Assembly (NCBI RefSeq): GCF_000682715.1
Contig: NZ_AWFH01000006.1
Location: 1-64,000 of the forward strand
DNA length: 64,000 bases
Reading direction: 5' to 3'
Source of the DNA: Hyphomonas atlantica corrig.
GTDB lineage: Bacteria; Pseudomonadota; Alphaproteobacteria; Caulobacterales; Hyphomonadaceae
This document shows, in pieces, positions 1 through 64,000 of this stretch (the first letter of the stretch is position 1; the number at the start of each line of letters is the position of its first letter). The notes below the pieces were generated by a model. That model was not told where the DNA came from. It did not search any database and was given only the letters and a program-made list of their open reading frames with translations. A program made the translations under genes and the position numbers.

Positions 1-10
1 ACGGAGCTGG

Positions 11-45
11 ACTACAGGATACCCGGATGGTGAGAGCCAGTCCGG
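11..45 (-). repeat. dispersed 35-bp repeat, copy A
   Basis: Read on the minus strand, this segment matches the plus-strand segment 37729-37763 at 33 of 35 positions. The unit opens with CCGGA and carries TCCGG about 13 bases later, so it can form a short hairpin. It lies in the noncoding lead of the window, upstream of the gene at 141. The match stops abruptly on the side nearer the window edge, so I cannot tell whether a larger element continues outside. Confidence 0.7.
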
Positions 46-140
46 CTTTGGGCGCTGAGAGCGACACGCCTGCGGTCTTTTGAAGCTGAAAATACACATT
101 TTCGTATCTTTAAAGACGTTTTCAATACAGCCATACAATC

Positions 141-857
141 ATGATGATCCGCACTGTCTTCCTCATGCTTGCCTTCACCCTGGCGGGCCTCGGCCTGCCC
201 GCCTCAGCTCAACTTACCAGCGGCATTTCCGGACCGGAAGTGTCCGAAGGGAAACGAGCCGCAGGGTACCGCGCCGCCTATGACCCGGATACGAACGGTC
301 TGGCTCAACGTGTGCACGTCGACTATGCGCTGAATGGACGTATGCTCGTTCGGGGCGTGATCCATGCCCGCAAGACGGACGCCGAAACAGTTGATTTTGA
401 CTATGCCCAAGCCGAGTTGCGCTGGCAGATGACGCCCGATGGTGCGCGCTGGGCGTCTGGTCTGCGGTTTGACGCCCGGCTGCGCGACGATGACCGGCCC
501 GGCCAGGTCTCCCTGCACTGGTTGAACCAGTTCCGTCTGTCGGACACGCTCACAGCGCGGTTCACGGCGATTGGCACTGTCCAGACCGGCTCAAACCGGC
601 AATCTGGCACCTTCCTGCAAACGCGAGGCGACCTCGGCTGGGCGATTGCCCCGGACATTGATGTCGGCGCGGAGCTCTACAATTCCTTCGGGCGGACAAG
701 CGATATCCTCCCCCTGTCCGAGCAAAGCCACCAGATCGGCCCATTTGCCGACCTGCCGCTCACCGACAGCCTGTCACTGCGCACGAGCGCCCTGTTCGGT
801 GTCACGTCCGGGTCGCCCGATGCCACCTTCCGGGTTTTCCTGACCCAGGATTTCTGA
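141..857 (+). CDS. putative outer-membrane beta-barrel protein, secreted
   Basis: I do not recognise a named family. The 238-residue product begins with a clear signal peptide (MMIRTVFLMLAFTLAGLG..., probable cleavage after PASA near residue 23). The mature part has many alternating polar/hydrophobic stretches, little cysteine and a C-terminal phenylalanine in ...VFLTQDF. That pattern is usual for the beta-signal of outer-membrane barrels, so an outer-membrane location is inferred. Two ATG codons in a row open the frame and no strong ribosome binding site precedes them. The gene stands alone, with the next gene about 190 bases downstream on the same strand. Confidence 0.6.
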   Translation: MMIRTVFLMLAFTLAGLGLPASAQLTSGISGPEVSEGKRAAGYRAAYDPDTNGLAQRVHVDYALNGRMLVRGVIHARKTDAETVDFDYAQAELRWQMTPDGARWASGLRFDARLRDDDRPGQVSLHWLNQFRLSDTLTARFTAIGTVQTGSNRQSGTFLQTRGDLGWAIAPDIDVGAELYNSFGRTSDILPLSEQSHQIGPFADLPLTDSLSLRTSALFGVTSGSPDATFRVFLTQDF

Positions 858-1045
858 CACCCAAGAAGTGGCTCGCCACACGCAGGCCATTACGGTAAAC
901 GTGTTTTTAATGCAGACGAAGGACGGGTAAGTCCGCCATGGATCGCGAAACCAAATTGGCCATCTCAGGCGCGGCCATCGCAAGGCGGGATCAGAAGCGT
1001 CGGGGACATGACGCCTCTGGCGGCAGAACCAGAAAGGGGTCTTTT

Positions 1046-1513
1046 ATGCGCGCAATCTTCGGAATTTTTCCGCTGCTGGTCATTCCGGTAGCGCTCTACA
1101 ATCTTCTCGCCGTCGGATTTGGCGGATCGGTAGAAACGGCGAATGAGTTTGGCGAGATCATCCGTTCGGATGCAGCGCCGATTCTCGGCCTGCTCAGCGA
1201 CCGGTTTATCGGCCTGCCGATGATTTCCGGCGTCGAATGGGTCCTGACCAAAGGAGACGCCATTGTCCTGTTGGCCGTGATTTTCCTGTTTCTGGAAATC
1301 CTGAAGTCGACCTCAACCGGCACGGCGACGATCATCAATCACGCGGTTTCGATGATCCTCTTCATCGTCTGCCTGATCCAGTTCCTGTTGCTGCCGAATT
1401 TTGCAACGTCGACCTTCTTCATCCTGATGTCGATGACGTTGCTGGATGTGCTGGCAGGCGTCGTGGTCACGATCGTCTCCGCCCGACGCGACTTTGGCGT
1501 GGGCGATATCTAG
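1046..1513 (+). CDS. small integral membrane protein of unknown function
   Basis: The 155-residue product has about four hydrophobic spans, roughly residues 3-25, 73-92, 100-120 and 124-147, and ends in a short charged tail. The open frame extends upstream to 938, but the start at 1046 is preceded by AAAGGGG at good spacing and begins directly with the first membrane span, so I chose it. No catalytic motif is visible. A strong hairpin terminator follows 27 bases after the stop. Function unknown; a membrane location is the only secure statement. Confidence 0.65.
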   Translation: MRAIFGIFPLLVIPVALYNLLAVGFGGSVETANEFGEIIRSDAAPILGLLSDRFIGLPMISGVEWVLTKGDAIVLLAVIFLFLEILKSTSTGTATIINHAVSMILFIVCLIQFLLLPNFATSTFFILMSMTLLDVLAGVVVTIVSARRDFGVGDI

Positions 1514-1539
1514 ACCTGTTTCAAAATGAACCAGTTTTG

Positions 1540-1564
1540 AGAGCCCGCACCGCGGGCTCTTTTA
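1540..1564 (+). terminator. rho-independent terminator
   Basis: A perfect 9-bp stem (AGAGCCCGC/GCGGGCTCT) with a 3-base loop is followed by TTT. It sits between the convergent membrane-protein gene and phaR and could slow transcription from both sides; the T-run favours the plus strand. Confidence 0.85.
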
Positions 1565-1574
1565 CCGTCCGGCC

Positions 1575-2141
1575 TCAATCCTTGCTGTAGAGGTCAGACA
1601 ATTGCTTCTGGATCGCGGCCATCTGGGCCTGCATGTTGGCCAGCGCCTCGGCCTGGTATTCCATCATCGGATTTGCGGCAGGCGCGGCTTTTTCGGCGCT
1701 TTTGAGCGTCGGCATGAACAGTTTCATCGCCTCTTCGAACATGGCCATGTTCCGTTTGGCCTGCTGCTCGAAGGCATTCATCGGATTGGCCGCCTTGCGC
1801 CATTCCTTCTGCGCCTCGGTGAAGCTGTTCATCGACATCTCCAGATAGGACGGCAGGAAAGCCTGCGCGCCGCCACCATAGAAGCCGATCAACTGGCGCA
1901 GGAAATTCAACGGCAAAGCCCCTTCGCCCTTCGTCTCGTTTTCGAAGATGATCTGCGTCAGGACCTGACGCGTCAGATCCTCTCCGGACTTTGCATCGCG
2001 CACTTCAAAGTCACGCCCTTCGCGGACAAGTTCCGAGAGATGGTCGAGCGTCACGTAAGAGGAAGTCGACGTGTCGTAGAGTCGACGGTTCGCGTATTTC
2101 TTGATGATGATCAGATCGTCTGATCCGTTTCCCTTGGCCAT
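1575..2141 (-). CDS. phaR: polyhydroxyalkanoate synthesis repressor PhaR
   Basis: DNA-binding regulator that in this family senses polyhydroxyalkanoate and represses phasin and its own gene. The 188-residue protein has the N-terminal PHB/PHA accumulation regulator domain (KKYANRRLYDTSTSSYVTL, about residues 14-32). A central PHB_acc-type helical segment (LPLNFLRQLIGFYGGGAQAF) follows, then a Met/Gln/Ala-rich coiled C-terminus. I chose the start at 2141 (MAKGNGSDD) because AGGGCAGGA precedes it; an in-frame codon 21 bases upstream is less well supported. phaB is divergent 150 bases away, matching the usual PHA-gene neighbourhood. The intergenic region carries a TTGTGC/GCACAA inverted repeat that could be the autoregulatory site. 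Confidence 0.93.
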   Translation of the reverse strand: MAKGNGSDDLIIIKKYANRRLYDTSTSSYVTLDHLSELVREGRDFEVRDAKSGEDLTRQVLTQIIFENETKGEGALPLNFLRQLIGFYGGGAQAFLPSYLEMSMNSFTEAQKEWRKAANPMNAFEQQAKRNMAMFEEAMKLFMPTLKSAEKAAPAANPMMEYQAEALANMQAQMAAIQKQLSDLYSKD

Positions 2142-2178
2142 GTCCTGCCCTCTGCTTCTCAATTCGTCGAAGCAATTA

Positions 2179-2205
2179 TTGTGCTATGCAGCAAGTCTTG
2201 CACAA
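2179..2205. promoter_or_regulatory. candidate PhaR operator between phaR and phaB
   Basis: Inverted repeat TTGTGC-N15-GCACAA, with an inner TGC-TATGCA-GCA core, in the divergent phaR/phaB intergenic region. TGC/GCA-rich inverted repeats are typical of alphaproteobacterial PhaR sites; binding here is inferred from position and pattern only. Confidence 0.45.
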
Positions 2206-2291
2206 AAATTGCCCGTGACCAATCCGCTATTGCTATCGCACCGGTGGAATGGCTAGCTGATGGCGTCAAACGACACGGGAGGAAATGTGTT

Positions 2292-3017
2292 ATGGCGAAA
2301 GTAGCTTTGGTTACTGGCGGTACGCGCGGAATCGGTCGCGCAATCAGCGAAACCCTGAAAGCAAAAGGCTTTGCGGTCGCAGCAAATTTTGCGGGCAATC
2401 AGCAGGCCGCCGATGAATGCGCGAAAGAGCTGGGCATCAAATGTTACAAGTTCGATGTGGCCGACTATGACGCGGTCGGCGCGGGCCTTGCGGAGATCGA
2501 AAAGGATCTCGGGCCTGTCGATGTGGTCGTCAACAATGCCGGCGTCACGCGAGACGCGCCCTTTCACAAGATGACCCGCGAACAATGGCAACAGGTGATG
2601 GATATCGACCTGACATCCGCCTTCAATGTCACCCGTCAGGTTTGGGAAGGCATGCGTGAGCGCGGCTGGGGCCGCGTTATCAACATCTCATCCATCAACG
2701 GTCAGAAAGGCCAGTTTGGTCAGGCAAACTATTCCGCCGCCAAGGCCGGTCTGATTGGCTTCAGCAAGGCGCTCGCACAGGAAGGCGCCAAAAAGGGTAT
2801 CACCGTGAACACGGTCTGCCCCGGATACATCGACACAGAAATGGTCCAGGCCGTTCCGGAAAAGGTCCTTGAGGGGATCATCGCGACGATCCCTGTCGGC
2901 CGCCTTGGCAAGGCCGAAGAGATCGCCTCGATGTGCGCCTACCTCGCCAGCGATGAAGCCGCCTTCATCACTGGTGCGACAATGACCGTGAACGGCGCGC
3001 AGTACATAGCGAGCTAG
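2292..3017 (+). CDS. phaB: acetoacetyl-CoA reductase PhaB
   Basis: Short-chain dehydrogenase that reduces acetoacetyl-CoA to (R)-3-hydroxybutyryl-CoA with NADPH, the second step of PHB synthesis, in the cytosol. The 241-residue protein is of family length. It shows the nucleotide-binding TGGTRGIG near residue 8, VVNNAGV near residue 85, a catalytic Ser in ISSINGQKG, and YSAAK (Tyr-x3-Lys). The start at 2292 is set by GGAGGAAA just upstream; the longer frame from 2181 runs through the phaR operator region. Divergent from phaR. The gene ends in a CTAG shared with the convergent MDR reductase. A FabG-type ketoreductase cannot be excluded by motifs alone, but the phaR context supports PhaB. Confidence 0.9.
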   Translation: MAKVALVTGGTRGIGRAISETLKAKGFAVAANFAGNQQAADECAKELGIKCYKFDVADYDAVGAGLAEIEKDLGPVDVVVNNAGVTRDAPFHKMTREQWQQVMDIDLTSAFNVTRQVWEGMRERGWGRVINISSINGQKGQFGQANYSAAKAGLIGFSKALAQEGAKKGITVNTVCPGYIDTEMVQAVPEKVLEGIIATIPVGRLGKAEEIASMCAYLASDEAAFITGATMTVNGAQYIAS

Positions 3018-4018
3018 AGACTCAGCGTGATCTTGCCGAAATGCTGCTGGCTTGCCTGATGGGCAAAGGCATCAGCAATTTCGGCAAGCGGGAAGTCCTT
3101 GTCGAGAACCGGCTTGATGCCATTGGCCTCGATCGCGGCAATCATGTCCTCCTGATGCCGCCTGGATCCGACAGTAATCCCGGACAGGGTAATGTTCAGG
3201 GAGAACAAAGCGGCGGTGGGCACTTCACCCGCCACGCCAGTCAAAACACCAATGAGGGAGATATGCCCACCCGGACGCGAAGCTGTAATCGATTGGGCCA
3301 GTGTGCCCGGTCCGCCGATCTCGACGACCTCATCAACACCGCGGCCTCCGGTGATCGCCTTGGCCGCCTTCCCCCAGTCGGGCGTGTCCTTGTAGTTGAT
3401 AACGTGATCCGCCCCCAATTCCTTCAGGCGCTCCAGCTTAGCGTTTGAGGACGAAGTCGAAATCACACGGCACCCTGCGGCCTTGGCGAATTGCAGTGCA
3501 AAGATGGAAACACCACCTGTGCCCTGGGTCAGAACCCAATCACCGGGCTTCACTTTCGCCTCGACCATCAGGGCACGCCATGCCGTCAGCGCCGCGCAAG
3601 GGAGCGTCGCAGCTTCACGATAAGAGTATCCTTCCGGCATACGCGTGAATGCGGTTTCCGGCGCAGCGACAAGTTCCGCGCCACACCCGTCGGCGCCATC
3701 TCCGGGAACACTTGCAAAGCCAGCGGCTTCGATCTCGCCAGCTTGCCAGTTCGGGAAGAAGAGCGACAGCACCTTGTCACCGGGCTTGTACTTCGTCACG
3801 CCCTCGCCAACTTCAACGACTTCTCCGGCGCCATCCGACATCGGAATGCGTCCATCATCTGTGGGGATCCCCCCCATGACGACAACAAAATCGTGATAGT
3901 TCAAACTGCTCGCATGAATACGAACAAGGATCTCTCCGGCCTTCGGCTTCGGGTCTGGACGGTCTTCAATCACCAGATTGCCGGGGCCTCCGGGCTTCTT
4001 GACGGCAGCAACTTTCAT
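3014..4018 (-). CDS. NADPH:quinone oxidoreductase-like MDR protein
   Basis: Medium-chain dehydrogenase/reductase of 334 residues, probably a zinc-independent NAD(P)H-dependent quinone or enone reductase. The N-terminal GroES-like fold contains SSLNYHDFVVVMG. The Rossmann part shows GTGGVSIFALQFAKAAG near residue 158, followed by the NADP-discriminating STSSSNAKLE. The structural-zinc cysteine cluster is not evident. The start at 4018 has AGGAGGAGA upstream. It lies just downstream of the acyl-CoA ligase on the same strand (80-base gap), so co-transcription is likely. Its last codon overlaps the phaB stop in CTAG. Substrate unknown. Confidence 0.82.
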   Translation of the reverse strand: MKVAAVKKPGGPGNLVIEDRPDPKPKAGEILVRIHASSLNYHDFVVVMGGIPTDDGRIPMSDGAGEVVEVGEGVTKYKPGDKVLSLFFPNWQAGEIEAAGFASVPGDGADGCGAELVAAPETAFTRMPEGYSYREAATLPCAALTAWRALMVEAKVKPGDWVLTQGTGGVSIFALQFAKAAGCRVISTSSSNAKLERLKELGADHVINYKDTPDWGKAAKAITGGRGVDEVVEIGGPGTLAQSITASRPGGHISLIGVLTGVAGEVPTAALFSLNITLSGITVGSRRHQEDMIAAIEANGIKPVLDKDFPLAEIADAFAHQASQQHFGKITLSL

Positions 4019-4097
4019 CTTGGTCTCCTCCTGAATTTTCAACAGGGGAGCTATGCCTCCGCTACGGAAGTCAAGCGATCCGGGAAATCCGTTTCGG

Positions 4098-5552
4098 TCA
4101 AGCTGTCAGCCGCGCTTCCCTCAAGGCCTTGCGCCGGACTTTCCCGGCATCGTCCCGAACCGGGTCAGACACGAATTCAAAACTCTTAGGAATTTTGTAG
4201 CGAACAAGATGCTCGTTCAGATGCGCAAGCATGGATGCGTCATCAACCGCGCCGTCTGGCCGGTCGATAATCGCATGGAGACGCGCGCCCATATCCTCAT
4301 CCGGCAAGCCGATGACGGCCGAAGATCGCACACCGGGATAGGCATCAATCGCGGCCTCGACTTCGGCAGGATAAATGTTTGCACCGCCGGAAAGGATCAT
4401 GTCGGACAGTCGATCTGTGAGATAGAGATATCCATCGGTATCCATCCAGCCAAGATCGCCCAAACTCTCCCAGCCGCCATCAATCGCTTTTGCTTCCGCG
4501 CCGATGTATCGGTAGGTGGAACCCTGCCCCGTCAGGGGGCGCAGGAAAACTTCACCAACCTCGCCCGCGGGCACAGCTTGCCCAGTCTCATCGACGATCT
4601 TGATCTCACATGCCTCAACCGGTCGACCGACCGAGCCCTTGTGCTCCAGCCACTCATCGCCCCGGATCATGGTTGTGCCCTGCCCTTCCGTTCCGGCATA
4701 GAGTTCCCAGATGACCTCTGCTCCGAGCCAATCGATGAAACACTCCTTCAGCCAGGCAGGGCATGGCGCAGCAAGATGCCAGAGCGTCTTCAGACAAGAT
4801 ATGTCATACTTTGTACGGACGTCTTCTGGCAGCGACCAGATACGGCGCATCATCGTCGGCACCATGTACACAATGTCGATCTGGACGCGCTCAATCGTTT
4901 CAAGGGTTTTCTCGGCATCGAAACGCGTCGTGATGGCCACAGTACACCCTCGGAACAAAGCCGTCATGGCCCAGACAAAGGGCCCGTTATGATAGAGCGG
5001 CCCGGGAACCAGCATTGCACCCTGCTGCTGGATTTCCAGAAAAGGAAGCTCCGTATCCCACGTTGCAGGCTGGGCCGACACGATCAGTTTGGGGCGACCA
5101 GTAGATCCACCACTGGTCATGGCCTTGAGTGAGGCGGCCGTGCGCTCTGGTAGCGCGTCATCGGAGAGGGCGGCATCCGGTTCAAAGCCCAGTGAAACGG
5201 ACGGCGTCCCTTCATATTCTCCCGGCTGAACGCCTATGATCAGCGATGGTTTGCCAAGCTCAATGATCTGGTCGCGCTCATGTCTGGGAAGCTTCGCGGA
5301 AATAGGCTGCGGTGTTGCGCCAAGTTTCCAGACTGCGAAACAGGCCGAGAAAAACTCAATGCTGTTCGGCAGGGCAATGGTGACGAAATCGTCCTGTTTC
5401 ACACCCAAGGCTTCATATGCGCGTGCCAACCGGTTCGTGGAGGCGTCCAGATCTGCCCATGAAATGGCGTCGCCTTCGTGATCGATGGCAACACGGTCGG
5501 GCTGCTGCTCTGCCCAGAAACTCAAGATGCGTGATAGAGACAGAACTGGCAT
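4098..5552 (-). CDS. AMP-dependent acyl-CoA synthetase/ligase
   Basis: Adenylate-forming enzyme activating a carboxylic acid to its CoA thioester through an acyl-AMP. The 484 residues are at the short end for the family. Motifs in order: MTSGGSTGRPKLIVS (ATP-binding P-loop), LYAGTEGQGTT (A5), SLGDLGWMDTDGYLYLTDR (A7/A8), GGANIYPAEVEAAI, and the C-terminal lysine in DDAGKVRRKAL. The GGSTG-type loop resembles bile-acid and medium-chain acyl-CoA ligases. The start codon lies 15 bases after the hydrolase stop, so the two are surely co-transcribed. With the SCP2 protein, hydrolase and MDR reductase it forms a lipid-catabolism-like block. The exact acid is not predictable. Confidence 0.87.
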   Translation of the reverse strand: MPVLSLSRILSFWAEQQPDRVAIDHEGDAISWADLDASTNRLARAYEALGVKQDDFVTIALPNSIEFFSACFAVWKLGATPQPISAKLPRHERDQIIELGKPSLIIGVQPGEYEGTPSVSLGFEPDAALSDDALPERTAASLKAMTSGGSTGRPKLIVSAQPATWDTELPFLEIQQQGAMLVPGPLYHNGPFVWAMTALFRGCTVAITTRFDAEKTLETIERVQIDIVYMVPTMMRRIWSLPEDVRTKYDISCLKTLWHLAAPCPAWLKECFIDWLGAEVIWELYAGTEGQGTTMIRGDEWLEHKGSVGRPVEACEIKIVDETGQAVPAGEVGEVFLRPLTGQGSTYRYIGAEAKAIDGGWESLGDLGWMDTDGYLYLTDRLSDMILSGGANIYPAEVEAAIDAYPGVRSSAVIGLPDEDMGARLHAIIDRPDGAVDDASMLAHLNEHLVRYKIPKSFEFVSDPVRDDAGKVRRKALREARLTA

Positions 5553-5567
5553 TGGATTTCCTCGCTT

Positions 5568-6521
5568 TTATATATCCGCGCGCTTCAGCAGGCGGTGGAA
5601 ACCCTCCCAGAACTCCTGTCTGCGATCTTCGGTTTCCATTAGAATTTCATGCATCGCCCCTTCGACGACCACATGTTCGCAATCTGGCAGCTTGGCGCAA
5701 ATCTTCTCATGTGACGCATTGTCGACAAGTTGTTCTTCTTCAGCGGACGCGACAAACACCGGAATGGTTACTTGCTGCAACGTCTTCGGCTTTGTGAATG
5801 TATCGAGAATGTTCAGCGATGCGCCAAGCCATCCCCAGGTCACGGGGCCAAGCTCCAGATCCGGTCGCGCCTCGATCAGAGCGCGCTGCATTTCCCAATG
5901 TTTCTTGTCATGGGTCACAATATTGGTTTCGAATGTTTCCGGCGGTCCGGGCTGGATAGCGTAGTCACCGGCGCGCCCCGTCGCGCGCATGGCCCAGACG
6001 AGATATCGCATTCCAAGAAAACGTGACTTCAGCCCCCACATGGGTGCGCAGAATGCCGCCGCATCGACCTTGACCAATCCCTGCGAAATGGTCGCCAGCG
6101 CGATCGCACCGCCCATGGAGTGCGCGAGCGAAACATGAGGTCGCGGCAGCCGCTCTTGAAGACTTTCCAGACCGTTCGCAAGCGCCCCCATGAACGTCTC
6201 GAACCGGTCAATGTGTCCCTTCTTCGTATCGTCCAGCAATCGCTCCGACAGACCCTGGCCCGGCCAGTCCAGGATGACAACGGCAAAGCCCATCTCCTGT
6301 AGCTCGCGCCCGACCTCGAAGTATTTCTCGATGAATTCCGTTCGCCCCGGACAAACGATCACCGTACCGCGAGGATTCGATGCAGACAGGGCTGGCGCGA
6401 TACACGCTCTTAGATTGCGCCCGCCACTTCCCTTGAACCAGACAATCTCTGCGCCATCCGGCGGAGGATTTCCCGGGACCAGAACGAAGGAATCGTCGAG
6501 GATGTGAGGGGCCGTCGTCAT
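5568..6521 (-). CDS. alpha/beta hydrolase, lysophospholipase-like
   Basis: Serine hydrolase of the PldB/monoglyceride-lipase type, 317 residues from the chosen start. It shows the oxyanion-strand region GTVIVCPGRTEFIEKY, DWPGQGLS, and the nucleophile elbow AHSMGGAIAL (GxSxG). Later come PVFVASAEEEQLVD (likely Asp/Glu of the triad) and EGAMHEILME, with a His near residue 290. The frame is open to 6581, but a hairpin terminator at 6532-6570 lies inside that extension, so the Met at 6521 is the better start. Directly upstream of the acyl-CoA ligase, it could free the acid that the ligase activates (inference). Confidence 0.84.
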   Translation of the reverse strand: MTTAPHILDDSFVLVPGNPPPDGAEIVWFKGSGGRNLRACIAPALSASNPRGTVIVCPGRTEFIEKYFEVGRELQEMGFAVVILDWPGQGLSERLLDDTKKGHIDRFETFMGALANGLESLQERLPRPHVSLAHSMGGAIALATISQGLVKVDAAAFCAPMWGLKSRFLGMRYLVWAMRATGRAGDYAIQPGPPETFETNIVTHDKKHWEMQRALIEARPDLELGPVTWGWLGASLNILDTFTKPKTLQQVTIPVFVASAEEEQLVDNASHEKICAKLPDCEHVVVEGAMHEILMETEDRRQEFWEGFHRLLKRADI

Positions 6522-6531
6522 GCAAAGCGTC

Positions 6532-6570
6532 CAAATATAAAGAGGCCGCCCAAGGTTTCCCCGGACGGCC
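6532..6570 (-). terminator. rho-independent terminator after the SCP2 gene
   Basis: On the minus strand an 8-bp stem (GGCCGTCC/GGGCGGCC, one G-U pair) with an 11-base loop precedes TCTTTATATTT. It separates the SCP2 gene from the hydrolase gene and argues for the shorter hydrolase start. Confidence 0.65.
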
Positions 6571-6597
6571 ACTGAGATCAAGTTCGTTTCAGCGTGA

Positions 6598-6900
6598 TTA
6601 GCTGAACTTCTTCATCAGGTTCTGCAGCTGCATGGCGACAGACATGTCACCTTCAACTTTCAGCTTGCCCTGCATGAAGGCCATTGTCGGGTCCATGGCA
6701 CCTTCGGAAATCTTCACGAAGTCGTCCCAGTTGACCTTGATGGTGGCGTCGGCGTCAGAGTCGGAATTGTCGGCCTTGCCGGCCACGCCGTCGATGAACA
6801 GCTTGCCAGCGTCACCGAAATCGAATTTCACCTTCTTGGTGAAGTCGCCGCCAGCCTCGACTGCGGAGTCGGCTTTCGAAGTAAGTTCTGCGAGATCCAT
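6598..6900 (-). CDS. SCP2 sterol-binding domain protein
   Basis: A 100-residue protein made only of an SCP2-type lipid-transfer domain. Recognisable features are KVKFDFGDAGKLFIDG and SDADATIKVNWDDFVKI, followed by PTMAFMQGKLKVEGDMS, the usual hydrophobic tunnel end. SCP2 domains bind acyl-CoAs or other lipids and often accompany beta-oxidation genes. The start at 6900 has a full AAGGAGG upstream, making the longer open frame to 6975 unlikely. It is divergent from the acyl-CoA carboxylase gene with a 173-base shared promoter region and is separated from the downstream hydrolase by a terminator. Confidence 0.88.
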   Translation of the reverse strand: MDLAELTSKADSAVEAGGDFTKKVKFDFGDAGKLFIDGVAGKADNSDSDADATIKVNWDDFVKISEGAMDPTMAFMQGKLKVEGDMSVAMQLQNLMKKFS

Positions 6901-7073
6901 TGAAATCCTCCTTGAATGGACTTGAGGCGATAAAGCCGATCCTGACAGCGAATGGCAAGACTTCAACGGCGACATTTACTTGATTTGATTCAGCTGTTGC
7001 GGGGAATCGGAGAATTGCTCAGGTTTTGAAATCCGCTTGACCTAGCGTAGCGGAAGCATGGAAATTCACGCGC

Positions 7074-8621
7074 ATGAGTTGGCAAAAATCGATTGAAGAA
7101 TTGCGTCGGCGCGAGCGGCTGGCAGAGAAAATGGGCGGCGAAGAGCCCGTATCCCGACAACGAGGACGCGGAAAACTGACGGTCCGCGAACGGGTCGCGT
7201 TCCTGGCCGATCCCGGCAGCTTCCACGAAATCGGCAAGATCGCTGGCAATGCAACCTATGGCGCAGACGACGAATTGGAGCATTTTACGCCCTCGAACTC
7301 AGTTATGGGTCGAGCGCAGTTGAACGGGAAATCCACGGTCATTCTGGCCGATGATTTCACCGTCCGCGGCGGGGCCGCAGATGCCTCAATCTGGCAAAAG
7401 ATGGTGCAGGCCATCAAGATGGCAGCCGAATACCGACTGCCTCTGGTGCAGATGATTGATGGCACGGGCGGCGGCGGATCGGTAAAGATGCTGGAAAAGG
7501 ATCCGCGCACATACATCCCGGAGACACCAGGCTGGAACGAAATCACTCACGGTCTGACACAGGTTCCGTTCGTCTCCCTCGCGCTAGGCCCGTGTGCTGG
7601 TATGGGCGCAGGCCGGGTCGCCGCCAGCCATTTTTCTGTCATGGTGAAAGAGCTGAGCCAGGTATTCGTTGCTGGCCCGCCAGTTGCCATTGCGCTTGGG
7701 GAAGATGTCACCAAGGAAGAAATGGGGGGTTGGAAAATCCAGGGGCAGAACGGAACCGTCGACAATGTGGTGAATTCGGAAGCCGAGGCGTTCGAAACAG
7801 CCCGTCGCTTCCTGTCCTATCTCCCAGCCTCCGTGCACGAACTTCCGGAACGGGAACAGCCGAATGATACCCCCGACCGACGCGAAGAAAGTCTCATCTC
7901 CATCGTCCCAACAGATGGCAAGACACCCTACAAGCCGCGCAAGATCGTCGAGGCGACAGTCGACAAGGGCAGCTTCTTCGAAATCGGCCATGATTGGGGC
8001 CGCGGTATCGTTTGCGGTTTCGCGCGGCTGGACGGGTATCCAGTCGGCATTCTCGCTGGCGACCCATTTTTCCTTGATGGTGCCTGGACGGCGGATGTTT
8101 GCGACAAGGTCGCGCGCCATATGGATCTGTGTTCGCAGTTCCACCTGCCCGTCGTCCACTTCGTGGATTGTCCCGGCTTTGCGGTCGGCGTGAAGGCGGA
8201 AACGGCGGGCGTTACCCGCGCCGGCGTGCGTGCCATGACCGCGATTTACCAGGCAGACGTTCCTGTCTGCTCTGTGGTTATCCGCAAGGCCTACGGCTTG
8301 GCCGGGTCTGCCATGATGAACCAGAGCCGTACCAAATGGCGCTATTGCTGGCCGAGCGGCGACTGGGGCAGCCTGCCAATGGCGGGAGGCATCGAAGCGG
8401 CATTCCGCAAGGAACTGGCCGAGGCCGAGGACCCGGACGCGTTGAAAGCCCAACTCTACAAGAAGTTCGATGCGATCCGGTCACCCTTCCGCACGGCAGA
8501 GTCTTTCTACGCAGAGGAAATCATCGACCCGCGCGATACGCGCCCCCTACTCGTGGACTTTATCCACCACGCCTGGCGAACGCTGGAGCCCGGAGAAAGA
8601 CGCATTGGGTTTCGTCCCTGA
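7074..8621 (+). CDS. acyl-CoA carboxylase carboxyltransferase subunit
   Basis: Biotin-dependent carboxyltransferase of the propionyl/acetyl/methylcrotonyl-CoA carboxylase beta family, 515 residues as is typical. Both crotonase-like halves are present. The N-half has GRGKLTVRERVAFLADPGS and DGTGGGGSVKMLEK, with GPCAGMGAGRVAASHFSVM as acyl-CoA oxyanion glycines. The C-half has VDCPGFAVGVKAE and RKAYGLAGSAMMN. No biotin carboxylase or biotin carrier gene is nearby, so its partner must be encoded elsewhere. Context (SCP2, acyl-CoA ligase, PHB genes) fits short- or branched-chain acyl-CoA metabolism; the substrate is not determinable by eye. Confidence 0.88.
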   Translation: MSWQKSIEELRRRERLAEKMGGEEPVSRQRGRGKLTVRERVAFLADPGSFHEIGKIAGNATYGADDELEHFTPSNSVMGRAQLNGKSTVILADDFTVRGGAADASIWQKMVQAIKMAAEYRLPLVQMIDGTGGGGSVKMLEKDPRTYIPETPGWNEITHGLTQVPFVSLALGPCAGMGAGRVAASHFSVMVKELSQVFVAGPPVAIALGEDVTKEEMGGWKIQGQNGTVDNVVNSEAEAFETARRFLSYLPASVHELPEREQPNDTPDRREESLISIVPTDGKTPYKPRKIVEATVDKGSFFEIGHDWGRGIVCGFARLDGYPVGILAGDPFFLDGAWTADVCDKVARHMDLCSQFHLPVVHFVDCPGFAVGVKAETAGVTRAGVRAMTAIYQADVPVCSVVIRKAYGLAGSAMMNQSRTKWRYCWPSGDWGSLPMAGGIEAAFRKELAEAEDPDALKAQLYKKFDAIRSPFRTAESFYAEEIIDPRDTRPLLVDFIHHAWRTLEPGERRIGFRP

Positions 8622-8699
8622 CACCCTGCCTGATTTCCAACCTGATCTTGCCATTTTGCTGGTTTCATGTGGAAGTCCGCACGGACGTGGAGGGACCAG

Positions 8700-9596
8700 A
8701 TGAAACTCAAGATACCAACATTCACAGCCGCAGCGCTCTTGCTCGCGGCATGCGGCGGGCCAAGCGGGGAGCCAATCGAACGCTCCAGAATGTCTGCCCC
8801 GGCAGCTGCTCCGATGATGGAGCAGGACATGGCCGTGGGCGAGGCTTTCTCTAAATCGGGCACCGATGGCGCGCCAGTTGACGACGTTGCGCAACAATAC
8901 ATTGCCTATTCGCATTCCCTCGGACTGCGCCTGCCAGTCAAACAGATTGAACCAGTGATGCAGGGGCATGTAGCCGCCTGCAACGCCGCAGGGCCATCCG
9001 TCTGCATCGTCACAAACTCCTGGTTCAACACCTATTCCGAAGATGAGGCCTCTGGATCGCTCCAACTACGCGCGACACCTGACTGGATAGAAACATTCCT
9101 CAACGGCATTGACGAAGAAGCCAAGCAGGCGAACGGAGACGTCACGAACCGCCAAACGACGGCTGAAGACCTCACCGTTTCCATTATTGACACCGACGCC
9201 CGGCTGAATGCTCAGCAGACTTTGCAAAAACGTCTGGAGGAATTGCTCGCCAATCGAGACGGAGAACTCGGCGACCTTCTGGCGACCGAGCGGGAACTGG
9301 CAAGGGTGAATGGTGAGATCGACTCTCTGAAATCTTCGCTCAAAGCATTGATGTTGCGCGTGAACATGAGCCAGCTCAGCGTGAACTACGAGACAAAACG
9401 CAATCCAGTTTCTCAAAGTGCACTCTCGCCAATTGGAAATGCGTTTGGAGACTTCTTCTACAATCTATCCAGCGCCCTCGCCGCCGTAATCACTGCCTTT
9501 GCGGTCGGGCTGCCGTGGTTGATCCTGATCGGTGTCTTCCTATGGATCTGGCTCAAACTGGTCTGGCCCCGGATACGGCGGAAGAAACCTCAATAG
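8700..9596 (+). CDS. DUF4349 domain lipoprotein
   Basis: A 298-residue predicted lipoprotein with signal sequence and lipobox LLAAC at about residues 14-18 of the chosen start. The middle has a coiled-coil stretch (QTLQKRLEELLANRDGELGD through LARVNGEIDSLKSSLKALM). One C-terminal transmembrane span (about residues 258-285) is followed by a basic tail WPRIRRKKPQ, the order typical of DUF4349 proteins. GGAGGGACC precedes the ATG at 8700. It probably sits in the envelope with a periplasmic coil. It follows the carboxyltransferase by 78 bases and ends at a strong bidirectional terminator. Biochemical role unknown. Confidence 0.83.
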   Translation: MKLKIPTFTAAALLLAACGGPSGEPIERSRMSAPAAAPMMEQDMAVGEAFSKSGTDGAPVDDVAQQYIAYSHSLGLRLPVKQIEPVMQGHVAACNAAGPSVCIVTNSWFNTYSEDEASGSLQLRATPDWIETFLNGIDEEAKQANGDVTNRQTTAEDLTVSIIDTDARLNAQQTLQKRLEELLANRDGELGDLLATERELARVNGEIDSLKSSLKALMLRVNMSQLSVNYETKRNPVSQSALSPIGNAFGDFFYNLSSALAAVITAFAVGLPWLILIGVFLWIWLKLVWPRIRRKKPQ

Positions 9597-9598
9597 CG

Positions 9599-9630
9599 AA
9601 AAAGCCCCCGGATCGCTCCGGGGGCTTTTT
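9599..9630. terminator. bidirectional rho-independent terminator
   Basis: Symmetric hairpin with A-run, GCCCCCGGA, loop TCGC, TCCGGGGGC and T-run lies between the convergent DUF4349 gene and gltB. The same TCGC loop occurs in the terminator at 55469. Confidence 0.95.
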
Positions 9631-9638
9631 CATCAGGC

Positions 9639-12600
9639 CTATGCCAGTGCTTTCTTCCTGGACTTGGGCTTCGTGTCGCCCAACAGAAGATGCGCAATTT
9701 CCTTTGGCACGATCATCAAGATCTCTCGGGTCGTTGTTTCCCAATTCTCGAGCAGGTCCTTCGCACGCAGAGATTTGGTCCGCTTGAAATGTTCTTCGAT
9801 GAGGGCCTTCGCTTCAGCGATATGATCCGCTTTCATCTCGGCAAGCGGATACCAATCAATGGCTTCCGGGTTGGCCATCTTCTCAAACTGATTGTCCGGA
9901 TCCCAGATATAAGCCGTTCCACCCGTCATACCGGCGCCGAAATTGTCACCAACCGGCCCAAGGATAACGGCTTTGCCGCCTGTCATGTACTCACAGCCAT
10001 TTGCGCCACAGCCTTCGATCACCGTCACAGCGCCGGAGTTTCGAACCGCGAAGCGAACACCCGCCGTCCCTGCCGCAAACAGCTTGCCAGCCGTCGCGCC
10101 ATAGAGACAGGTGTTCCCGATGATCGCATCACCGGCGCGATTGCGCTCCTTCGGTCGGGGAGAGACAACGATGGAGGCTCCAGACAAACCTTTGCCCACA
10201 TAGTCGTTCGCGTCGCCAATAACTTCCAGCAAAAGACCCTGTACGGAAAACGCACCGAGTGACTGGCCTGCTGAGCCTTCAAGGCGGATATGCAGGCGGC
10301 CTTCGGGCAAGGCTTGCATACCGAACTTGCGCGTGATGGCAGAGCTCGACCGCGCGCCAATACCGCGCATCGTATTCTGAACGCCGTATTCCAGCTGCAT
10401 TTTCTCGCCACGTTCGAAGAATGGTTCGGCATCGCGCAGGATCTGGGTATCCAGCGTATCCGGAACTTCTTCTCGACGATTCGGCTGATAGATGACCGGC
10501 GTTTCTGTATCGACCTGCACCAGAAGCGGGTTGAGATCGAGATCGTCCAGATGCGTGGAACCACGGCTGACCTGAGTCAGCAGATCTGTCCGTCCGATCG
10601 CTTCATCCAGCGATTTCAGGCCGAGAGATGCCAGAATTTCGCGCACGTCTTCGGCGATGAAGCTCATCAAATTAACGACTTTATCCGGAGACCCGGTAAA
10701 GTGCGCACGCAGAGCTTCATCCTGAACACAAACACCAACGGGGCATGTGTTAGAATGACACTGGCGGACCATGATGCAGCCTATGGCGACGAGCGCGGCC
10801 GTGCCGATACCGTATTCTTCCGCGCCCAACATGGCCGCAATCACAATATCCCGACCGGTGCGCAGGCCACCATCTGTCCTGAGCGTCACCTTGTTGCGCA
10901 GATTGTTGAGCGACAGGATCTGGTGCCCTTCAGCCAGGCCAAGCTCCCAAGGCAGGCCAGCATATTTGATCGAGGTCTGAGGGCTTGCACCGGTACCACC
11001 AATTCCGCCTGCAATCAGAATGACATCTGCCTTTGCCTTCGCAACCCCGGCGGCAACCGTGCCGACACCCGATTGGGCAACCAGCTTCACGCAGACACGT
11101 GCCTCTGGGTTGATCTGCTTGAGATCATAGATCAGCTGCGCGAGGTCTTCGATCGAATAGATATCATGATGCGGCGGTGGCGAAATCAGCGTAACGCCCG
11201 GCGTTGCGTGGCGAAGTTTCGCGATGAGTTCCGTCACCTTGAAGCCAGGCAGCTGGCCGCCTTCACCCGGCTTCGCACCCTGGGCGATCTTGATCTCGAT
11301 TTCTCGGCATTGGTTCAGATATTCCGCCGTCACACCAAATCGACCAGATGCGACCTGCTTGACTGCAGAATTCATATTGTCGCCATTTGGAAGAGGACGG
11401 AACCTCGCACGGTCTTCGCCGCCTTCCCCGGAAACGGATTTCGCGCCGATACGGTTCATGGCAACATTCAACGTACCGTGCGCTTCCGGACTAAGGGCGC
11501 CCAAAGACATGCCCGGTGTCACGAAGCGCTTGCGAATCTCATTAATCGACTGAACGCTGGATACCGGAACCGGTGCCCCGGCAGGCTTGAAGTCCAGCAA
11601 GTCACGCAATTGAATCGGGTCGCGCGAGTGAACAGCCTCGACGTATTTGCGATAGATGGAATAATCGCCGCGATCACACGCAGCCTGAAGCGTATGGATC
11701 AGATTTCCATCCAAGGCATGCGGCTCTTCGGATGCACGCAAGCGGTAAAAGCCACCCACGGGAAGCGAAACCACGTCCTCATCGAATGCGGCCTCGTGTC
11801 TGACGAGCGCATTCTCTTCAAGGCCCGCAAGCCCGAGCCCGGAAATCCGGCTGCTCATGCCTGGGAAGTAGTCCGCTACGAGCGCGCGGGAGAGACCCAA
11901 TGCTTCGAAATTATAGCCACCGCGATAAGACGAGATTACGGAAATGCCCATCTTGGACATGATCTTCAACAACCCGCCCTCGATGGCTTTCTTGAAGTTC
12001 AGCACGCATTCATTGAGATCGAGATCCCCGAACAGCCCTCTTGCTTGGCGGTCGGCGATGATATCTTGCGCCAGATAAGCGTTCACGCAAGTCGCACCGA
12101 CACCAATCAGAACCGCAAAATAATGCGTGTCGAGACACTCTGCAGACCGCACCGTGATGGAGCAGAACGTCCGTAGACCCTGGGCTACGAGATGAGAGTG
12201 AACCGCGCCCGTCGCAAGGATCATAGGGATGGCGATTTTATCAGCAGACTGATGCTGATCGGTCAGAATGATGTGCTCACGACCTTCACGTACCGCATCT
12301 TCCGCTTCCTGACGGATACGGCTGAGGGCGTTCTTGAGAGCTGTGCCGTCGCCGGCCGCATCAGACTCGTCGAACGTACAGTCGATTTCTGCGGTCCCGA
12401 CACCCAGCCGATCGATCAACCGGTCATACATCCCGTTGGTGAGAACCGGGCTCTCCAGCACAAACACTTCCTGCTGGGATTTATCCGTGTCCAGCACGTT
12501 TCCGAGATTCTTGAAGCGGGTCTTCAAGCTCATGACGCGTTCTTCGCGCAGTGGGTCAACAGGCGGGTTTGTCACCTGGCTGAAATTCTGCCTGAAGAAA

Positions 12601-14171
12601 TGGCTCATTGGGCGATAGGAGTATGACAGCACGGCTGTCGCCGTATCATCACCCATCGAACCGATGGCCTCCTTGCCACCCTCTGCCATTGGCGACAGGA
12701 TGAGCTCCAACGTCTCAAGCGTGTATCCCGCCGCGGTCTGACGTCGCAGCAGGTCTTCCTTGTTGAACATCAGTGGCTCGGGCCCTGGTCCGATTTCCGG
12801 CTCGAGTTCTGTGACAGCCTTGAGCCAGTCTTCGTAAGGCGCCTTGCCCGCCAGCAGGTCTACAAGCTCACCATGCTCATAGAATTTGCCGGTCTTGAGG
12901 TCCGCCGCAATCATGCCGCCGGCCTGAATCAGGCCGCGCTTCGTCACTTCGTGATCGCCAAGCGGACACATGCCAGCTTCCGACCCGACAGCCAGAATAC
13001 CGTCCGCCGTCAACGCATAGCGCAGAGGGCGCAGACCATTCCGATCAAGGCCAGCGATTGCCCAACGGCCATCATAAGCCGCGATGCCAGCCGGGCCATC
13101 CCACGGCTCCATCACGGAATTGCAGTAATCGTACAGAGCCTGATGCGACGTGGGCATCACGGAATCGCGTTTGGACCAGGCTTCAGGAATAAGCATGGCT
13201 TTTGCCATCGGAGCTGAGCGCCCCGATTTACAGAGGATTTCGAAGACTGCATCCAATGCCCCGGAATCTGATGTGCCATCCGGAATAACCGGCTTCACGT
13301 CGTCGACATGGCCACCAAATGCCTCGGACACCATGCGGATTTCATGGCTCTTCATCCAGTTCTTGTTGCCGCGAACCGTATTGATCTCGCCATTATGCGC
13401 AATCATTCGGAAGGGCTGTGCCAATGACCATTGGGGAAAGGTGTTGGTCGAGTAGCGCTGGTGATAAATTGCGAAGGCAGAGACGAAACGTTCGTCTTTC
13501 AGATCCAGATAAAAATTGTCGATATCCTGAGCAAGGAACATGCCCTTGTAGATCAGGGACGAGTGGCTGAGCGAACAGACGTAGAAAGATGGAATGGCCG
13601 CTTCGCGGGCACGGCGTTCGATCCGCCGGCGGCAAATATAAAGCGCACGCTCCAGGTCTTCGGGGCTGCGTCCCATCGCGTCACGGAACATGATCTGTTC
13701 GATTGCCGGGCGTGTGTCTTTCGCCTTCTGACCGATAACGGTCACATCGACCGGCGGCTGACGCCAACCATAGATGTAGAAGCCGAAATGCAGGACTTCA
13801 GTCTCCACCAATGTCCGCGCAGCTTCCTGCGCTGCAAAATCCGTTCGTGGCAAGAAGATCTGGCCAACGCAGATCGGGTCATCTGTTGGGTTATGGCCCG
13901 TGCGCGTGACATGTTCCCGGAAGAAATCCTGAGGCACTTCCACGCGAATACCGGCGCCATCGCCTGTCTTGCCGTCAGCATCCACCGCTCCGCGGTGCCA
14001 GACATTTTTCAGAGCCTCGATGCCCATTTCAACGATTTCGCGGCGCGGCTTGCCATCCAGCGCAGCCACCAGACCAACGCCACACGCATCGTGTTCGAAC
14101 TCAGGGTCATAGGCATGGCCGTCGATCAAGCGCTGACGGTTGGCTTCATACTGCTTTACATAATCTGACAT
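9639..14171 (-). CDS. gltB: glutamate synthase (NADPH) large subunit
   Basis: Catalyses formation of two glutamates from glutamine and 2-oxoglutarate; full-length at 1510 residues. The N-terminal Ntn amidotransferase domain has its nucleophile in DACGVGLVAAL (Cys near residue 30), implying removal of a propeptide. The FMN-binding synthase domain contains SGEGGEDRARFRPL and GGIGGTGASPQTS. The 3Fe-4S ligands are in GCIMVRQCHSNTCPVGVC. The C-terminal GXGXG beta-helix (GAFSVQGLLLEVIGDANDYV, GGKAVILGPVG) is complete. It lies four bases downstream of gltD, so the operon order is gltD-gltB. The start Met precedes SDYVKQYEAN. Confidence 0.97.
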   Translation of the reverse strand: MSDYVKQYEANRQRLIDGHAYDPEFEHDACGVGLVAALDGKPRREIVEMGIEALKNVWHRGAVDADGKTGDGAGIRVEVPQDFFREHVTRTGHNPTDDPICVGQIFLPRTDFAAQEAARTLVETEVLHFGFYIYGWRQPPVDVTVIGQKAKDTRPAIEQIMFRDAMGRSPEDLERALYICRRRIERRAREAAIPSFYVCSLSHSSLIYKGMFLAQDIDNFYLDLKDERFVSAFAIYHQRYSTNTFPQWSLAQPFRMIAHNGEINTVRGNKNWMKSHEIRMVSEAFGGHVDDVKPVIPDGTSDSGALDAVFEILCKSGRSAPMAKAMLIPEAWSKRDSVMPTSHQALYDYCNSVMEPWDGPAGIAAYDGRWAIAGLDRNGLRPLRYALTADGILAVGSEAGMCPLGDHEVTKRGLIQAGGMIAADLKTGKFYEHGELVDLLAGKAPYEDWLKAVTELEPEIGPGPEPLMFNKEDLLRRQTAAGYTLETLELILSPMAEGGKEAIGSMGDDTATAVLSYSYRPMSHFFRQNFSQVTNPPVDPLREERVMSLKTRFKNLGNVLDTDKSQQEVFVLESPVLTNGMYDRLIDRLGVGTAEIDCTFDESDAAGDGTALKNALSRIRQEAEDAVREGREHIILTDQHQSADKIAIPMILATGAVHSHLVAQGLRTFCSITVRSAECLDTHYFAVLIGVGATCVNAYLAQDIIADRQARGLFGDLDLNECVLNFKKAIEGGLLKIMSKMGISVISSYRGGYNFEALGLSRALVADYFPGMSSRISGLGLAGLEENALVRHEAAFDEDVVSLPVGGFYRLRASEEPHALDGNLIHTLQAACDRGDYSIYRKYVEAVHSRDPIQLRDLLDFKPAGAPVPVSSVQSINEIRKRFVTPGMSLGALSPEAHGTLNVAMNRIGAKSVSGEGGEDRARFRPLPNGDNMNSAVKQVASGRFGVTAEYLNQCREIEIKIAQGAKPGEGGQLPGFKVTELIAKLRHATPGVTLISPPPHHDIYSIEDLAQLIYDLKQINPEARVCVKLVAQSGVGTVAAGVAKAKADVILIAGGIGGTGASPQTSIKYAGLPWELGLAEGHQILSLNNLRNKVTLRTDGGLRTGRDIVIAAMLGAEEYGIGTAALVAIGCIMVRQCHSNTCPVGVCVQDEALRAHFTGSPDKVVNLMSFIAEDVREILASLGLKSLDEAIGRTDLLTQVSRGSTHLDDLDLNPLLVQVDTETPVIYQPNRREEVPDTLDTQILRDAEPFFERGEKMQLEYGVQNTMRGIGARSSSAITRKFGMQALPEGRLHIRLEGSAGQSLGAFSVQGLLLEVIGDANDYVGKGLSGASIVVSPRPKERNRAGDAIIGNTCLYGATAGKLFAAGTAGVRFAVRNSGAVTVIEGCGANGCEYMTGGKAVILGPVGDNFGAGMTGGTAYIWDPDNQFEKMANPEAIDWYPLAEMKADHIAEAKALIEEHFKRTKSLRAKDLLENWETTTREILMIVPKEIAHLLLGDTKPKSRKKALA

Positions 14172-14175
14172 GTAT

Positions 14176-15621
14176 TTACTCCGCCGCCACTTTAGAGGCG
14201 CGCTCTTGTGCTTTCATCGCCTTGTGCATTGCGTCCGCTGCGTCACGGCCATCTTTGATGGCCCAAACGACGAGCGATGCTCCGCGTACGATATCGCCCG
14301 CGGCGTAAACGCCCGGCAAGCTGGTTTCCATTGTGGCGTAATCGACCCGCACCGCGCCCCAACGGTTCACGGTCAGCGTCTCTTCTCCAAACAGCTCAGG
14401 CAGGTCTTCCGGATCAAAGCCAAGCGCCTTGATGACCATGTCGGCCTTCAGGTCAAAGGTTTCACCGGTCCTCACCGGAGATTGGCGACCGGATGCATCG
14501 GGCTCACCCAGTTTCATGCGGCTAGCCCGCACGGCTTTCAGCTTGCCGGCTTTCGTATCGAGAATTGCCTCCGGTGACGCGAGCCATTCGAACGTGACGC
14601 CCTCTTCTTCAGCGTTCGCCACTTCCCGTTGGCTCCCCGGCATGTTGGCGCGGTCCCGGCGATAGAGGCACGTGACGCTCTTTGCCCCTTGGCGAATGGC
14701 AGTCCGGACACAGTCCATTGCGGTATCGCCGCCTCCGATCACCACAACTCTTTTTCCATCGGCGTTCAGCGTCCCATCATCATAGGCTGGAACGGCGTCG
14801 CCAAAATTCTTGCGATTGGAAGCGGTCAGGTATTCCAGCGCCGGGAAAACGCCTTCATTGCCACTACCGGGGCATTTCAGGTCCTTCGCCTGGTACACGC
14901 CGGTCGCGATCAGAACCGTGTCATGTTCTTCGCGCAGGGTCGCAAGAGAAACAGTCTCCCCAACGCGCGTATTGAACTTGAACGCGATGCCGGAATCTTC
15001 CAGCCGTTTGATGCGACGCTCGACGACATCTTTCTCGAGCTTGAAGCCCGGAATACCGTAGACCAGCAGACCACCCCCGCGATCATACGCATCATACACG
15101 ACAACCTGGTAGCCCTTGCGGCGCAGCTGTTCCGCCGCCGCCAGACCCGCCGGGCCAGCGCCAATAATGCCTGCCGATTGAGCCCGCTCCCGTGGTGGCT
15201 TGATAGGAGTTACCCAGCCCTGCTCCCAGGCATTGTCTGTGATATATTTCTCGATCGAGCCGATTGTCACCGTGCCATGACCGGACTGCTCGATTGTACA
15301 AATACCTTCGCACAAACGATCCTGCGGGCAGATGCGGCCACAGATCTCCGGCATGTTATTCGTCGCAGAGGACACTTGATATGCCTCTTCCAGGCGATCT
15401 TCCGCCGCCAGTTTCAGCCAGTCCGGGATATTATTCGATAGCGGGCAGCCTTGCTGGCAGAATGGAACGCCGCATTGGGAACAGCGCGTTGCCTGCTCTT
15501 TCGCCTTGTCCTTGCTGAACTCTGCATAGATTTCATCGAAATCGTCCTTGCGATCCGTCGCGGATCGCTTTGTCGGCATGCTTCGCTCGACCTTGATGAA
15601 TTTCAGCATCTTTTCTGCCAT
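14176..15621 (-). CDS. gltD: glutamate synthase small subunit
   Basis: Flavoprotein that passes electrons from NADPH to GltB; 481 residues, family length. The N-terminus carries the cysteine-rich Fe-S domain (CSQCGVPFCQQGCPLSNN, then ICPQDRLCEGICTIEQ). The FAD Rossmann motif IIGAGPAGLAAAEQL is near residue 150. The NADPH site VVVIGGGDTAMDC is near 290, with GVYAAGDIVRGASLVVWAI as the C-terminal FAD motif. Upstream is a 230-base AT-rich region with a dyad (15743-15765), shared with divergent uppP, where control of the operon is likely to act. Confidence 0.97.
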   Translation of the reverse strand: MAEKMLKFIKVERSMPTKRSATDRKDDFDEIYAEFSKDKAKEQATRCSQCGVPFCQQGCPLSNNIPDWLKLAAEDRLEEAYQVSSATNNMPEICGRICPQDRLCEGICTIEQSGHGTVTIGSIEKYITDNAWEQGWVTPIKPPRERAQSAGIIGAGPAGLAAAEQLRRKGYQVVVYDAYDRGGGLLVYGIPGFKLEKDVVERRIKRLEDSGIAFKFNTRVGETVSLATLREEHDTVLIATGVYQAKDLKCPGSGNEGVFPALEYLTASNRKNFGDAVPAYDDGTLNADGKRVVVIGGGDTAMDCVRTAIRQGAKSVTCLYRRDRANMPGSQREVANAEEEGVTFEWLASPEAILDTKAGKLKAVRASRMKLGEPDASGRQSPVRTGETFDLKADMVIKALGFDPEDLPELFGEETLTVNRWGAVRVDYATMETSLPGVYAAGDIVRGASLVVWAIKDGRDAADAMHKAMKAQERASKVAAE

Positions 15622-15742
15622 AGTGGCGCTCCTGACCTTGGAAGCCCGGGCTTACGGCGTGAGCGCCTTGTGCGCAATAGTATATCGCGCTTTATATATT
15701 GTTTCGATATGCGTAATTCTGCACAATCGCAAAAAACACTCC

Positions 15743-15765
15743 AATATGAGAAACAGTCTCATATT
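15743..15765. promoter_or_regulatory. AT-rich dyad in the gltD-uppP divergent region
   Basis: Perfect 9-bp inverted repeat AATATGAGA-AACAG-TCTCATATT within an unusually AT-rich stretch (about 15675-15790). It lies about 120 bases from gltD and 90 from uppP. It could be an operator or a weak hairpin; no known regulator motif is matched. Confidence 0.4.
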
Positions 15766-15854
15766 TTCGTATTATTTTGATATGTAGTGATTTGATGGTT
15801 GGTTTACCGAATTGGGCTAGGTGCAAACTGTCGGAATTCAACTAGGTTCGCGCC

Positions 15855-16706
15855 ATGTCACTCCTGCAGCTTGCCATCATAGCCCTCCTTCAAGGTACCA
15901 CCGAGTGGCTGCCGATTTCGTCTTCGGGGCACGTTCTGCTTGCAGCAGGCTATTTCAGTGCAAGTCCTGCGGATGAACTGCTCATCAACGCAGTCTCAAA
16001 TATTGGCACTCTGCTGGCCATGCTCATCTACTTCAGGAAAGACGTCGCAGATGCCGTTGCGGGCGGATTCGAACTGATCGCCGCACCTGTTTCGAAATCA
16101 CCTCTTTCGAAAGGGGCACGCCTCGCCGCCGCCGTCATCGTCGCGACCCCCATCGCCCTGATTGTCGCCGTTTCCTACGAATTGTTCCTGCCAGAAAGCA
16201 TGCTCTCGACAATGCGAAGCATCTACGTGGTTGCAGCAACCACTATAGTGTTCGGCGCGCTCCTTTGGTGGGCCGACGCCAAGGGCGCACGAACACGCAC
16301 AGAAGAAGACATGACGCTCTGGCACGCATTCCTGATCGGTGCCACGCAGGCCATCGCAGCCATTTTGCCGGGGACAAGCAGGTCCGGCATAACAATGACG
16401 GCCGCGCGAGCATTGGGCTATGATCGCACGGAAGCCGCCCGCTTCTCGATGCTGATTGGTGCCCCCATACTGGCGGCGGCCGGTGGATATGGCCTCATCG
16501 GCCTCATGTCCGCTGATCCTGCCGGTTCAGTCTTGACGCTTCAGGATGGCCTGGTTGTTGCGGGTATTTCATTCATCACCGGTCTCGCGTCCATCTGGTT
16601 TCTGATGTCACTGCTCAGCCGAATGAGCTTCCTGCCCTTCGTTATCTACCGTTTTGCGCTCGGGGCCGTCCTGATCCTGGGCTCACCCATGATCGGGCTG
16701 CTCTAG
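15855..16706 (+). CDS. uppP: undecaprenyl-diphosphatase UppP (BacA)
   Basis: Integral membrane phosphatase recycling undecaprenyl pyrophosphate to the monophosphate carrier for peptidoglycan synthesis. The 283-residue protein has multiple hydrophobic spans and both family signatures: QGTTEWLPISSSGH near residue 12 (catalytic Glu, Ser) and LPGTSRSGITMTAA near residue 172 (catalytic Arg/Ser). Length is normal. Transcribed alone, it is divergent from gltD and nearly abuts the convergent reductase gene (one base between stops). Confidence 0.95.
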   Translation: MSLLQLAIIALLQGTTEWLPISSSGHVLLAAGYFSASPADELLINAVSNIGTLLAMLIYFRKDVADAVAGGFELIAAPVSKSPLSKGARLAAAVIVATPIALIVAVSYELFLPESMLSTMRSIYVVAATTIVFGALLWWADAKGARTRTEEDMTLWHAFLIGATQAIAAILPGTSRSGITMTAARALGYDRTEAARFSMLIGAPILAAAGGYGLIGLMSADPAGSVLTLQDGLVVAGISFITGLASIWFLMSLLSRMSFLPFVIYRFALGAVLILGSPMIGLL

Positions 16707-16707
16707 A

Positions 16708-17712
16708 TCAGGCTTCAGAAGCTTTGTGGAACTCGCCATAATCCCGGAAGCGCCACAGATAGCCCGGCACGATGGCCTCCACCGATTCAAGATCAGTAAT
16801 GCCAAGATCCTTCATGGTCAGCGCATCGTCGGCCACCACATTGTCGGTTTTCAACATTTCAACCTGGTCGGCTGTCAGCGGCGGATCACCGAGAAAGCCC
16901 CAAGAGAATGGTGGGACGTAGCGCCACACAGCAGCGCTCAGATAACCCATCGGCTTGGCCACGAAAAAGGGCAACGGCACGGTGAACCGGCGTTTGTCGA
17001 TGGTGGAGAAGATCACGTCATACAGCTCATTGAAGCTGTAAGTCCGCGGGCCGCCCAATTCGTAGGTCTTGCCGGCAGCCGCCTCATTATCCACCGCAGT
17101 CGCAATCGCTTCAGCCACATCCCCTGCATACACGGGCTGGAAGCGCGTCTTCCCACCGCCAAGCGCAGGCAACAGCGGCAGCACGCTCATGATGGGTGAC
17201 GTCGCCATCGCGGCGAACCGATTGAAGAATTCGTCTTCCGGGCCGAACACGATGGAAGGACGCAGAATCGTCGCCGTTGGCACGGCTTCGCGCACAGCCG
17301 CTTCGGCTTCAGCTTTCGTGCGCGCATAGTCTGCATCAGAATCGGCGTCTGCACCAATTGCGGAGACTTGAACGAAGCGTGTGATGCCCTTCTCGGCCGC
17401 AGCAGCGCCAAGAACTTTAGTTCCCTCGCGTTGAGCGGATTCAAACGTCTGCGCACCCTTTTCGAACATGATGCCAACCAGATTGACCACTGCATCGGCG
17501 CCTTCCAGCGCGCGATCAACGGATTCCCGGTTGCGGATATTGGCCTGAACGATATCGACCCATCCTGGAGGGCCTGCGAGGCGAACATCACCCGCCGTAT
17601 TCACATGGCGACACGCAACGCGCACACGCCAGCCCTTTTTCACGAGTTCACGGGCAGCATAGCGACCGATAAACCCCGACCCGCCGAAAACAGTTACCAA
17701 GCCTTTGGTCAT
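16708..17712 (-). CDS. complex I NDUFA9-family NAD(P)H-binding protein
   Basis: Atypical short-chain dehydrogenase of 334 residues with the nucleotide loop VFGGSGFIGRYAARELV at residues 8-24. VVNLVGIMFEKG and RPSIVFGPEDEFFNRFA follow, all typical of the alphaproteobacterial NDUFA9/NmrA-like family. The usual catalytic Tyr-x3-Lys is weak or absent, as in NDUFA9, where the protein binds NADPH structurally in complex I. Membership of complex I is inferred by homology; no nuo genes are nearby. It is a single gene with a 165-base upstream region. Confidence 0.82.
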   Translation of the reverse strand: MTKGLVTVFGGSGFIGRYAARELVKKGWRVRVACRHVNTAGDVRLAGPPGWVDIVQANIRNRESVDRALEGADAVVNLVGIMFEKGAQTFESAQREGTKVLGAAAAEKGITRFVQVSAIGADADSDADYARTKAEAEAAVREAVPTATILRPSIVFGPEDEFFNRFAAMATSPIMSVLPLLPALGGGKTRFQPVYAGDVAEAIATAVDNEAAAGKTYELGGPRTYSFNELYDVIFSTIDKRRFTVPLPFFVAKPMGYLSAAVWRYVPPFSWGFLGDPPLTADQVEMLKTDNVVADDALTMKDLGITDLESVEAIVPGYLWRFRDYGEFHKASEA

Positions 17713-17877
17713 CTTCAGTCTCTCTCATGGCGGCCATGCCGCGATAATTCGATTGGGGCCTTTGATCATAGACCCTCCCGCCTGTCTACCAAGCGAGCGC
17801 GGGCGAATCAGCGCGGACGTGCAGATTGTCCCATTCGACTTGCCGGGTTGCCCAATCCGGCATCGGAAATCTGGAAT

Positions 17878-19365
17878 CTATGCCCCGTAATGTTCTGCAA
17901 ACCAATCGGCAAACGCCCGTCGCTCGTTCTCACTCATGTGCAAGCCAAGCTTCGACCGACGCCAGAGAATGTCCTCGGCTGAGCGCGCAAACTCCGACTC
18001 GACCAGATAGTTGACCTCCGCCTCGAACAGTCCCGCCCCGAACGCCCGCCCGAGTCCCGCTTCGCTTTCTGCCTTTCCAAGCAGAAGCCGGACCCGTGTG
18101 CCATACGCCCGCGCCAACCGCTCAATCAGTGCAGGGTCTAGCGCCGCATACTCGCGCAGCAATTCGCCCAGAAATGAAGAGAAATCAGCGTCCGGGATAT
18201 CCCCTCCAGGCAGGCTTGCGGTTTGGGTCCAATCCGGCGCGGTTTCAGAAAATATACCTGCCAAGGTCGCCATCGCGTCCTCGGCAAGCTCCCGATAGGT
18301 CGTGATCTTTCCGCCGAAGACCGAAAGGATCGGGGCCCCTGCCCCATCATCGAGTTTCAGAACATAGTCCCGCGTAACTTTGGAGGCGTTAGCAGCGTGG
18401 TCATCGTAAAGTGGGCGTACGCCTGAATAGGTGGCCGCGACATCTGCTGGTGTCACCGGCACCTTGTAGTACTCACTCGCCCCGTCGCAGAGGTATTCGA
18501 TCTCATCCTGAGTGATCTCGACCTTGTCGCGATCAGCATCATAGGGAACATCCGTTGTGCCGATCAGGGTGAACTCTCCGCGTTCATACGGAATTGCGAA
18601 CATGATCCGGCCATCGCCATTCTGGAAGAAATAGGCGTGATCACCCTCATGCCATCGCGGCACGATGATGTGACTACCCTTGACGAGTCGGAGATGCGTC
18701 ACGTCCGGCTGGTTGCTATCGAGGTCCAGAATGTCATCAACCCACGCGCCGGCCGCGTTGACGACGGCCTTGAACTGCCGGGTGTGTGTTTCGCCTGAGG
18801 TTTCGAGAACGGCTTCCCAGTGATCGGTGTGGCGCGTGAGTGATGTGCACCGGGTTTGCGTCAGGATTTCGGCGCCGCGCGCCTTCGCATCAACCGCGTT
18901 CAACACGACAAGACGCGAATCCTCCACCCAGCAATCTGAATACTCGAAGGCGAGCCTGAACTCATCTTTCAAAGCATCGAGTTTAGACGTCGACTTTCGG
19001 CGAAGCGTGGTCGTGGCTGGCAGGATCTTTCGTCCGCCGAGATGGTCATAGATGAAGAGTCCCAGCCGTATCAGCCAGGCTGGTCGCAGCGCCTTGTGGT
19101 GCGGAAGGACAAACCGCATCGGCCATATGATGTGAGGCGCGGCCTTGAGCAGGATCTCCCGTTCAATCAGTGCCTTGCGAACGAGGCTGAAATCATACTG
19201 TTCGAGGTAACGCAGGCCGCCATGAATCAGTTTGGTACTGGAGGAGGATGTGTGCTGGGCCAAGTCATCCTTTTCGCACAGGACGACATCAAGCCCCCTG
19301 CCCGCGGCGTCGCGCGCGATCCCCGTGCCGTTGATCCCGCCGCCGATCACCAGAATGTCGTGCAT
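17878..19365 (-). CDS. glpD: glycerol-3-phosphate dehydrogenase (aerobic)
   Basis: FAD-linked, membrane-associated enzyme oxidising glycerol-3-phosphate to DHAP and feeding electrons to quinone. The 495-residue protein begins with the FAD motif ILVIGGGINGTGIARDAAGRG. It contains SSSSTKLIHGGLRYLEQYDF, NAAGAWVDDIL and YSGVRPLYDD, plus the C-terminal helical DAO_C domain. No glpF, glpK or glpR is next to it; instead a J-domain gene ends one base before its start, so the two form one transcript with the J-domain gene first. Confidence 0.95.
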   Translation of the reverse strand: MHDILVIGGGINGTGIARDAAGRGLDVVLCEKDDLAQHTSSSSTKLIHGGLRYLEQYDFSLVRKALIEREILLKAAPHIIWPMRFVLPHHKALRPAWLIRLGLFIYDHLGGRKILPATTTLRRKSTSKLDALKDEFRLAFEYSDCWVEDSRLVVLNAVDAKARGAEILTQTRCTSLTRHTDHWEAVLETSGETHTRQFKAVVNAAGAWVDDILDLDSNQPDVTHLRLVKGSHIIVPRWHEGDHAYFFQNGDGRIMFAIPYERGEFTLIGTTDVPYDADRDKVEITQDEIEYLCDGASEYYKVPVTPADVAATYSGVRPLYDDHAANASKVTRDYVLKLDDGAGAPILSVFGGKITTYRELAEDAMATLAGIFSETAPDWTQTASLPGGDIPDADFSSFLGELLREYAALDPALIERLARAYGTRVRLLLGKAESEAGLGRAFGAGLFEAEVNYLVESEFARSAEDILWRRSKLGLHMSENERRAFADWFAEHYGA

Positions 19366-19366
19366 C

Positions 19367-19990
19367 TCAGCCTTTCATCAGGCCGGCGGCCTTCAGCAGC
19401 TTCCCTGCGCGTAGGACGCGTTGCAGCTTGTGCTCCGAAGAACGGTCACCCTTGTTCGAATCCGGATGGAACCGCCGCACATATTCCGCGTAGCGCGCAC
19501 GGATTTGTGCTGGCGTCGCGTCTGTTTCCAGATCCAGTTCCTTCAATGCGCGGGTCTGAAGCGTATTGCGGTTGCTCGAACTCGCGGCCTCGCCATTTGC
19601 CACGTCATCCATGTTGAAGAACCGGCTACCCGCCCAACGGCGCGGATCAAGCTTCTGAGCGCTCTTTTCTCCCGCCAGCGGACCTGTTCCAAATTTCCAG
19701 GTACGCTTGTGGCCAAACCGTTCCTGACGGGCAAAGGACGCGGCTTCCGCCTCCGACATACCTTCGAAGAAGTTGAAGCTGCGATTGTATTCCGCCGCAT
19801 GAACCTGACAGAACCAATGGCGTCCATTTCCTTTGCGTTTCGGCGCAGGATGCGTCCCCTCAAGGTCGCATTCCTTGTGGTCACAAACACGAGTCTTCTG
19901 GGCACGCGCACGTGAAGCCTCGTCTTTGGGAGGCTTGATGCGTATATCCTTGAACTTCACGCGATAGGAAAATGGGTCACTGTCTGACAT
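19367..19990 (-). CDS. J-domain (DnaJ-like) co-chaperone with Cys/His N-region
   Basis: The 207-residue protein carries its J domain at the C-terminus (about residues 140-207; helix II QIRARYAEYVRRF, HPD in RFHPDSNKGD). This is the reverse of classical DnaJ order. The N-terminal half has a conserved-looking metal-type motif, CDHKECDLEGTH followed by WFCQVHAAEYN. It probably stimulates an Hsp70 ATPase on unknown clients. The start at 19990 (MSDSDPFSYRVKF) is chosen because the longer frame runs into bolA. Divergent from bolA with only 31 bases between starts, and upstream of glpD. Confidence 0.85.
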   Translation of the reverse strand: MSDSDPFSYRVKFKDIRIKPPKDEASRARAQKTRVCDHKECDLEGTHPAPKRKGNGRHWFCQVHAAEYNRSFNFFEGMSEAEAASFARQERFGHKRTWKFGTGPLAGEKSAQKLDPRRWAGSRFFNMDDVANGEAASSSNRNTLQTRALKELDLETDATPAQIRARYAEYVRRFHPDSNKGDRSSEHKLQRVLRAGKLLKAAGLMKG

Positions 19991-20021
19991 GGCCCGGCAT
20001 AATAAGGAGAGCAGGTTAAAG

Positions 20022-20294
20022 ATGCCACCGCCAAGTGACAGGTTATCGCGAATTCGTGACCTTTTGACCGAGGCTTTCGAACCCACAGAGCTCGAAATCA
20101 CGGATGACAGCCACAAACACGCCGGGCACGCCGGGGCCGCACCGGGTGGCGAAACCCATTATTCCGTGCGAATCACATCCGCTGCATTCGAAGGATTGTC
20201 CCGCGTCCAGACGCAGCGCGCCGTTATGCTGGTACTGCAGCCTGAATTCGATACCGGGCTTCATGCTCTTGCGCTGAAGGCGAAACCGGCCTGA
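20022..20294 (+). CDS. BolA family protein
   Basis: Small 90-residue protein of the BolA/IbaG fold, which pairs with monothiol glutaredoxins in Fe-S handling. It shows DRLSRIRDLLTEAFEPTELEI at the start, DSHKHAGHAG in the variable loop, HYSVRITSAAFEGLSRVQ, and the C-terminal histidine in FDTGLHALALKAK. A Met 33 bases upstream overlaps the J-domain start codon; the ATG at 20022 is preceded by AAGGAGAG and is preferred. BolA genes next to J-domain genes are common in alphaproteobacteria. Confidence 0.92.
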   Translation: MPPPSDRLSRIRDLLTEAFEPTELEITDDSHKHAGHAGAAPGGETHYSVRITSAAFEGLSRVQTQRAVMLVLQPEFDTGLHALALKAKPA

Positions 20295-20369
20295 TTCTTG
20301 AATTTCCTATCTTCTGGCGGAACCGAATTATGACTCGTTCATTAATTCCACAGCCGTCGAGGAGAACGG

Positions 20370-20717
20370 GTGATGGTAAGAGAATTGATGATCGCCGCAG
20401 CTGCGGGCGCAATGTTCATGGGTTCAGCGAGCGCCGAGCCTGTATCTGATGAGATGAATCTGGGCATGATGCACTGGATTCGCGACACGGTTTGCACACC
20501 AGATCGCGAAATCGTCTTCGTGCCGGTTTCGCATGATATTCCAACCCTTCAGGGGGAGTGGGCGGTCATCGCGATGGACAATCCCGATCCGAATTCGGCC
20601 CACATCGTGTCCTTGAACGAAAAGAACTGGCTTAAGGCCAATGGGTGCGACGAAGACCCAGCCGATACGCTGCAGATGGCCAGCCGGAAAACCGAATCAG
20701 CTCGTCTCGGCCTCTGA
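20370..20717 (+). CDS. secreted small protein of unknown function
   Basis: A 115-residue product with a signal peptide (MMVRELMIAAAAGAMFMGSASA) and a mature part with two cysteines (TVCTPD and NGCDED) that could form a disulfide in the periplasm. No family recognised. GGAG lies upstream of both the GTG at 20370 and the ATG at 20373, so the exact start is uncertain by one codon. Its 3' end overlaps the convergent CorC-like gene by 21 bases. Confidence 0.6.
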   Translation: MMVRELMIAAAAGAMFMGSASAEPVSDEMNLGMMHWIRDTVCTPDREIVFVPVSHDIPTLQGEWAVIAMDNPDPNSAHIVSLNEKNWLKANGCDEDPADTLQMASRKTESARLGL

Positions 20718-21959
20718 AATATTCAGGCCGGTCACTTGATTGCGCTGTCGGCGCAACACGTTGAACCGATACCCGTGGAACACAAAGCTTTGGCCTGGCT
20801 CAGGGATGGTTTGCGCCTCATGAATGACGAGGCCCGCGACCGTCACGGCCTCCTCGTCGGGCAAATTCCATCCGGTCGCGCGGTTTAAGTCCCGAATAGG
20901 GACCCAGCCATCAACATTCACAGACCCATTCGGCTGCGGGCGCACGCCTTGCACCGCCACGTCATGCTCATCATGAATGTGGCCGACGATCTCTTCAAGA
21001 ATGTCTTCGAGCGTGATCAGTCCCTGGAGCTCGCCATACTCGTCCACGACGAGTGCAAAGTGACTCCGCTTTTGCAGGAACGCATCGAGCTGATCCTGAA
21101 CTGGCGTTGTCTCCGGAACGAACCACGGCTTGCGAAGCAGGTCTTCAAGATTGAGCGACGACAAGTCTCCGCCAAGGGGTAACGCAGCACGCAACAGGTC
21201 TTTTGCGTGCAGAATGCCGACAATCTCTTCCTTCTCGCCGCGATAAAGCGGCAAGCGCGTGTGCGGGCTCGCCATGGCCTTCATGATAAGCTGGCGCGGC
21301 TCGAGATCCGCATTCAGCATCTTGATGTTCTTGCGGTGGATCATGACGTCTTCGACTGTCAGTTCCTTCAGGTCCAGCGCGCCAACAAGGCGCAGCCGGT
21401 CTTCGGCGCCCACACCGCCCTCGGATGCGTGGAGATCAATCGCGCCTCGAATTTCCTGTTCCGCAGAAACCGCTTCCGCCGGAGTACCAAGACCGAGCAC
21501 ACGAAGCGTCACGCTGACCACAAACTGGATCAGGACGACGATCCACGACACGGCAAGAACCAGGGCGCTGATCGGTCTGGCCACACTCATTGCCATCGTA
21601 TCCGGACGTGAAATCGCATACGTCTTCGGCAACACTTCGGCGAACACCAGCACAAGAATGGTCATGACGCCCGTCGCCATGACGAGGGCCAACCCGCCCT
21701 GGCCAAACAGCGCCGTAAACAGCGACGTCGCCAGAACCGAGGCAAGAATGTTCACGAGATTGTTGCCGAGCAGGATCGCCCCGATCAGGTTTTCCCGATT
21801 GGAGATCAACCGGTTCACCGTTGCGGCACGCTTGTCGCCATCCTTCTCCAATTGGTGCATTCGGGCGCGCGACGCCGCTGTCAGTGCGGTTTCCGAACCA
21901 GAAAAAAAGCCTGACATGCCAAGCAGCAGCAGGATGGAAATGGCATAACCGATAATCAT
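20697..21959 (-). CDS. HlyC/CorC family CNNM-CBS membrane protein
   Basis: The 420-residue protein is probably a magnesium/cobalt-related membrane transporter or regulator. The N-terminal DUF21/CNNM domain has about four spans and FFSGSETALTAASRARMH. Two CBS domains follow (VEDVMIHRKNIKML; PVQDQLDAFLQKRSHFALVVDEYG). The C-terminal CorC_HlyC domain includes NRATGWNLPDEEAVTVAG. It sits 24 bases downstream of aroB on the same strand, completing an aroK-aroB-corC-like operon. Ion specificity is not visible in sequence. Confidence 0.9.
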   Translation of the reverse strand: MIIGYAISILLLLGMSGFFSGSETALTAASRARMHQLEKDGDKRAATVNRLISNRENLIGAILLGNNLVNILASVLATSLFTALFGQGGLALVMATGVMTILVLVFAEVLPKTYAISRPDTMAMSVARPISALVLAVSWIVVLIQFVVSVTLRVLGLGTPAEAVSAEQEIRGAIDLHASEGGVGAEDRLRLVGALDLKELTVEDVMIHRKNIKMLNADLEPRQLIMKAMASPHTRLPLYRGEKEEIVGILHAKDLLRAALPLGGDLSSLNLEDLLRKPWFVPETTPVQDQLDAFLQKRSHFALVVDEYGELQGLITLEDILEEIVGHIHDEHDVAVQGVRPQPNGSVNVDGWVPIRDLNRATGWNLPDEEAVTVAGLVIHEAQTIPEPGQSFVFHGYRFNVLRRQRNQVTGLNISEAETS

Positions 21960-21983
21960 GGTGTGGGTCTCATGGCGAGAGGA

Positions 21984-23126
21984 TCAGGTCTCCAGCAATT
22001 CGTTGCTGAGAAATGCTTCGACAAGGGATAAGTCTGCATCCTTGTGGATGTAGGATTGGCCAATGCCTCTTGCGAGGATGAGCGGCACACGGCCACCGCT
22101 TGCCTTCTTGTCCTGCTGCATCAGTTCGACCAGACGAGCAGCTGTATATGGCCCGCCCTGTCGTCCTGGAATCGCATATTGAAGGCCCGTCGCCTTCAGA
22201 TGTGCGGTCACGCGATCGGCATCCGTCTGCGGCGTAAGCCCTCGAGACGCACCAAAGCGGAAGGCGAGCGCCATGCCGATGGCGACCGCTTCACCATGCA
22301 ACAAATCAGGGGCATACCCGTTCGCGGCTTCAAGCGCATGGCCGAATGTATGCCCCAGGTTCAACAGGGCTCGCGCGCCGGTTTCGCGTTCATCTTCGGC
22401 AACGATCGCCGCTTTCGCCCGGCAGGATGTGGCGACAGCATGCGTGATGGCTTCGGCCTCCAACGCCAGGACCGCTTCGCCATTCGCCTCGAGCCAGGCG
22501 AAAAACTCCGGATCATTGATCAGGCCGTACTTCACAATCTCTGCATAGCCCGCCCGCAGCTCTCGCGCAGGCAGGGTTTCGAGCAGTGCCGTGTCTGCAA
22601 TGACCAGTTGGGGTTGATAGAAAGCGCCGATCATGTTCTTGCCGCGCGGCGTGTTCACGGCGGTCTTGCCCCCGACAGAAGAATCCACCTGCGCCAACAG
22701 AGTCGTCGGCACCTGAACGAACTTCATGCCCCGCTTCATCAAGCTGGCCGCCAGCCCGGTGATGTCACCGATCACGCCGCCGCCGAGCGCGATCAATACG
22801 TCGCCGCGGTCTGCTGATGATTCCAACAGCCAATCCAGTATGTCTTCGAGATTGGAGAAGGATTTCGTTTTCTCTCCTGGCAGGAGGGACTTCCAGATTG
22901 TCGTCACGCCCGTCGGGGCAAGCGCTTCGTCAAGCCGATGACGATGTATCCGCTCTACGGTTTCATCTGTCAGCACAAAGACGCGTGGCTGTTTCAGCAT
23001 CGGCGTCAGGCGCTCCCCCAAATGGTCAAGCGCACCATGACCAACAAGAATGTCGTAGCTGCGATCCGCGAGGTCTACGGTCACCGTATCAAGTGGGGAA
23101 AGGGTTGTGGTCACTTCGGCGTCCAT
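21984..23126 (-). CDS. aroB: 3-dehydroquinate synthase
   Basis: Second step of the shikimate pathway, converting DAHP to 3-dehydroquinate with NAD and a divalent metal. The 380-residue protein has [21 protein letters not shown] (NAD-binding glycines), [19 protein letters not shown] and [11 protein letters not shown]. The metal-ligand region includes [12 protein letters not shown] and [11 protein letters not shown]. Length and order are normal. Its start lies inside the aroK 3' end (16-base overlap), indicating translational coupling. Confidence 0.96.
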
Positions 23127-23683
23127 GTCTGAAGGGCTTTGTAGATGGCGTTGACTGTATTGATGTGCGGACCATCCTTCGATGGCACCACTAAATCGGC
23201 TTGCGAATAGATTGGCTCGCGCTCAGCCAAAAGGCTGGTCAGGACATCCTTCGCATCCGGCCGCCGCAGCAGCGGGCGCGTGTCGCGTTTCTGAACCCGC
23301 CGCCACAGGGTTTCGAGATCCGCATTCAGCCAGATAGTGACAGCATTATCGCGCATCAATTCGCGTGTTTCTGCGTTCAGGTACGCGCCGCCGCCCGTAG
23401 CAAGCACATGTGGCGGCTGCTCCAGCAGGCGTTTCAACACCTGCTGTTCCCCTCTCCTGAAATCTTCTTCACCGTGCAGCGCGAAGATATCGGTGATCGA
23501 CAGGCCCGCCGCCTTCTCGATCTCCGAATCACTATCGTAAAATTCACGACCCAGCTTGTCTGCCAGCCTGCGGCCAACCGTGGATTTTCCTGCCCCCATC
23601 AATCCCACGAGCGCGACCGTCCGCGACATGTAAGGCAATGTCGCGCCATCGGGTCTGGAAGTACTGTCACTATCAGATGGCAT
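23111..23683 (-). CDS. aroK: shikimate kinase
   Basis: Phosphorylates shikimate with ATP. The 190 residues include the P-loop [15 protein letters not shown] near residue 27, DSDSEIE (shikimate binding), [22 protein letters not shown] and the lid motif KRDTRPLL. The Met at 23683 gives a short N-terminal tail; a second Met at 23629 (MSRTVALVG) is also possible. The open frame runs much further upstream, but that part has no family similarity. First gene of aroK-aroB-corC-like. Confidence 0.95.
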
Positions 23684-23778
23684 TCTGGACTTTCGGGCTC
23701 CGTTCGGTTCTTGTCCTATAGTTGCTGCGGCGCGTTCGCAATCCAGCGCCGAAATTCTGTATCTAGGGGTAATTAGGC

Positions 23779-23913
23779 ATGCGCAAGTTTCTGATCCTTT
23801 TAGGCCTGCTGGCAATCCTTGTTCTCGGTGTTGCCTGGTGGCTCGGCGGACAAGCGGAAAAGGGCAAGCCCGAACCCGGCGAGATTCGCATCGAGGTCGA
23901 CGATGTCCTTTAG
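23779..23913 (+). CDS. 44-residue single-span membrane peptide
   Basis: A short frame with a hydrophobic segment (FLILLGLLAILVLGVAWWLGG, residues 4-24) and a charged tail rich in Lys, Glu and Pro that ends IRIEVDDVL. AGGGG lies about 9 bases upstream of the ATG. Its stop overlaps the start of the next gene by 11 bases, so the two are probably translated together. No family recognised. Being real is supported by the coupling and composition, not by homology. Confidence 0.55.
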   Translation: MRKFLILLGLLAILVLGVAWWLGGQAEKGKPEPGEIRIEVDDVL

Positions 23914-25504
23914 GGTCGCACTTGCCGCCACCCTCCTTGCCTTGGGTGTCGGGCCATTTGCCAGCGCCCAGATTGAGGATTCTGGCCTGGAGCTGGTCAA
24001 TCCCTGGGGCATGAGCTTCCTCGAAGCGGGTGAGCCTTCCCTTCCGACGGATATGTGGCGCGCATCCGATGCAGACGATTTGCTGCCCTTGATGCGCGAT
24101 GTCCGCACACATGACCTGACCCCGGCAGAACGCACCCTGATGCGCCGCATGGCATTGTCGCCGGCAACACCGCCTTCCGGAATCCAGGAACCGCATTTGC
24201 GCGCCGAACGCGCTCGCATCATGTACGATCTGGGCGAAGCCGAAGCTGCAGCCAGCCTGATGGCGCGCCTCGACACCCCCCCGCCCGGCATGAATGCAGA
24301 CGAAATCATTGCGGACGTGAATCTCGCGCTCGGCAATGAGGCTACTGCCTGCGCCATGCTGAACGATCCGGATCGGCTCTCAGGATATTGGGCGAAACTG
24401 CGCGCGGTTTGCGCGGCTCTCGAGGGCAACTCAGCCGGTGCGGAATTGGCAATTGAAATGGCGCTGCAGCAGGACGCCGTCGATTCCTGGCTGCTCGCTG
24501 CCGTGTTCGCGACATCCGGCGAACTACCAGAGCCACCTGAAGCCGATTATTCGTCGGGGCTGAATCTCGCCATTTCTGCCAAAGCTGGCCTCACCCCTCC
24601 GGTAGACCCGATCCCCGCCAATCGCCCGGATTTGTCGGCGGCCATAGCAATGCATCGCAACTTACCCATCGAGTTGCGCGTCAAAGCGGCACATATGGCG
24701 ACAAAATCCGACATGCTGGCGACAAATGACTACAGAACGCTATTCCTGGATATGCTGTCAGAGCCGGAATTTGTCCCGACGACCCCATTGGAGAGCGCCC
24801 TGTTTGCGGCGCGCGATCCACTTGTTACCGATGAGGATCGCAGCTTTGCTCTAGCCGCTGCGCTGCAGGAAGCGACAGACACACCGGCCCATTTTGATGC
24901 GGTTGCCCGTCTTCTCTGGCCCGAAATCGCGCGCCTGCCGATCAATTCATCCACAGCGGCAAGCGCTGCCGTCTTTGCCCGGGCCTCTCTCGCCGCCGGT
25001 GAGCTTGAAACGGCGCAGAAATGGGCTGATGCCAACACCATGGAAGGCGCACCAGAGGACGGAAGCTTTGATTCCGCCTTCATGTCAGCGCTGCTGATCC
25101 TCGCCGGGTTGGACGCGTCGCGAAGCGAAATCGCGTATGCCGGGGTGAGACTGGCTGCCCAAGCCGAAACCGATGCGCAAAAGCGGTCTGCCGTTCGCTT
25201 GTTCGCCTTGTGGACTGCAATGGGCATCGCGCCCCCTGCAGATGCACGCCGCATGGTGGTGGAAGCGCCGGACAGTGACACGAGCGCGGCCATCACCCCC
25301 CATCTGCTGCGCATTCTCGGCGCTGCCGAAGCCGATGCTGCAGGTGAAGTCATTCTATCGACCGTAGGCATGACCAAAGGCGACCCGACTGCGCTGGACA
25401 ATGCAAGCCTTGTGCTCTTGCTGAACGCGCTCGAGCGCATTGGCGCAGAGGACGCAGCCCGGGAAATGGCACTGGAAGCTGCAGGGTACTGGAAAGCGTC
25501 CTGA
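23903..25504 (+). CDS. secreted alpha-helical repeat protein of unknown function
   Basis: A 533-residue exported protein; the signal peptide MSFRVALAATLLALGVGPFASA is followed by an all-helical, Ala/Leu/Glu-rich body. The pairing of helices (for example ERARIMYDLGEAEAAASLMARL and SLAAGELETAQKWADANTM) resembles TPR/SEL1-like solenoids, though no repeat matches consensus well. I chose 23903 over 23819 because only the later Met yields a signal peptide. Coupled to the 44-residue membrane peptide upstream. Probably a periplasmic scaffold; function unknown. Confidence 0.72.
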   Translation: MSFRVALAATLLALGVGPFASAQIEDSGLELVNPWGMSFLEAGEPSLPTDMWRASDADDLLPLMRDVRTHDLTPAERTLMRRMALSPATPPSGIQEPHLRAERARIMYDLGEAEAAASLMARLDTPPPGMNADEIIADVNLALGNEATACAMLNDPDRLSGYWAKLRAVCAALEGNSAGAELAIEMALQQDAVDSWLLAAVFATSGELPEPPEADYSSGLNLAISAKAGLTPPVDPIPANRPDLSAAIAMHRNLPIELRVKAAHMATKSDMLATNDYRTLFLDMLSEPEFVPTTPLESALFAARDPLVTDEDRSFALAAALQEATDTPAHFDAVARLLWPEIARLPINSSTAASAAVFARASLAAGELETAQKWADANTMEGAPEDGSFDSAFMSALLILAGLDASRSEIAYAGVRLAAQAETDAQKRSAVRLFALWTAMGIAPPADARRMVVEAPDSDTSAAITPHLLRILGAAEADAAGEVILSTVGMTKGDPTALDNASLVLLLNALERIGAEDAAREMALEAAGYWKAS

Positions 25505-25544
25505 CATTCACACGCTCTAAAGGGCTAGGTGCAATGATGCGGGC

Positions 25545-26462
25545 ATGACCGACCGCGCTCGCATCGAAGCCTTTCTTGAAATGATGTCCGCCGAACGCGG
25601 CTCATCGACCAACACGCTGGATGCGTATGGGCGCGATCTGCTGGACGCCTCCGAGTATTGCGGCGGCGCGTTGTGCGACGCGGACGGGTCAGACATTTCG
25701 GGCTGGCTGCGGGACCTGTCCAGGCGCGGCATGGCCCCTTCTTCCCAGGCACGCAAGCTGTCTGCCGTTCGCCGATTCTTTCGCTTCCTGTTTGAAGAAG
25801 GCGACCGCAAGGATGACCCAACCGCAAAGGTCGACGGTCCGAAGCCTTCACGAGATGTGCCGGATGTGCTGTCTCGCGAAGAAATGGCGGCGTTGCTCGC
25901 AGCTTGCGCCGATGACCTCAGGCTGACCTGTCTTGTTGAAATGCTCTACGGCGCTGGCCTGCGCGCCACCGAGCTTGTCTCGTTGAAGCTGGGCGAGTTG
26001 CCACGCCGGAAGGGTGATCGCTGGATCACAACTGACGTGATCGTTCGAGGAAAAGGTGGCAAGGAGCGGCTTTGCCCGTTGGGACGTCCTGCTCTGGATG
26101 CCTTGTCGAATTGGCTCTCGATCCGGGAAACACACCTGCCCGAAGGAGCACTTGCGCGTGACAGGGCAGAAGGTTTTGTGTTTCCATCCCGTGGAAAATC
26201 GGGCCACCTGACGCGCAGGCGGCTGGGCCAATTACTCGAATCCCTTGCCCATTCGGCGAACATTCGACCAGACCGCGTACACCCGCACGCACTTCGCCAC
26301 GCCTATGCAACGCATCTGTTGATGGGCGGCGCGGATTTGCGGAGCGTTCAAACGCTTCTTGGCCATGCAGATATCGCCACCACGCAGATCTACACGCATG
26401 TTCTGACTGACGAGCTGGCAGAGCTTCTGGAAACAGCTCACCCGCTCGCGCAAAAAAACTGA
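25545..26462 (+). CDS. xerD: tyrosine recombinase XerD
   Basis: Site-specific recombinase that, with XerC, resolves chromosome dimers at dif under FtsK control. The 305-residue protein has the N-terminal core-binding domain (MMSAERGSSTNTLDAYGRDL). The catalytic domain is complete: Arg in YGAGLRATELVSL, Lys in VRGKGGKERLCPLG, His-x2-Arg in HPHALRHAYATHLL, LLGHADIATTQ, and the nucleophilic Tyr in IYTHV. Family length. XerD rather than XerC is the better call from the N-domain and length, but the two are close. Not adjacent to ftsK, which is 25 kb away. Confidence 0.88.
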   Translation: MTDRARIEAFLEMMSAERGSSTNTLDAYGRDLLDASEYCGGALCDADGSDISGWLRDLSRRGMAPSSQARKLSAVRRFFRFLFEEGDRKDDPTAKVDGPKPSRDVPDVLSREEMAALLAACADDLRLTCLVEMLYGAGLRATELVSLKLGELPRRKGDRWITTDVIVRGKGGKERLCPLGRPALDALSNWLSIRETHLPEGALARDRAEGFVFPSRGKSGHLTRRRLGQLLESLAHSANIRPDRVHPHALRHAYATHLLMGGADLRSVQTLLGHADIATTQIYTHVLTDELAELLETAHPLAQKN

Positions 26463-26551
26463 ACTGGCTGCGTAAGCGCATATTGCCGAAATCAGACCGG
26501 CTCCCGATATGCTGATCTCAACGACACCCTCAATTCTGGACGAGCCCCGCA

Positions 26552-26788
26552 ATGAAACGTTTCCTGAATGCCTTTATTCCGACATTTCTGATCTCAGAAA
26601 TCGCCGCGATCACTTTCATGACCGCGACGTGGGCAATTCTGTCCGAGCTTCATGCAGGGGTAAATGTCATCATCGGTGGCGAGGTCGTTACCGCAATCGG
26701 TGTTGCTGCGCTAGCGGTTGCAATTTATCGCCGCGCTTCCCGCCCCGAAGCGGTGATTGAAGCTGCGTCCGATTCAGAAAGCGCCTGA
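26552..26788 (+). CDS. small two-span membrane protein
   Basis: A 78-residue product with two hydrophobic stretches (about residues 8-32 and 40-58) and an acidic tail rich in Ala, Glu and Ser. The ribosome binding site is weak. No family recognised. The frame is free of rare features and ends one base before the convergent YqaE gene, which supports reality modestly. Confidence 0.5.
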   Translation: MKRFLNAFIPTFLISEIAAITFMTATWAILSELHAGVNVIIGGEVVTAIGVAALAVAIYRRASRPEAVIEAASDSESA

Positions 26789-26789
26789 G

Positions 26790-26963
26790 TTAAACCGTGG
26801 ACGCTGATCCGCGCGTTGCGACCCAGAATGCGTGAATAACGCCCGGCAACCAGCCAATCAGGGTCAGCACCAAATTGATCAGGAACTGAACGCCGATACC
26901 TTCCTTCAGGGCAACAGCGACCGGCGGCAGAAAGATTGTGAGCAAAATCATAAGAAGGGACAT
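26790..26963 (-). CDS. YqaE/Pmp3 family small membrane protein
   Basis: A 57-residue two-span protein of the Pmp3 type, linked in other organisms to membrane potential and stress. It has ILLTIFLPPVAVALKEGIG and LTLIGWLPGVIHAFWVA, the two hallmark hairpin segments. AAAGGAAA precedes the ATG at 26963, so the longer frame to 27035 is not used. Single gene. Confidence 0.88.
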   Translation of the reverse strand: MSLLMILLTIFLPPVAVALKEGIGVQFLINLVLTLIGWLPGVIHAFWVATRGSASTV

Positions 26964-27172
26964 GGCAGATTTCCTTTGTAAATGGTCTGCTTCTGCAACG
27001 TCCAATCCCGAAACCTGTTCCAAGCTTCTATCCACAAGTCATCTTGCGGTGTTGGCAAACTGCCATTGACCCCTCCCCAAACGCACGTCTAGACAGCAGG
27101 CAGGGCGTTTCAAGGAAGTTTAGTATCAGACCGTACCGGGTGTGGTGTGCGGCCGCGTGACGGGAGTCCGCT

Positions 27173-27817
27173 GTGTCGGCCATATTCACTCCTACGGGAG
27201 ACAAAGAGTTCTTTACGCCGTTCGGCCCAATGATGGGCTTTGTGCGAATGCCACCTGCGCTGGTCGAGCATCTTAACGCTGCCATGAGCGACCAGTTGGA
27301 AGACCATTCCGCGAGCCTGGTCGGGAAGGTTCGTCAGGAACTTCGCTTTCCGAAACACCTAGTCGATGCGACTGCCGGCACTTTGGGGAACGCCCTGATC
27401 GAATATCATGTGCGTGCAAGCCGCCGCGGCAGTTTTGGCGACTACGACCATCGATCAAAACGATTTGAATTGAATGTCATGGCAGGCTGGTTCGTGCGTC
27501 AATACGCGCATGAGTACAATCCTCTCCACATCCATACCGGCTGCGCCTTGTCATGCGTGGGATATCTGAAGCTACCAGAGGGCATTGATGAGGAATGGGC
27601 AGAAGATGATCGCGACCATCACCCGACCCACGGGCACCTGCAATTCGCACACGGAACCGATACCCATTACTCGGTATCCAACTTCATGATCAGGCCACGT
27701 GTCGGGGATTTTTATATCTTCCCATCCTACATGTTTCACAGCGTCTATCCGTTCAAGACGCCGGGGGAGCGGCGGTCTTTCAGCATGAACCTTTCCGTGG
27801 AGGAATCCGAGACGTGA
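27173..27817 (+). CDS. putative 2OG-Fe(II) oxygenase family protein
   Basis: The 214-residue protein resembles the TIGR02466/PF13759 cupin-type oxygenases. The core has [20 protein letters not shown] with His119 and His121 in the metal-site position. [21 protein letters not shown] then carries the distal His, and [12 protein letters not shown] provides the 2-oxoglutarate Arg region. The insertion [19 protein letters not shown] is His/Asp-rich. The start is GTG at 27173 after GGGAG. Substrate unknown. It stands alone before the citE-like gene. Confidence 0.75.
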
Positions 27818-27881
27818 GCCTTTCTGGCTGATTGACGCGCTTTGCGCTGCCTCTATGTTGCGCCGCAACAAGGAGGAACGC

Positions 27882-28937
27882 ATGAGCACGAAAACCCCAA
27901 GAGACTTTTTCAAACCTCTCGCTATCGGCGCCCCCGCCCCGATGCGTGACCTGCCGGTCCGGCTGGAACGGATGATTCACTTCGTCCCGCCACATCTGGA
28001 CAAGGTGCGCGCCAAGGTACCGCAAATGGCGGCGGGTGTGGACGTCATGCTGGCCAATCTAGAAGACGCCATTCCAGCCGATGCCAAGGATGCGGCCCGC
28101 GCCGGCGCGATCGAAATGGCCTCCATGTATGACTGGCAGGGCAACGGCACCGGGTTCTGGAGCCGCGTAAATCCGCTCAACTCTCCCTGGTTTCAGGAAG
28201 ACGTCAGCGAACTCATCCTGAAAGCCGGGCATCAATTGGACGTCATTATGTTGCCAAAGGTCGAGGGGCCTTGGGATATTCATTTTGCGGACCAATACGT
28301 TGCCCAATTGGAAGCGAAAGCCGGCCTGACCCGCCCGATCCTGTTCCACGCAATCCTCGAGACAGCGCAGGGCATGGCCCGGGTCGAAGAGATCGCCTTG
28401 GCAAGCCCGCGCATGCAAGGCATCAGTCTCGGCCCGGCAGACCTAGCCGCCGATCGCAAGATGAAAACAACCCGAGTGGGCGGCGGACATCCATTCTATC
28501 GCGTCATCGACGATCCGAACGAAGACGGCAGCGCACGTGCCTCGGCCCAGCAAGACCCGTGGCACTATACGATTGCCCGTATGGTCGATGCATGCCGAAT
28601 GGCCGGCATCAACGCCTTTTACGGCCCGTTTGGCGACATTGCGGACTTGGACGCCTGTGAGCAACAATTCCGCAACGCCTTCCTGCTCGGCTGTTCCGGC
28701 ACATGGAGCCTGCACCCAAACCAGATCGCCATCGCGAAAAAGGTGTTCAGCCCGGACCCGAACGAAGTGAAGTTCGCCCGCAAGATCCTCGACGCCATGC
28801 CAGATGGCTCCGGCGTCGCCATGATCGATGGCAAGATGCAGGATGACGCGACCTGGAAACAGGCCAAGGTGATTTCAGACTTGGCCGACCTTGTCGCCAG
28901 CAAGGATCCCGACCTCGCGGCCGCCTACTCCGCGTAA
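27882..28937 (+). CDS. HpcH/HpaI aldolase/citrate lyase family (CitE/malyl-CoA lyase-like)
   Basis: Metal-dependent C-C lyase of 351 residues. It shows [14 protein letters not shown] (acidic metal ligand region), [38 protein letters not shown] and [12 protein letters not shown], all CitE/malyl-CoA lyase signatures. AAGGAGGAAC precedes the ATG at 27882. Candidate reactions are cleavage of L-malyl-CoA, beta-methylmalyl-CoA or citramalyl-CoA; the sequence alone does not decide. A malyl-CoA-type lyase would fit the acyl-CoA and PHB genes elsewhere in the window, but these are 20 kb away. Confidence 0.82.
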
Positions 28938-28996
28938 TTCTACTTCACCTGTCCCATTCGCATGCTAGGGTCACTCCAGAAAAGGGAGGACTCAGC

Positions 28997-29428
28997 ATGC
29001 GGAATTTGGTGCTCGCTCTGGCGGGAATGGGTTTGGCAGCGCTAAATGCTGCAGCGGACGAGGTTTGGTCGACCCCCATCGGCGACGTCGTCTACGAAGC
29101 GGACACGCCTGAGGGGTGGGCCGTTTGGTCCTATCCGGGTCTGGACGCGAGAGGCACTGTCTACCTGAAGGATCTCGCAGGCGTGTATGAAGAGCGCGGC
29201 GCATATGCAGGTATCTGGGTGGAACCGGAAAGCTCCGATATTGAGCTGTGCGACGTCGCCATCACAAATCCGGTGACGGGAGAGGCTCACTATAATTGGG
29301 GCCGAGTCGATCTCGTTTTTATTGAGCCAGACTTTCCCGGCGGCTGGGTCGCATTGCGTGGAAATTGCTTCAACCAACCGAGCGACTATCTGATCGGAAA
29401 ACCGGTCACTGGCAGTATAGAACAGTAA
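28997..29428 (+). CDS. secreted protein of unknown function
   Basis: A 143-residue protein with a signal peptide (MRNLVLALAGMGLAALNAAA) and a mature domain with two cysteines (IELCDVAI and RGNCFNQPS). These could form a disulfide. No family recognised. It precedes the NTF2-like gene by 12 bases and so shares a transcript with it and the acetyltransferase. Confidence 0.65.
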   Translation: MRNLVLALAGMGLAALNAAADEVWSTPIGDVVYEADTPEGWAVWSYPGLDARGTVYLKDLAGVYEERGAYAGIWVEPESSDIELCDVAITNPVTGEAHYNWGRVDLVFIEPDFPGGWVALRGNCFNQPSDYLIGKPVTGSIEQ

Positions 29429-29440
29429 GGAAACCCTCCG

Positions 29441-29869
29441 ATGGCCGAACACTTGATACCGATGACCGGGCATAGTTCAAACCTACAAGCATGGTTTGAC
29501 TGGATGAATGGCGATCATTCGCCTGAAGGACTGTCAGCACAGCTGGCTGATGACGTTGTTTTCAAGAGTCCTGTCGTTCACACTCCGCAAGCTGGCAAGC
29601 CTATTACAATGGCCTACCTGACAGCCGCAGGCGCGACGCTCGGTGGGGATACATTTCGCTACACGCGCGTGTTCGACTGCGGCGACAAGGCTGTTCTCGA
29701 GTTCGAATGCGAGATGGACGGAATTCTCGTAAACGGAGTCGACATGATCGAGTGGAACACGGACGGAAAGATCATGGACTTCAAAGTCATGGTCCGCCCC
29801 TTGAAAGGTATGCAGGCGGTACACGCCGCGATGGGGGCCATGCTGGAAAAGATGAAGCAAAGAGCTTAG
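29441..29869 (+). CDS. NTF2-like/SnoaL-like domain protein
   Basis: A 142-residue cone-fold protein. Features are LQAWFDWMNGDHSPEGLSAQ, LADDVVFKSPVVHTPQAGK and AVLEFECEMDGILVNGVDMI, then DGKIMDFKVMVRPLKGMQAV. This is the usual NTF2-like order with a ligand pocket. Such proteins may be isomerases, hydrolases or binding proteins; no catalytic pair can be assigned. The GNAT gene starts 14 bases downstream. Confidence 0.75.
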   Translation: MAEHLIPMTGHSSNLQAWFDWMNGDHSPEGLSAQLADDVVFKSPVVHTPQAGKPITMAYLTAAGATLGGDTFRYTRVFDCGDKAVLEFECEMDGILVNGVDMIEWNTDGKIMDFKVMVRPLKGMQAVHAAMGAMLEKMKQRA

Positions 29870-29883
29870 CCAAACAGGTTTCC

Positions 29884-30405
29884 ATGCATCTGCCCATCCT
29901 TTTCACAGACAGGTTGGTTCTACGCCCGCCGGAAATTCACCATTTCGAACCGTCCGCCACGATGTGGGCGTCCGAAAACGTCACCCGTCACATCGGTGGC
30001 AAACCCCGGTCCCGGCAGGAAGCCTGGTTCACAATCTGCCGCAATCGCGGCATGTGGGAATTGCTTGGCTATGGTTCCTGGGCAATTGAAGATCGAGAGA
30101 CAGGCGAGTTCGTTGGTGAAGGGGGGTTCGCTGATTTTGAGCGCGGCATGAACCCGAACCTTTCCGGCTGGCCCGAGGCCGGCTGGGTATTCATTGAGAA
30201 GGCTTGGGGCAAAGGCTACGCAAGCGAAGCTGTCGGCGCGATGCATGAATGGCTTGATCAGAACAAGCCCGGACAGAGCGTTTGCATTATTGATCCTGGC
30301 AACGCCGGTTCGATTCGTGTTGCGGAGAAATGTGGATACAAGTTCTGGCGAGCGTCAGAATACCGCGGGACATCTGTCAACGTGTACAGAAGAAATTTGG
30401 CTTAG
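29884..30405 (+). CDS. GNAT family N-acetyltransferase (RimJ/RimL type)
   Basis: A 173-residue acetyltransferase. It starts with LFTDRLVLRPPEIHHF. The GNAT fold includes WAIEDRETGEFVGEGGFADF, WVFIEKAWGKGYASEAVGAM (acetyl-CoA pyrophosphate loop) and DPGNAGSIRVAEKCGYKFW (motif B). The N-terminal TDRLVLRP is typical of RimJ/RimL-like enzymes that modify protein N-termini or small amines. The start Met at 29884 lies just after the NTF2-like gene. Its stop overlaps the convergent GGDEF-EAL gene in TTAG. Confidence 0.85.
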   Translation: MHLPILFTDRLVLRPPEIHHFEPSATMWASENVTRHIGGKPRSRQEAWFTICRNRGMWELLGYGSWAIEDRETGEFVGEGGFADFERGMNPNLSGWPEAGWVFIEKAWGKGYASEAVGAMHEWLDQNKPGQSVCIIDPGNAGSIRVAEKCGYKFWRASEYRGTSVNVYRRNLA

Positions 30406-32153
30406 CTGACTTTTTGGCGCGGGGACTGACTGTTACTGGTCCAGCCCCGGATGAAATCCATGAATGCTTCATGCGGAAGTCCTGAACTGTACAGGAAACC
30501 CTGCGCCATCGAACATCCTCGGCGCCGCAGGAAATCGGCCTGCCGTTCTGTTTCGACGCCTTCAGCGACGGTCTTCAGCCCAAGTGTCTCTGCCATCGCA
30601 AGGATCATCTCGATGATCGCTGGAGCCTGCTCATCGGATTCAAGTGCCGAAACAAATTGACGGTCAATCTTGAATACGTCGAAGGGCAGTTGCGTAAGGA
30701 TGGACAGGTTTGAGTGGCCGGTCCCGAAATCATCAATTGCCAGCTTGGTACCCAGACTGCGAAGTGGACGCATAACCCGCGCCACCTTTTCCGGCTCGGA
30801 CACGGCCATGCTTTCAGTAATCTCAAGTTCCAGCCGGTTCGGCGGCAAACCGGTACGTTTGAGAATGGATAGTACTGTTTCGGTCAGATCCGTCGCCTGG
30901 AACTGGCGCGGCGACACATTCACCGCAACAGTGGCATTGAACCCTTCCTGCATCCATATCCGGGCCGACTCGCACGCAGCTTCAAGAACCTGTTCACCGA
31001 TCTGCGTAACGAGTCCCGTTTCCTCTGCGAGCGGAATAAAGGTATTCGGCGATATGATTTTGCCATTCGGACGAATCCAGCGCGCAAGCGCTTCGGCGCC
31101 GACAACCTGACCCGTCATGAAGTCGATCTTTGGCTGGAAGTGCGTCTTGAACTCCCGATTTGCCACCGCGTCGCGAAGCTCTGCCTCAAGCATGTACTTG
31201 CCACGCGCCACTCGGTTGAGACGTGGAGAAAAGTAACGAAATCCCGACCCGGTATCACTGCGGACCTGACGTAGCGCCAGTTCAGCGTGCCGGAATAGTT
31301 TGTGCACAGTGTCGGCATCTTCGGGCGCAATCACAATGCCACCTGATATGCCAAGCGTGACAGACTGCCCCGCCACTACGAAAGGCTCCGCGAACGCCAA
31401 GCGAATTGCGCGCGCTATGTTGGACACATAATCCCTGCTGACTGCGCAAGGCAAATAGAGTGCAAAACTATCGGCCTGCATCGCGGCCAGCATCGAATCT
31501 TTCAGCCCATTCCGAACGGGCCCCTCAAGCGAGGCCAACGCAGCAGACATGCGCTCGCCACACGTCTTCAAAAGCGCTTCGCTTGCCAACGCTCCGAGAC
31601 GTTCGGATGAACGTGTAAAATTGTCCAGATCCAGTACGATCAGCGCCGCAGGGGTTTCATACTTCGCGCGAGGCAGCGTCTTGTGTATGTGTTCTTCCAG
31701 CGCAATCAGGTTTGGCATACCGGTGCGCGGGTCTTCATATGCAGTCTGGCGCAGCGCTTCGTTATCCCGGCGGAGTTTTCCAACAGAGCGGATCACAACC
31801 GAGCGCAGTCGACGCAACTCAACAAAAGACACGTTGGACAAGCGCGCAGTGGAGTCTGATTGAGCGACCTCAAGATACCGCGTGAAGTTGACCAGGACGT
31901 TCTGGAATTCCCGAGCGAAAAACCATGCGGTTACAGCAGCAACAGCGGACGATGCCGACAACAACACAAAGATTGCCCAGAGAGGAAGGGACATGTCTGT
32001 CCAGGCCTTGCCTTCGATAAGCGCGCCATACGCCTGTTCGATTGCCCAGACTCCGACAAAGATGATGACTGTTGCAATTGCTGCAGACCAAGCCGCAAAC
32101 CCCGGAATGGTCATACGGCCCAGAAGTCTCGAGATGAAACTCTGTTTGTCCAC
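30402..32153 (-). CDS. GGDEF-EAL protein with degenerate GGDEF, predicted c-di-GMP phosphodiesterase
   Basis: Membrane-bound signalling protein of 583 residues. Two N-terminal spans (about 18-38 and 55-75) are followed by a GGDEF-like domain (ANLIALEEHIH... region, about 130-310) and an EAL domain (about 330-575). The GGDEF signature is replaced by QADSF in MLAAMQADSFALYL, so cyclase activity is unlikely. The EAL residues are all present: GAEALARW, NVSPRQF, LELEITES, LAIDDFGTGHSN, DVFKIDRQFV, VAEGVET. It is therefore predicted to hydrolyse c-di-GMP. It stands alone, divergent from hisB. Confidence 0.9.
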   Translation of the reverse strand: MDKQSFISRLLGRMTIPGFAAWSAAIATVIIFVGVWAIEQAYGALIEGKAWTDMSLPLWAIFVLLSASSAVAAVTAWFFAREFQNVLVNFTRYLEVAQSDSTARLSNVSFVELRRLRSVVIRSVGKLRRDNEALRQTAYEDPRTGMPNLIALEEHIHKTLPRAKYETPAALIVLDLDNFTRSSERLGALASEALLKTCGERMSAALASLEGPVRNGLKDSMLAAMQADSFALYLPCAVSRDYVSNIARAIRLAFAEPFVVAGQSVTLGISGGIVIAPEDADTVHKLFRHAELALRQVRSDTGSGFRYFSPRLNRVARGKYMLEAELRDAVANREFKTHFQPKIDFMTGQVVGAEALARWIRPNGKIISPNTFIPLAEETGLVTQIGEQVLEAACESARIWMQEGFNATVAVNVSPRQFQATDLTETVLSILKRTGLPPNRLELEITESMAVSEPEKVARVMRPLRSLGTKLAIDDFGTGHSNLSILTQLPFDVFKIDRQFVSALESDEQAPAIIEMILAMAETLGLKTVAEGVETERQADFLRRRGCSMAQGFLYSSGLPHEAFMDFIRGWTSNSQSPRQKVS

Positions 32154-32276
32154 GCTTAGAACGTCCTTACCACGTCACCACATTTGTGTGCGGTAACCAT
32201 GTTTCCGGAATATGTTTAGGAATCAGTGAACAAAACGCGCTAGCTGTAGCGCTTCCAACGCACTATATGGGCCAGC

Positions 32277-32873
32277 ATGACTACGAACCGCACTGCTACA
32301 GTTACCCGAACCACCAAGGAAACCGACATTTCGGTTACCGTCGATCTGGATGGGACGGGAAAGTCTGACATCGAAACCGGCATCGGTTTCTTCGATCACA
32401 TGCTGGAAGCATTTTCCAAGCATTCAGCGATCGACCTGACGGTTCGCTGCAAGGGCGACCTGCACATCGACATGCACCACAGCGTCGAGGATACGGGCAT
32501 TGTTATCGGTCAGGCCATCATGAAGGCGCTGGGCGATTTCGCCGGCATCACCCGGTTTGGCCATGCCTATGTGCCAATGGACGAAACGCTTTCCCGCACC
32601 TCTCTGGACCTTTGCAAGAGGCCTTATCTGGTGTGGAAAGTGCACTTCAGCCGCGACAAGATCGGCGAAATGGATACCGAACTCTTCAAGGAGTTCTTCC
32701 ACGCCCTGGCTGGCAATGGCGGCATGTGCCTGCACGTGGAGAACCTCTACGGCGAGAATTGCCACCACATTGCAGAATCCTGCTTCAAGGCTACTGCCCG
32801 GGCGCTGCGTGCGGCCATTGCGGAGGACCCGAAGCTCGGCGGCAAACCAGCCAGCACCAAAGGCAGCCTCTAA
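32277..32873 (+). CDS. hisB: imidazoleglycerol-phosphate dehydratase
   Basis: Sixth step of histidine synthesis, Mn-dependent; 198 residues, monofunctional. It has the paired internal repeats with metal ligands: [16 protein letters not shown] and [11 protein letters not shown], then [14 protein letters not shown] and [17 protein letters not shown]. First of the histidine genes in the window; an inverted repeat GCGCTA-GCTG-TAGCGC lies 25 bases before the start. The next his gene is 2.2 kb away because two minus-strand genes intervene. The stop overlaps the methyltransferase gene in CTAA. Confidence 0.97.
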
Positions 32874-33457
32874 CCTCCCTTCCCCGTGGCCAGTAAAACG
32901 CTCCGCCCCATCACTTCGGGGTCTTCCGGCGTGAAAGCGATGTCTTTGAAGCCAAGCGCTTCCAGCTGCCTGCGATACTCTTCAGGGTCAAGACTGGCAT
33001 GGTACACGGCTTCACCGCCAACCATGCCTGTTACTTCGCCGCCTCCAGGCCCGACTGTCAGCAGCAGCGCGCCGCCGGGCCGGACCAGCCTGCCGAGTAT
33101 CGGCAGCAGCTGCAGCTGTTCATCCTGGCTGAGGTGTAAGAAGGCGTCCCAGCTGACGATTCCATCAAAATTACCCACCAGATCAAGGGCCCGCATATCT
33201 TGCACCTGCCAATTGCCTGACGGGGCATGTTCGCGGGCCAGCGCGATCATGGCGCCAGAATAGTCAACGCCTGTAAGATCACAGCCCTGGGCCAGAAGAA
33301 ATGCCCCAAGCGGGACACCTGATCCGCAGCCAAGATCCAACACCCGGGGCCGCAGGGGAAGCGAGGCAAGAAAGGGGTCGAGCCATTTACGCTCATTCAG
33401 GTCGCGCATCCGGTGGCGATGCCAGACACCAGCTTGGCGCTCATAGACTCCCTGCAT
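32870..33457 (-). CDS. class I SAM-dependent methyltransferase
   Basis: A 195-residue methyltransferase with motif [14 protein letters not shown] at residues 39-51 and [18 protein letters not shown] (acidic residue binding ribose). [15 protein letters not shown] and [19 protein letters not shown] follow. Substrate not predictable; the small Rossmann domain with no clear insertion suggests a small-molecule or lipid acceptor. It lies convergent with hisB and separates it from hisH. Confidence 0.85.
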
Positions 33458-33515
33458 ATCGCGGCGGATAGCAGAGAGGTCAGAAGCGTCAGGCCGGTGT
33501 GTCAGGATTCAGGTC

Positions 33516-34952
33516 CTATTTGCGATAGTCGAGCGGTGGGTCACGATCGCCGAGCAGGGATTTGTATTCGTAGTCCGGACCACGGGCTTCATCGAATTCT
33601 GTGCGCGCCTTTTTCCGCAAATCTTCATTCGTGAACAACTCGACAGCGGCGAGCGTGATCGTCTCGGCGGCAACTTGCGTCCCCTTGTGGCCGATAGATG
33701 TGCCACTGGCCGCAACAGCCTGCCAAGAATGCGCAGGTGTTCCCGGCACCCAGGTTGCTGTGCGCAGTCCGACGGTTGGCACTGCATAAGACACATCCCC
33801 CACATCCGTTGAGCCATAGCCAAGCGACACTTCGAAGGGCTGTACTTCCGAGGCTGATGACAGTGGCAACGATTGGTTGGCGAGCGTTGTGGAGATGGTC
33901 TCGGCGAATTCCAGTTCAGCCTCTGTATATTCCACGCCGCCCACGATGCGAAGCTTCTCGTCCATCAGAAGCGCCAGCGTTTCGTTCACGAGCAGTGGGT
34001 TGTTGCCGTGGATGACTTCCCACTCCACTTCAGTTCCGGTTCCCTGTGCCGCGCCCCGCGCAGCGTTTTCCAGACGCGACCAGATCGCTTCAACGCCGTC
34101 TGGGGAGGGATGGCGGACATAGTAGAACACTTCCGCAAAGTCCGGCACGACATTGGGGGCCGAACCGCCAGAGGTGATGACGTAATGCATCCGCGCATCC
34201 TGCGGGATGTGCTCGTGCATCATGTTGGCCATCATATTCATCGCTTCAACGCCATCCAGCGCGGACCGCCCCTGTTCCGGAGCGCCAGCCGCATGGGCAG
34301 AGATTCCGGAAAAGCGGAACTTCGCAGACCGGTTCGCCAGCGTCGTGTTGGCCGCGGCAGAGTTGCGATCCCCCGGATGCCAGTGAATGGCGATGTCGAC
34401 ATCTTCGAACAGGCCCGCGCGGACCATGTAGACCTTGCCGGAGCCGCCCTCCTCGGCCGGTGTGCCATAGACGCGGATACGGCCCGGTGTCCCGCTCTCT
34501 TCCAGCCAGTTCCGAATGGCGATGGCCGCCGAGACAGACCCCGCCCCGAACAGATTGTGCCCGCAGGCGTGACCGGCGAGCTTACCATTGACACCTTTGC
34601 GCGTTGGCAGGGCCGACTGGTTGATACCTGGCAGCGCGTCCATTTCGGCCAGCAGCGCGATGACCGGACCACCAGAGCCGTATTCGGCCACGAAGGCTGT
34701 CGGAATATCTGCCACGCCTGGCGTTACAGTGAAGCCTGCATCTGCAAGGGTTTCCTGAAGCAGGGTGGAAGACTTCTCTTCCTGATAGCCAAGCTCTGCC
34801 CAGTCCCACAGGCTGTCCGACAAGTACGCCGTCAACTCGGCCTGGCTGCGCGCTTCGTCCAGCGCAGCGCTCTCGGCCGCGTCGGGCCAGGCAGGGGTGG
34901 CGGCGCAGGCGGCCAGCAGACAGGCGGTAAACGCGGGCAGGATGGATCGCAT
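33516..34952 (-). CDS. M20-family amidohydrolase lipoprotein
   Basis: Zinc amidohydrolase/peptidase of the AbgB/M20D type, 478 residues, with an N-terminal lipobox (CLLAACAATP, Cys near residue 16), so probably anchored in the envelope. Conserved metal-site stretches are ALLAEMDALPGI, GHACGHNLFGAGSVSAAI and YGTPAEEGGSGK (catalytic Glu pair). Next come IHWHPGDRNSAA, and SLGYGSTDVGDVSYAVPT near the C-terminus. The chosen Met at 34952 has GGAG upstream; more distal starts are possible. It opens on the minus strand between hisB and hisH. It likely hydrolyses N-acyl or aminobenzoyl amides. Confidence 0.87.
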   Translation of the reverse strand: MRSILPAFTACLLAACAATPAWPDAAESAALDEARSQAELTAYLSDSLWDWAELGYQEEKSSTLLQETLADAGFTVTPGVADIPTAFVAEYGSGGPVIALLAEMDALPGINQSALPTRKGVNGKLAGHACGHNLFGAGSVSAAIAIRNWLEESGTPGRIRVYGTPAEEGGSGKVYMVRAGLFEDVDIAIHWHPGDRNSAAANTTLANRSAKFRFSGISAHAAGAPEQGRSALDGVEAMNMMANMMHEHIPQDARMHYVITSGGSAPNVVPDFAEVFYYVRHPSPDGVEAIWSRLENAARGAAQGTGTEVEWEVIHGNNPLLVNETLALLMDEKLRIVGGVEYTEAELEFAETISTTLANQSLPLSSASEVQPFEVSLGYGSTDVGDVSYAVPTVGLRTATWVPGTPAHSWQAVAASGTSIGHKGTQVAAETITLAAVELFTNEDLRKKARTEFDEARGPDYEYKSLLGDRDPPLDYRK

Positions 34953-35065
34953 GAGCAAGCTCCGTGAAATTGGCATGATGCGCCCGAGCTTGCGGCACCT
35001 TGCCCCTGGGCGCAAGGGTGGCTGGCCCCTTCCCTCACGGCCCCGGCAAGGCTAAGAGCGCGGCC

Positions 35066-35713
35066 ATGAGCCTTGTTGCCCTCATCGATTACGGATCCGG
35101 AAACCTGCACTCCGCCGGCAGGGCGCTGCGGGAAGCGGCGCGCCTTGGCGAGACCGGCCACGAGATCCGCATCACGAACCGCGCCGAAGACATTCTGGCG
35201 GCAGAACGTGTGGTGCTGCCGGGCGTGGGTCATTTCGCAGATTGCGCCGCGGGCCTGCGGGCCCAGACCGGCGTGGTTGAGGCACTGGAGACGGCCTGCC
35301 TGAAGGGCGGCAAGCCCTTCCTCGGCATCTGTGTTGGCATGCAGCTTTTGGCCGAGACGGGCCGTGAAGACGGCGCGACGCCGGGCCTCGGCTGGATCGC
35401 CGGGGAGGTTGCACGCATCCAGCCGGGCGACGCCTTTCGCGTGCCGCACATGGGCTGGAACGAGCTGTCCCTGCGCGGCGCGCCGCATCCGGTCCTGTCA
35501 GGTCTGGGCGCTGAGCCGCACGTCTATTTCACGCATTCCTACGCCTTCACGACAGCCGACCCCGCCGATATGGCCGCCACGGCGAGCTATGGCGCAGAGG
35601 CGATCACCGCAGCGGTGGCGCGGGCCAATCTGTTCGGCACGCAATTCCACCCCGAAAAGTCGCAAGCCCTTGGCCTGCGCATCCTGTCCAATTTCCTGAG
35701 CTGGGACCCATGA
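35066..35713 (+). CDS. hisH: imidazole glycerol phosphate synthase subunit HisH
   Basis: Glutamine amidotransferase that supplies ammonia to HisF; 215 residues. Triad residues are visible: the nucleophile Cys in [13 protein letters not shown] near residue 85, and His and Glu in [11 protein letters not shown] near residue 195. [16 protein letters not shown] opens the protein and [12 protein letters not shown] is the oxyanion region. hisA follows 91 bases later, with a palindromic repeat between them. Confidence 0.97.
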
Positions 35714-35717
35714 ACCG

Positions 35718-35790
35718 GCTCACCCTGAGCGAAGTCGAAGGGCGAGCCTCTCCCAGCCCGCGCTCTCCTTCGACTTCGCTCAGGATGAGC
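35718..35790. repeat. palindromic repeat between hisH and hisA
   Basis: Perfect 18-bp inverted arms (CCTGAGCGAAGTCGAAGG at 35724-35741 and its complement at 35767-35784) with a 25-base loop. Five further paired bases lie beyond one mismatch on each side. This core is a common intergenic repeat in alphaproteobacteria. It may form a strong hairpin in the hisH-hisA mRNA. Confidence 0.88.
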
Positions 35791-35804
35791 GCCAAGGAGC
35801 GACT

Positions 35805-36527
35805 ATGAGTTTTACCCTGTACCCCGCGATCGATTTGAAAGACGGCCAGTGCGTGCGCCTGCTGCGCGGCGAGATGGACAAGGCGACCGTCTTCTCTGAC
35901 AGCCCGGCTGACCAGGCCCGCGCCTTTCGCGAGGCGGGGTTCACGCATCTTCACGTGGTGGATCTGAACGGCGCCTTTGAAGGCAAGGCCGTGAACCGCG
36001 CCGCTGTGGAGGCGATCCTGAGCGCGACCGATGCGCCGGTGCAGCTTGGCGGCGGCATCCGCACCCGCGCGCAGATCGATGCCTGGCTGGAGGCCGGCAT
36101 CTCCCGCGTCATCCTGGGCACGGCGGCGCTGCGCGATCCGGAGCTTGTGAAAGAGGCCGCCCGCGCCCTGCCCGGCAAGATCGTGGTCGGCATCGACGCG
36201 AAGGATGGCATGGTCGCCGTAGAAGGCTGGGCCGAGACCAGCGACATGAGGGCGACCGAACTGGCCAAGGCCTTTGAAGGCTGCGGCGTCGCGGCCATCG
36301 TCGCCACAGACATTGGCCGCGACGGGCTGAAAACCGGCGTCAATGTTCCGTTCACGGCAGAGCTTGCCAACTCCGTCAGCATTCCAATCATCGCCTCCGG
36401 CGGTGTCGCCAGCACGGACGACATCCGCGCCCTGATCGCCGCCGATGCCCCGATCGCGGGGTCGATCCTGGGCCGCGCGCTCTATGACGGGGACATTGTG
36501 GCGGCGGAGGTTATTGATGTTGTTTAG
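35805..36527 (+). CDS. hisA: ProFAR isomerase HisA
   Basis: Amadori rearrangement enzyme of histidine synthesis, a (beta/alpha)8 barrel; 240 residues. [17 protein letters not shown] carries the N-terminal catalytic Asp, [17 protein letters not shown] the second one, and [13 protein letters not shown] and IASGGVAST the phosphate sites. CAAGGAGCGACT precedes the ATG. The downstream 4.9 kb before hisF is occupied by unrelated and partly foreign-looking DNA. Confidence 0.97.
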
Positions 36528-36662
36528 TTCATCATATTGATTTGGGTTTGCGCGCCAGCGCCATGTTTCGCTTGAACGACAGCGGGCACGTTATTGCCTC
36601 CGCTAACCATTCAAGGCAGCGTCGCGAAACGTCGATCACGTCCCGCGCCGCTACGATTGAAT

Positions 36663-36869
36663 TTACGTCGTATGACAAGCTTTGCAGCAATAGTAGCACC
36701 CATTCGACTGAATGTACTTTTTCTTGGCTTCAAGAACCGCTGGTCCACAACTTGCGAATTCTCCCAAGTATGTCCGGTTGTACATTTCGGGCATCCTGCT
36801 GCAGCCGGTTACATGTACTTCGTGGTCCCCATTCAGTTGGGCGCGGTCATTCACATAGTAACTAGACAT
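36663..36869 (-). CDS. small Cys/His-rich protein
   Basis: A 68-residue minus-strand frame with strong protein character. It begins MSSYYVNDRAQLNGDHEVH. His16, His19, Cys23, Cys41, Cys58, Cys61, Cys62, Cys65 and His66 could bind zinc, the last five in GCYYCCKACH. I recall similar short proteins, opening YYVN..AQ.NGDHEVH and ending with a CxxCxxxCH-like tail, as conserved hypotheticals; this is memory and not a search. GGAGAC lies 5 bases upstream of the ATG. The DNA here is clearly more AT-rich than its surroundings, suggesting acquisition. Overlapping plus-strand frames look like shadows. Function unknown. Confidence 0.68.
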   Translation of the reverse strand: MSSYYVNDRAQLNGDHEVHVTGCSRMPEMYNRTYLGEFASCGPAVLEAKKKYIQSNGCYYCCKACHTT

Positions 36870-37242
36870 TTTATGTCTCCGTACTTTGCCGGAGGGTTGC
36901 CGGATGGGGAAATCACCCCTAAAAAAGGCATACCGCTTCGGCGGTTAATGGACCGAGGGGACACGGTACTTGCCTTCGAAATCGAGTAGCCGTGCCCTCT
37001 CGGGACGCACAATCTGTGTGCATCCCACACAGTAGACTAAGCGCTGGTCAGCGAGTCCAGTATCACGCGTGTGAATTCCACGGCCATTCACCCAAAAATT
37101 AGGTGTTTCGAGGGTATATTCTCTGTTTGTTCACAACCACTGCGCTAATAACTCATCAAACTCTACTTCAAGTATGCTTGTTTGAACGCTAGATCGAATC
37201 GCTGCTGTCAACGACGATTCGAATTATCCGTGCCCCTACTAG
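36870..37242. other. AT-rich stretch without a recognised gene
   Basis: Base composition is lower in GC than neighbouring DNA. It contains a palindrome AGACAT-TTT-ATGTCT (36864-36878) spanning the start of the Cys-rich gene, and a 38-codon plus-strand frame (36873-36989) without a ribosome binding site. I see no tRNA, integrase or other recognisable function. Probably remnants of acquired DNA. Confidence 0.4.
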
Positions 37243-37350
37243 CCGCAGCCCCCTGCGGAGGCAGGGGGCTATCTCGGAACCGTTCCGCACGGTGCATGAG
37301 GCAAAAGCCGGGGATGGATACCTGCCTGCGCAGGTATCTTCGGAGGTGGG
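37243..37350 (+). repeat. left inverted flank of the GIY-YIG unit
   Basis: About 108 bases with two parts. Around 37247-37270 there is a perfect 10-bp hairpin (AGCCCCCTGC-GGAG-GCAGGGGGCT). At 37313-37343 there is a 31-base core containing ACCTGCCTGCGCAGGTA. Both parts recur in mirrored order, on the opposite strand, at 38178-38283, with 70 versus 69 bases between matching landmarks. The core matches at 30 of 31 positions and the hairpin part at about 30 of 35. Confidence 0.75.
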
Positions 37351-37420
37351 AAGGTGCCAGTCTTTTCCTGTTTGCCTGAGGCATGTAGGGTTCTGATATC
37401 GCCGTTTCTGGGGGAATATC

Positions 37421-37708
37421 GTGGCGTTCTATGCGTACATCATGGCCAACCGCAAGAATGGTGCGCTGTATGCAGGCCATACGGACAATATCGCGGCCCG
37501 TGTGTTGGCCCACCGGGAGGGACGCGGCGCAGCCCATACAAGCAAATACAACATTAAGCGCCTTGTCTGGATGGAAGCGCACGACACGCGAGAGGCGGCG
37601 AAGACGCGAGAATACCAGATCAAGAAATGGAAACGCGACTGGAAGATCCGCCTGATTGAAGAGACCAACCCCGACTGGAAGGATTTGTGGTTCAGTTTGA
37701 ATCAATAG
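37421..37708 (+). CDS. single-domain GIY-YIG endonuclease
   Basis: A 95-residue stand-alone nuclease-fold protein of the YhbQ/UPF0213 type. The motif reads AYIMANRKNGALYAGHT (Tyr residues and the LYAGHT turn in place of GIY/YIG). Catalytic-type Arg is in NIAARVLAHREG, and Glu in AAKTREYQIKKWKR, followed by KIRLIEETNPDWKDLW. The start is GTG after GGGGGAA. The gene is flanked by inverted copies of a palindromic repeat about 80 bases upstream and 470 downstream, which may mean it processes or moves them (inference). Natural substrates of this subfamily are poorly known. Confidence 0.88.
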   Translation: MAFYAYIMANRKNGALYAGHTDNIAARVLAHREGRGAAHTSKYNIKRLVWMEAHDTREAAKTREYQIKKWKRDWKIRLIEETNPDWKDLWFSLNQ

Positions 37709-37728
37709 TCTTTGTCCTGTACAAATAT

Positions 37729-37763
37729 CCGGACTGGCTCTCACCATCCGGGTATCCCGTATT
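37729..37763 (+). repeat. dispersed 35-bp repeat, copy B
   Basis: Matches the minus strand of 11-45 at 33 of 35 positions. It begins 20 bases after the GIY-YIG stop. The segment CCGGA...TCCGG can pair. Presence at both the window edge and here shows it is a dispersed element and not part of the nuclease gene. Confidence 0.72.
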
Positions 37764-37787
37764 CCCGGCCCCTGATGGAACCGACAG

Positions 37788-37858
37788 CGCGGCGGGCGCC
37801 GTGGCGCTCCGCCTTGGTTTTGGAATGGCTACGGAATGGAGCGTTACCGCCCGCCGCG
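37788..37858. other. large stem-loop, candidate structured RNA or repeat
   Basis: Outer arms CGCGGCGGGCG (37788-37798) and CGCCCGCCGCG (37848-37858) pair perfectly. A small internal loop and a second 6-bp helix (CGCTCC/GGAGCG) follow, with a 27-base apical loop. It lies in a 0.8-kb gene-free island (37709-38550). The rest of that island to about 38130 shows no convincing frame, and its many short frames on both strands look spurious. Confidence 0.5.
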
Positions 37859-38177
37859 CCGGACAGGGTCTTCAGCGGACACCTCGAAAGGGCCCAAGAT
37901 CCCGGGTCTTCGTTACCGGCGCCGCGCGAACATTGCCTCCGTGCTTTTCACACGAAAGGCTGATCCGGGGAGGCCTTACTCCCGTGCGTCCGGACGAGGC
38001 GGATTCCCAACCGAGCTTCCTCGGCTCACCCTGGCCTGACCTGCCTAGGGCCCGGCGGGACCGTCTATCTCCCGCAAGGCCCATCCCGTCCCTGACCCCA
38101 CAACCAGAACGGCACCTGATCCGGCTCCCGTGAGGGCAGGAGGGAAGTATGGGGTGGGAAGCTATCAGACGGATTCC

Positions 38178-38283
38178 CCCGTTCCGAAGATGCCTGCGCA
38201 GGCAGGTATCCATCTCCTGCCATCGCCTGAAGCGCTTGAGGATACAGCCAGAGATGGGCCCCTGCCTGCGCAGGGGCCTGCGG
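38178..38283 (-). repeat. right inverted flank of the GIY-YIG unit
   Basis: Minus-strand counterpart of 37243-37350. The 31-base core lies at 38184-38214 (one mismatch to the left core), and the hairpin-like GCCCCTG-CCTGCG-CAGGGGC lies at 38258-38277. Together with the left copy it encloses about 1.04 kb holding the GIY-YIG gene, the 35-bp repeat and the large stem-loop. Confidence 0.73.
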
Positions 38284-38322
38284 AGGAGAGGGGAAATCCT
38301 AATTCTCCCACAAAGTCCGCCT

Positions 38323-38395
38323 CCCCGGCGCATGCCGGGGTCTCCCGCCGTTAGGGCGCGGAGCCAGCCGCAGGAGACTCCGGCATGCGCCGGAG
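38323..38395. repeat. long imperfect inverted repeat with GCATGC cores
   Basis: Arms 38323-38345 and 38373-38395 are complementary at 21 of 23 positions; each arm is itself a hairpin (CCCCGGC-GCAT-GCCGGGG and CTCCGGC-ATGC-GCCGGAG). Intergenic, upstream of nothing and downstream of the GGDEF gene on the minus strand. No T-run, so more likely a REP/BIME-type repeat than a terminator. Confidence 0.7.
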
Positions 38396-38550
38396 ATACG
38401 GGACGGAGGAGACTGAATCCCCTGAACCGTGCAGGACGCATTTGGCGGCTCTGTTCCGTGATGGGCCCCCAGACCGCTGGCGCGGTCGGGGGTGACGCCA
38501 GGAGGAGAGGGCGGGACTCTATCCCCACACGGTAGAATGGAGGGCGCGGC

Positions 38551-39333
38551 TTAACCGGCGCGGCGGGTGAGGAGAGAGGCGCCGCTGTCGATGGCGATAT
38601 AGGGGCGCGAGAAGCCGAGGGCGCGGTTCTTGCCGGCGCGTTTGGCGGCATAGAGCGCCTTGTCTGCGCGGGACAGCAGGGTGGAGATTTCAGACGGGCG
38701 CGCGCCTTCGCAATAGCCAAGACTGATCGTGACCGGAAGATCCCCTTCCCGCGTGTAGACCGGAGACGCGCCGACGACTTCCACAAGGCGGCGAAAGGCG
38801 CGAACGGCCTCGACCTCTGAAGAGAAGATGCCCGCAATCGCGAATTCTTCTCCGCCCAGCCGCGCGATCAGGCACTCATCTGGTGCGTGCGTGTTCAGCG
38901 TTTCGGCAAGGTCCCTCAACACGATGTCACCCACATCATGGCCCCAGCGATCATTCACGGCCTTGAAATCGTCCACATCGGCCAGCGCACAGAAGAAACG
39001 GCGACCGGACCCGCTGGCACGGCTGCGCATCTCCCGGACGCCATCGAAGAAGGCGCGGCGATTGGGCAGGCCGGTCAGCTCGTCCAGATAGGCGAGGCGA
39101 TGATTCTCACGCGCCAGGTCTCGCGAGCGCATGTCGGCGCGCAGGATGAAGAAGCTGCAGATCGGTGCGATCAGCAGGGGCAGGAGGATGGCACGCAGGA
39201 GCGTGTCAGACCGGGTGGTGACAGGGTCCATCGCCAGCCAGGCGATGACCGGCACGACCGCCAGCACAATTGCGCCTAGCGTAATCAAGACGCCAAAGCC
39301 GATGGCGCGGCGGACTTCCTTTGAAATCGTCAT
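38551..39333 (-). CDS. membrane-bound diguanylate cyclase (GGDEF), paralog 1
   Basis: Makes c-di-GMP from GTP. The 260-residue protein has two N-terminal spans (about 12-32 and 45-64), then a GGDEF domain: DELTGLPNRRAFFDGV, FFCALADVDDFKAVNDRWGH (metal Asp), ARLGGEEFAIAG (active GGEEF) and TISLGYCEGARP. The RxxD inhibitory site five residues before GGEEF is absent. GGAGGGTCG precedes the start. It is a close relative of the next gene upstream; the pair looks like a tandem duplication. Confidence 0.92.
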   Translation of the reverse strand: MTISKEVRRAIGFGVLITLGAIVLAVVPVIAWLAMDPVTTRSDTLLRAILLPLLIAPICSFFILRADMRSRDLARENHRLAYLDELTGLPNRRAFFDGVREMRSRASGSGRRFFCALADVDDFKAVNDRWGHDVGDIVLRDLAETLNTHAPDECLIARLGGEEFAIAGIFSSEVEAVRAFRRLVEVVGASPVYTREGDLPVTISLGYCEGARPSEISTLLSRADKALYAAKRAGKNRALGFSRPYIAIDSGASLLTRRAG

Positions 39334-39448
39334 CCTGACGACCCTCCAACACGATTTGTATTTATTATTGCAATCGTTTGTAACGGTAGGCCGTTAACGC
39401 CCATACCCATAGCGGCGTAAGGATTTGAGGAAGTGTGTTTACCGGCTG

Positions 39449-40228
39449 TTAAGCAGCGGTGCCGGCCGAGCGGGCGAAGCTGCCGGTCTGGCGGGAGGGG
39501 TGGTTGAAGTCCAGCGCGCGGTTCTTGCCGCCCCGCTTGGCCGCGTAGAGCGCGCGATCGGCCTGGGACAGGATCGAGGACAGCTCTGTCGTGCGGGACC
39601 CCTCGCAATAGCCGAGGCTGATCGTCACCGGCAGCGGGCCGTCTGGGGTCAGGATGGGCGTGCGGTCCACCACGGCAACAAGGGCCCGGAAGGCGCGGGC
39701 CGCATCGGCCTCACTCGGGAACATGCCGGCCATGGAGAATTCCTCTCCGCCGAGCCGGGCCACGATGGAATCAACCGGCGCCTTGGCATTCAGCGTGGCC
39801 GCAATCTCTCGCAACACCTGGTCGCCGGCCTCATGGCCTAGTTGGTCATTCACGCGCTTGAAATTGTCGACATCTGCGATGGCGCAGTAAAAATGGTGGC
39901 CGACAAAGCCTGCGCGGGCCTGGATCTGGCGGGCTGCCTCAAAGAAGGCGCGGCGATTGGGCAGGCCGGTCAGCTCGTCCATATGGGCGAGGCGGTAATT
40001 CTCACGCGCCAGGCGGGCGGCGCGGATATGATCCTTCAGGACAAAATAGCAGAAAACCGGCGCAATCAGCATCGGCATGATCGCTGCCATGATCAGCACA
40101 TCGATTGGCGTGATCTCCTGCAGCGCCTGTATCCAGATCGCCACCATCACCACTGAAGCCAACACCGACCCCGCGATTACCAGAACTCCTGTTCTGATCG
40201 CGTTCGACACATCCTGTGAAATAGACAT
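39449..40228 (-). CDS. membrane-bound diguanylate cyclase (GGDEF), paralog 2
   Basis: Paralog of the preceding gene, 259 residues, same layout. There are two N-terminal spans, then MDELTGLPNRRAFFEAA, HFYCAIADVDNFKRVNDQLGH, ARLGGEEFSMAGMF and TISLGYCEGSRTTEL. GGEEF and the metal aspartates are intact; no RxxD I-site. The start at 40228 (MSISQDVSNAI) has AGGGAGACG upstream, so the frame to 40270 is not used. 115 bases separate the two genes, so each may have its own promoter. Confidence 0.92.
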   Translation of the reverse strand: MSISQDVSNAIRTGVLVIAGSVLASVVMVAIWIQALQEITPIDVLIMAAIMPMLIAPVFCYFVLKDHIRAARLARENYRLAHMDELTGLPNRRAFFEAARQIQARAGFVGHHFYCAIADVDNFKRVNDQLGHEAGDQVLREIAATLNAKAPVDSIVARLGGEEFSMAGMFPSEADAARAFRALVAVVDRTPILTPDGPLPVTISLGYCEGSRTTELSSILSQADRALYAAKRGGKNRALDFNHPSRQTGSFARSAGTAA

Positions 40229-40358
40229 TGCGTCTCCCTGTCCCACCGGAGATTGATCGCATAGCCGCATTAAGCGGGTCCCTATTTCCGCAGGGGAATT
40301 GGTCAGGGGCAGTTAGGGTCTGATTATCCATGATGGATCGGGGCGGGGTCCGCGCATG

Positions 40359-40390
40359 AAAAAAGCCGGCCTCATGGACCGGCTTTCCTG
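40359..40390 (-). terminator. rho-independent terminator of the first small cationic gene
   Basis: Minus-strand stem AAAGCCGG/CCGGCTTT with a 9-base loop, continuing into a run of six T. It lies 17 bases after the stop of the gene at 40407-40595. Confidence 0.85.
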
Positions 40391-40406
40391 GCGTATTCGG
40401 GCGCGA

Positions 40407-40595
40407 TTAGCGTGCCATCTGGCGCGGCTTGTTCGCAACATTCGTGACGTGCTCGGCCACGGCCGGAATGAGGCGCGGGCTTTTGGACTGGCGACGCCCG
40501 AGGAAGTGAAGCGTTGCGCGGCGAGCGGCATAGGCTGCGCTCGTCGTTGCGGCAGCGGTTCCGGCGGCGATGGCGATCTGTTTCCAGAGTTTCAT
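40407..40595 (-). CDS. small cationic protein with N-terminal hydrophobic segment
   Basis: A 62-residue product: MKLWKQIAIAAGTAAATTSA at the N-terminus (signal-anchor-like), then a basic region (Arg, Lys, His, no clear fold). AAAGGAGCC precedes the ATG. It is followed by its own terminator. It resembles its two neighbours in size, charge and N-terminal MK(x)n-IAAG style, so they may form a small family. Function unknown. Confidence 0.6.
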   Translation of the reverse strand: MKLWKQIAIAAGTAAATTSAAYAARRATLHFLGRRQSKSPRLIPAVAEHVTNVANKPRQMAR

Positions 40596-40660
40596 GTCAG
40601 GCTCCTTTGTATGGCGTTCACCCAATCAATGCGCGCCCTCGCCCGCCGGTTCCGAATGGC

Positions 40661-40861
40661 TTAGCGCCGCCCCATCACGGGTGGCATCATCCGGCGAGTT
40701 TTCAGCGCATGGGCCACATCTGACAGGCCGGGCGCGTCCGGCGCGCGATCTGGGTGTTCCGGGTCCAGGCGTGCGTGGCGCAGGCCCTGTCGCACATAGG
40801 CATCTTCGGGACGGGTCGCGGCCTTGTCAGCGGCGCGGCGCATGGTTTTCCAGAAATTCAT
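40661..40861 (-). CDS. small basic protein, second of three
   Basis: A 66-residue, Arg/Asp/Ala-rich protein beginning MNFWKTMRRAADKAATRPED and ending MMPPVMGRR; no membrane span is certain. AGGGAGACTGAG precedes the ATG at 40861, making the longer frame to 41023 unlikely. It lies 65 bases upstream of the 62-residue gene and about 110 bases downstream of a terminator. No family recognised. Confidence 0.58.
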   Translation of the reverse strand: MNFWKTMRRAADKAATRPEDAYVRQGLRHARLDPEHPDRAPDAPGLSDVAHALKTRRMMPPVMGRR

Positions 40862-40973
40862 CTCAGTCTCCCTTGCTGATGTTGCGAGGGCGGGCGGAAG
40901 GCCCGCCATTTGGGGAGTATAGCACACAGGAGACGGCAGCCTGAGTGAAAGCCTTGTCAGGATAGCGCGCACG

Positions 40974-40999
40974 AAAAAGGGCCGCATAAATTGCGGCCC
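40974..40999 (-). terminator. rho-independent terminator of the third small gene
   Basis: Minus-strand 8-bp stem GGGCCGCA/TGCGGCCC with a 5-base loop followed by five T. It ends transcription of the gene at 41027-41239 before the next small gene. Confidence 0.88.
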
Positions 41000-41026
41000 C
41001 GTTTCAAGCATCAATCTTCTCACGCA

Positions 41027-41239
41027 TCAGTGCGCGGTGACCGGGTCACCATGTGGGCTGGACACGCCCTTGTGCGCGCGGAATTCACTAGAGGTATCTT
41101 CGCCATTGCGCGCTTTCGCAGAAGTGTCGTCATCGCGGTGTTGGCGCAGGAATTTGCGGCCATATTTCTGGCCGGCAAAGGCGGCGCCTGCAGCGCCCAG
41201 GACACCAGCGGCGATCATTAACTGATTACGGGTCTTCAT
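41027..41239 (-). CDS. small secreted or membrane-anchored protein, third of three
   Basis: A 70-residue product with [22 protein letters not shown], a signal-peptide-like N-terminus, then a basic and acidic hydrophilic tail ([14 protein letters not shown]...). AAGGAGACACGAT precedes the ATG. It has its own terminator. Downstream on the same strand are two more tiny genes of similar style. Function unknown. Confidence 0.6.
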
Positions 41240-41386
41240 ATCGTGTCTCCTTTGGTTCGCTTCGGTTTCATGCGGGGCGGGATTGTCATCGCATTCCCCC
41301 AATCAATGGGTGGGCCCCGATCGATGTTCCATGACAGAGCGGCAAGGCGCTTCCCTTCCGCGCGCCGGACGGCTAAAGCCCCCTTC

Positions 41387-42154
41387 ATGACCCTGAAAAC
41401 CCGCATCATTCCCTGCCTGGACGTAAAAGACGGACGCACCGTCAAGGGCGTCAATTTCGTTGACCTGAAAGATGCGGGCGACCCAGTGGCGCTGGCCAAG
41501 GCCTATGATGCGCAGGGGGCGGACGAGCTGTGCTTCCTCGATATCTCTGCCACGCATGAAGGCCGGGGCACGCTGATGGACATTGTCTCTGCGACAGCGG
41601 AGCAATGCTTCATGCCGCTGACCGTAGGCGGCGGTGTAAGAAGCGCCGAGAACATGGTGGCCCTGCTCCGCGCGGGCGCAGACAAGGTGGCGATCAATTC
41701 CGCCGCCGTGGCGGACCCGTCGGTGATCTCACGCTGCGCCGCCAAGGCAGGATCTCAGGCGGTGGTCGTGGCGATCGACGCGCGGGCCGTGGGCGACCAT
41801 TGGGAGATCTTCACCCATGGCGGCCGCAAGGAAACCGGTATTGATGCGGTGGCCTTTGCCAAGGAAGCCGAAGCGCGCGGCGCCGGGGAAATCCTGCTGA
41901 CCAGCATGGACCGGGATGGCACCAAATCGGGATACGACCTGCCCCTGTTGAAGGCGATCACCGGCGCGGTGAACATCCCCGTCATCGCCAGTGGCGGGGC
42001 GGGCAAGGTGGGAGACCTCGCCCCCGCGGTGATCGAAGGTGGGGCAACTGCCGTTCTGGCCGCATCGATCTTCCATTTCGGTGAAGCGACGATTGCCGAG
42101 GCGCGCGCCGCCCTTGCCACCGCAGGCGCGCCTGTTCGGCCGCTTGCAAACTGA
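41387..42154 (+). CDS. hisF: imidazole glycerol phosphate synthase subunit HisF
   Basis: Cyclase subunit, a (beta/alpha)8 barrel of 255 residues. It has [19 protein letters not shown] (catalytic Asp11), [34 protein letters not shown] (second Asp), [13 protein letters not shown] and [13 protein letters not shown]. The Met at 41387 is the conserved MTLKTRIIP start; the longer frame begins inside the upstream promoter region. It forms the synthase with HisH, whose gene is 6 kb upstream. Confidence 0.97.
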
Positions 42155-42243
42155 GCCCCTTTCAGATTCGTCATAAAGGCTTCAATTGCGTCATCCGCGC
42201 ATCGGCGTAGTCTTTCCCTTCAAAACACAGGAAGGGAACGAAC

Positions 42244-42660
42244 ATGAGAGGCGAGTGCATTTGTGGTGCCGTCAAGATCACCATTCCAGACATAAGCGAA
42301 GTCGCTGTATGCCATTGCGCAACATGCCGTCGCTGGGGTGGCGGGCCGTTGTTTACCGTAGACCATGATGGAAAACTGGAGATTGAGGGCGAGGAGAATA
42401 TCTCCGAATACCAATCATCCGACTGGGCAGAGCGCGCATTCTGTAGCAAATGCGGTAGCCATTTGTTCTACCATCTGAAATTTCACGATCACTTCGCCCT
42501 GTCAGCCGGGCTATTCCAGGACGTGCCGCTCAAGAAAATCAGCCAGCAGATCTTCATTGATCAGAAGCCAGACTTTTACGAATTGGCAAACGACACGCCA
42601 AAACTTACCGGTGAGGAAGCATTCGCTGCATTTGAGGCCTCAAACAACGAAGAGGACTAG
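42244..42660 (+). CDS. GFA (glutathione-dependent formaldehyde-activating) family protein
   Basis: A 138-residue zinc protein of the Gfa/CENP-V fold. Cysteines fit the two metal sites: Cys5, Cys7 (ECICG), Cys23, Cys25, Cys28 (CHCATC) and Cys67, Cys70 (FCSKC). It may be glutathione-related, but most members have no proven reaction. It starts just after hisF (90 bases) and could be on the same transcript. Its stop overlaps the crotonase gene in CTAG. Confidence 0.87.
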   Translation: MRGECICGAVKITIPDISEVAVCHCATCRRWGGGPLFTVDHDGKLEIEGEENISEYQSSDWAERAFCSKCGSHLFYHLKFHDHFALSAGLFQDVPLKKISQQIFIDQKPDFYELANDTPKLTGEEAFAAFEASNNEED

Positions 42661-43475
42661 TCCGCAAAGGACGGCTTGCGCTTTTGCATTTCTGCGAACA
42701 CCGCTTCCATCTGGTTTGGTGTACGGATGATCTTGTCCTGCTCGTCTGATTCGGCCTGCAGCAATTCCGCATCCGTTGCATCCTGCATCATGTTGAAGAT
42801 GCGCTTGGAAGCCTGAATGGCGTCCGGGTTCTTGTTCGCGATTTGCGTAGCAAGCGCCATCGCATCTTCCAGAGGCGTGTCGGAGACATGGGTGGCAAAG
42901 CCCATATGCTTCGCTTCGGCGCCATTGAAGATACGGTTCGTATAGGTCAATTCACGCAGCACATCGTCGCGGACATTGCCGCGCCAGAGTGGGAAGCCGG
43001 CCATGTCCGGCACGAGGCCCCATTTCAATTCCATGATGGCGCAGCGTGTATCGGGATGCACGAACCGAATGTCGGCGCCGGAAAGGATCTGGAAGCCGCC
43101 GCCAAAGGCCACACCATGCGCCGCCGCGATGACCGGTGCCGGTATCTCGCGCCAACCCCAGGCCACATGCTGGGCGCGGTTGGCAATGCCATGTGTCCGC
43201 TCGGCCAGCGTGCTGGCCTTGCTGCCCGTGACGCTCTTGGACTTGTCGCTGCCGGAATCGCTTCCGAGGCTGGACAGGTCGAGCCCCGCGCAGAAGGCGC
43301 GCCCCTCCCCCGAGACAACCACGACGCGCAAGCCCTTGGTCTCTTTCAACTGGGCAATCGCCTCATTGATGCCGTCAAACATGGCGGGGTCGAGGGCGTT
43401 CATCTTGTCGGTGCGAATGAAGCGGACATCGGCAATGCCATCGTCCAGCATGGTGATTGAGACCCGGTCTTTCAT
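42657..43475 (-). CDS. crotonase/enoyl-CoA hydratase-isomerase family protein
   Basis: A 272-residue acyl-CoA enzyme. Oxyanion-hole segments AFCAGLDLSSL (residues 60-70) and HGVAFGGGFQI (120-130) are clear. The first acid usually used by enoyl-CoA hydratase is Gln129 here, while Glu149 (MELKWGL) and Asp157 (VPDMAG) are present. That arrangement is closer to dienoyl-CoA isomerases than to hydratases, so water addition is unlikely. A Ser/Lys-rich insertion occurs at about 70-90. Location between hisF/GFA and hisE is incidental. Confidence 0.85.
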   Translation of the reverse strand: MKDRVSITMLDDGIADVRFIRTDKMNALDPAMFDGINEAIAQLKETKGLRVVVVSGEGRAFCAGLDLSSLGSDSGSDKSKSVTGSKASTLAERTHGIANRAQHVAWGWREIPAPVIAAAHGVAFGGGFQILSGADIRFVHPDTRCAIMELKWGLVPDMAGFPLWRGNVRDDVLRELTYTNRIFNGAEAKHMGFATHVSDTPLEDAMALATQIANKNPDAIQASKRIFNMMQDATDAELLQAESDEQDKIIRTPNQMEAVFAEMQKRKPSFAD

Positions 43476-43584
43476 GACTCTGTTCCTGATCTGGTGGCGT
43501 TTCCTTTCGTAAAAGTGCGCCAGCGGGGCCCCGCGTCAAGCGCCCGCGCTTCCTCACGTCGCGTAAGTGCGCTATGGCGGAGGT

Positions 43585-43926
43585 ATGACGGATCTCGGCT
43601 CTTCTGACCGCCTTGCTGCGGCCCTCGCTCATCTCGGCAGCACAATCGACGCGCGCGCGAAGGAAGGTGATGCCTCAAAATCCTGGACGGCTAAGCTGCT
43701 GGCCAAGGGGCCGGAATCCTGCGCGGAAAAGGTGCATGAGGAAGGCATGGAGCTGGCCGAAGCGGTGCGCCGCGAGAGTGATGCGAACGTCGCCAGCGAG
43801 GCGGCAGATGTCCTCTACCACGCTTTCGTCGCGCTGCGCTCCCGCGGTGTGAGCCTCGATGATGTGGCCGCCGCATTGGAAAAGCGGCAGGGCATCAGCG
43901 GGATTGACGAGAAGGCCAGTCGCTAG
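43585..43926 (+). CDS. hisE: phosphoribosyl-ATP diphosphatase
   Basis: Second step of histidine synthesis; 113 residues of all-helical MazG-like fold. It has DRLAAALAHLGSTIDARAKE, SWTAKLLAKGPESCAEKVHE (nucleotide site), GMELAEAVRRE and ASEAADVLYHAFVAL (Mg-binding acids). The ATG at 43585 lies right after GGAGGT, unusually close; a GTG at 43567 is the alternative start. Fifth his gene; it ends in CTAG shared with the glycosyltransferase. Confidence 0.94.
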   Translation: MTDLGSSDRLAAALAHLGSTIDARAKEGDASKSWTAKLLAKGPESCAEKVHEEGMELAEAVRRESDANVASEAADVLYHAFVALRSRGVSLDDVAAALEKRQGISGIDEKASR

Positions 43927-44894
43927 ACGTTGAACGCCCGGCGAACGAGCGAGGGCGCAAGCGGGGACACGGTGTGCCCGATCATCGAAAGCCCATAATA
44001 GGTGGTCGCGAGCCCCTTGGCGACGAGACGCCCCCGCGCGCCGAGCTTCATACCATCGGCCCCTTCGTCGATGCGCCTGAACGCACCTGAGAGATTCCAC
44101 TTCGCCTTGCGCAGCGGGAACAGCGACGGACGCGGATCAGACTGCGGCCGGAGCGTCTGGTCCATCAACCAGGCATCATGGCCATCAATGACGGCACGCT
44201 TCAGAAAGTGGCCGAGGCCATTTGGCGGCGGATGGGAAACGCGCGCGGCCGGACAGATCTCGATCTGTTCTCCTGTCTTGCGCAACTGGTCGGCCAGCAC
44301 ATAGCAGCGCCCCCGCACCAGGTCGCTGTCCGGGAACGGTGCGCGGAGAAAGGTTTCCCGCTCGATCAGGAAATTGTTGGCAAAGAAGCGATCGCTTTCA
44401 AAAGCCTCTGTCGCAGGCGACCGCGGCGGGAAGAACCAGAACAGGGCGAAGGCCCGGTCCAGCAGGCTGACAGGTTCGACATAGGTCTGGCCGCCGACAA
44501 TGACCGCATTGCTGGTGCGACGAGCTTCCAGCAACGTTTCGAGCCAAGCCTCTTCCGGCACGACATCACTGTCGATGAAACATAACCAGGGCCGCGTCGC
44601 GAGGGTCGCGCCAAGATTCTTCTGCTCGTAATATTCCAGATCGTGGGCGGCTTCGATGCGGATCTCGGCGCGCGCCTCCGGATTCCAGGCCGAGTCCACG
44701 AATTGCTTCAGGGCGCTTGAATCAATGGCCTCTGGATCATGCAGAATCAGGATTTCGGCAGGGTCCGCAAACCGGTCAGCCAGGGCCGCAATCTGTCCGG
44801 ACACACATTCGAGCATGCCTGCGGCGCGATCCGCCTCCGCGAGCTTGGCGTTCTCCCATTCCATGATGACCGAAAGGCCGGGATACCTTGTCAT
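43923..44894 (-). CDS. family 2-type glycosyltransferase
   Basis: A 323-residue GT-A fold protein. It opens with LSVIMEWENAKLAEADRAAG. The DxD-like CFIDSDVVPEEAWLETLLEA is near residue 115. VGGQTYVEPVSLLDRAF and FANNFLIERETFLRAPF (acceptor loop) follow, then a hydrophobic C-terminal helix region (ATTYYGLSMIGHTVSPLAPS). It might add sugar to a lipid or polysaccharide; donor and acceptor unknown. The start Met at 44894 follows AGGAAC. Convergent with hisE. Confidence 0.78.
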   Translation of the reverse strand: MTRYPGLSVIMEWENAKLAEADRAAGMLECVSGQIAALADRFADPAEILILHDPEAIDSSALKQFVDSAWNPEARAEIRIEAAHDLEYYEQKNLGATLATRPWLCFIDSDVVPEEAWLETLLEARRTSNAVIVGGQTYVEPVSLLDRAFALFWFFPPRSPATEAFESDRFFANNFLIERETFLRAPFPDSDLVRGRCYVLADQLRKTGEQIEICPAARVSHPPPNGLGHFLKRAVIDGHDAWLMDQTLRPQSDPRPSLFPLRKAKWNLSGAFRRIDEGADGMKLGARGRLVAKGLATTYYGLSMIGHTVSPLAPSLVRRAFNV

Positions 44895-45008
44895 AAAATC
44901 TGTTCCTGCCTGCCGGGACACCTTATCGCGAAAGCAATATCCGCGCCAAGCAAGGCGAATGTGCCAGCGAGGCGGGAAATCCGGACACATGCGCGAATAT
45001 TCAGCGCG

Positions 45009-45743
45009 CTACACCTCTCTCGGCGGTTTCAGGCGGCGTTTGGTCTGGTGGGTGTCGGCCTTGTCGCCGGTGGGTTTTTCGCCGCGCATATAGTGGCGCT
45101 GCCAGCGTTCTTTCATGGCGTTTTCCTCGCCACCCGCGAGACGCGTATTGAAATCAGCGCGGCTGTCGCGCCACGCGTCATATTCCTTCACCAGTTCCTC
45201 ATTCGAGCGTAACAGTTTCCGCTCCGGCTCGATCTCTTCCAGCTTCTTGTGTTCCATCAGCGTGATGAAGGCGAAGGGCTCGCCCTTTTCGAAGATCACC
45301 TCGCCAGGGCGGGTCATCTGCCAGTTCATCGTGAACGGAAACGGTAGCCAGTCTGTCTCAACGAGGCCTGTCAGCGGGTAGATGCCATCCTTCGGCCAGT
45401 TTGGCGGGCCGGTGACCCAGACGCCCCAGCCGGGCGGCGTGCGGAACAGATGGCCTGTATGGAAAGTGACGATTCCGCGCATGAAATGAGCATCCGCAAA
45501 GCTGGCGATGGCGTTCGGATCGCCGCGGGTCAGCAACTGGATGTCTTCATTCCGGTTGCCGCCATTCCACTTGATCTTGATGTCCATCGGGCACAGCAAT
45601 TCCCAGCCGGTGGCGTTTGCCATGGTCAGCGGCAGGCACCGATAGGGGTGGCGATCCGTGAACGCATCCATCCAGTCGCGATTGGAGCGCGCGGGCACAA
45701 GGTCTGGCGCGACATCATAGATCTTGTAGCAGTCGAGGTGCAT
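45009..45743 (-). CDS. DUF6065 family protein
   Basis: A 244-residue cytosolic protein beginning MHLDCYKIYDVAPDLVPARS. It contains RCLPLTMANATGWELLCPMD, GHLFRTPPGWGVWVTGPPNW, TDWLPFPFTMNWQMTRPG and FEKGEPFAFITLMEHKKLE. These fit the DUF6065 family as I remember it. Many conserved Trp/Pro residues and no catalytic motif. Divergent from the deacylase-like gene with only 58 bases between starts. Function unknown. Confidence 0.72.
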   Translation of the reverse strand: MHLDCYKIYDVAPDLVPARSNRDWMDAFTDRHPYRCLPLTMANATGWELLCPMDIKIKWNGGNRNEDIQLLTRGDPNAIASFADAHFMRGIVTFHTGHLFRTPPGWGVWVTGPPNWPKDGIYPLTGLVETDWLPFPFTMNWQMTRPGEVIFEKGEPFAFITLMEHKKLEEIEPERKLLRSNEELVKEYDAWRDSRADFNTRLAGGEENAMKERWQRHYMRGEKPTGDKADTHQTKRRLKPPREV

Positions 45744-45801
45744 GGAAGCGGTATCCGGGGCAAAGCTTGACGAGGCCTCAAGTCTTGGCCCAAAGGGCGC
45801 C

Positions 45802-46311
45802 ATGACCGCAACCCCCGATGATCTGTTCGCCTATTTGGATGAGTTGGGCATTGCCCACACCACGCACTGGCACGCGCCCGTCTTCACCGTGGAGGAAGGC
45901 CGGGACCTGAAAGCGTCGATGCCGGGCGGGCATACGAAGAACCTGTTCCTGACCGACAAGGATGGCACCATCATCCTGATTGCAGCGGAGGCGCACTCAC
46001 AGTTGAAGCTGAACCGGCTGCACCGGCTGATCGGCACGCGGCGGCTTTCCTTTGGCGCGCCGGAATTGATGGAAGAGGTTCTGGGCGTCACACCGGGATC
46101 CGTTACGGCGTTCGCATTGATGAATGACCGGGAAGGACGCGTGCGCTTTCTGGTGGATGCGGCCCTGATGGCGCATGATCCGGTGAACTTCCACCCGCTG
46201 ACCAATACAGGCACAACGGCCATCGCGCGGGACGACCTGGAAGTATTCGCGCGCGCAACGGGACACGGGTTCGAAGTGGTGGACTTCACTCAATTGCTGG
46301 ACGAGGGCTGA
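45802..46311 (+). CDS. YbaK/ProX-type aminoacyl-tRNA deacylase
   Basis: Single-domain editing protein, 169 residues, of the family that clears misacylated Ala- or Cys-tRNA(Pro). It has FTVEEGRDLKASMPGGHTKN, the substrate-site GHTKNLF, and FGAPELMEEVLGVTPGSVTAF. VDAALMAHDPVNFHPLTNTG comes near the end. The catalytic-type Lys is in TKNLF. The start at 45802 is chosen; the longer frame covers the DUF6065 promoter. Closest in length to ProX/PrdX. Confidence 0.87.
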   Translation: MTATPDDLFAYLDELGIAHTTHWHAPVFTVEEGRDLKASMPGGHTKNLFLTDKDGTIILIAAEAHSQLKLNRLHRLIGTRRLSFGAPELMEEVLGVTPGSVTAFALMNDREGRVRFLVDAALMAHDPVNFHPLTNTGTTAIARDDLEVFARATGHGFEVVDFTQLLDEG

Positions 46312-46322
46312 TCCCATGCCCC

Positions 46323-46357
46323 AAAAAAGGGAGGGGCCGCCCATGACAGGCGACCCC
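46323..46357 (-). terminator. rho-independent terminator of the TonB receptor gene
   Basis: Minus-strand 9-bp stem (GGGGTCGCC/GGCGGCCCC, one G-U) with a 7-base loop, then TCCCTTTTTT. It lies about 34 bases after the receptor stop and before the convergent deacylase stop. Confidence 0.78.
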
Positions 46358-46390
46358 GGGGATTGACTTGCTGAGAAGTCTTTTGACTGA

Positions 46391-48895
46391 CTAATCGAAT
46401 GTATATTTCAGACGCACACCCATCGAGCGCGGTGCGCCGACGTGCGTGTAGTAGGTACGCTGATAGACTGGACCGCCGAGATCATCGGACAGAACCTGAT
46501 TGTAGAGATTCGTGCCGACGACGCCGGTTTCGTAGAACTCATCGAACAGATTGTTCACGAAGAAGGTCGCCTGCCAGTCACCCGTGTCATACACCGCGGA
46601 GACGTTGGCAAGGCCGAAGGAATCCAACGTCAGGCCATCGCCAAGTCCGCCGGTCCGGCTGAGCACGTCGCCCTGCCATGTGTAGCCAGCATTGAAGGCG
46701 AGTTCGCCATCAGCAAACGGCATGACATAGGTACCAAACACGGACAGCTGGTCTTCAGGAGAGCCCGGCAGGCGGTCGCCATCGCTGCCGTCCAGAAGGA
46801 CTGTGCCAAAGCCTGGAGGCGAAATGGTACCGACAAGACCCGGCGCGTCAGCGGTCAGTTTGGCCTCAGTGTGACTGTAGCTGCCGCGGACAGACAGGTT
46901 TTCGTTTACAGCCCAGGCTCCACTGACTTCGAAGCCTTTTGATTCCGCACCTTCGGCGTTCACCGTGATCGGAATAGATGCGTTGATCGTGGCGGAGGTG
47001 AGCTGCGGATCGGACCATTCGATGAAGTAGACGGCACCGTTCAGCGTCACCCGGCCATCCATGAGTGTTGATTTGAATCCGAGCTCATAATTGGTTGTGG
47101 TGTCAGGACCGTACTGCGACTCATCCCGTGTGGAGATATCGCCCGCACCCGGCCCGAACTGCTGCCCCGGCAACAGCGCACAGGCGCCCTGCTGGTTGTC
47201 TGTCGGATCATAATCCGGGCAAACGCCGATACCGTTTGAGTTACCGATACGATAGCCTTCACTGACTGTGAAATAGCCAAGAATATCGTCAGTGAACTCA
47301 TAAGACGTGTTGAACTTGAAAAGTGTTCCGTCGTCTGACTGGCTGGTGCGTTCGGTACCGTTGGGGCTGCCGGCCGCAAAGTCAGACTTCAGGCTGTTTT
47401 CCAGATCATTGATGCCGACCGGCTGCAGATAGTCCGGGCCACTGTCAAACAAGGGGAAATCCACATCACTGAAGGATTCAAGATCGTACTCATAGTAGCG
47501 ACCGCCAACCGTGACGGTCCACTTGTCTGTGATCTCAAACCCGATTTCACCGAACAGAGCCATTTCCTCAAGCTCGGAGAAGAACTGGGAATAGTATTCC
47601 AGATCGTCCGGACGGTCGAAACCAACATAGTCCGCATAGCCCGGCGTGTATTCCTGTGAATACGACGTGACGTCTGAGTTGTTGTAGAACGCGCCAATGA
47701 TCCAGTTGAATCGGCTTTCCGTCGTCGAGACGAGGCGGACCTCCTGGTTGAAGGTGTTTTCACGTCCCTTCTCATGCGTGAAGGAGGTGAAGGTCGGGAA
47801 CAACTCATAGCTGTATTCCAGAGAGATCAGCAGATCTGTCTGGTCGCGCTGGCCGTCATCATCAAAGCGGGAATAGCCGGTGGCAGAGGTCAGTTCGGCA
47901 AAGCCGAGATCGGCTGTCAGCTCAAGCGCGAGCAGCTGGTTCGTGATCTCGTTCGGCTCTTCGACGCGCTTGGCCAGTTCATACTTGCCGGTGTTGAGCG
48001 TATTGCGCCAGCTGGAGCCTTGGCGGCCATCAATGTCCGACTTCTGATAGTAATAGGTTGCCGTACCATCGAGCCAGTCGAGCGGCTCCCAGCGCGCAGC
48101 AAGGCGTCCCGACACCGTCCGTTCACCATTCGCATCTGTCACGCCGCGCAGGTTTGCGGCCACATCAGACGGATCGGAAAAATCCGGATCCGGGTCAGAC
48201 ACGCCGATTTCCTGAACGATATAAGGATAATCGATGAAGCCGGAATCATCTTCAAAGTCGATCGAGCCTCGGATGGCAAAGTTCGGGGCCAGCGCCTTGT
48301 TGAAGGTCAGGCCGGTCTCGTAGCTGAGCGAGCTGGCTTCGGAATATTTCGAAACCTCGGAGCGGACTTCGAGAAGATCGCCCCCGAAATCCGGCTTGTT
48401 CGGAATGTAGCGGATGGCGCCGCCCAGCGTGCCGGCACCATAGAGTGTGCCCTGTGGCCCAAGCAGAACCTCGACACGCTGCATGTCGTTCAGCTTCAGG
48501 TCCACGAACAACGGAATTTCGCCAATATAGGTTGCGACCGTGCCGCCGCCGTCATTGTTGCCATCGCCGGAGCCGAGGCCATCCGCATTCAGGCCGCGCA
48601 CGATCAACGGGTTGCCCTGACGGCCCCCGCGATCCACCACGTTGATACCGGGCACGTAGGACAGCATATCGGACAGTTCGTCGAAGCCCTGCTCCTCGAT
48701 CTGTTCGCCGCCAACCGCTGCAATGTTCAACGGAATGTCCTGAACGCTTTCGGCGCGGCGAGTTGCCGTTACAGTGATTGTCTGCGCACGCAGTTCGCTG
48801 TCGCCTGAGGCGTCTTCCTGGGCATTGGCGCCCATGACCAGGCCCGTCGCAAGAACGGCGAGGCTGGTCTGTCTTAACAAGCTGGATTTCGACAT
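46391..48895 (-). CDS. TonB-dependent outer-membrane receptor
   Basis: An 834-residue receptor with signal peptide (cleaved near GANA-QED) and a TonB-box-like ITVTATRRAESVQDIP. The plug domain includes PGINVVDRGGRQGNPLIVRG, followed by a 22-strand-type barrel with a C-terminal Phe region (MGVRLKYTFD). The barrel holds many Tyr/Asp-rich strands. The family imports siderophores, vitamin B12, sugars or other large nutrients; no marker names the substrate here. Single gene with a terminator downstream, divergent from the TPR-sulfotransferase gene. Confidence 0.93.
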   Translation of the reverse strand: MSKSSLLRQTSLAVLATGLVMGANAQEDASGDSELRAQTITVTATRRAESVQDIPLNIAAVGGEQIEEQGFDELSDMLSYVPGINVVDRGGRQGNPLIVRGLNADGLGSGDGNNDGGGTVATYIGEIPLFVDLKLNDMQRVEVLLGPQGTLYGAGTLGGAIRYIPNKPDFGGDLLEVRSEVSKYSEASSLSYETGLTFNKALAPNFAIRGSIDFEDDSGFIDYPYIVQEIGVSDPDPDFSDPSDVAANLRGVTDANGERTVSGRLAARWEPLDWLDGTATYYYQKSDIDGRQGSSWRNTLNTGKYELAKRVEEPNEITNQLLALELTADLGFAELTSATGYSRFDDDGQRDQTDLLISLEYSYELFPTFTSFTHEKGRENTFNQEVRLVSTTESRFNWIIGAFYNNSDVTSYSQEYTPGYADYVGFDRPDDLEYYSQFFSELEEMALFGEIGFEITDKWTVTVGGRYYEYDLESFSDVDFPLFDSGPDYLQPVGINDLENSLKSDFAAGSPNGTERTSQSDDGTLFKFNTSYEFTDDILGYFTVSEGYRIGNSNGIGVCPDYDPTDNQQGACALLPGQQFGPGAGDISTRDESQYGPDTTTNYELGFKSTLMDGRVTLNGAVYFIEWSDPQLTSATINASIPITVNAEGAESKGFEVSGAWAVNENLSVRGSYSHTEAKLTADAPGLVGTISPPGFGTVLLDGSDGDRLPGSPEDQLSVFGTYVMPFADGELAFNAGYTWQGDVLSRTGGLGDGLTLDSFGLANVSAVYDTGDWQATFFVNNLFDEFYETGVVGTNLYNQVLSDDLGGPVYQRTYYTHVGAPRSMGVRLKYTFD

Positions 48896-49017
48896 AAAAT
48901 TCTCCTTAAGTTCCTACCTCACCTTCCTGAGCAGGACATCGGAGGGACCCCTCCCTCACGCCGCCATCCCATACGGCAGCACGATTGTTCCCAAGGAGTA
49001 AGATTTTTGGCACGCCT

Positions 49018-50667
49018 GTGCGTCACCCGTCTGCAGAACAGGATGAAAGGAGCACAGCTCTGACCAATAATTGGGCAAATTCACCGCAAAGCGCCCTGCT
49101 AGACGAGGCAGCCGCCATGCTGGCCAGACGGGAATACCGGGAGGCGCATGGATTGTGCATGAAAGCGCTGCAGGCTGACCCGGCAGAGATGCGCGCCTTT
49201 TACCTGCTTGGTATTCTCACGGCGGACCATTCAAATCATTCAAAAGCAATTGAGCTGTTTGACCGGGCCCTGGCGGTGGGGACACCCCGTTCGGACATTC
49301 TGGCGCAGAAGGCCCGGTGCCAGATCGCCCTGCTCCAGCGGGAAAAAGCTGTACAGAGCGCTGAGGCGGCGGCGAAGCTGGAACCGGATGACGCGTTCAC
49401 GCTGGACACGCTTGGTGTTGTCTTCAGCCGGGCCGGCCTGCACGCGCGGTCCCTAGGTTTTTACCAGCGTGCCACAGATGCGGCGTCGGATGTGGCGGCC
49501 TATCACTACAATCATGGCGCGGCACTACAGTTTGCCGGGCGTATGGATGAAGCGCGCGATGCCTACCGCACATGTCTTGCGCTGGACCCGTCCGATACGC
49601 GGGCGCGCGCAGCCATTGTGCAGATCACGAAACAGACAGAAAGTCAGAACGAGATCGCTCAGCTGGAGCAGGTTTTCCCGTCGATTGCGGACGATGCCGA
49701 TGACGCCCTGCGCATCGGCCATGCACTCGCCAAGGCGCATGAAGACCTCAACCGTCCGGCAGATGCGATGCACTGGCTAGCGCGCGCGAAGGCCGTAAAA
49801 TGGGCGGGCCTGCACCATGACGAGGCGTTCGATGCGGCTGTGTTCGAGGCCGCAAAGCGCGCGGCGGATGAGCCGGGAGCTGGCGGTTTTACAGATGCCG
49901 CGCCGATCTTCATCGTGGGGATGCCCCGCACCGGCACAACTTTGGTCGACCGGATCCTCTCCAGTCACAGCGAGGTCACCTCAGCCGGGGAATTGGCTGA
50001 TTTCGGCCTCGCCCTGAAACAATTGTCAGGCACGCGGTCGAACTATGTGCTGGATGCGGAAACACTGAATGCCGCCGCTCGGGTGGATGCCGCGACGGTG
50101 GGCCAGACCTATATGGCGCGGGTGAAGGCCACGCTCGGCCTGTCGGGTCGGTTCATCGACAAGCTGCCGCTAAACGCGATCTATGCGCCGATTATCCTGT
50201 CCGCATTGCCAAACGCGCGGATCATCTGCCTGCGGCGGCATCCGGCCGATACGGTGCTCAGCAATTACCGCCAACTGTTCGCGACGCGGTATCCGTATTA
50301 TGATTACGCGCTGAACCTGGAAGCGACAGCGAACTATTATGTGGGCTTCGATCGCATGATCCGCCATTTCTCGGACACACTGCCCGCTGACCGGTTTACG
50401 CAAGTGCATTATGAGGACGTGGTGGCAGACATTGAGGGCGAAGCCCGGCGCCTGCTTGACTTCTGCGGGCTTGCCTTTGAGCCGCAATGTATTGATTTCC
50501 ATCGGAATGCTGCGCCTGTCGCGACGGCCAGTTCCGCTCAGGTACGTGAGCCGCTCTACACACGCGCGCTGGCCCGGTGGAAACGCTACAAAGCCTATCT
50601 CGGCCCGGCGCTGGACATATTGGAAGCGGCTGACTGCATCCAGCCAAGCGAGCGCGCTGCCCCTTAG
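49018..50667 (+). CDS. TPR-sulfotransferase fusion protein
   Basis: About 549 residues. The N-terminal half (about 20-260) has TPR-like helices (AAAMLARREYREAHGLCMKA, AIELFDRALAVG, AYRTCLALDPSD). The C-terminal half is a PAPS-dependent sulfotransferase: 5'-phosphosulfate loop FIVGMPRTGTTLVDRILSSH and 3'-phosphate site ARIICLRRHPADTVLSNYRQ. The start is uncertain. A strong AAAGGAG lies 7 bases before an in-frame CTG at 49060, while GTG at 49018 and TTG at 48985 have weaker sites; no ATG occurs before the first repeat. The acceptor is unknown, probably a protein or surface glycan. Confidence 0.87.
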   Translation: MRHPSAEQDERSTALTNNWANSPQSALLDEAAAMLARREYREAHGLCMKALQADPAEMRAFYLLGILTADHSNHSKAIELFDRALAVGTPRSDILAQKARCQIALLQREKAVQSAEAAAKLEPDDAFTLDTLGVVFSRAGLHARSLGFYQRATDAASDVAAYHYNHGAALQFAGRMDEARDAYRTCLALDPSDTRARAAIVQITKQTESQNEIAQLEQVFPSIADDADDALRIGHALAKAHEDLNRPADAMHWLARAKAVKWAGLHHDEAFDAAVFEAAKRAADEPGAGGFTDAAPIFIVGMPRTGTTLVDRILSSHSEVTSAGELADFGLALKQLSGTRSNYVLDAETLNAAARVDAATVGQTYMARVKATLGLSGRFIDKLPLNAIYAPIILSALPNARIICLRRHPADTVLSNYRQLFATRYPYYDYALNLEATANYYVGFDRMIRHFSDTLPADRFTQVHYEDVVADIEGEARRLLDFCGLAFEPQCIDFHRNAAPVATASSAQVREPLYTRALARWKRYKAYLGPALDILEAADCIQPSERAAP

Positions 50668-50729
50668 GCAACTCTGGTCATAGCTGAGCGAGGCATTAGA
50701 CTTGTCCCTGACAGAGGGAGTCACACGCC

Positions 50730-51746
50730 ATGAAACACCGCCGCCTCGGCAAGAGCGCCATTTACGTGTCCGATATCTGCATGGGCACAATGACTTTCGG
50801 GTCGCAAACCGATGAAGCCGAATCTCACAAGATCCTGGATGCCTGCTTCGACGCCGGGATCAACTTCTATGACACGGCAGAAAACTACCCCGTGCCGCCA
50901 AAGGTGGACTGGGCCGGGCGGACGGAAGAGATCTTTGGCCGCTGGATGAAGACCAAGGATCGCGACCGGATCATCGTCGCCACGAAAGTGTGCGGCCCGT
51001 CTCATGGATGGATCAAGGGCTCTCAGCGCGGGGAAATGACGGCGCTGGACCGACACAATATCCGCCGCGCGATCGAGGCCAGCCTGACACGCCTGCAGAC
51101 GGACTATGTCGACCTGTACCAGACGCACTGGCCAGATCATGGCACCGATTTCGAAGAGACGATGGAAACGCTGGACGACTTGGTCCGCGAGGGAAAAGTT
51201 CGCGTCGTCGGCTGCAGCAATGAAGACGCCTGGGGCCTGATGAAAAGTATCGAGACGTCCAACCGTCTGGGCACGGTGCGCTATCATACCATTCAGAACA
51301 ATTTTAGCCTGAACAATCGGCGCTTCGAAGATGCGCTCGCCAAAGTGTGTCGGCGCGAAGGCGTTAGCCTGATCCCGTACTCACCACTTGCGGGTGGTGT
51401 TCTGTCTGGCAAGTATCAGGACGGCGCGCTTCCGGAAGGCGCACGTTTTTCCAGCTATCTTCAGCATGGCGGGCGCCAGACACTGATGGCTGGACGCTTC
51501 GTGAATGAGAAGTCTCTGGAAGCAACGCGCCGATACATGGACATCGCGAAGGACGCGGGCATGGCTCCGGTGACGCTTGCCACAGCGTGGTCAAAACAGC
51601 ATGATTTCGTTGCCTCCACCATTGTTGGCGTTTCCAAATTCGATCAGCTGGCGGATATACTGGCGGCAACTGACTTGGAGTTGTCAGACGATGTCATGAA
51701 AGCGTGTGATGCGGTTGCCAAGGATGTCATGTATCCGATGGGCTGA
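50730..51746 (+). CDS. aldo/keto reductase
   Basis: A 338-residue (beta/alpha)8 NADPH-dependent reductase of the AKR fold, similar in layout to Tas-type proteins. The catalytic set is visible: Asp and Tyr in NFYDTAENY, Lys in VATKVCGPS, His in YQTHWPDHG. NADPH binding includes VGCSNEDAWGL, YSPLAGGVLSG and TIVGVSKFDQL. Good spacing to GAGGGAGT upstream of the ATG. Single gene ending at the shared terminator before ftsK. Confidence 0.9.
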   Translation: MKHRRLGKSAIYVSDICMGTMTFGSQTDEAESHKILDACFDAGINFYDTAENYPVPPKVDWAGRTEEIFGRWMKTKDRDRIIVATKVCGPSHGWIKGSQRGEMTALDRHNIRRAIEASLTRLQTDYVDLYQTHWPDHGTDFEETMETLDDLVREGKVRVVGCSNEDAWGLMKSIETSNRLGTVRYHTIQNNFSLNNRRFEDALAKVCRREGVSLIPYSPLAGGVLSGKYQDGALPEGARFSSYLQHGGRQTLMAGRFVNEKSLEATRRYMDIAKDAGMAPVTLATAWSKQHDFVASTIVGVSKFDQLADILAATDLELSDDVMKACDAVAKDVMYPMG

Positions 51747-51750
51747 GGTT

Positions 51751-51795
51751 TAAAAAGGTCGAGCCCCCACCCGCTTCTGTGTCGGATGGAGGCTC
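51751..51795 (-). terminator. terminator between aldo/keto reductase gene and ftsK
   Basis: Minus-strand 13-bp stem (two G-U pairs), loop of 9, then GACCTTTTTAAA. It ends ftsK transcription; on the plus strand the same pairs are mismatched and the helix is weaker. Confidence 0.75.
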
Positions 51796-51825
51796 TTCCT
51801 TTGTGACCCACCAAAGCTTGTGGGA

Positions 51826-54285
51826 CTATTCCGGGCTTGGCCGTGCGCTGGCGAGAACTTCCCTCTTGCCAGCATGGTTCGGCGCAGAGATCGCGCCTTC
51901 TTCTTCCAGTCTGTCGATAACACCAGCAGCCTTGTTGTAGCCAATCTTCAGGCGACGTTGGAGATATGAGGTCGAGGCGCGCTGGTCACGCACAACAATG
52001 GCAAGCGCCTGGGCGTAGAGGTCATCCTCTTCGTCGCCGGAACTGGTGCCGAGCATCGCATCCATGACAGCTGATCCTGTGGAACCATCGTCAGGCGCTT
52101 CGAGCACATCCATGACATAGTCAGGCTCACCTTGCTCCTTGAGCCAATCGACAACAGATCCAACTTCCTCATCCGACACAAACGGGCCATGAAGACGTTG
52201 CGATTTCTTGCCGGGAGCCTGATAGAGCAAGTCACCCATGCCGAGCAATTGTTCCGCACCCTGCTCACCAAGAATCGTCCGGGAGTCGATCTTCGTGGTG
52301 ACCATATAGGAAATCCGTGTCGGGAAGTTCGCTTTGATCGTACCCGTAATAACGTCTACAGATGGACGCTGCGTAGCCGTGATCAGGTGAATGCCCGCGG
52401 CACGCGCCATCTGTGCAAGTCGCTGAACACAGCCCTCAATTTCCTTGCCGGCAACCATCATGAGGTCTGCCATCTCGTCGATTACAACAACAATGTTAGG
52501 AATATGATCTGTAGGCAGAACTTCTGATTCATAAACCGGCTTGCCGTGTTCGTCGAAGCCTGTTTGCACCTTGCGGATCAGTTCGTCGCCATTGTTGCGA
52601 TACTTGGCGGCCTTGTCGTTGAAGCCAGCCAGGTTCCGAACACCTGCCTTGGACATCAGCTCATACCGGCTTTCCATCTCGCGCACAGTCCACTGCAGCG
52701 CGTTCACGGCCTTCTTCGGATCGGTCACAACCGGGGCCAGCAGGTGTGGAATGCCCTCATAGATCGACAGTTCGAGCATTTTCGGGTCGATCATGATAAA
52801 GCGGCACTGCTCTGGCGAATGGCGGTAGAGCAGTGACAGGATCATCGCATTCACGCCGACGGATTTACCGGATCCGGTTGTACCCGCGATCAGCAAGTGA
52901 GGCATCTTGGACAGGTCGACCACGGTGGGCACACCGCCAATGTCTTCGCCCAGCGCCATAGGCAGGCTGGCCCGCGTTCCGACATAGGCTTCGGACTGGA
53001 GCAGTGTGCGCAGGAAGACCGTATCGCGATCCTCGTTCGGCAGCTCGATCCCGATGGCATTCTTGCCGGGCACGACGGCCACACGGGCAGAGATAGCGCT
53101 CATTGACCGGGCAATATCGTCTGCAAGAGAGATCACGCGAGATGACTTGACGCCGGGGGCGGGTTCCATCTCGAACAAAGTAATCACCGGGCCTGGGCGC
53201 ACTTCCTTGATACGGCCGCGCACGCCGAACTCTTTCAGCACATCTGTCAGGCGCGCAGCCTTTTCGAGCAAGGCATCCTCGTCCACCGTGTCGCCGCGCT
53301 CCTCTGGCATCTGGAGCAGGTCGATGGAAGGCAGGCGTGTTGATTTGCGGCGACGTTCGGATTTGGTCACGCGCGGCTGGCTCGGCGCCTTTGGTTTCGA
53401 CACAGGTACAGACAGGCGACGCGTCTGGATGGGTTCGAAATCGTCGTCCTCATCTTCATACATCTCATCCTCATCGAGGGACGTCTCGTCTTCCTCATAG
53501 GACTCGTCGTCTTCCTCGTCAAAGTCGACATCATAGGAGTCTGCATCGGCGTACTCCTCATCTCCTTTGACGACGCGTGCGCCGCGGTTGACGCGTTCCA
53601 CCTCTTCCTCATCCACTTCCTGGGCCTTTGGCTTGAAGTGCGAAGCGACAGAAACAAGGAAGCCACCAATACCGGTTGCCTTGCGCGCGGCATGACGCCC
53701 GGACTGTGTCGCGGCATGCTGCAACAATTGCGCATCGCGGCGACGGAAACCCATGGCCGACAAGGCGGCCCACATGGAGGCCGCGCCGAGCAAGGCCCCC
53801 GCCCAAGTGTTCGGTGATGGCAAGAGCAAGGCGCGGAAAGGCATGGAGGCATAATAGAATAGCGCATCCCCGACCATGCCGCCGAGCCCGGCGGACAATG
53901 GCCAGGATTCCGGGACGGGCCATGCCGCGAAGAATGCAGCCGAAAGCGGCACGAACGCAAAACCCATGAGCCAGCGGCGCACGCGCGGCATGCCGATCAA
54001 CACAGTACGCATGGCACCGCCAATCATCATGGCAAGACCCGCCGCCCAGGCCGACCAGCCGAGCATCTGCCGCGACAAGTCCGCAAAGATCGCGCCGGGC
54101 CCGCCGAACAGGTTCTGCACTTCCGCGTCTGTTGCTGCATTCCAGCTGGGATCGCTGGGCATGTAAGAGCCAACGCTTCCGCAGATGAATACGCCCAGAC
54201 CGAAGGCCGCCGCCCCTGTCAGGATCCGCCAGATCGGGTCACTAACACTTGGGAGGTCGTCTTCAGTGTAAACGTAATCTGTCAT
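51826..54285 (-). CDS. ftsK: DNA translocase FtsK
   Basis: Septal DNA pump for chromosome segregation, 819 residues. The N-terminus has about four membrane spans (to about residue 170), then a long linker. The linker holds a strikingly acidic run (Asp/Glu, roughly residues 215-285; near 53440-53640). The RecA-type motor has Walker A IAGTTGSGKSVGVN and Walker B IVVVIDEMADLMMV. The C-terminal gamma winged-helix contains QRRLKIGYNKAAGVIDRLEE, which would read KOPS-like signals and contact XerD. The start at 54285 (MTDYVYTEDD) is chosen; earlier GTG/Met codons have weaker support. Confidence 0.96.
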   Translation of the reverse strand: MTDYVYTEDDLPSVSDPIWRILTGAAAFGLGVFICGSVGSYMPSDPSWNAATDAEVQNLFGGPGAIFADLSRQMLGWSAWAAGLAMMIGGAMRTVLIGMPRVRRWLMGFAFVPLSAAFFAAWPVPESWPLSAGLGGMVGDALFYYASMPFRALLLPSPNTWAGALLGAASMWAALSAMGFRRRDAQLLQHAATQSGRHAARKATGIGGFLVSVASHFKPKAQEVDEEEVERVNRGARVVKGDEEYADADSYDVDFDEEDDESYEEDETSLDEDEMYEDEDDDFEPIQTRRLSVPVSKPKAPSQPRVTKSERRRKSTRLPSIDLLQMPEERGDTVDEDALLEKAARLTDVLKEFGVRGRIKEVRPGPVITLFEMEPAPGVKSSRVISLADDIARSMSAISARVAVVPGKNAIGIELPNEDRDTVFLRTLLQSEAYVGTRASLPMALGEDIGGVPTVVDLSKMPHLLIAGTTGSGKSVGVNAMILSLLYRHSPEQCRFIMIDPKMLELSIYEGIPHLLAPVVTDPKKAVNALQWTVREMESRYELMSKAGVRNLAGFNDKAAKYRNNGDELIRKVQTGFDEHGKPVYESEVLPTDHIPNIVVVIDEMADLMMVAGKEIEGCVQRLAQMARAAGIHLITATQRPSVDVITGTIKANFPTRISYMVTTKIDSRTILGEQGAEQLLGMGDLLYQAPGKKSQRLHGPFVSDEEVGSVVDWLKEQGEPDYVMDVLEAPDDGSTGSAVMDAMLGTSSGDEEDDLYAQALAIVVRDQRASTSYLQRRLKIGYNKAAGVIDRLEEEGAISAPNHAGKREVLASARPSPE

Positions 54286-54437
54286 GGGGTGAGGCATCTC
54301 CACTGGGGTCGCGGGGGAGCCCTCACTCTGCCGCAACACGCTTAACGCCCGGCAAACGCGCGTAAAACTTTTGCAGCGCGCAAATTAACTTTTCGGAGAC
54401 CATGAGTGCCTGGACCTTGATGATTTTGAAGACCGAA

Positions 54438-54451
54438 TTGATCCAGATCAA
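54438..54451. promoter_or_regulatory. FNR/FixK-type binding box
   Basis: TTGAT-CCAG-ATCAA matches the FNR/FixK consensus TTGAT-N4-ATCAA exactly. It lies 109 bases before the fasciclin gene start and 153 before ftsK. A role in oxygen-responsive control of the fasciclin gene is inferred. Confidence 0.6.
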
Positions 54452-54559
54452 GAAGGCTGATCGCGTGTGCGGAATCGCGTGTATTCTCTGTAACCTTGGG
54501 AACTCTCAGGCCGGGGGCGCCATTGATCGAGCGAGACCAACCCCAAAGGAGAGCTCGAT

Positions 54560-55435
54560 ATGAAACGCACACTGATCGTTCCCGCAACCATCGCCCTGTT
54601 AACCGGTATGGCCGCTACGGCGCAGGAAACTAACGAATCCGCCGCAGAAATTAACACCTCGGCCGCAATCGAGGCAGAGGCAGACGTAAACACTGATGAA
54701 ATGTCTGTTGAAGAGCTGAACGCGCTTCAGCTGGATGTTCTTGAATCATCTGACACGACCGAGGCCAGCGAAGAGCAGATATTCACCGCGCAGGCAGACA
54801 CCGACACGATGACGGCCGATGCTGATCGCACACATCCGACCGGCGACACCAAGTCCCATGAATGGGACAAGGCCGACATGGACAAGCAGGTCACTGCAGA
54901 GGCTGATCTGGAAGCCGATACAGAAATGGGTATGGGCGGACCTGATTACGCGTCTGAAACCGCCGCGATGACCGATACCGCGATGCAGGGCACTATCGCC
55001 CAGCTTGCCTCCGAAGACGCCCGCTTCACGACCCTCGTTGCACTGGTTGAGCAGGCTGGCCTGAGTGAAAAACTGGACGCCGACGGCGAATACACTGTCT
55101 TCGCGCCGACGAATGCCGCCTTTGAAAAGCTTGACCCTGAACTGGTCACCAAGCTGAAATCCGGTGAAGCCAACGACACGCTGAAATCAATTCTGAAGAC
55201 GCATGTTGTCGAGGGTGAAACCATGAGCAGCGCGCTGGTCGAAGGCGACAACACAGTCGCTACGATGGCAGACGCAGACCTGATTGTCCGCAAGACAGGC
55301 GACAGCGTTACAATTGGCAATGCGACGGTCGTCGCTGCTGACATCGACGCATCAAATGGTGTGATCCACGCAGTCGATACGGTCATCATTCCAGTTGATC
55401 TGGATCTGACCGACGAAGAAGAGACAGAGTCATAA
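54560..55435 (+). CDS. secreted fasciclin-domain protein with acidic N-region
   Basis: A 291-residue exported protein; signal peptide to about residue 21 (TGMAATA-QE). Residues 25-130 are Ala/Glu/Asp/Thr-rich and low-complexity. One fasciclin (FAS1) domain follows (about 145-275): TIAQLASEDARFTTLVALVE, YTVFAPTNAAFEKLDP, LKSILKTHVVEGETM and SNGVIHAVDTVIIP. FAS1 domains mediate adhesion, and in bacteria often occur in biofilm or stress proteins. AAAGGAGAGC precedes the ATG. Single gene with a candidate FNR box upstream and a terminator after. Confidence 0.92.
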   Translation: MKRTLIVPATIALLTGMAATAQETNESAAEINTSAAIEAEADVNTDEMSVEELNALQLDVLESSDTTEASEEQIFTAQADTDTMTADADRTHPTGDTKSHEWDKADMDKQVTAEADLEADTEMGMGGPDYASETAAMTDTAMQGTIAQLASEDARFTTLVALVEQAGLSEKLDADGEYTVFAPTNAAFEKLDPELVTKLKSGEANDTLKSILKTHVVEGETMSSALVEGDNTVATMADADLIVRKTGDSVTIGNATVVAADIDASNGVIHAVDTVIIPVDLDLTDEEETES

Positions 55436-55468
55436 GGCTCCTCCCCTTCTGGCCATGTGCCAAGGAAA

Positions 55469-55503
55469 AAGCCCCGGCAGATCGCTCTGCCGGGGCTTCT
55501 TTC
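55469..55503. terminator. bidirectional terminator between the fasciclin gene and amtB
   Basis: Perfect stem AAGCCCCGGCAGA / TCTGCCGGGGCTT with loop TCGC, flanked by A-rich and T-rich sides, usable on both strands. Confidence 0.93.
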
Positions 55504-55520
55504 TTGGGAGGTTACGCAGT

Positions 55521-56900
55521 TTAGTTTGCAAACTCCGGATAGGCTTCCAGGCCGATCTCGGACTTGTCGAGACCGAGTTCCTCTTCCTCGGCCGTCGGAC
55601 GCACGCCGATGGTGAGCTTGAGAACATACCAGATGATGGCAGACACGATCATCACGAAGACACCGGTCAGAACCACGCCGACCAACTGGCCGATATAGTT
55701 CGGGTCACCAGCTTCGTTCGGCATGATGGCGTTCGTGTAGGAGAACGGAACCACCATTGTGCCCCAGATGCCGCAGACCAGGTGAGCCGGGATAGCGCCG
55801 ACCACATCGTCGATCTTGAACTTGTCGAGCAGCGGTACGGAGACAACAACCAGGATACCACCGACAGCGCCGATGAGGATGGACGCACCCATGCTTGGTG
55901 CCAGCGGCTCAGCCGTGATGGACACCAGACCACCGATCGCACCATTGAAGACCATCGTGGCGTCGATCTTGCCCTTGTACAGGATAGCTGTCGTGAACAT
56001 TGCCGCGATTACGCCACCTGCTGCAGCGAGGTTCGTGTTGGCGAAGATCTGGCTGACGGAGTTGATGTCAGCGATAGAGCCAGCGGCCAACTGGGACGCA
56101 CCGTTGAAGCCGAACCAACCGAACCAGAGGATAAACGTACCGAGAGCGGCGAGCGGGATGTTGTTGCCCGGCATCGGATTTACCTGCTTGCCGAAATACT
56201 TGCCGATACGTGGCCCGATGATGATGGCGCCTGCCAGAGCTGCCCAGCCACCGGTTGAGTGAACCAGAGTGGAGCCAGCAAAGTCAGAGAAGTCCCAAGC
56301 GGAGTCGAGGTAACCACCACCCCACTCCCAGGATGCCACGATCGGATAGATGAACGCGGTCAGCAGGGCTGTGAAGATCAGGAATGGCCAGATTTTCACG
56401 CGTTCAGCGATCGTACCTGACACAATGGATGCGGCCGTTGCCACAAAGACCATCTGGAAGAACCAGTCAGAAGCAGCCGCATAATCCCCGTGCGACTCTT
56501 CAAGTGGTGCGCTGGACCAGATGAAATCCGGAATGCCGAACAGGCCGGCGGCGACTGTGGCGGATGGGTAGGCCATATTATAGCCGATCAGCCAGAACAT
56601 GATGCCCGCAACAGAGAACAGGGCGACGTTCTTGGTCGACTGCATTGCTGCGTTCTTGGAGCGGACAAGGCCTGCCTCCAGCATGCAGAAACCGGCGGCC
56701 ATGAACATCACGATGATGCCGCCAATCAGGAACAGATAGCTGTTGTCGACATAGGCGCTGGCACTTCCAGCAACGCTCTCTTCGAGCGCCGCAAGCCGGG
56801 CTTCCATGTCAGCATCCTGGGCATAAGCTGCTGCGCTTGCCATGATAGCGGCTGGCAGCAACGCTGCTCCGCGTATTGTATTTTTTAATGTTTGGCCCAT
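55521..56900 (-). CDS. amtB: ammonium transporter AmtB
   Basis: Trimeric inner-membrane ammonium channel, 459 residues, with a cleavable signal (ASAAAYAQ) and 11 expected spans. The pore twin histidines are present: one in STLVHSTGGWAALAG and one in IPAHLVCGIWGTM. PhePhe-gate and Asp regions (MLEAGLVRSKNA, NMAYPSATVAAG) fit. AAGGAGGGGCC precedes the ATG at 56900. No glnK is adjacent, so PII control would come from elsewhere. gltBD, the likely user of the ammonium, is 41 kb away in the same window. Confidence 0.95.
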   Translation of the reverse strand: MGQTLKNTIRGAALLPAAIMASAAAYAQDADMEARLAALEESVAGSASAYVDNSYLFLIGGIIVMFMAAGFCMLEAGLVRSKNAAMQSTKNVALFSVAGIMFWLIGYNMAYPSATVAAGLFGIPDFIWSSAPLEESHGDYAAASDWFFQMVFVATAASIVSGTIAERVKIWPFLIFTALLTAFIYPIVASWEWGGGYLDSAWDFSDFAGSTLVHSTGGWAALAGAIIIGPRIGKYFGKQVNPMPGNNIPLAALGTFILWFGWFGFNGASQLAAGSIADINSVSQIFANTNLAAAGGVIAAMFTTAILYKGKIDATMVFNGAIGGLVSITAEPLAPSMGASILIGAVGGILVVVSVPLLDKFKIDDVVGAIPAHLVCGIWGTMVVPFSYTNAIMPNEAGDPNYIGQLVGVVLTGVFVMIVSAIIWYVLKLTIGVRPTAEEEELGLDKSEIGLEAYPEFAN

Positions 56901-56976
56901 CGGCCCCTCCTTCGTCACGAGACTGCAGAGCTCGGGACCCCCCGCGCTCTCCCAGAACCGATATGATTGCGGGCCC

Positions 56977-56993
56977 GTGCGAATGTCGCACCA
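56977..56993 (-). promoter_or_regulatory. sigma-54-like promoter or palindromic operator upstream of amtB
   Basis: The minus strand reads TGGTGCGACATTCGCA, with GG and GC spaced as in -24/-12 promoters; 9 of 12 consensus positions agree. The same bases form a perfect GTGCG-N5-CGCAC dyad. Distance to amtB is 78 bases. Either reading is plausible; neither is proven. Confidence 0.3.
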
Positions 56994-57113
56994 GCATGGG
57001 GGATGACCGGTCTTTCTGGGGGGGCATGGTCAAAGCATGGGCAGTGATGCGGCGAATCGCCTAAAACTCCATCATCGCTGGACGATTGCTAACAGCGTCA
57101 CTAGCTAAGGCTC

Positions 57114-58352
57114 ATGACTCAAACGCACCCCCGGTCTGACCAGACGTATGACCTCGCCATCATCGGCGCTGGCCCCGTAGGTACGACGCTTGCCATCTTG
57201 GCAGCGCAGCGAGGATTTTCGGTCGCGCTTGTTGATGCGCGCGACCCGGACGTCGCGCCACGCCCGGATACTCGCACCTTTGCGATTGTGCGCGGCAGCT
57301 GGCGTTTGCTGGGCGCAGCTGGCGTTACAGACGCGCTCTGCGGATCGACTGAACCCCTCAACGGTCTTGAAGCAGTCGATGGCGGAACCCATTGGTTCGG
57401 TGCGCCCGGCGTGTTGTTCGGCAATGAAGACCTGCCCGACGATCCGGACGGCCAACCCCTCGGGCAGATGGTACCCGCCGCCGCGCTGCAGGCGGCGCTA
57501 GATGGCACATGCGCAGACATGGACCAGATCCACTGGATCCGCGGAAAACTGTTCCGGGACATGGAAACGGGCAATGCCGGGGCGATTCTCACCCTGTCCG
57601 ACGAAACACAAATCAGCGCGCGCCTTGTCGCGGCCTGTGACGGCATGAAATCGGCGGTGCGCGAGTCGGTGGGGATCACGACCGAAGGACACGATTACAA
57701 TCAGTCTGTCTTTGCGGCGAACGTGAAGCTGGATCGCCCGCATGAAGGCATTGCGCGCCAATTGTTCACGCCCGAAGGCCCATTCGCCACGCTGCCTATG
57801 CCTGACAATCGCGCCAATCTTGCCTGGTACATGAAACGCGGCGCGGCAGAGGCAATTGCTGCCATGCCTGTTGAAGACATCAATGCCGAATTGAATGCCC
57901 GCTTTGCTGACTTTGCCGGTCCCATGGAAATTGATGGTCCCTATTCCGCCTATCCACTTGTCATGCAATTGGCGACGCGGATGGTAGGGCCTCGCACCGC
58001 GCTGGTCGGCGATGCTGCACACCGAATCAATCCGCTGGCAGGACAGGGGCTTAATCTGGGCTTCAAGGATGTTGGTGCGCTGATTGATGTCATGTGTGAC
58101 GCGCGGGATGTGGGCTTGGATCCGGGATCGGATGTGAGCTTGGAGCGTTACGAGAAATGGCGCCGGTTTGATGCAACGGCGGCCGCCATGTTCATGGATG
58201 GTATCGACAAGGCCTTCACGAATGACAGCGCGGTTCTTAAGCCCCTTCGGGGTCTTGCGCTTTCCCTCGCGCAAAAAATCACCCCACTACGTCAAGCACT
58301 CGCCCGCCAGGCAAGCGCCGATCAGGCCCATCTGCCGAGTTTGATGCGCTAG
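57114..58352 (+). CDS. UbiH/UbiF/COQ6-family FAD-dependent hydroxylase
   Basis: Flavoprotein monooxygenase of 412 residues, probably a ring hydroxylase of ubiquinone synthesis. FAD sites are DLAIIGAGPVGTTLAILAAQ at the N-terminus, CDGMKSAVRESVG in the middle and ALVGDAAHRINPLAGQGLNL near the C-terminus; length and order fit UbiH-type enzymes. The specific ring position is not predictable. The gene stands alone and ends in CTAG overlapping the DUF971 gene. Confidence 0.9.
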   Translation: MTQTHPRSDQTYDLAIIGAGPVGTTLAILAAQRGFSVALVDARDPDVAPRPDTRTFAIVRGSWRLLGAAGVTDALCGSTEPLNGLEAVDGGTHWFGAPGVLFGNEDLPDDPDGQPLGQMVPAAALQAALDGTCADMDQIHWIRGKLFRDMETGNAGAILTLSDETQISARLVAACDGMKSAVRESVGITTEGHDYNQSVFAANVKLDRPHEGIARQLFTPEGPFATLPMPDNRANLAWYMKRGAAEAIAAMPVEDINAELNARFADFAGPMEIDGPYSAYPLVMQLATRMVGPRTALVGDAAHRINPLAGQGLNLGFKDVGALIDVMCDARDVGLDPGSDVSLERYEKWRRFDATAAAMFMDGIDKAFTNDSAVLKPLRGLALSLAQKITPLRQALARQASADQAHLPSLMR

Positions 58353-58654
58353 TCCGGCTTTGCAAGCTCCCGCAGGAGTTTCCAAGTATAGAGCCCGGAA
58401 TCATGCCCGTCTGAAAACCTTATACGGATGGCATAGCGCCCAACTGGCTCTGCTCCGACGACAGAGATATCTTCCGGCACAGGTGCCTGTGGCGGCTTGG
58501 GTCCGCTGCCATGTCCTCGCACCTCTGCAGACGGGCTCTCTTCACGCAGGCGCTTGTAGGCAATCGTACCGGATACCCCGTCCTCGAAGGCAATGGCCAA
58601 TTCCTGGGCTGATTTTCTGAATGCCAATTTCGTGGGCCAGGATGGTTCGCTCAT
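58349..58654 (-). CDS. DUF971 (gamma-butyrobetaine hydroxylase-like N-domain) protein
   Basis: A 101-residue single-domain protein with [56 protein letters not shown] and a C-terminal LLREL. This is the DUF971 fold, also an N-domain of carnitine-synthesis hydroxylases and Fe-S related proteins. Its start overlaps the Trm112-like stop by four bases, so the two are translationally coupled. Function in bacteria not established. Confidence 0.9.
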
Positions 58655-58887
58655 GTGGTGGGCTCGTCGTCGGCTTCCACAGCATCCAGGTCTCGCGCCT
58701 CATCCGCGAGCATGATCGGAATTCCATTGCGGATCGGATAGGCAAGCCGGGCCTTCGGGGAGACGAGCTCATCTTCTGACCGGTCATAACTGAGCGGCTG
58801 GCGGCTGACCGGGCAGATCAGGATTTCCAGTAGGCGCGGATCAACCCCGGAAGGGCCCAGGCGCTGTGGCGCGGATTCGTCGGACAT
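58651..58887 (-). CDS. Trm112 family protein
   Basis: A 78-residue small protein related to eukaryotic Trm112, an activator of methyltransferases. It has [20 protein letters not shown] and [20 protein letters not shown]. Only one cysteine of the usual zinc-ribbon set (ICPVSRQ) is present, which is typical of many alphaproteobacterial members. Coupled to DUF971. It starts 8 bases after the Lon-N gene stop. Confidence 0.92.
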
Positions 58888-58895
58888 GAGAGCCT

Positions 58896-59546
58896 CTATT
58901 GCAGCGTGCCGCCGTCTTCGCCGGACACATCCATTTCAAGCAGGGTGATGAGCGTTTCAGTGCGATCTTTCAAGGTAGGCGCTTCAACGAGCGCCTGTTT
59001 TTCCATTACGGAGAACGGACATCCGGAGCAGAGGGCATTGACCAATGTTTCCAGCGGCGCTTCTTCCACAGCGCTCCAATCCGTCGACATGTCGTGCGCC
59101 TCAGTATAGTCGTGCAGCGCAGATACCAGACGAGACCGGTCAGGAAGTTTGGAATCTGGAACGTCTTTCAGGTCCGCTTCATAGGGTGCCCAGTCTGGCA
59201 CGACCTGACGGTAGGGCGTCATCACGGAAAGTTCTTCCTTCACATCAAACCGGGCAATACCGGTCAGCGTGATCAGGTAGCGCCCATCGCCGGTTTCCGA
59301 CCACGCGGTGATCCGTCCAGCACATCCTGTATGGGCAACATCCGGTTTTGCCTTGGAGCCGCCCACAGACTGGATCATGCCAATCATCCGCATATCCTGA
59401 ATGACGTCATCAATCATGTTCAGATAGCGCGGTTCGAAAATGTTGAGCGGCAATTGCCAGCGCGGGAACAGCAACGCCCCCGGCAGCGGAAAGATAGCCA
59501 GCTCCTCGGGCAATTCGGAAAGGCGCGTGAAGCTGGGCTGTGACAT
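58896..59546 (-). CDS. Lon N-terminal-domain (substrate-binding) protein
   Basis: A 216-residue protein with only the Lon N-domain: [60 protein letters not shown] and LTGIARFDV. No AAA+ or protease domain. It may bind unfolded protein or modulate Lon. The start at 59546 ([11 protein letters not shown]) is taken; the long frame overlaps the thioredoxin gene. Part of the minus-strand CnoX-LonN-Trm112-DUF971 block. Confidence 0.92.
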
Positions 59547-59601
59547 ATACTCGATCTCTTTCTGGTGTTGCCTGAAAGAGGGATGTGGCGCGCCTACGCC
59601 A

Positions 59602-60492
59602 TCAGGCAAACATGAGCGACGCCAGACGACGCCGACCGCTGACGGTTGCTGGGTCAGTTGCGCCAGCCGCTTCAAACATTTGTAGCAGCTTTTCCTTGGC
59701 CTTGCCCTCTTTCCAGTCGAGGCCGGCGCTGAGGATAATCAGCAGATGATCAATGGCGTCCCCAAAACGCCCTGCCGCGGCGTACTTTTCGGCAAGGTCG
59801 AAGCGCTGGTCATGATTGTCCGGATCAGCGAGTACAGCTGACAGCGCCTCTTCAAACTCATCCGGAGCGGCCGCATCATCGCCCATCATGTCAATCGCCG
59901 TTCGGACGCCTTTGACGGCACTGTCATTGCGCTTGTCTTCCGGCACCATTTCCAGCGTGGCTTCGGCGCGCTCCTTGTCACCATTGGCAAGATAACACCG
60001 AGCAAGGCCTGCCAGCGCGGTAACGTTTTCAGGCTCCTGCTGGAGAATTGCTGCATAGATTTGGGCGGCCGTACCGATATCGCCAGCCTGGCTTGCCGCT
60101 TCTGCCTGTTCGAGCGCCTCGGCCAGCATCTTTCCGGCATCGGTGCCACTCAGCAGCTTGTCGATAAAGGCGTTGATCTGTCCTTCCGGAAGCGCGCCCA
60201 TGAATGCATCAACCGGGCGGCCCTTGTCGAAGGCGTAAACCGCCGGGATAGAGCGCACGCCGAGCTGACCGGCATAGGCGGGGTTCTCATCAATGTTGAT
60301 CTTGACCAGCTTGACCTGACCGCCGCGCGCGTCGACCGCCTTTTCGATGATCGGGCCCAGCGTGCGGCAAGGACCGCACCAGGGCGCCCAGAAATCAACG
60401 ATAACCGGTTGGTTCTCCGACGCCTCCACGACGTCTGCCATGAAGTCCTGATCGGTCGTGTCCTTGATGTTCAGCGATGCCGTATCGGTCAT
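59602..60492 (-). CDS. thioredoxin-TPR protein, CnoX (YbbN)-like
   Basis: A chaperedoxin-type protein of 296 residues. It has an N-terminal thioredoxin domain with WAPWCGPC (Cys39, Cys42 both present, so redox-active), cis-Pro in VRSIPAVYAF, and a C-terminal set of TPR-like helices (about 120-280; AAQIYAAILQQEPENVTAL, ALAGLARCYLANGDKERAE). Such proteins protect unfolded proteins from oxidation. AAGGGACAC precedes the ATG. First in the block with Lon-N, Trm112 and DUF971, and divergent from lolA. Confidence 0.9.
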   Translation of the reverse strand: MTDTASLNIKDTTDQDFMADVVEASENQPVIVDFWAPWCGPCRTLGPIIEKAVDARGGQVKLVKINIDENPAYAGQLGVRSIPAVYAFDKGRPVDAFMGALPEGQINAFIDKLLSGTDAGKMLAEALEQAEAASQAGDIGTAAQIYAAILQQEPENVTALAGLARCYLANGDKERAEATLEMVPEDKRNDSAVKGVRTAIDMMGDDAAAPDEFEEALSAVLADPDNHDQRFDLAEKYAAAGRFGDAIDHLLIILSAGLDWKEGKAKEKLLQMFEAAGATDPATVSGRRRLASLMFA

Positions 60493-60736
60493 AGGTATTG
60501 TGTCCCTTGAATATCTGCACGGAACATGGGCCGCAGCATCCCATTTCGCAAGGCAGCGGCCTGACACCGAAGCGCGCGGTCTACGTTCATCTGACAGTCA
60601 ATTCCGGTGTTGCACTTGTTGAAGGTGAACCGCGCGCAACGAAAAGCGACGAAAATACCTTTTTCGCGCCCTGTTTCTGCAAGGCCCGCGCGCTTAAGTA
60701 CAAGGCCATTGGTCAACGAACTGAGGAGACCGCAAA

Positions 60737-61396
60737 ATGTTGAATATCCTTGCAAGCCTTGGAGCGATCACCGCAATCGCAACGTCGCCGCTCCCACTCA
60801 GCCTGCAGGCCACTGAGGCCGCAGCGCCAGCACCGCAAGTTTCCGAGCCGGCCGGCCTGAGCGAGGCCGATCGTCAGCGCCTTCTGAACCGAGCATCTAC
60901 GGCCCTGGCCAAGGTTAAGACAGCCAGCGGCACGTTTGAGCAATTGTCACCGGACTATAGCGAATCCACTGGCCGATTTGCGTTGTCGCGCCCCGGTAAG
61001 GTTCGGTTTGAATATGATGACCCAAGCCCCCTGCTCGTCGTGAGCGATGGCACAACCGTCGGTCTTCAGGATTCCGAGCTGGAAACCACTGATCGGGTTC
61101 CCCTCGGAACCACACCGCTCGCCTTGCTGCTGGATGATGACATCGATTTCGCCACAGAGGCGGATGTGTTGGACGTAACCAACCGAAATGGCCGGGTGGA
61201 AATCACCCTGCGCGACAAGTCTGGCGAAATGGATGGCACGCTGACTCTCGTCATGCAAGAAAGCGATATGAGCCTGACCGGATGGCACACGCTGGACAGC
61301 GGTGGAAACCTGACACAGGTCCAGCTGACCGATGTTTCTTACGGTCAGCGCCTCAATCCGCGTCTGTTCGTTTTGAAGGATTTCGATGAGAACTGA
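60737..61396 (+). CDS. lolA: outer-membrane lipoprotein carrier protein LolA
   Basis: Periplasmic chaperone that ferries lipoproteins from LolCDE to the outer membrane; 219 residues with an exported N-terminus (signal to about residue 28). Family motifs: TASGTFEQLSPDYSESTGRF, SRPGKVRFEYDDPSPLLVV and TLVMQESDMSLTGWH, then a C-terminal strand NPRLFVLKDF. No lolB in the window. Good AGGAG-type site upstream. Single gene, divergent from the CnoX-like gene. Confidence 0.93.
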   Translation: MLNILASLGAITAIATSPLPLSLQATEAAAPAPQVSEPAGLSEADRQRLLNRASTALAKVKTASGTFEQLSPDYSESTGRFALSRPGKVRFEYDDPSPLLVVSDGTTVGLQDSELETTDRVPLGTTPLALLLDDDIDFATEADVLDVTNRNGRVEITLRDKSGEMDGTLTLVMQESDMSLTGWHTLDSGGNLTQVQLTDVSYGQRLNPRLFVLKDFDEN

Positions 61397-61581
61397 CGTG
61401 TTTGCACCACACCCAAGGACATAACACATTATTCACTTGATTTTTTTCTGTGGAGTGACATCTTTGCAACTGTCGATGACGAAGCAATTCGAGCGCAGCA
61501 ACTGACCCCCCGCTGCAATCCTTGTGTCATCCACCGTCGGAGCCTTCCCCTCCCGACGAGACGTGTAAAGCAAGCGTCTGG

Positions 61582-61611
61582 CGCGCCCGAACTTCCCCGC
61601 GTTCGGGCGCG
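61582..61611. other. intergenic hairpin between lolA and xth
   Basis: Perfect 11-bp inverted repeat CGCGCCCGAAC / GTTCGGGCGCG with an 8-base loop, 34 bases before the xth start. No T-run; a structured 5' leader or REP-type unit are both possible. Confidence 0.5.
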
Positions 61612-61645
61612 TTGACGTTTCAGGAAACACTGCTACGCAGCCTGA

Positions 61646-62449
61646 ATGTCTAATTCTCTCAAAATCGTCAGCTGGAACATCAACTCTGTTCGCCTGCGTG
61701 CGCCAAACGTCGCCGCCTTCGTGGAGGAGGAGCAACCGGATGTTGTTTGCCTGCAGGAAACAAAGTGCCAGGACGGCGAATTTCCCGAAAAGGCCTTCAA
61801 GGAAATGGGATTGCCGCATCTCGTGCTGAACGGCCAGAAGGGCGGCCATCATGGCGTGGCCATCGCCTCGCGTTTGCCCATCGAGCGCATCGAGGCACCA
61901 GACCTGTGCCGCCACGGACATTCGCGCGTGATCGCGGCGAAAGTGGCCGGCGTGGAAGTCCACAACATCTACTTGCCAGCTGGCGGCGATGAGCCGGATC
62001 CCGAGGTGAATGACAAGTTTGCCCACAAACTCGATTTTCTGGAGCGACTGGGACCTGCCTACAAGAAGCAGTCAAAGACGCCGCGCGTCTTGGTGGGCGA
62101 TCTGAACGTTGCGCCGCACGAAAACGATGTCTGGTCACACAAGCAGTTGCTGAAGATCGTATCCCACACGCCGGGAGAAACCGAACGTCTGGAAGACTCC
62201 CGCAACCAGGCCGCGTTTGCGGACATTGCTCGCCTGGCGGTAGAGGACCACCAGAAACTCTATTCTTGGTGGAGCTATCGCGCGAAGGACTGGGCCAAGA
62301 GCAATCGCGGACGCCGGCTCGACCATATTTGGATGAACCCCGCTGCACTGCCCGATACGAAGATCGACACCTTCAAGATCCACCTCGCATGGCGTGGAGG
62401 CTGGAAACCCTCGGACCACGCGCCAATAAGCGTCGAAATGAAGGTTTAA
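61646..62449 (+). CDS. xth: exodeoxyribonuclease III (AP endonuclease)
   Basis: DNA repair enzyme of the EEP family, 267 residues. Catalytic segments: SWNINSVRLR, VCLQETKCQD (Glu metal ligand), LVGDLNVAPHENDVW, YSWWSYRAKDW, GRRLDHIWMN and the final His in PSDHAPISVE. It cleaves abasic sites and removes 3' blocks. It ends in TTAA shared with the response regulator gene. The upstream leader contains a hairpin. Confidence 0.95.
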   Translation: MSNSLKIVSWNINSVRLRAPNVAAFVEEEQPDVVCLQETKCQDGEFPEKAFKEMGLPHLVLNGQKGGHHGVAIASRLPIERIEAPDLCRHGHSRVIAAKVAGVEVHNIYLPAGGDEPDPEVNDKFAHKLDFLERLGPAYKKQSKTPRVLVGDLNVAPHENDVWSHKQLLKIVSHTPGETERLEDSRNQAAFADIARLAVEDHQKLYSWWSYRAKDWAKSNRGRRLDHIWMNPAALPDTKIDTFKIHLAWRGGWKPSDHAPISVEMKV

Positions 62450-63132
62450 GGTTGCAGGCGATAACCGCCAGCATCTGTCAGCAACAAGCGGGCATTAGCC
62501 GGGTCCGGCTCCACTTTCTGGCGCAGGCGATAGATGTGCGTTTCCAGCGTGTGGGTTGTGACGGTTGCATTGTAACCCCACACCTCTGACAAGAGCTCGT
62601 CCCGCGCAACAGGCTTGCCCTGCGCGCGATAGAGATATTTCAGGATGTTGGTTTCCTTCTCGGTCAGGCGCACTTTTCGGCCGTCTTCCGTGACCAGCAA
62701 CTTCATCGATGGGCGAAACTCATAAGGCCCCACCTGAAATGTAGCGTCCTCGGATTGCTCAAAGCTGCGAAGATGTGCACGCACGCGCGCCAGCAATACC
62801 GAGAATTTGAACGGCTTGGTGACATAGTCATTCGCGCCGGATTCGAGCCCGAGGATCGTATCGGCGTCGCCATCCTGTCCTGTCAGCATGATGATCGGCG
62901 CGCGGACGCCTTTCTGCCGCATCTGTTTGCAGGCTTCGCGGCCATCCATGTCCGGCATGTCGACATCCAGCAAGATCAGGTCGATCCGCTCCGCCAGCGC
63001 GTGGGTGATCCCCTCATGCGCGTTTGCTGCCTGTAGCGTGTCGAACCCGTCATGCAGATCGAACTGTTCCGCGAGTGCTTCGCGCAGGTCTTCATCGTCA
63101 TCTACCAGCAGAATGGTCTTCTTGCCTGTCAC
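62446..63132 (-). CDS. OmpR-family response regulator
   Basis: A 228-residue regulator. Receiver domain: ILLVDDDEDLREAL (acidic pocket), phospho-Asp in LLDVDMPDMDG near residue 56, ANDYVTKPF (Lys). The winged-helix DNA-binding domain carries LTEKETNILKYLYRAQGKPV and TLETHIYRLRQK. I chose the GTG at 63132 with AAGGAGACGCCC upstream over the Met at 63189. No histidine kinase is nearby, so it is an orphan in this window. Target genes unknown. Confidence 0.92.
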   Translation of the reverse strand: MTGKKTILLVDDDEDLREALAEQFDLHDGFDTLQAANAHEGITHALAERIDLILLDVDMPDMDGREACKQMRQKGVRAPIIMLTGQDGDADTILGLESGANDYVTKPFKFSVLLARVRAHLRSFEQSEDATFQVGPYEFRPSMKLLVTEDGRKVRLTEKETNILKYLYRAQGKPVARDELLSEVWGYNATVTTHTLETHIYRLRQKVEPDPANARLLLTDAGGYRLQP

Positions 63133-63231
63133 GGGCGTCTCCTTCGAATTCGAACGTCGCTGTGTATTGCGACTGGCGACAGATGCCATATGACTTTGCA
63201 TGACGCGTGATCACAAGTCTGGGAGCATTTG

Positions 63232-63741
63232 GTGAGCCTGAAATTTACCGCAAGCCCGACGGGGAAATTCTCAGGCCCGGGCTTCACCGCCCGCTGCGCG
63301 CTGGGAAAGGGCGGGGTCGTTACCGCTTCACAGAAGCGCGAAGGGGACGGGGCCTCTCCTGCCGGGGTGTGGCCGGTACGCAATGTTTTCTACAGGCCCG
63401 ACCGGGTAGAAACGCCCGTGACCAGCCTGCCAATGGTACCGCTCAAGCCACATGATGGCTGGTGCGACGCCTCGAACCATCCGCTTTACAATCGTCCGGT
63501 CTCGCTGCCCTTCGCGGCCAGTCACGAAAAACTCTGGCGCGATGACCACGTCTACGATGTGATCGTCGAGCTGGGTTACAATGATGATCCGGTCGAAGCC
63601 GGACGCGGAAGCGCGATTTTCCTGCACATTGCCCGGCCGAACTATGAGCCGACGGAGGGCTGTATCGCGCTCGAAAAAAGCGACCTGCTTGCGGCTCTGG
63701 AACTGATGCTTCCGGGTACCGAAATCGAAATCTCGTTCTAG
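63232..63741 (+). CDS. L,D-transpeptidase (YkuD) domain protein
   Basis: A 169-residue catalytic domain. The C-terminal signature FLHIARPNYEPTEGCIALEK carries the His and the catalytic Cys. Upstream are GKGGVVTASQKREGDGASPA and VIVELGYNDDP. No signal peptide is visible, so either it is exported by an unusual route or acts in the cytosol; the family normally cross-links or edits peptidoglycan. The start is GTG at 63232 after GGGAG. It ends in CTAG overlapping the YggS gene. Confidence 0.83.
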   Translation: MSLKFTASPTGKFSGPGFTARCALGKGGVVTASQKREGDGASPAGVWPVRNVFYRPDRVETPVTSLPMVPLKPHDGWCDASNHPLYNRPVSLPFAASHEKLWRDDHVYDVIVELGYNDDPVEAGRGSAIFLHIARPNYEPTEGCIALEKSDLLAALELMLPGTEIEISF

Positions 63742-64000
63742 GCTGAATTATCGCGAGGCCCGAACAGGGCGGTTCCGATGCGCACATGGGTCGCGCCGAA
63801 CTGCGCGCCTGTCTCGTAATCGGAGCTCATGCCCATGGAGAGCTGCTCCAAACCAAGGCGCCCCGCTATTCTGGCCAGAAGGGCAAAGTGAGGACCGGCG
63901 GGTTCTTCGACAGGCGGAATGCACATCAGGCCGACCACATCCAGCGCTGCCTCACGTGCTGTCTGGAGCAGACTTTCCACTCCATCGGGTGAAACACCCG
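63738..64000 (-). CDS. YggS-family PLP-binding protein, partial
   Basis: C-terminal 87 or so residues of a pyridoxal-phosphate homeostasis protein; the start is beyond the window. It contains SPDGVESLLQTAREAALDVV, GLMCIPPVEEP, LSMGMSSDYETGAQFGATHV and RIGTALFGPR. The MGMSSDYE and RIGTALFG motifs hold the phosphate of PLP. Normally about 220 residues and monomeric. Convergent with the transpeptidase gene. Confidence 0.94.
   Translation of the reverse strand, partial: GVSPDGVESLLQTAREAALDVVGLMCIPPVEEPAGPHFALLARIAGRLGLEQLSMGMSSDYETGAQFGATHVRIGTALFGPRDNSA

Follow-up and report, generated by a model that had tools for sequence, protein, structure and literature searches.

The described systems closest to the locus reported here include the RAYTs (TnpA-REP) with their GTAG REPs, or REPtrons, in which, as here, a nuclease gene lies between two inverse REPs and many REPs and dimers are found elsewhere in the genome (PMC2817692). 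The RAYT enzyme recognizes both the palindrome and its tag (PMC8266576). Unlike RAYTs and REPtrons, the locus described here has a GIY-YIG enzyme instead of an HUH tyrosine enzyme, and tags that are CGTC-like or other instead of GTAG. The CGTC REPs, reported from carriers that include Azospirillum lipoferum, Sinorhizobium meliloti, and the Neisseriae, have a stem of 8-9 bp starting with AT, a loop of 4-5, and a CCA tail (Di Nocera et al., 2013; PMC3733652). In the portion of that paper available to us, no dedicated transposase is assigned to these repeats, associations with transposase genes are described as few and fortuitous, and GIY is not mentioned. Free-standing GIY-YIG homing endonucleases resemble our enzyme in their catalytic domain and in a selfish-looking distribution; unlike them, the enzyme found here has no extra DNA-binding domain that we could find, and its gene is intergenic, REP-flanked, and present in many neighborhoods. 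UPF0213 and single-domain GIY-YIG proteins (1zg2, 1ywl) agree with it in domain and size, and no repeat partner is mentioned for them in the partly accessible literature that was searched. Among the papers that the same search listed, none links GIY-YIG to REPs; its coverage was without bioRxiv and with few subscription papers, often in part only, so a printed link elsewhere is not excluded.

The window, i.e., the whole stretch of DNA analyzed, comprises 64,000 nucleotides of Hyphomonas atlantica (contig NZ_AWFH01000006.1). Within it, a REP dimer, a nuclease gene, a non-coding tail, and an inverted REP dimer follow one another between hisA and two GGDEF-type genes (neighbors named by eye; Table 1). 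An initial annotation of this DNA had described a single-domain GIY-YIG gene between imperfect inverted flanks, and both parts of that description held. The ORF matched PF01541 with 55.4 bits (cut-off, 22.6), which meets the criterion for the GIY-YIG superfamily, and BLAST of the organism's own genome aligned the left and right flanks in inverse orientation with 80% identity (E 1.4e-15). At 102 and 101 bp, the flanks also meet the insertion-sequence criterion of terminal inverted repeats. The annotation had further reported mirrored landmarks and a 31-base core, which on recomputation was again identical at 30 of 31 positions (37314-37344 vs. the reverse complement of 38183-38213). The mirrored order arises because each flank is dimeric, built as palindrome, 46 bp, palindrome, with palindrome starts ~70 bp apart. 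Folded as single-stranded DNA, the left flank formed mainly separate hairpins and the right flank one long stem; for neither did any of 200 shuffles fold as well (z -4.2, left; -3.9, right).

Table 1. Features of the nuclease unit and its surroundings (window coordinates).
Feature	Position	Strand	Description
Left REP dimer, REPIN-like, 102 bp	37243-37344	+	Two palindromes, tails facing each other, tags outwards; inverse of right dimer
Outer left REP hairpin	37247-37270		GCCCCCTGCG-type stem; DNA fold
Inner left REP hairpin	37317-37338		GATACCTGC / CTGC / GCAGGTATC; CCA tail on outer side, CCGAAG tag gene-facing; type S
Single-domain GIY-YIG nuclease gene	37421-37708	+	GTG start, 95 aa; active-site residues as expected
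Non-coding tail, ~460 bp	37715-38175	+	Repeat dispersed separately in the genus; here lies between gene and right dimer; no Rfam family at gathering score
Large stem-loop within tail	37787-37859		12-bp perfect arms (37787-37798 / 37848-37859), plus further pairing
Right REP dimer, 101 bp	38183-38283	-	Inverted copy of left dimer
Inner right REP hairpin	38189-38210		Tag gene-facing, CCA tail outwards
Outer right REP hairpin	38257-38278		Read by eye; pattern match 38253-38274
Adjacent imperfect palindrome	38317-38401		Copied elsewhere; also downstream of hisA in congener G084, where the nuclease unit is absent

The inner hairpins, ATACCTGC (or ATGCCTGC), a loop of 4, and GCAGGTAT followed by CCA, have the geometry of CGTC REPs given above; the stems of the outer hairpins do not start with AT. 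The tags are CCGAAG and CCGCAG in place of CGTC, and a GTAG tag is likewise absent. Since the inner repeats share the geometry but not the tag, the window repeats are a relative rather than a plain member of the CGTC REPs, and since both enzyme and tag differ, the unit is not a RAYT or REPtron.

The 95-aa protein matched PF01541 only, as one domain, and contains neither a separate DNA-recognition domain nor an HUH tyrosine transposase. Among 127 aligned class A proteins (classes defined below), residues Y6, Y17, G19, R27, H31, and E64 are each conserved in 124 or more. Its AlphaFold model (pLDDT 95) had as nearest solved folds the UPF0213 proteins (1zg2, 1ywl) and, weakly, Slx1 (E ~0.04), which processes branched DNA according to the title of 6seh. 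This likeness, seen in a predicted structure, fits a cruciform or hairpin substrate but does not prove it.

The dispersed repeat and large stem-loop that had been noted inside the unit are real and lie in the non-coding tail, of which partial copies occur elsewhere in the organism's own genome and in the genus. Tail fragments stand at several contig ends of the own genome (C3:1, C56:9, C6:9, and C56:232406). In five congeners, a fragment in reverse orientation also precedes one gene, a place where the own genome has 37 bp only. An RNA family was considered for the unit and rejected: an Rfam scan of 36900-38600 gave only matches far below gathering scores (miRNA hairpins, BjrC68), which were taken as chance palindromes. 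An NCBIfam search gave no family.

The own genome is a 3.6-Mb draft in 63 contigs, with repeats at contig ends; its closest named matches are from Hyphomonas, Henriciella, and other Hyphomonadaceae. In it the window REP type is rare, with 2 sites by a strict pattern and 8 matches by a relaxed one, 4 of these inside the window unit; the strict pattern found up to 18 sites in a relative (G044). Two further single-domain GIY-YIG genes are present, one (contig C4) with CGTC-tagged palindromes on both sides and one (C7) where only the 3' side has a palindrome. A 625-aa frame with a GIY-YIG domain is presumably uvrC, by size and place, and a partial match (G000:C7:81601-81726) falls inside a 320-aa frame near a contig end and is not a single-domain gene. 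The congener G084 carries the full dimer-nuclease-tail-dimer arrangement with 79% identity over 1,162 bp, among different gene neighbors and with the left dimer duplicated. By coordinates, this unit is ~36 kb from hisA. In the hisA-GGDEF gap of G084 itself the window unit is absent, and only a related palindrome and other repeats are found; since the gap differs in other ways too, it does not serve as a clean empty site of the window unit. In the own genome, the site corresponding to the one occupied in G084 is interrupted by a contig end.

We surveyed 101 Hyphomonadaceae genomes with profile A1 (22 proteins), which gave 150 matches in 64 genomes, with up to six copies per genome. These are 150 distinct genes, 129 of class A (C-terminal NPDWKDLW) and 21 of class B. 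For each gene, the 400 bp on its upstream side were compared with the 400 bp on its downstream side, and the best local match in either inverted or direct orientation was scored, with a threshold of at least 18. Of 128 testable class A genes, 72 had a common flank repeat (inverted in 52, direct in 54, in some cases both), as did 18 of 21 class B genes (17 inverted, 8 direct); for control ORFs from 400 kb of genome G013, the figure was 2 of 332, none inverted. The excess is strong (Fisher p 7e-46 and 3e-25), with the reservation that related genomes are not independent and that the controls come from one genome. No common flank repeat reached the threshold within 400 bp on each side for the remaining 56 class A genes. 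Among these are the window gene and its G084 homologue, which miss the test because the right dimer starts ~474 bp beyond the gene; with 660 bp, the window scores 43. It might be supposed that such repeats are ordinary intergenic REPs, which are common and intergenic by nature, and that small mobile genes simply happen to sit in REP-rich spacers. Control ORFs with comparable room do not bear this out: the pattern was found in 0 of 78 with spacers of at least 60 bp and in 0 of 38 with at least 100 bp on both sides, all from one genome.

The association extends over several phyla. Inverted flank repeats, the only kind scored in this comparison, were present in 20 of 43 loci (42 from a scan of named genomes, plus the window) vs. 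4 of 183 control ORFs taken from these loci. We fetched the 30 top matches in 198 genomes belonging to the phylum of a Bacteroidota MAG (G117); 23 of the 29 testable loci had flank repeats (8 inverted), mostly direct instead of inverted, vs. 3 of 84 controls (1 inverted). Flank repeats were also seen in 8 of 10 plasmid-collection loci picked from 34 records, and none were found within 400 bp in those of Rhizobium tumorigenes and Photobacterium. CGTC-tagged palindromes stand directly around the nuclease gene in records of A. lipoferum, S. meliloti, and Neisseria (N. gonorrhoeae). A hairpin finder based on a CCA/TGG rule, which misses long mismatched stems, oriented 77 sides, and 61 of these had the tag facing the gene. 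The nearest REP is turned the opposite way in S. meliloti, Rhizobium CIAT894, and Shinella. On plasmid p1 of Planktothrix agardhii, a nuclease gene has TGTCATTCTGAG-type repeats on its flanks and, as neighbors, an MmeI-type enzyme on one side and DISARM drmA on the other.

In RAYT systems, enzyme and repeat types co-evolve. In our set, tag classes S, G, and K were defined post hoc, after inspection of the flanks, and compared with a protein tree covering 148 of the 150 genes; the main comparison used the 44 class A genes with a clear tag (20 S, 15 G, 9 K). On this tree, tag type changed only twice, the minimum for three states, while 500 shuffles required at least 14 changes. Since shared ancestry of whole loci could imitate such co-variation, loci with similar outer flanks were collapsed, leaving 12 neighborhoods for S (from 20 members), 9 for G, and 6 for K; these numbers are upper bounds, as loci with short flanks escape joining. 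With these 27 representatives, 2 changes were still required (1,000 shuffles, at least 6), and the window gene falls in the S clade. A broad CGTC regex gave noisy labels (label C), as it also matched 50 of 336 control ORFs, and these labels were left out of the main comparison; adding them gave 5 changes for 91 class A rows (shuffles at least 35), and adding B gave 8 for 108 rows (shuffles at least 50). The strict type finder labeled 55 of 129 class A genes vs. 8 of 336 controls, with 30 inward and 19 outward sides for type S and 13 and 22 for type G. Of 20 genomes with an S-clade nuclease, 18 contained the S palindrome, ATACCTGC-N4-GCAGGTAT with one mismatch allowed, vs. 23 of the 81 genomes lacking such a nuclease (p 5.6e-7). 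Among the 75 S sites listed, from 13 genomes, 12 were within 300 bp of a GIY-YIG gene where uniform placement predicts 0.07; together with the flank-repeat excess, this is the clustering near GIY-YIG genes that the initial annotation had proposed to look for. The control, proximity, and tree counts therefore already contradict the caveat, also raised there, that ordinary REPs lie on both sides by chance, and we regard such a coincidence as scarcely credible.

Class B genes have a quite different palindrome from the class A types, TTCGAC...GCTCAGGA, which occurs within 300 bp of 15 of 21 class B genes vs. 8 of 336 controls. As read from the listing, the stop codon lies inside the 3' REP motif in 11 of the 21 (in one of them, L280, followed by just the first half of that motif). 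Copies of the class B repeat are more numerous in genomes with the gene (17/20 genomes; median 15 vs. 3; p 0.0014), and the repeat is also present, in up to 47 copies, in 48 of 81 Hyphomonadaceae genomes without it. In the Bacteroidota sample, at least 5 repeat copies were found in 29 of 114 genomes with a nuclease vs. 3 of 84 without (p 2e-5). Genome G135 holds 578 copies of GTCATTGCGAGG, yet no class A match at E 1e-10. A dense array of GTCATTGCGAGG, with spacing often ~95-150 bp, was observed in a Ginsengibacter genome (G121 C32:168891-172653). Persistence of the repeats thus does not need the nuclease. RAYT systems, too, leave orphan REPs, and therefore nuclease-free repeats are not fatal to a partnership between enzyme and repeat. 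The initial annotation had held that finding flanks and nuclease apart would refute it, and that has come about in part: solo dimers and repeat-rich genomes without the gene do exist.

Comparisons between relatives revealed sites with and without the unit. In A. lipoferum 4B, the 617-bp gap between sufB and sufC contains a REP dimer, the nuclease, and a REP dimer; the unit is absent from this gap in A. ramasamyi (91 bp), A. oryzae (87 bp), and Azospirillum sp. B510 (129 bp, with another palindrome in the gap). By span and coverage, it is likewise absent in all 11 other Azospirillum rows among the matches listed (23 records matched). A class B unit of ~500 bp near 1,142.5 kb in Hyphomonadaceae genome G013 is missing in G003 and G050, where its neighbors are ~53 bp apart, with no REP visible between them (by eye); the corresponding site has a CGTC REP dimer in G047 and part of the class B repeat in G044. 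A type G unit bounded by two REPs has one orientation in G013 and G050 and the opposite one in G003, G044, and G047, at one locus in close relatives (L151 9406-9863 vs. L176, L177, L178, and L204). Ordinary recombination between inverted REPs would also explain this inversion. Just upstream of the intact nuclease gene on S. meliloti pSymB, the 3' end of another such gene survives between REPs (L338 1216-1290), which may represent either decay or tandem copying of the unit. Sites without a unit thus exist in relatives, at sufB-sufC and for the class B unit; a clean one for the window unit itself was not obtained. These comparisons do not tell gain from loss, and no clear target-site duplication was seen by eye at the unit-less sites compared (diverged spacers, no systematic search).

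These sites bear on whether the nuclease might be cargo, or a homing-type endonuclease settling in REPs that a RAYT or IS enzyme has spread, with the repeats as landing sites and not substrates for spread. GIY-YIG domains are classic homing nucleases (PMC1564403), and gene-less repeats do occur where relatives have a unit, as in a solo window-type dimer in G013 and REP remnants in Sinorhizobium sp. M103, both identified by eye. At two unit-less sites (G003/G050; A. ramasamyi/A. oryzae), however, no REP is visible by eye, and therefore the gene and its two REPs seem to have been gained, or lost, as one piece. Repeat type, moreover, co-varies with nuclease clade, and the accessible text of Di Nocera et al. 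(2013; PMC3733652) reports no dedicated transposase for CGTC REPs. We consider settlement of this kind unlikely. The nuclease could instead serve the host as a structure-selective enzyme that trims or resolves REP cruciforms, the linkage being due to co-selection with nothing mobilized; its modeled resemblance to a UPF0213 protein and, weakly, to Slx1 branched-DNA nucleases would suit such a role. A mobile element better fits the patchy presence in 64 of 101 genomes with up to six copies each, the presence/absence and inversion between relatives, and the presence of one clade in new neighborhoods (12 clusters for 20 type S members), and a purely host-serving function appears to us quite improbable.

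We therefore regard it as probable that the locus is a compact mobile REP-gene-REP unit whose nuclease is the dedicated partner of the flanking REPs and drives their spread, a catalysis that is inferred in the absence of activity data. The initial annotation had drawn the parallel with a RAYT-like REP element and partner nuclease as an inference; enrichment, co-variation of clade and type, and unit-less sites now support it, the action of the nuclease on the repeats remaining inferential. That the unit works like a REPtron is strongly supported by its anatomy, co-variation, and mobility. The association in several phyla, the match of type and clade, and the presence/absence and inversion between relatives are observations; a cut by the nuclease, the form of its substrate, and the joining step are inferences. 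As a possible mechanism, the nuclease would recognize the hairpin plus the tag of its own repeat type, probably in an extruded cruciform or in single-stranded DNA at the replication fork, and would nick or cut the REP. New intergenic sites might afterwards be reached by the REP alone or by the complete REP-gene-REP unit, copied or moved by host replication and repair, and solo REPs and REP dimers would be the non-autonomous offspring. We know of no strand-joining activity of a lone GIY-YIG domain.

More broadly, and with some reservation, we lean towards a class of mobile elements driven by a lone GIY-YIG nuclease, in which each clade's enzyme recognizes its own tagged palindrome and which has spread CGTC-type and related REPs across phyla. 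Such a class would supply CGTC REPs with the counterpart of RAYT that they have so far lacked, and would represent a REP system that evolved independently. If so, a GIY-YIG partner would open the origin of CGTC REPs to direct tests in Alphaproteobacteria, Bacteroidota, and others. Such a partner would also provide a function for many small proteins annotated only as "GIY-YIG nuclease family protein", and would point to two or more origins of REP systems, with unrelated nucleases.
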